Assembly (NCBI GenBank): GCA_023647555.1
Contig: JALRLY010000203.1
Coordinates: forward strand, 1 to 14,823
Direction of reading: 5' to 3'
Source of the DNA: Pancytospora philotis
Lineage: Eukaryota > Microsporidia
DNA length: 14,823 nt
A program made the translations under genes and the position numbers. Shown here piece after piece: positions 1 through 14,823 of this stretch; the stretch's first letter is position 1; every line of letters begins with the position of its first letter. The notes under the pieces were generated by a model. It was given only the letters and a program-made list of their open reading frames with translations, did no database searches and was not told where the DNA came from.

Positions 1-71
1 GAATAGATGGAATAGGCATCTGAAACTCTTAGCTCATATCATGTAATAGATCAAATTATGCATTCTTTTTT

Positions 72-965
72 AAACAAACTGCAGGGTCTATTGCGGCCTA
101 TCTGCAGGTGAAATACGGGCTTCGCGATGGCGTCGATGGAAAGTCGCTTTTGGCCGCTCAGGCCACGTTACTGTACAGCGAGATAGAAAATAAAACTTGT
201 CACGCAAAGCTGTACAACGCACGCACGAATAAGCAGGCTTCGATTCCCGTTCGTCCATCTGGCTCAAGCGTGGAGACATCCGCCCGCAGGACGAGGCGCG
301 GTACTGTTATTTACATGATCGCAGCATGCTCGGTGGCGAGACCGGGGTGTGCTCGCACTGCCAGAGCCGCGTCAGGACGGTTGACCACTTGGCCACGCAA
401 TGCAAGCAGATGCTTTACCACGACCACATGCGCCGCCACAACAAAGCAGTTCGCTGTCTCCATCTGTGGTACTGCATAAAGTACGGGATCAAGACATTCC
501 CACGCAAGCGCAGCTATTCGGTCCAGGAGTTTGTATCGAACAAGAACGCTGAGATCAGGGTTGACACGCGAGTGCCGACGGGCATCAAGATCACGGCTTA
601 AAAGTCAGATATCTTGATACACGACAAGAAGCGCCGCGAAAACATCCTAGTAGCGGAGGGGATCATAAGCCAGGACCGATTAGCCACTGTAGAGTCAAAA
701 AAGAAGCGCAGGTACGACGTCTTAGCTAGCAAACTAGGCCAGGAGTACCGGTGTAAGACGCGCATCATACCGTACGCCATGGCATGGGACGGGCTGATCA
801 CGAAACACCACAAACGCTACGTACGAGACATCGGGATTCCCGAGTCCGTCGAAGCGTACATCCAGACGATAGTGCTCATGAAGACACTGGAGAGCATCTC
901 TCGAATACCGCCGCGGAGCTGCGCCAGACGATGTTGCAGAGGCGAAATCAGCGCTGGAAGCATAG
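72..965 (+). pseudogene. Decayed 3' end of an R2/R4/Dong-type non-LTR retrotransposon
   Basis: This is the C-terminal part of a retrotransposon polyprotein; the reverse transcriptase core is absent, so the copy is 5'-truncated. Similarity seems to begin near position 72 with a segment containing AYLQVKYGLRDG. A zinc knuckle C-x2-C-x8-H-x4-C lies at 350-403 (CSHC...DHLATQC), the spacing typical of R2-like elements. It is followed by RRHNKAVRCLHLW and a restriction-like endonuclease region with RIIPYAMAWDGL. The coding frame shifts around 230-243, resumes in another frame, meets an in-frame TAA at 599-601, shifts again around 890-903 and ends at TAG 963-965. The endonuclease PD pair reads SD (605-610) and the following acidic position is disturbed. 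Such elements copy themselves by nicking target DNA and reverse-transcribing in place; this copy cannot encode an active protein. It converges on the family A gene that ends at 1049. Confidence 0.85.
350..403 (+). other. CCHC zinc knuckle inside the retroelement relic
   Basis: The four metal ligands are intact: Cys at 350-352, Cys at 359-361, then His after eight residues and Cys at 401-403. This knuckle lies between the reverse transcriptase and the restriction-like endonuclease in R2, R4 and Dong elements and is the strongest single diagnostic in this relic. Confidence 0.8.
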
Positions 966-1048
966 GCGGAGCCGACGAGCATAGCTCAGGCCTGCGCTGG
1001 TCAAACGAAATAACAAAAATGCGAAGGATCACAATGGATTTACTTCCA

Positions 1049-2275
1049 TCACTCACAGTCATCGAGATGCCTGCCTTTATTTTGCGCAGCCCACTCAGCA
1101 TTTTCCACACGCACCTGCTCCAGCACTTCAGGCGTGATCCTGTAGTGTGCGCGCTCCCATGCGTTGAATATATTCAGCAGACTTGTGATAAAAACATCAA
1201 CCTCCTCGCTGAAACATTCACTCAGTTTGGCTTTAAACTCTGTGCCGTCATATTTAGCGTCCAGTTGTGTCACCCTTCCGTCGCACTGGAGGTACGCGAG
1301 CGAGAAGAAGCCGACATCCTCAAATATCCTTAGCACCTTAGAGGAAAACGGTTTCCCGCCCCAAGACAAACCAACCGCATCGAAATAAGAACGCAGCGCA
1401 TCTGCGAACGCCTGGACCGTCATCTTCTCGTTGAACTCAATGCCAAAATTCAGCTTCCTAGACATCGCCTTGGCTAGGGTAAAGGCATGGAAGACGCCAG
1501 CATCGAATACAAGCCTGCTGAGCAATATGTTATTTTCTTCTCCAAGCATCGTGGGGCGCTCACCAGTTGCGAACAGCTTCTTTAAGCCCTCCAGGTCTTG
1601 CAAGGTGATGAAGCCCCCAGGCTGCGTCCGCTCCTCTTCTATATCTTTCAAGAAGGCCACAAAGCGCTCGTCTTCGAGGTAGAAATCATAGAGCCGCGAC
1701 TTGTGAGGCTCGCCATCGCCCTGCTCTATCTGCAAGTTCGCCGCAATCATACCGTAAAGTGGCTCGATGAGATCGTTTAAAAAGTGACTTACGAAAAGAT
1801 GGGTTAGCGGTTTCTTCTCTTTTCTGGGGTTAGCAGCCAATGGCTGCGGACCGTCTGCCGTACTCGGTGCGCGGGGATCACCTCTCAGCCTCTTGCTACG
1901 TAGCGCGCCCTTGCCGTATGCGGGGCTGTAGAAGCCCAGATCGCATGCCTGCATGAGATCCCACCATACCACCCTGTGCGGCAGATGGGGAGCCCAACGC
2001 GGATCCTTCACTCGGCACTTGTTGATTTGCTTAAAGAGCTCCACCGCCGAATCACCTCTCGGGGCATCTTGGCTGAAGCAGCTGGCAGTCTCTCCGGTGC
2101 TCGCAGCTGCATCACGCTGGCGCTTCTGCAGATCTTTTATCCACGAGATCCCCTCATCGTGCTTGTGCTCGTGGTCCCAATGACCCTCGGCTGAGTGGAT
2201 GCGAAGGGAGCCGGCCGAGGAAACCGCCAACCACAGTATTCCCAGGAAGAAAAGCAGCGGGCGCAACACCAACAT
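1049..2275 (-). CDS. Secreted six-cysteine protein, family A copy 1 (unknown function)
   Basis: The product is 408 aa and not recognised. A signal peptide covers residues 1-22 (hydrophobic FFLGILWLAVSSAG). A short His/acidic segment follows (HWDHEHKHDEG, residues 32-42), then a mostly helical domain with no further membrane segment, so it is predicted to be secreted or to sit in the endomembrane lumen. There are exactly six cysteines (66, 87, 111, 331, 354, 407). All six are matched in the neighbouring copy at 2937-4145, which suggests up to three disulfides. The best conserved blocks are FYSPAYGK (residues 115-122), NDLIEPLYGMIAANL, and HAFTLAKAM continuing through FADALRSYFD (263-299). The start is supported by the paralogue and by CCCC directly before the ATG, with TATAAAA at -21 to -27. 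The stop lies 83 bp from the end of the convergent retroelement relic. The gene is certain; its function is open. Confidence 0.9.
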   Translation of the reverse strand: MLVLRPLLFFLGILWLAVSSAGSLRIHSAEGHWDHEHKHDEGISWIKDLQKRQRDAAASTGETASCFSQDAPRGDSAVELFKQINKCRVKDPRWAPHLPHRVVWWDLMQACDLGFYSPAYGKGALRSKRLRGDPRAPSTADGPQPLAANPRKEKKPLTHLFVSHFLNDLIEPLYGMIAANLQIEQGDGEPHKSRLYDFYLEDERFVAFLKDIEEERTQPGGFITLQDLEGLKKLFATGERPTMLGEENNILLSRLVFDAGVFHAFTLAKAMSRKLNFGIEFNEKMTVQAFADALRSYFDAVGLSWGGKPFSSKVLRIFEDVGFFSLAYLQCDGRVTQLDAKYDGTEFKAKLSECFSEEVDVFITSLLNIFNAWERAHYRITPEVLEQVRVENAEWAAQNKGRHLDDCE

Positions 2276-2346
2276 GGGGAAAACATATTCCGAGATTTTA
2301 TATCGCGTATTGTGATGCGCACACCTGGGCGCATCAGATATTTAAT
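2276..2346 (-). promoter_or_regulatory. Promoter block of family A copy 1
   Basis: On the minus strand CCCC abuts the ATG, TATAAAA lies at -21 to -27 (2296-2302), CAGGTGTGC at -44 to -52 (2319-2327), ATCTGAT at -58 to -64 (2333-2339) and ATTAA at about -67 (2342-2346). Each element recurs at the same distance upstream of copy 2. The CAGGTG core resembles an E-box, but the bound factor is unknown. Confidence 0.65.
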
Positions 2347-2936
2347 CAATGCATCTTCTGGAGCCAGCCAGTGACGCAACCCGACGTGTAGAAAAATTGT
2401 CACGTAAGCCAGCCAGTGTGTACTAGACCTGGAGATGAATAAATCTGTTTTAACAACAGCAGCCCATTCTAATTTAATGAGCAGTTATTTCAAGGTTGAT
2501 GCGGTATCCAACTGGTCATTTCTTCCATCGCCACCGCAAGACCGGTGGCCACTTGACAACCTAGTGTACCGCGCTGTGCCACAACTACCAGCGGCAGCAC
2601 ACCGAGGCCATCTGGTGCGCTCACCTCTATCCTTGAGGGAAGAACGGGCCGAGGGGCCCCCGCGCGTGCGGAGCCACGCAGTCCGAGAGGTAATTGCCGA
2701 TAAGAGGGGCAAATTCATATTCAAAATGCGTGTAGTTCTAAGTCCCTCGCATCTAGAATCGCGCTTAGCACGCAACAGTGGTTGCCAAGGTAAGCAGCGC
2801 TCACTAGCCACTGAGAAGCTTGTAAAGGCGCCATTGCTACACAAACTCTACCAGCTTCCGTTTTGCCAAATTTCTGTCTGTACAGCAAATTCGTATGGAA
2901 CAAGAGCAAATAATCGAAAACCTCTAAGCAGTTTAC
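2347..2936. other. Inter-paralogue spacer with no convincing gene
   Basis: Open frames of 172 codons (plus, 2435-2953) and 119 codons (minus, 2485-2844) overlap each other here. The longer one has no C-run or A/T box before its ATG, runs into the 3' end of family A copy 2, and encodes nothing recognisable. The middle is GC-rich, which lengthens frames by chance on both strands. A perfect 7-bp inverted repeat (GCCACCG / CGGTGGC) lies at 2530-2549. The stretch could hold an unrecognised or decayed gene, but nothing in it can be supported. Confidence 0.4.
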
Positions 2937-4145
2937 TTACCCACACTTACTGAGGGGCTCACCCTTGTTCTGCGCAGCCCATTTAGCGTTTTTCGCCCTT
3001 GTCTGCTCCAGCGCTTCGGACGTGATCCCGTAGGGCGCACGCCCCCACGCATTGAACACATTCAGCAGGCTCGTGATAAAAACATCCACCTCGTCGATGA
3101 AGCATTCGCTCAGATCGGCCTTCCGCTCCTCGCCATTGTACTTAGCATTCATCTGAGTCGTCTTTCCGTCGCATTTAACGTACGCGAGCGAAAAGAAGCC
3201 GACGTCCTCGAACATCCTCTCCACGTCGAAAGAAAACTTCTTCGCACCAAAAGACCTGCCAACGGTGTCGAAATAAGAGCGCAGCGCATCTGCAAATGCC
3301 TGGACCGTCATCTCCTCGTCGAACTCAACGCCAAAATTTAGCCTCTTGGACATCGCCTTGGCCAGAGTGAAGGCATGGAATACGCTAGTGTCGAACACGA
3401 ACCTGTTGAATAGTAGCTTCTCCTCGTCACTCAGCTTTCTGAGGCTCTTGCTGGCCGATAACAGCTCCTTCAGGTCTTCCAGCTCCTGCAGTGTGATGAA
3501 ACCAGCGGACTGCGTCCTCCCCTCCTTCACATCTTCCAAGAAATCCAGGAATCCAGCGTCATTAACGTAGAAATCATAGAGCCGCGACTTCTGGGGCTCG
3601 CCACCGATCTCCTCGGGCTTCAAGTCCGCTGCGATCATACTATAGAGAGGCTCGATGAGGCCATTCAGGAAGTAGCCTACGTACAGAGCGGGATACAGAC
3701 CCGCCTCCCCCCTGGAGTTGGCAAGCATGGACTGCGCGTCGCCTCTAAGCCTCCTGCCGTACGGCTCATCCTTGCCGTATGCGGGGCTGTGGAAATCAGG
3801 ATTGCACACCTGCATGAGGTCCGGCTGCTGCACTTCCTGCTCCGAACTAAGCGTGGACCGCGCATCCTCCGCGCGGCACTGATTGATTTCCTTGAGGTGC
3901 TCTGCTGCAGAGCTGCCCTTCGAGGCATCCCGGTTGAAGCAGTTGCCAGTTCTCGCGGAGCTCTCGACTGCGTTACGCTGATGCCTTCCCAGCTCTTTGA
4001 TCCACTGGATTCCTTTGCTGTGCTGGTGCCTGTGGTGCCTCCGGGGCCTAGAATTATGGGACGGGTGGGCAACGAGCGCACCGTCCAAGGAAACCGCCAG
4101 CCACAACATCGCCAGGAAGTAAAGCATCGAGCGCACTATCAACAT
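2937..4145 (-). CDS. Secreted six-cysteine protein, family A copy 2 (unknown function)
   Basis: This is the tandem paralogue of the gene at 1049-2275: 402 aa with a signal peptide at residues 1-22 (FLAMLWLAVSLDG). A basic His-rich stretch follows at about residues 34-43 (PRRHHRHQHS), where copy 1 is His/acidic. It has exactly six cysteines (69, 90, 114, 325, 348, 401), each aligning with one in copy 1. The frame stays open 11 codons further upstream, but the paralogue begins MLVLR against MLIVR here, and CCC directly precedes this ATG with TATAAAA at -21 to -27, so the internal Met is chosen. Most divergence lies in the N-terminal third and around residues 126-155; the C-terminal two thirds are well conserved. 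RRLRGD at 131-136 contains an RxLR-like string, which copy 1 has as KRLRGD; this may be chance. The function is unknown, and a secreted, possibly host-facing role is inferred from the architecture. Confidence 0.9.
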   Translation of the reverse strand: MLIVRSMLYFLAMLWLAVSLDGALVAHPSHNSRPRRHHRHQHSKGIQWIKELGRHQRNAVESSARTGNCFNRDASKGSSAAEHLKEINQCRAEDARSTLSSEQEVQQPDLMQVCNPDFHSPAYGKDEPYGRRLRGDAQSMLANSRGEAGLYPALYVGYFLNGLIEPLYSMIAADLKPEEIGGEPQKSRLYDFYVNDAGFLDFLEDVKEGRTQSAGFITLQELEDLKELLSASKSLRKLSDEEKLLFNRFVFDTSVFHAFTLAKAMSKRLNFGVEFDEEMTVQAFADALRSYFDTVGRSFGAKKFSFDVERMFEDVGFFSLAYVKCDGKTTQMNAKYNGEERKADLSECFIDEVDVFITSLLNVFNAWGRAPYGITSEALEQTRAKNAKWAAQNKGEPLSKCG

Positions 4146-4216
4146 GGGCAGAGCAGGTCCCCAGCTTTTATACTGCATATATTGATGTGCACACCTGTTC
4201 GTATCAGATGATTAAT
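4146..4216 (-). promoter_or_regulatory. Promoter block of family A copy 2
   Basis: On the minus strand CCC abuts the ATG at 4145. TATAAAA is at 4166-4172, CAGGTGTGC at 4189-4197, ATCTGAT at 4203-4209 and ATTAA at 4212-4216. These are the same distances from the start codon as in copy 1, while the sequence between the elements has drifted. Confidence 0.65.
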
Positions 4217-5072
4217 TACCATATCTATTAACCGCAATCTAATAAATATCAGATCTTAGTGACGACACAGGATCTGAGTGATTATTTTATCCATCACAGA
4301 TCGGAATTCGGCTAGTTTCAGTTCGGCGCGCGTTCTGCTAACCGCCCGTTGGAATACACACGCCAGTTTTTTTCGCTATCTTCGGGCCCGCGCTTTTGCG
4401 CTGCCCGCTTTTTAGCTATACGACGCGCCACTTCGGGCATTTGGTGATCTCCAACTGATCTAAAAGCGCAAGCAGTTTTCAATGCAGACCTCGTCCGTTA
4501 CGCTCTGCGCAGGTATTTACTGTGGTGTTCTTTCAGCAATGTGCTACAAATTCACAAGTGAATAGTGCGGGACCTGTGCAAGCTGCTTCTATGCGCCCAA
4601 AATGAGCGATGGGGATCGCACAGCATAGTATTAGTATCTGCTGCACAAACACCCGCTAGGTCTTTTTATCACAGCAGCACTAAGAGCGATAAGAATTGTG
4701 TTCATAAAAGCAGCCCGTGCTGCGGCGCATCCTCCACCCGGCGCGTGGCGCGCAAGCCCGCAACACACCGGGCGATTGAGCGCATTCCAATATTATTTCT
4801 CCGAAGAGAATGCTAGCTTTTACGCTAGCACGCACCTGTACTACACTTGATCAAAGCCGAAGGCCCGAGAAGTAGGGGCTGGGAATTTTGGCGGTAAACA
4901 AAGAAAAGCCCGGGTGAGGAAATGCTGTGCGTACTGTTCGCCGCAGAGCACGTACCACTAAACTGGTGCATGCTTTAAAGCCTGCCCATAACATGGGAGA
5001 GCAAGTCAGTAGCATAAAGAATTTAACAGAGGGTGCCTTAACATAATGAATGGCAGAGGCCGTGCTGGCAGA
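4217..5072. other. 856-bp spacer, nothing recognised beyond small repeats
   Basis: No gene is supported here. The only open frame of note (plus, 4565-4816, 83 codons) has no promoter-like signal and an unremarkable translation. A 7-bp perfect hairpin lies at 4811-4830. CAGATC (4249-4254) and GATCTG (4270-4275) form a loose inverted pair. No tRNA B-box or other RNA signature was found by eye. This is a long gap compared with the rest of the window. Confidence 0.5.
4811..4830. repeat. Perfect 7-bp hairpin TGCTAGC / GCTAGCA
   Basis: Two 7-bp arms (4811-4817 and 4824-4830) flank a six-base TTTTAC loop. The hairpin lies in the gene-free spacer. It could belong to an unannotated transcript or be a chance palindrome. 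Confidence 0.4.
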
Positions 5073-5702
5073 CTAATCGCTGGGATGGGCCGCCTTTCTG
5101 CACTTCTCGCAGTACCATCTGCCGGTGGGGACGGCCGAGAGCCCCATGCATTTGTAGTGGTACCAGCGCACCGTGCAGTCGGGGGCGTCGCAGCAGATGA
5201 GCAGGCCGCCGTCGTTCGTTTTGCAGGCGCACACCCTAGAGGCAAGCGGCACCTCCTCCTTGATGCGGACCAGCGAGCAGCCGTCCGGCGCCAGCTTCTT
5301 GATGTTGAGCAGACAGCCGCTGAGCTTGTCGGACTCCTCCAGGTTGCCGATCTGCGTGCCCAGGCAGCGCATGAATTTTTTGATGATCTTTATCTTCTGC
5401 TTTATGCAGCGCGCGAGGCGCTTCTGGACGCGCATGTACGCGTCTGCATCGTGGTTGGGGATCTGGCGCAGAATTTTCCTGAACTTGGCGAGGCAGTAGG
5501 AGTGGCGCTTCTTGGCGCGCTTTATGCGCCGCTCGAAGTAGTTGGCGTCGAGCGGGAACTGCTGGATGCTGTTCAGCATGTTGTCGTAGATGTCCATGGG
5601 TATTTTTTCGCTGGCCGAGATCTGCGCTTGCAGTTCCCGGGCCGACTGCAAATTTTGCGGCTGATCGGGATTGTGATACGGGGTGGCAGCAGAGAGGAGC
5701 AT
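5073..5702 (-). CDS. ING-family protein with C-terminal PHD finger (histone-tail reader subunit)
   Basis: The product is 209 aa. Residues 158-201 form a PHD finger with a complete C4HC3 zinc set: Cys158, Cys160, Cys171, Cys176, His182, Cys185, Cys198 and Cys201. The spacing and the WYHYKC...GLSAVPTGRWYCEKC pattern are those of ING/Yng proteins. The N-terminal half is helical and basic (YFERRIKRAKKRHS), like the ING N-terminal domain. ING proteins are nuclear subunits of histone acetyltransferase or deacetylase complexes that read histone H3 trimethylated at Lys4. Unusually, the aromatic cage position that is Tyr in animal ING PHD fingers is Gly here (NDGGLLICCD), although the second cage Trp (Trp180) is kept. 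The frame opens nine codons earlier, but the ATG at 5702 has CCGCCCAGT directly before it, so it is preferred. Which of the Yng1, Yng2 or Pho23 roles it fills cannot be told. Confidence 0.87.
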   Translation of the reverse strand: MLLSAATPYHNPDQPQNLQSARELQAQISASEKIPMDIYDNMLNSIQQFPLDANYFERRIKRAKKRHSYCLAKFRKILRQIPNHDADAYMRVQKRLARCIKQKIKIIKKFMRCLGTQIGNLEESDKLSGCLLNIKKLAPDGCSLVRIKEEVPLASRVCACKTNDGGLLICCDAPDCTVRWYHYKCMGLSAVPTGRWYCEKCRKAAHPSD

Positions 5703-5849
5703 ACTGGGCGGATGCGTATGCACGCACATGCTTCATATTATAAACTGTATCTCTGGCTGGGCTTATCTTCTAGACAGAATATTGTTACCACATCGACCCA
5801 GGACCGAAAATAAAACAACGCTTCTCTGCTAAAGGCGTGCTCAAAAAAT

Positions 5850-6557
5850 TTAACTTACTCCACGCTGGATCAGCGTTTGCTGGAAGGCCCTCAGCTTGCT
5901 AGCCAGCTCATAGTCGTTGGGCAGCGCAGTGGATCGCTTGAGGTTACCGAAGAAGTCGTAGAGCCTTAGAGAAGCAGTAGCGGCCCTGTACTCGGCGGAT
6001 GCTGGCCTGCCATGGAGCACCCTGCTATGCTCGGATGCCAGGTCTGCGAGGTAGTCGTCGATGCGCCTCTGCAGTCGGCCTGCCCACAGAGGGCTGTTGT
6101 CCAAGAAACGTAAAATCAAGCTGATTTGGTGGACAGCCAGTTTGAAGCATCGAGCCGGTAGGTTAAATGGTGGGCGCAGAGGAGCACGGACAGCAGCTGG
6201 CGCTGCGTAGCTGGGCAGCGCCTCATCTCTGAGCGCAGTTTCAAGACGCAGCAGCTCTTCGCATTCGTTGCAGAACTGCGCGTACCAGGCCGTCTCCTTG
6301 GCGACTGTGTCTTTCATTTTTCGAATGCAGCCGACGAGCGCGGACTCGCCAAGCTCTGGGTTATTTGCTTCGCGCTCAAAGTTCCGCTCCAACGGTGCCT
6401 CATCGCTGCCGCACAGAAAATACGCATCGTGTATTTTCCTGGCCTTTTCGAAGATTCTGCACCCGGTGCCGCCGCAGCTGCAGGCGCCTATCCCTGCCAG
6501 CGCGCCCAGCTCATCCGCTGCGGCATAAATGGCTGTGAATAGCCCCAGTGCCATCAT
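5850..6557 (-). CDS. Hypothetical helical protein with cysteine-rich N-terminus
   Basis: The product is 235 aa and not recognised. The first 25 residues are weakly hydrophobic (ALGLFTAIYAAADELGALAG) but lack a clear signal-peptide cleavage site. They lead into CSCGGTGC, a compact Cys cluster, with more cysteines near residue 50 and at about 76-97. The rest is predicted to be helical and rich in Arg, Leu and Ala. Two adjacent Met codons (6557 and 6554) could start it. An A/T-rich box (AATTTTATT on the plus strand, 6566-6574) lies at the usual distance from either, but there is no C-run. Codon composition resembles the neighbours, and the frame is open over the whole gap between the PHD gene and the next unit. 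The gene is likely real; no function can be assigned. Confidence 0.72.
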   Translation of the reverse strand: MMALGLFTAIYAAADELGALAGIGACSCGGTGCRIFEKARKIHDAYFLCGSDEAPLERNFEREANNPELGESALVGCIRKMKDTVAKETAWYAQFCNECEELLRLETALRDEALPSYAAPAAVRAPLRPPFNLPARCFKLAVHQISLILRFLDNSPLWAGRLQRRIDDYLADLASEHSRVLHGRPASAEYRAATASLRLYDFFGNLKRSTALPNDYELASKLRAFQQTLIQRGVS

Positions 6558-6581
6558 AGCCTCAGAATTTTATTTCTATAA

Positions 6582-6797
6582 ATGCGTTCATTGATCATTT
6601 CTCTAGTATTTCTGAGTGTGTGCGCAATAGCGTTCTATTGCAAAATTGCACTCAGCCATTTGATGCAATATTTTAGCAATAACCACGCTATTGCAAAATA
6701 TGGTGATAAGCGCAGTTACCCGGCGGGCCTAAACACGCCCACCAAAACAGATGACTGTATATCACAGTATCTAAGCACCAAAATAACGATCAATTGA
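6582..6797 (+). CDS. Possible small signal-anchor peptide (71 aa)
   Basis: This short frame begins with RSLIISLVFLSVCAIAFY, a good signal peptide or membrane anchor, followed by a polar tail with no known motif. It starts 24 bp from the divergent ATG at 6557 and could share the A/T-rich box at 6566-6574. It fills most of the gap before the septin 3' end. Against it: the segment is AT-rich and contains short direct repeats, there is no C-run before the ATG, and hydrophobic frames arise easily in AT-rich DNA. It may be non-coding. Confidence 0.3.
   Translation: MRSLIISLVFLSVCAIAFYCKIALSHLMQYFSNNHAIAKYGDKRSYPAGLNTPTKTDDCISQYLSTKITIN
6635..6699. repeat. Direct repeat CTATTGCAAAAT in a small AT-rich gap
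   Basis: The 12-mer CTATTGCAAAAT occurs at 6635-6646 and again at 6688-6699. Partial inverted relatives (GCAATAG at 6624-6630, GCAATATTTTAGCAATAA near 6664) lie around them. The repeats fall inside the doubtful 71-codon frame. Confidence 0.45.
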
Positions 6798-6847
6798 AGA
6801 TTTAGTTGAGCCGTTCGTACTTCGTATGCGCACAGCCAGAAACGAGC

Positions 6848-7813
6848 TCATTTGGACTCGCCCCCGGCGTCGTCCTGCCGCTGCTTTATCCTGCCCCTCG
6901 CCTCCTTTATTTCTCTGCGCCGCTCCTCGACACGCGAGACGAACGACTTGCTGTCGCTGCACTTTCCGGTCTTCATCAGATACGAGGCCAGCCGGGCCGT
7001 CCGGTAGTTGTCGTAGCAGAACTGCATCTCCTGGACAAGCGCAACGATAGACTTCTTGAGCACAAACTCGCGCATCTTGAAGAACTCGTTCGTCTTGAGC
7101 TCCTCGAGGTCGGTGATCCCCCACGGGTAGTCGCGCTCCTTCGCCACCGTCTCAGCAACTACCGGGCCGAGCACCACGAAGAACGGCGCGTCGCAGCCGT
7201 CGGCCTTGCCATCGAACACGCTGACTCCGTGCGCATCGAGCTGCTCCCTGAGCTCGTGCCGCATGCGCGCCATGCACTCGGCGTCGAGCAGATCGGCCTT
7301 GGCGACCAGCGGCACGAGGCAGCAGTACTTCGACACGGCCTTCATCGCCTCGATGTCGGCGGGCCTGATGCGCATCAGCGGCTCCAGCATGTAGAAGCAG
7401 ACGTGCACGCGCCTGTCGCTGATGGCACCCGGCACCTTGTGCTCGGACTGCTCCTCGTAGTCCGCGAACTGGCGCTCCAGCAGCTCGGCGATCGGCAGGC
7501 GGCTCTCGGCCGCGTTCACGCAGTCGCCGATGTTGTCCACCTCGTAGAGCCGCAGCTCCACCGCGAACTCGCTCTCCACCACCTCGAGCTGCGAGAGCTG
7601 CACGTTGCACACGTCCTCGTCGTACCAGTACTTGCCCGAGGCCTTCTCCGCGAACGGCGCCTGCTTCAGCGCCCCGATGCCGAACAGATTCGCTAGCAGC
7701 GTGGTCTTGCCGAGCCCGTGGGACCCGGCGACCATGACGTTCAGCGAGAACCCGCGCGCCTTGAGCGTCGCGAGGCGCAGCTTCGGCAGACTCGACACTC
7801 CTATGCCTGGCAT
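6848..7813 (-). CDS. Septin GTPase with a degenerate G3 motif
   Basis: The product is 321 aa. Septins are GTP-binding proteins that polymerise into filaments at membranes and division sites. The P-loop GSHGLGKT is at residues 30-37 after a typical RGFSLNVMV strand. The septin-specific RRVHVCFYMLEPL is at about 134-146, followed by DIEAMKAV, the G4 motif AKAD (171-174), and near the C-terminus RDYPWG and NYRTARL. A short charged, coiled-coil-like tail closes it. The G3 region reads DNIGD (93-97) where most septins have DTPGFGD, so it looks two residues short and lacks the Pro-Gly. The longer open frame to 8113 is rejected because it lies entirely over the opposite-strand gene; starting at 7813 gives the expected septin N-terminus. 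It is divergent from the SNARE-like gene, with 46 bp between starts. Microsporidia keep a small set of septins; which one this is cannot be told. Confidence 0.9.
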   Translation of the reverse strand: MPGIGVSSLPKLRLATLKARGFSLNVMVAGSHGLGKTTLLANLFGIGALKQAPFAEKASGKYWYDEDVCNVQLSQLEVVESEFAVELRLYEVDNIGDCVNAAESRLPIAELLERQFADYEEQSEHKVPGAISDRRVHVCFYMLEPLMRIRPADIEAMKAVSKYCCLVPLVAKADLLDAECMARMRHELREQLDAHGVSVFDGKADGCDAPFFVVLGPVVAETVAKERDYPWGITDLEELKTNEFFKMREFVLKKSIVALVQEMQFCYDNYRTARLASYLMKTGKCSDSKSFVSRVEERRREIKEARGRIKQRQDDAGGESK

Positions 7814-7859
7814 GCTGTGTTGTTGCGCGCCGCATTTATCGAGGCAGCACAAACAAACA
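7814..7859. promoter_or_regulatory. 46-bp divergent promoter between septin and SNARE-like genes
   Basis: Both transcription units must start from, or beyond, this very short gap. It contains GCATTTATCG in the middle and the A-rich ACAAACAAACA just before the plus-strand ATG. Neither side carries the CCC signal seen at the secreted-protein genes. Confidence 0.5.
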
Positions 7860-8117
7860 ATGGCAGACACCGCGGCGCTCCTCCAGAGCGCGGAGAGCGA
7901 GCTCAGGGAGATCGACGGCGAGCTGGACCTCCACGGCGAGAAGTTCGCCGCGCTCCAGGACAAGATCGGGCGGCACAGGCGCTCGCTGCACGCCAACGAG
8001 GTGGCCCTCGGCGCGCTCAACCAGACAACGGGGATCGGCAAGTTTGTTGTTGTTTTAGTTGTGATAGCCGCTGCGTTCAGCGGCGCCTGTGTGCTGCTGA
8101 GCGGATGGCACAAATAA
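7860..8117 (+). CDS. Small tail-anchored coiled-coil protein, SNARE-like
   Basis: The product is 85 aa. Residues 8-53 form one amphipathic helix with hydrophobic heptads (LREIDGELDLHGEKFAALQ and onward). Residues 62-80 form a single C-terminal membrane anchor (VVVLVVIAAAFSGACVLL) with only five residues after it. This is the layout of a minimal SNARE: cytosolic helix, membrane at the C-terminus. A DLH followed six to seven residues later by Leu loosely resembles the Vti1-type Qb helix; there the central Gln layer would be Glu here. SNAREs pair in four-helix bundles to fuse vesicles. A generic tail-anchored coiled-coil protein is the alternative. The frame is open upstream to 7605, but that part is antisense to the septin. 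The stop codon overlaps an AATAAA (8113-8118). Confidence 0.6.
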   Translation: MADTAALLQSAESELREIDGELDLHGEKFAALQDKIGRHRRSLHANEVALGALNQTTGIGKFVVVLVVIAAAFSGACVLLSGWHK

Positions 8118-8118
8118 A
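8113..8118 (+). terminator. AATAAA overlapping the stop codon of the SNARE-like gene
   Basis: AATAAA begins two bases before the TAA, so the putative polyadenylation signal and the stop share sequence, as expected in a very compact genome. Confidence 0.4.
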
Positions 8119-8207
8119 TCTGTTATGATCAGTGAGCACGATTTGTCTACTAGTTGTACGGCCAGCGGAATTATTTATAGTTGCCTTTGTTGGTAGCATA
8201 AACTAAT

Positions 8208-8232
8208 ATCGTGCGCGGGCAGCACGCACGAT
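8208..8232. repeat. 8-bp inverted repeat ATCGTGCG / CGCACGAT
   Basis: Perfect 8-bp arms (8208-8215 and 8225-8232) flank a nine-base loop in the gap between two converging genes. It could act in 3' end formation of either transcript; no T-run follows. Confidence 0.4.
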
Positions 8233-8362
8233 TCAATTCAATCCAGTTGGGTACTAAAGTAAGCTGTATTCGCCGCTGCTTGCTAGTACAAGAATACACA
8301 AAGCGCACTCTATAACATATTAATTTAGTTAAGCTGGGACCGCCCACCGAATAACAACGCAT

Positions 8363-9028
8363 TTAGAAGCGCCGCTCGAAGACGGGGCGGCGGCTGCTCT
8401 TGTCGGAGAAGCAGCACAGGCAGATGAACAGACCGAAGAGCATGGCCGCGCAGGAGAGCGCTATGAACAGAATGATGTACCACATGCTGGTGTATTTGCT
8501 GTTGGCACCGCCTTCAGCAGCAGAGTCCGGCGCATCGTCGGTCTTCGCGTCCTCACCATGCTCGTCCTTCTCTTTCTTGGCGTCCTCCTTCCGCGCGACG
8601 GGGTTGAACTGCCACGGCGCGCTGTAGAGCGTCCGGCAGGCGTCGTTCGGCCGGAACTTGAACACGTACCAGAAGTCGCGCTTGAAGTCCTTGTAGACCA
8701 CGCTGTGCGGGTTCTCGCCGACCCCCAGCTTCTTGTTCTTGAACACGTTGTGCGCGTGGATCCAGTCCTTCGGGCCGTCGCTGGTGCTCCACAGCATGTC
8801 CAGCTCGCCGTAGCGCTCGATGTTTGTGCTGATCGACAGCATCACCTCCCCGAACTTGCCGTTGTCGATGTAGTGGGCCTCGAGGATCTTTACCGAGAAC
8901 TCCGCGGCGCCGGCCGGCTTGTCGATGGACTCGAGCTCGGGCCCGGCGCTGCACCCGGCGGGTGCGATCCGCAGCCAGAGCATCAGCGCTGCGAAAAGCG
9001 CGCATCGTGTCGGAGAGAAAGCATGCAT
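8363..9028 (-). CDS. Type I membrane protein with acidic/basic linker (unknown)
   Basis: The product is 221 aa and not recognised. A signal peptide (residues 1 to about 27, LFAALMLWLRIAPAGCSAG) precedes a lumenal domain (about 30-143) rich in aromatics (DFWYVFKFRPNDACRTLYSAPW). A charged linker of Lys, Asp and Glu follows (146-176), then one transmembrane helix (about 182-206) with several cysteines, and a basic tail ending ERRF. The topology recalls p24 cargo receptors, but the GOLD-domain features and a KK/FF-type tail are not evident, so that family is not claimed. Membrane-proximal cysteines (LCC) could be lipid-modified. Upstream on the minus strand there is an AATAAAA box about 25 nt from the ATG, GCAAAATTTG further out, and CCGCCC / GCCCTATTAG close to the start. 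It lies next to another protein of the same topology. Confidence 0.83.
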   Translation of the reverse strand: MHAFSPTRCALFAALMLWLRIAPAGCSAGPELESIDKPAGAAEFSVKILEAHYIDNGKFGEVMLSISTNIERYGELDMLWSTSDGPKDWIHAHNVFKNKKLGVGENPHSVVYKDFKRDFWYVFKFRPNDACRTLYSAPWQFNPVARKEDAKKEKDEHGEDAKTDDAPDSAAEGGANSKYTSMWYIILFIALSCAAMLFGLFICLCCFSDKSSRRPVFERRF

Positions 9029-9433
9029 CTAATAGGGCGGCCGGGCGGAGTGTTTTATTGCGCCCACAAATTTTGCAGCGCATCATAAAGGGGAATAATT
9101 AAATGGCAGTTGCGGCGGCAGCGCACTGGGGGAATAAAAGGAGGCGCGGGGAAGGGGTAGAATTAAAGCGCTCTATCAGCACAATACAGAATGCGCGGGC
9201 GCAACTCGTAATGAACAACGCTGCCCATGGCCCGGCGCGCCGGAGCACGGTGCGCGCCGGCAAATTTTGCAGCATCGATCTTGCCCACGAGCGGCGAACG
9301 CACGGGGCCGGGGTGGCAGAGCGCGAGCCGAATGCGACCAATGGTGCAAAATGAGCCACGCATCGCGATGGCATCATAAATAAACCTCCGTGGCTAAATG
9401 CTACTTAAATATTAAACCTATTTATTTCTGTGC
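9029..9433. other. 405-bp spacer between two membrane-protein genes
   Basis: It holds the promoter of the gene starting at 9028 and the 3' end region of the gene ending at 9434. Overlapping open frames on both strands (9103-9354 plus, 9099-9377 minus) have low-complexity Ala/Arg translations and are not called. GCTGCAAAATTTG (minus strand) occurs twice, near 9067-9079 and 9260-9272; the second copy has no obvious gene to drive. Confidence 0.45.
9421..9426 (-). terminator. AATAAA downstream of the membrane-protein gene ending at 9434
   Basis: On the minus strand AATAAA begins 8 nt after the TGA stop, a plausible polyadenylation signal. Confidence 0.4.
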
Positions 9434-9961
9434 TCATACCAGGCGGCCGCCATGGGGCTTCTGTGAACGGGCGCTGTAGTCATCGACCTCGCGCCGGCTG
9501 CAGCACCAGAACACCGCAGCCATGCCGAGGCACGGCGCGCAGAATAGCGCAAGACCACCAAGCAAGATTATAACGCAGAAGAAGCAAACAAGGGCTATAA
9601 ACCACCAGCTGTCTCCATGCTCCCTTAAAAATTCCTCCTCATCAGTGGCGGACATTGCCATCTTGGAGCTTCCTGCAGCTGCGCTCAAGCACTCAGACTT
9701 TGGGACCGCATCCGCCATGCTGGCCCGCTCTGAGCCAGACTGCTGTGTGTCGTTGAGCAGCTCGACCGTTTCGCTGCCGGTTTTGATGGTGTCGATGGGG
9801 CGGTAGGAGTCCCGCGGCGCGATCATCGGGTTGGCGGAATCCTCGCTGTGCTCTTTGATATCAGCATCCTGCGCGCACAGCACGCCAGAAAGCAGGCAGA
9901 GTGCCACGGCACTGTATTTGATGAGGGCGGATACGCCGCCAGCGCCAGTTCCTATAAGCAT
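9434..9961 (-). CDS. Small type I membrane protein with cysteine-rich anchor (unknown)
   Basis: The product is 175 aa and not recognised. A signal peptide spans residues 1-30 (SAVALCLLSGVLCA). A short lumenal segment (31-117) is rich in Ser, Asp and Glu and looks disordered. A long hydrophobic stretch, WWFIALVCFFCVIILLGG and onward to residue 154, contains several cysteines; it may be one long membrane helix or two short ones. The tail is about 20 residues and polar. CCC directly precedes the ATG, and an AAATTTTT box lies at about -23 to -30. Order, strand and topology match the gene at 8363-9028, but no alignable similarity is seen beyond the membrane part. Confidence 0.8.
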   Translation of the reverse strand: MLIGTGAGGVSALIKYSAVALCLLSGVLCAQDADIKEHSEDSANPMIAPRDSYRPIDTIKTGSETVELLNDTQQSGSERASMADAVPKSECLSAAAGSSKMAMSATDEEEFLREHGDSWWFIALVCFFCVIILLGGLALFCAPCLGMAAVFWCCSRREVDDYSARSQKPHGGRLV

Positions 9962-10728
9962 GGGCTGCGCACCGCCAATTCGTAAAAATTTAAAAGGGGG
10001 TTTTAAAGGGGTAGCAATCCAGCCTCCCTGGTGCAGCCGTATCTGGAGTCAAATGCAGGCGTACTTGTTGTAGCTTCCTGTTATATTCTGGTTAAAATGC
10101 AACGATAAGGACTGTTGGTGGGCGCTGTCACCACGTTAGTGCGGCGGCATGTCTGGGCTGGATACATGAAGCTAACAGAGTACGACAGTATAATAACGTT
10201 CCTAGGGTTCTTTGTTGGATATTGCCCTGGCTTACAGTGGGCGAGGGCATTAAAGCATAGCGTGGGATAAACAATCGTTACAGCATCATATAGGAGTCAG
10301 CTATTCATTAAACACTCTGTCATTCCTCTGCACCTGCAGGTGCTATTTTGCAGACACTTCTGCTATGAGTGCACCAGCTTCCTCACTGCCGCTTCGGGAT
10401 GAGCCCGCGCGCACGCTTACAGCGTGGCCAAGCTGTCAATCAACTCGTACTAATACTAATAGCAGCATTATTACTGATTTATTGGTAGTGCTGCACACAC
10501 TGGACGACTTGCGCATTCGCAAACAGCAGCACCGCCTCGTTCCTCGCATTCACGCCTCGCTGCACCCACGAAAACCGACGGCGCGGTTCGGTTAGGCACT
10601 AAGTCTCGTCACAAGCAGCAGAAAACCATCCTGTGATAAATTTTGCATGCAAGGAGGTAAATTTAAGAATAAAAAGGAGAATAGAGAAGAGAGAGAAAGT
10701 GATTAAAAATAAAATTTGAGCCCTTGCC
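9962..10728. other. 767-bp spacer upstream of the OTU gene
   Basis: No convincing gene was found. A 76-codon plus frame (10365-10595) lacks promoter signals and recognisable content. A 34-codon frame (10166-10270) encodes a mildly hydrophobic peptide, too short to call. TACTAATACTAATAG near 10447 resembles an intron branch point followed by AG, but no donor or exon can be paired with it. The last 70 bases are purine-rich and contain the OTU promoter. Confidence 0.45.
10711..10728 (+). promoter_or_regulatory. A/T box plus CCC start signal of the OTU gene
   Basis: AAAATTT lies at -18 to -12 and CCC at -8 to -6 before the ATG at 10729, matching the AAATTT and CCC signals described for microsporidian genes. 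Confidence 0.55.
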
Positions 10729-11835
10729 ATGCTCGGAGCAAGTACAACAAGAAAACGCGTAGCAATAGCAGGAACGGCCGTTGGACTGGCAGCGCTGGCA
10801 TGCTGTACTATAATAGCGATGCGTGGCCGTCAAAAGCCGAGTACGCCTGAGAGCCGGCCGGCTGAGCCCGAGCAGACGGCTAGTACAAGCAGCGGAGGCA
10901 GCAGTCGTAGCGATAGCGGCTATGGGAGCAGTGGATCCTCCTCGCCCTCCCCGTCGCCCTCCCCGCCTCTGCCGAGAACTATAGTGTACAGCCCCGTGGC
11001 CTATAAAAATAGCGGACTGAGCGGCTACGGGCTTGCAAAGGGCGAAGAGTTCATGCGGCAACAGCTGGAAAACTCGTCGGTCTATGATGTGGCGGGCGAT
11101 GGCCACTGCGGCTTCTACTCCCTCTGGGTGTGCCTCTATCCGTACCTGAAGAGCCCGCAGAACCCGGTGCACAACCGCTTCTTTGCCAGGGGCGGTTATG
11201 AGGGCCTGCAGGCGGCAGTCGACAAACACGCCCCGCAGCCCTTCGACCCCGCGAAAACGCTGGAGGATCTAGAGCAGCAGCTGGCCGCGGACTCGGCGCC
11301 CGACGTGCGGGAGTTTATGAGACAGCACAGCGTGAGCGCCGTGCGCTGCCTCAGAGCGTTCATGCTAAAGCATGCGCTCGCAGATCCCGAGTATGCCAAA
11401 GTGCTGCTCCAGGGCGCTGGCAAGGAGCATGCGGATGCATATAATAATAGGCGTAAAGCTGTGGATACGGGGAATGACACAGTGGAGGTTTTTAATCAAA
11501 ATATCCGGGACTACGTCGAGCGCATTTATCTGGCGAGGTATCTGAAGCCCGGGCCGGCGGCGGGGGAAACATGGCTAAGCAACGAATCGCTGGTAATCGT
11601 GGCGCGAGAGCTTGGCGTGATTATTCACATGCTAGAGACATCCGCGTCAGTCGTTTACCACTACCACCCCCAGAGGGCGAGTGAGGACGGACCCTGGCTT
11701 ATCGACGTCGAATCCCCGCGGGCAGGTGGCCATAGGGCCCGCTTGGATGACCCTAATTATCCGCACATCTATCCAATTCTCAGGGGCAAAGCCCACTTCA
11801 ATGCAATCAGTGACCAGCGCGAGCATGTTCAGTAA
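10729..11835 (+). CDS. Membrane-anchored OTU-type cysteine protease (putative deubiquitinase)
   Basis: The product is 368 aa. A short basic N-terminus is followed by one membrane helix (about 11-31), a Ser/Pro/Gly-rich stalk (37-82) and an OTU domain (about 118-362). Catalytic residues are visible: DVAGDGHCGFYSL, with Asp124 and nucleophile Cys127 in the D-x-x-C spacing of otubain-like enzymes, and the C-terminal KAHFNAI with His356 and Asn358. The intervening WLSNESLVIVARELGVIIHML matches the OTU segment preceding the histidine strand. OTU enzymes cleave ubiquitin or ubiquitin-like proteins from targets. The anchor places this one on a membrane, or it is exported if the helix acts as a cleaved signal. 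Between the Cys and His blocks it is longer than minimal OTU domains. It begins a same-strand run with the two family B genes. The substrate and host or parasite target are unknown. Confidence 0.87.
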   Translation: MLGASTTRKRVAIAGTAVGLAALACCTIIAMRGRQKPSTPESRPAEPEQTASTSSGGSSRSDSGYGSSGSSSPSPSPSPPLPRTIVYSPVAYKNSGLSGYGLAKGEEFMRQQLENSSVYDVAGDGHCGFYSLWVCLYPYLKSPQNPVHNRFFARGGYEGLQAAVDKHAPQPFDPAKTLEDLEQQLAADSAPDVREFMRQHSVSAVRCLRAFMLKHALADPEYAKVLLQGAGKEHADAYNNRRKAVDTGNDTVEVFNQNIRDYVERIYLARYLKPGPAAGETWLSNESLVIVARELGVIIHMLETSASVVYHYHPQRASEDGPWLIDVESPRAGGHRARLDDPNYPHIYPILRGKAHFNAISDQREHVQ

Positions 11836-12056
11836 TGGGTACGGGGTCTCTATGCAAGGCTCTACTAACACTGATAAGAGAGGTAAGATTAAACATGGTC
11901 AAGCGTTTGTTATTTTGAAACCCCGCCAATTTTCTGTGAGCTGCCTCGCGCTAGCTACTCCACGAATAGCCGCTGATTAGCTGTATAATACGCGTCTGCT
12001 GTGCATAAGCCATGGGCGTGCTGTCCTTGTCGAAAACCTATCAACGGCGAATACTC

Positions 12057-12075
12057 AAATATTTTCACCCGCCCC
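12057..12075 (+). promoter_or_regulatory. A/T box plus CCCC start signal of family B copy 1
   Basis: AAATATTTT spans -19 to -11, followed by CACCCGCCCC ending directly at the ATG. This fixes the start at 12076 rather than at the upstream GTG-opened frame. Confidence 0.55.
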
Positions 12076-13509
12076 ATGTTCCTGGCGACAATTTATGTAC
12101 TGTTTGTGCGCAGCCACCTCGCCAAAGACGATGGGGCAGCGACCGCATACGGCTTTACATGCACCGACTATACTGAATTCGGCGTACCCAGTCGGCCGGG
12201 GCTGAACGCGCTGGAGAAGCAGGTGCTCGATCCGCTCTGCAAATTCTGCATGGAATATACGAGCCCTGAAATACCACGAGCCCTAATCGATGCGAGAATG
12301 GGCGTGCCGTCAGCTGACGATAAGTCCTGCTGTCTCGTTTATGCGGCGGCGCGGCACTATCAGCAAGCGATACTGCTGCAGCGGCTGCAGGCCGATCTTG
12401 GTTTCGCCAGCCGCCAGCTGCTGGCTAAGCTGCTCCGCGCCGATTATCTGGAGCACCTCAGGGGAGCGTCGCTGGCTGCTATCAATTCCGATACGCTTGG
12501 TTTTGGATCGCGCGGCACCGATGCGCATCAGGCATTCGTCGACCTTGTGGATGCACCCAGCAGCGGGCTGGAAACGGCCTACGATGACATGGAAGCCAGG
12601 ATGAACGCCGATTGCAGCTTAGAGCTAAAAGAGTACGTCGTGGCGAATGAAGCGGCGAGCAACAGTATAGATTACGCACTTGTGACGATCGCCCGCAGTA
12701 AAGAGACGACTCTCAATACGCCAGAATTTTTGCGCCTGTTCGACTACTGGCTCAGCGACCACGACAGCTTTAAGCGGCGCTACGATGTTATTCGCGGCTA
12801 TCTCAAGGTGCTGATGCTGCCCGAGTCCCTTATCAGGCATCACCAGAACCTGCTCAGGAATGCGCTCGCACAGCACGTCATCAACAAAGACAGGCGCGAA
12901 TATCTGGACCTCTACTGCTCATTCAGAGCGCCGAAAGGCGCCACCATTTCGATAGTTCGGCTGTTCGAAAACTATGACTTCGAGATGTTCAGTCCGCATT
13001 TCGTGCTGCTCTGCGTCGGGCGTGTGCGACGAAGCGGCCTTCCGAAGAGCAGTAGAAGCGTAGAAAATATCTGGAGAAAGTACCTGCAGGACGCACCCAC
13101 TTTCCTGAAGAAGCCGAGCGTGCTGAAGGAGCGCCGCGAGCTCTTCAAAGAAATTCCCCACTGGTTTATGCGAGAGGTCTTCGTGTTCCTGGACGGGTGC
13201 CGCGAAGACTATCCGAACGGGAACAAGATCATGGGGGACCTTATGGGCATGCTGGACTTCGACGTGTTCTTTCACATTTTAAAAGAGCTGGATGAATACG
13301 GAGAGCAGGATAGGCTGATGCATTTCATGCTATTTTACCTTGACTGCGGCAAGGTAGAGGGCTATTTGGAGCAGCTACAGTCAGGCTATTATTTAAAATC
13401 TCCTGAAAGGGACGTTAGCCTATTTGCACTCAAGCTGAAGCAAAAGATGAGAGTGCTCATCAACAATCGCCTTGGTATCGCGGGCACCAGCAGCCTGTCG
13501 CTGGACTAG
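12076..13509 (+). CDS. Secreted helical protein, family B copy 1 (unknown function)
   Basis: The product is 477 aa and not recognised. It opens with a short hydrophobic signal (FLATIYVLFV) and AKDDGA, then a long, mainly helical chain with no further membrane segment. The paralogue at 13717-14799 aligns without gaps over the first 70 residues: AK-x-DGA at 16-21, VLDPL at 50-54 and SPE at 63-65 coincide. Later shared blocks are ELKEY, SIDYAL/GIDYAL (near 196-201) and a F/L-D-Y/F-W...D-x-FKR block (about 221-233). The frame is open 25 codons further upstream, but the paralogue, the signal peptide and CCCC before the ATG all choose 12076. Cysteines are numerous but mostly not shared with the paralogue. 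Secretion and a lineage-specific role are inferred; nothing indicates an enzyme. Confidence 0.88.
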   Translation: MFLATIYVLFVRSHLAKDDGAATAYGFTCTDYTEFGVPSRPGLNALEKQVLDPLCKFCMEYTSPEIPRALIDARMGVPSADDKSCCLVYAAARHYQQAILLQRLQADLGFASRQLLAKLLRADYLEHLRGASLAAINSDTLGFGSRGTDAHQAFVDLVDAPSSGLETAYDDMEARMNADCSLELKEYVVANEAASNSIDYALVTIARSKETTLNTPEFLRLFDYWLSDHDSFKRRYDVIRGYLKVLMLPESLIRHHQNLLRNALAQHVINKDRREYLDLYCSFRAPKGATISIVRLFENYDFEMFSPHFVLLCVGRVRRSGLPKSSRSVENIWRKYLQDAPTFLKKPSVLKERRELFKEIPHWFMREVFVFLDGCREDYPNGNKIMGDLMGMLDFDVFFHILKELDEYGEQDRLMHFMLFYLDCGKVEGYLEQLQSGYYLKSPERDVSLFALKLKQKMRVLINNRLGIAGTSSLSLD

Positions 13510-13595
13510 CCCCATTCAACCAATCAAAATGCACATGTTTAGCAAGGTATCTGTATTAGCCTGCTGGGCAGAGCATTGTTTAAGCTGCTCTCTGC

Positions 13596-13601
13596 AATAA
13601 A
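13596..13601 (+). terminator. AATAAA downstream of family B copy 1
   Basis: AATAAA lies 87 nt after the TAG stop, before the promoter of copy 2, and is the only such hexamer seen in this gap. Confidence 0.3.
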
Positions 13602-13605
13602 TCAC

Positions 13606-13700
13606 ATTTAGAGTCCGCGCCCATGAATGCATTTACTAAGGCAAATTTCCTTCGGTCGCCAGCTTGAATTTTGACGGCGGCGTGCCTGATGACTCTAAAT
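13606..13700. repeat. 10-bp inverted repeat flanking the copy 2 upstream region
   Basis: ATTTAGAGTC (13606-13615) and GACTCTAAAT (13691-13700) are exact reverse complements separated by 75 bp. The second arm overlaps the A/T box of family B copy 2. Regulatory palindrome, insertion footprint and chance are all possible. Confidence 0.5.
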
Positions 13701-13716
13701 TTTTTGCCTGCCCCGG
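13697..13716 (+). promoter_or_regulatory. A/T box plus CCCC start signal of family B copy 2
   Basis: AAATTTTTT lies at -20 to -12 and CCCC at -6 to -3 before the ATG at 13717, the same layout as at 12057-12075. Confidence 0.55.
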
Positions 13717-14799
13717 ATGGTGCTGGTTACACTGTTTGCGCTGCTGGTGCACTCGCTGCCAGCTAAACACGATGGTGCGATAGATGCGCGCCTTTACAGG
13801 ATAAGCGAATACGGACGTTTCGGTGCCACTGACGCTTTTGATTTCAGTAATTTGGAGGAGCGGGTGTTGGATCCGCTTTACGGATATTCTGTGAAGCATA
13901 GCTCCCCTGAGACTCCGCAGACGATTATTGATGGCCAGCTGCTCATGATACCGGCAGAGGATAAGGCGCGCGATCTTATCTTTTCTGTGCTCAGCGATGG
14001 CAGCACGCCCTCGCTGCTCGATCGGCTGCTGAGCGAATTTGGCTATGGAGGCCACCTACTGCTGAAGAAAGTGTTCTATGAGCCTTATGTGCAGTATCTC
14101 AGAGCGCTTTCAGATGCAAAGCCCCAGGCACAAACGCATGACCCGAGCATCGATGGCTCTTCCGAACACCGGGTGTTCTCGCGGCTTGTTGGAAAGTCCA
14201 GTGAGAAACTGGATGGGATTTCCCAGGCAGTATCCATGAGAATCACCACCGAGCGCATAATAGAGCTGAAGGAGTACGCCGAGCACTACGAAAAAGTAAG
14301 TAACGGTATCGATTACGCACTGCTGACACTTTGGAGGTACTACCACGGAGACAAGAGACTGGTCCCAGAATACACTGACTTGCTAGATTTTTGGTTCGGC
14401 GACGATGACCGCTTCAAACGACAAATCAACACCATTTCTGACTACGCGAATATTCTGATGCGGCCCGGCTTGGTAGCACAGGAAAAGCTGACCGCTTTCA
14501 AAAAGCCGCTGTTTGAGCGTATTTTCTGCAGGAATTTGCCCGGGAGCTTCGGCTTATTCTGCACCTTCTTCACCAAGTATTATGCCAAATTTGTCGTGGC
14601 CAAATACTTGCCCAAATACGGGCTTAGAGTAAGCTTGAGCTTTATCAGCGACTACAGTGAGTTCGTATACGACACCAGTCCGAGCTTTCGCTATAACATA
14701 CAGTGCGTAACAAAACTGTACCAATGCGATGGGCAAAAAGTTGGCATGCAGAACTGCGCACACAGAGCATCCCTTGGGTACATAGCACACACACTATAG
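13717..14799 (+). CDS. Secreted helical protein, family B copy 2, shorter C-terminus
   Basis: The product is 360 aa, the paralogue of the gene at 12076-13509. The signal peptide is LVTLFALLVHSLPA, then AKHDGA at 16-21, VLDPL at 50-54 and SPE at 63-65. GIDYAL is near 197-202, and the LLDFWFGDDDRFKR block spans about 222-235. Similarity fades after about residue 300, around LFCTF against LYCSF in copy 1. The protein then ends about 117 residues sooner, with a Cys-containing tail (CVTKLYQCDGQ). AATAAA follows 11 nt after the stop, so the shorter end may be natural; a frameshift relative to copy 1 is the alternative. Function unknown. Confidence 0.86.
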   Translation: MVLVTLFALLVHSLPAKHDGAIDARLYRISEYGRFGATDAFDFSNLEERVLDPLYGYSVKHSSPETPQTIIDGQLLMIPAEDKARDLIFSVLSDGSTPSLLDRLLSEFGYGGHLLLKKVFYEPYVQYLRALSDAKPQAQTHDPSIDGSSEHRVFSRLVGKSSEKLDGISQAVSMRITTERIIELKEYAEHYEKVSNGIDYALLTLWRYYHGDKRLVPEYTDLLDFWFGDDDRFKRQINTISDYANILMRPGLVAQEKLTAFKKPLFERIFCRNLPGSFGLFCTFFTKYYAKFVVAKYLPKYGLRVSLSFISDYSEFVYDTSPSFRYNIQCVTKLYQCDGQKVGMQNCAHRASLGYIAHTL

Positions 14800-14810
14800 T
14801 CTTGCATAAT

Positions 14811-14816
14811 AATAAA
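14811..14816 (+). terminator. AATAAA downstream of family B copy 2
   Basis: AATAAA begins 11 nt past the TAG stop, within an ATAATAATAAATG stretch, a plausible polyadenylation signal. Confidence 0.4.
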
Positions 14817-14823
14817 TGTAATT

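Follow-up and report, generated by a model that had tools for sequence, protein, structure and literature searches.

Paired cysteines and a TATA-type promoter in a large family of secreted-like proteins of the microsporidian Pancytospora philotis

Large gene families of nematode-infecting microsporidia

The large gene families of microsporidia are strong candidates for proteins that meet the host. As described in the main literature on them, such families comprise at least ten homologous members per genome, at least half of which carry a signal peptide or a transmembrane segment; clade-specificity is typical but not required (PMC5423893, PMC10393165). Wadi et al. (2023) catalogue 39 of these families in 13 species (PMC10393165), among them Pancytospora philotis, a microsporidian that infects the gut of the nematode Oscheius tipulae (PMC5179134). 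RNAi proteins are reported to be encoded in Pancytospora genomes (PMC10393165). The families described for nematode-infecting species include NemLGF1 and PanLGF1, the latter with PAPHI01_0471 as a member (PMC10393165). NemLGF1 is assigned three domains and the sequences NEPG_02057 and PAEPH01_0103, and among four further families modelled in the same study only one resembled a solved structure (PMC10393165). In Nematocida parisii, 35 of the host-exposed proteins are reported to belong to four such families (PMC5423893).

The window analyzed here, a stretch of 14,823 bases, is the whole of contig C67 in a P. philotis assembly of 3.68 Mb in 83 contigs. It holds a tandem pair of genes, copies A and B, whose family is of this known kind; its points of interest are cysteines that occur in pairs and a promoter type of its own. 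Like the PanLGF1/NemLGF1-type families, the A/B family has many paralogs per genome, signal-like N-termini and no known domain (PMC10393165), and like the host-exposed families NemLGF1 and NemLGF5 of N. parisii it pairs a signal peptide, here a predicted one, with a large family, here a possibly clade-specific one (Reinke et al., 2017, PMC5423893). Host exposure was measured for the N. parisii families, whereas for the A/B family we infer it by analogy, because members of such families are host-exposed in that species (PMC5423893). None of the terms cysteine, disulfide, TATA, promoter or upstream appears in the main text of PMC10393165, and cysteine is likewise absent from that of PMC5423893. 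Neither paired cysteines nor a family TATA box was found in the parts of the literature on microsporidian large gene families and promoters covered here, a narrow selection in the case of cysteines.

The pair most likely encodes secreted, disulfide-stapled, host-exposed proteins. For the family as a whole, our preferred reading, to which we assign a probability of about 0.6, is that of a large gene family of soluble, secreted, host-exposed binders with a disulfide-stapled helical core, evolving by tandem birth and death and sharing a TATA promoter.

The tandem pair and its family in the genome

Two tandem open reading frames had been recorded in the initial annotation, and both were recovered on the minus strand, as are all features of the two genes given below. 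Copy A (1049..2275) encodes a secreted-like protein of 408 amino acids with exactly six cysteines, C66, C87, C111, C331, C354 and C407. Copy B (2937..4145) encodes a secreted-like protein of 402 amino acids, also with exactly six, and the two sets align with each other in three alignment modes; overall the copies are 56% identical across 410 alignment columns. By hydropathy, each protein begins with a signal-peptide-like segment at approximately residues 1-23 (2207..2275 in copy A and 4077..4145 in copy B), with hydrophobic cores that reach Kyte-Doolittle 13-mer means of 2.54 and 2.19, respectively. A histidine-rich segment follows at residues 27-40 of copy A (2156..2197) and 27-42 of copy B (4020..4067), with 5 and 7 histidines within residues 21-60 of the respective copies. 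The HAFTLAKAM block is identical between the copies, and the N-terminal part of the pair is the fastest to change (dN 0.37 and dS 0.90 before residue 190, against dN 0.21 and dS 0.99 beyond it). Thus far the features read from the pair beforehand held up, from the signal peptide and histidine-rich segment to the aligned cysteines and the divergent N-terminus.

A motif search places TATAAAA boxes at 2296..2302 for copy A and 4166..4172 for copy B, each 27 nt before the ATG. The open reading frame of copy B can extend to 4178; its start is nevertheless likely to be 4145, since CCC directly precedes that ATG, the TATA box stands at -27, and the extension only reads through this box, translating it as Tyr-Lys.

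A single search with copy A as query returned 37 matches in the genome, and the union with searches that took one C5-array member and a divergent C32 member as queries added three loci, bringing the family to about 40. A weak match at C16:14143 (E 0.02) was excluded from this count. Fourteen loci lie on contig C5, six on C73, four on C48, two each on C67, C3 and C10, and one on each of ten others; same-strand arrays hold 26 of the 40 (14 on C5, six on C73, and two each on C67, C48 and C3). The C69 copy is interrupted by five stops, and two of those on C5 are truncated. Altogether the pattern looks like tandem birth and death.

Comparisons among members rest on an alignment of 33 full-length sequences, for which three MAFFT results were compared. 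The seven loci outside the alignment and tree are L003 and L030, clipped at contig ends, the shortened C5:24006 and C5:16301, and C10:44247, C54:32022 and C69:14356, which were found later, the last with stops. By hydropathy, 33/33 full-length members show a hydrophobic core scoring 1.75 or more at the N-terminus, and 32/33 have no later 19-mer above 1.83 and hence no predicted transmembrane segment. The named matches of the protein searches, which were word-based, blind to distant relatives and for the most part scored only some candidates, all came from P. philotis (PAPHI01_ names).

The family is under purifying selection. Pairwise counts for the 12 pairs with at least 53% identity gave whole-gene dN/dS values of 0.26-0.42 in all 12, and the highest value for half a gene was 0.49. 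They show no positive selection and lend no support to the suggestion that the family is diversifying; dS in these pairs is 0.58-1.08, and the counts are therefore partly saturated. These values also bear on the view that the genes are a decaying repeat family, multiplied next to mobile elements and lacking any host role. A sequence with 37 genome matches does adjoin copy A, and the damaged copies on C69 and C5 would suit such decay. We nonetheless regard this view as very improbable, given the dN/dS values, the lack of an internal stop in all 37 stretches matched by copy A, and the retention of the TATA box.

The family had been described as unrecognised, and in one sense this stands: its members are signal-bearing by prediction and match no Pfam or PDB domain. 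Pfam found no domain for copies A and B among 10 window open reading frames, and with thresholds of E 0.1 and E 10 it gave scattered weak matches across the 33 members, none common to more than two of them. Sequence searches of the PDB returned no match for queries A1 and A6 up to E 10 (A1 likewise at E 1). Query A2 gave 20 weak matches to antibody and geminin entries (E at least 0.015, approximately residues 36-94), which we take as chance. The epithet itself is doubtful. With 37 matches or 40 loci and a signal-like N-terminus by hydropathy in every one of the 33 full-length members among those 40, the family fits the published definition of a large gene family in copy number and N-termini, and it has therefore probably been catalogued already by Wadi et al. 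(PMC10393165).

Paired cysteines and a predicted helical core

Exactly six cysteines had been put forward as a signature of the family. The 33 members in fact carry 3 to 9, and six is a feature of a small subclade only. Across these members the cysteines of copy A fall into predicted pairs. C111 (codon 1943..1945) and its predicted partner C331 (1283..1285) are present in 33/33. C87 (2015..2017) is present in 25/33 and its predicted partner C407 (1055..1057) in 26/33, with both in 25 members, neither in seven and C407 alone in one (L029). C66 (2078..2080) is confined to 3/33, namely A, B and L004, and its predicted partner C354 (1214..1216) is found in these three and in L029, the most divergent member, whose alignment is doubtful. 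L029, with C407 but no C87 and C354 but no C66, thus departs from the paired pattern. Of the six positions, L005, which is sister to A, B and L004, retains just C111 and C331, giving it a single predicted disulfide. Two incomplete sequences outside the count agree with the pairing: PAPHI01_1998 has C66, C87 and C111, and PAPHI01_2769 has C111, C331, C354 and C407.

Changes were placed on a tree built without the cysteine columns concerned. C87 changes at least three times and C407 at least four times on this tree, and C66 and C354 share one gain. For randomly drawn independent pairs of members, C87 and C407 differ in the same direction in 2.6 of 3 cases on average and in opposite directions in 0, with no difference in C407 in 0.4. 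The exact figure for the C87/C407 table is 1.9e-6 but ignores the relatedness of the members, whereas a sign test on the three independent pairs, too few to reach significance, gives p 0.25-0.5. The map draws on few independent events, three pairs for C87/C407 and one event for C66/C354, none being possible for the invariant C111/C331.

Because the cysteines are gained and lost in pairs, the disulfide stabilisation proposed earlier for these proteins is supported at the sequence level. We predict C111-C331, the sole invariant pair, and C87-C407 as disulfides, with C66-C354 as a clade-specific third staple. The paired pattern supplies a concrete disulfide map that is testable and that constrains future models.

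Outside the paired cysteines, mean identity falls to 14-32% depending on region, and it is 32% even in residues 191-335. Nineteen columns reach at least 85% identity among the 33 members, and these hold only M, Q, L, C, Y, F, A and W. An AlphaFold model of copy A (mean pLDDT 53.0, pTM 0.62) places core helices at residues 194-201, 203-213, 225-236, 246-272, 287-303 and 312-328, within a putative helical core of residues 194-400 (1076..1696) that is the best-conserved part of the family. The model of P0006, a C5 member 18% identical to copy A (mean pLDDT 56.8, pTM 0.59), has core helices at the corresponding positions 224-230, 233-241, 255-266, 276-302, 315-331 and 340-355; the two models are not independent, as their input alignments have most sequences in common. 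In both, pLDDT is below 50 over most of the stretch from the signal segment to the core. Fold comparison of these two low-confidence models established no known fold.

OTU structures appear repeatedly in the weak fold matches of the two models, which could be taken to suggest that the proteins are secreted enzymes, for instance degenerate OTU-type cysteine proteases. No catalytic set is conserved among the 33 members, however, and the absence of any His or Asp column of at least 85% identity leaves a catalytic Cys/His (with Asp) arrangement without a counterpart at the family level; we consider an enzymatic role highly unlikely. The strongly conserved residues are hydrophobic, cysteine or glutamine, and a binding scaffold is therefore likelier than an enzyme: these would be secreted binding proteins with a conserved scaffold and no evident active site.

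As we picture it, the signal peptide would take these soluble proteins into the secretory pathway, and in the endoplasmic reticulum they would fold around the helical core, with one, two or three nested disulfides as staples. Export would then bring them to the surface of the parasite or into the host cell, where they would bind host molecules. The fast-changing N-terminal part, which in A and B is rich in His, would serve as a variable face and the core as the scaffold, while the family would expand as genes are duplicated in tandem, arise and are lost. Disulfides would be unstable in the reducing host cytosol, and a surface, spore or luminal site therefore fits better than a cytosolic effector.

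The same features would also suit structural proteins of the spore wall, the polar tube or another part of the invasion apparatus, cross-linked through their cysteines and built into the spore instead of being sent to the host cytoplasm, with the His-rich tails serving adhesion or metal binding. The cysteines in pairs, the signal-like N-terminus without a transmembrane segment in 32/33 members and the tandem arrays would all be accommodated, and an extracellular coat suits disulfides. Yet approximately 40 copies as divergent as the mean identity over residues 191-335 indicates are more than general knowledge would lead one to expect of a structural coat, and we judge a place in the spore structure to be unlikely, if less so than an enzyme or a decaying repeat. 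Host-exposed binding proteins are the reading we prefer.

A TATA-type promoter and the neighboring genes

AAATTT-like and CCC signals have been described in microsporidia, and TATA-like promoters are cited for Nosema ceranae (PMC2803860); TATA boxes as such are therefore not new. A narrow literature search for TATA-box promoters of microsporidian secreted gene families matched only a paper on a Mucorales genome.

In the A/B family, 22/33 members have TATA(A/T)A or TATTTAA in the 45 nt preceding the first ATG, 19 of these at -25 to -29, and 25/33 have it when up to two candidate starts are considered. The comparison figure is 4.4% of 8,713 ATGs in the DNA retrieved, a set in which some loci overlap and the family itself is counted. 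A CCC no more than 6 nt from the first ATG is present in 17/33 members (18/33 with two candidate starts), again versus 4.4%. A, B, L003 and L004 share the order TATAAAA, spacer, CCC, ATG, and the TATA box is kept between members with approximately 20% protein identity; common descent of the tandem copies may partly explain the likeness of their promoters. Genome-wide, TATATAA-N14-20-CCATG has 15 sites (0 for a reversed-pattern control), of which 11 coincide in position with family starts, and TATAAAA-N14-20-CCATG has 30 (control 6), four of which are A, B, L003 and L004. AAATTTT-N3-14-CCATG has 140 (control 4); none of the 100 listed is at a family start, and the other 40 may be on contigs with 11 family loci. 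At the likely starts of other window genes, chosen by hand, the TATA motif is found in 0/8 and an AAATTT-like stretch in 6/8.

That family members share a core promoter of the TATA type, different from the AAATTT-type signals of their neighbors, suggests that the TATA-type members are expressed together, and it can be tested whether the whole family is activated at a single stage of infection. A more specific proposal, which we hold tentatively and at somewhat less than even odds, is that of a host-facing family on its own TATA promoter (near -27) acting as a family-wide expression switch, as against the AAATTT-plus-CCC signals of a second secreted family and most other genes of the contig, with nested disulfide staples added or lost as whole pairs.

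The TATA promoter was rejected as a mark of secreted genes in general: a signal-like N-terminus is present in 3/15 non-family TATA genes versus 5/20 AAATTTT genes, by a single hydropathy cut-off that accepts 30/33 family members. For this comparison two of 17 fetched TATA sites were dropped (open reading frame below 40 amino acids), and nine of 26 non-family TATAAAA sites were omitted (AATTT in the spacer). The 20 AAATTTT sites were chosen manually from across the 100 that were listed out of 140; one of these, C9:10486, has a TATAAAA upstream as well. Of the four non-family TATATAA sites, three precede open reading frames that look secreted by eye and one precedes a 24-codon frame.

The second secreted-like multicopy family is represented in the window at 12001-13509(+) and 13699-14799(+) and has 80 genome matches. 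It resembles the A/B family in being secreted-like, multicopy and on the same contig. Profile comparison gave no similarity between the two (hhalign probability 0.3%, E 0.18). Unlike the A/B family, it has AAATTT-type upstream signals (7/8 checked members) and no TATA motif (0/8) at its likely starts, one of these genes being also in the window set. Going by size, this family is possibly NemLGF1 or PanLGF1. On contig C39, six of its matches appear twice, at 47884-77675 and again, with the same scores and an offset of 42,207 bases, at 90091-119882; this would be either a recent duplication of a large segment or an artefact of assembly. A further secreted-like group, L063, L064, L066, L070 and L078, has a common N-terminal GPLN(I/L)(L/M) motif, with TATAAAA upstream of four members and AAATTTT upstream of one.

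Elsewhere in the window, fragments at 108-1000(+) resemble, by a motif, the end of a non-LTR retrotransposon; Pfam gave no retrotransposon domain there. The part at 614-1000 accounts for one of its own 37 genome matches, a number of which have stops. The open reading frame at 10729-11835(+) encodes a protein with an N-terminal transmembrane-like stretch and one weak relative, on C75 (E 0.007). Its motifs DGHCGFYSL ... HFNAIS are presumably OTU-like, a reading for which Pfam and PDB searches of this frame gave no confirmation. The window also encodes a PHD-finger protein at 5073-5729(-) (Pfam PF23011, E 8e-8) and a septin at 6848-8113(-) (Pfam PF00735, E 4e-41).
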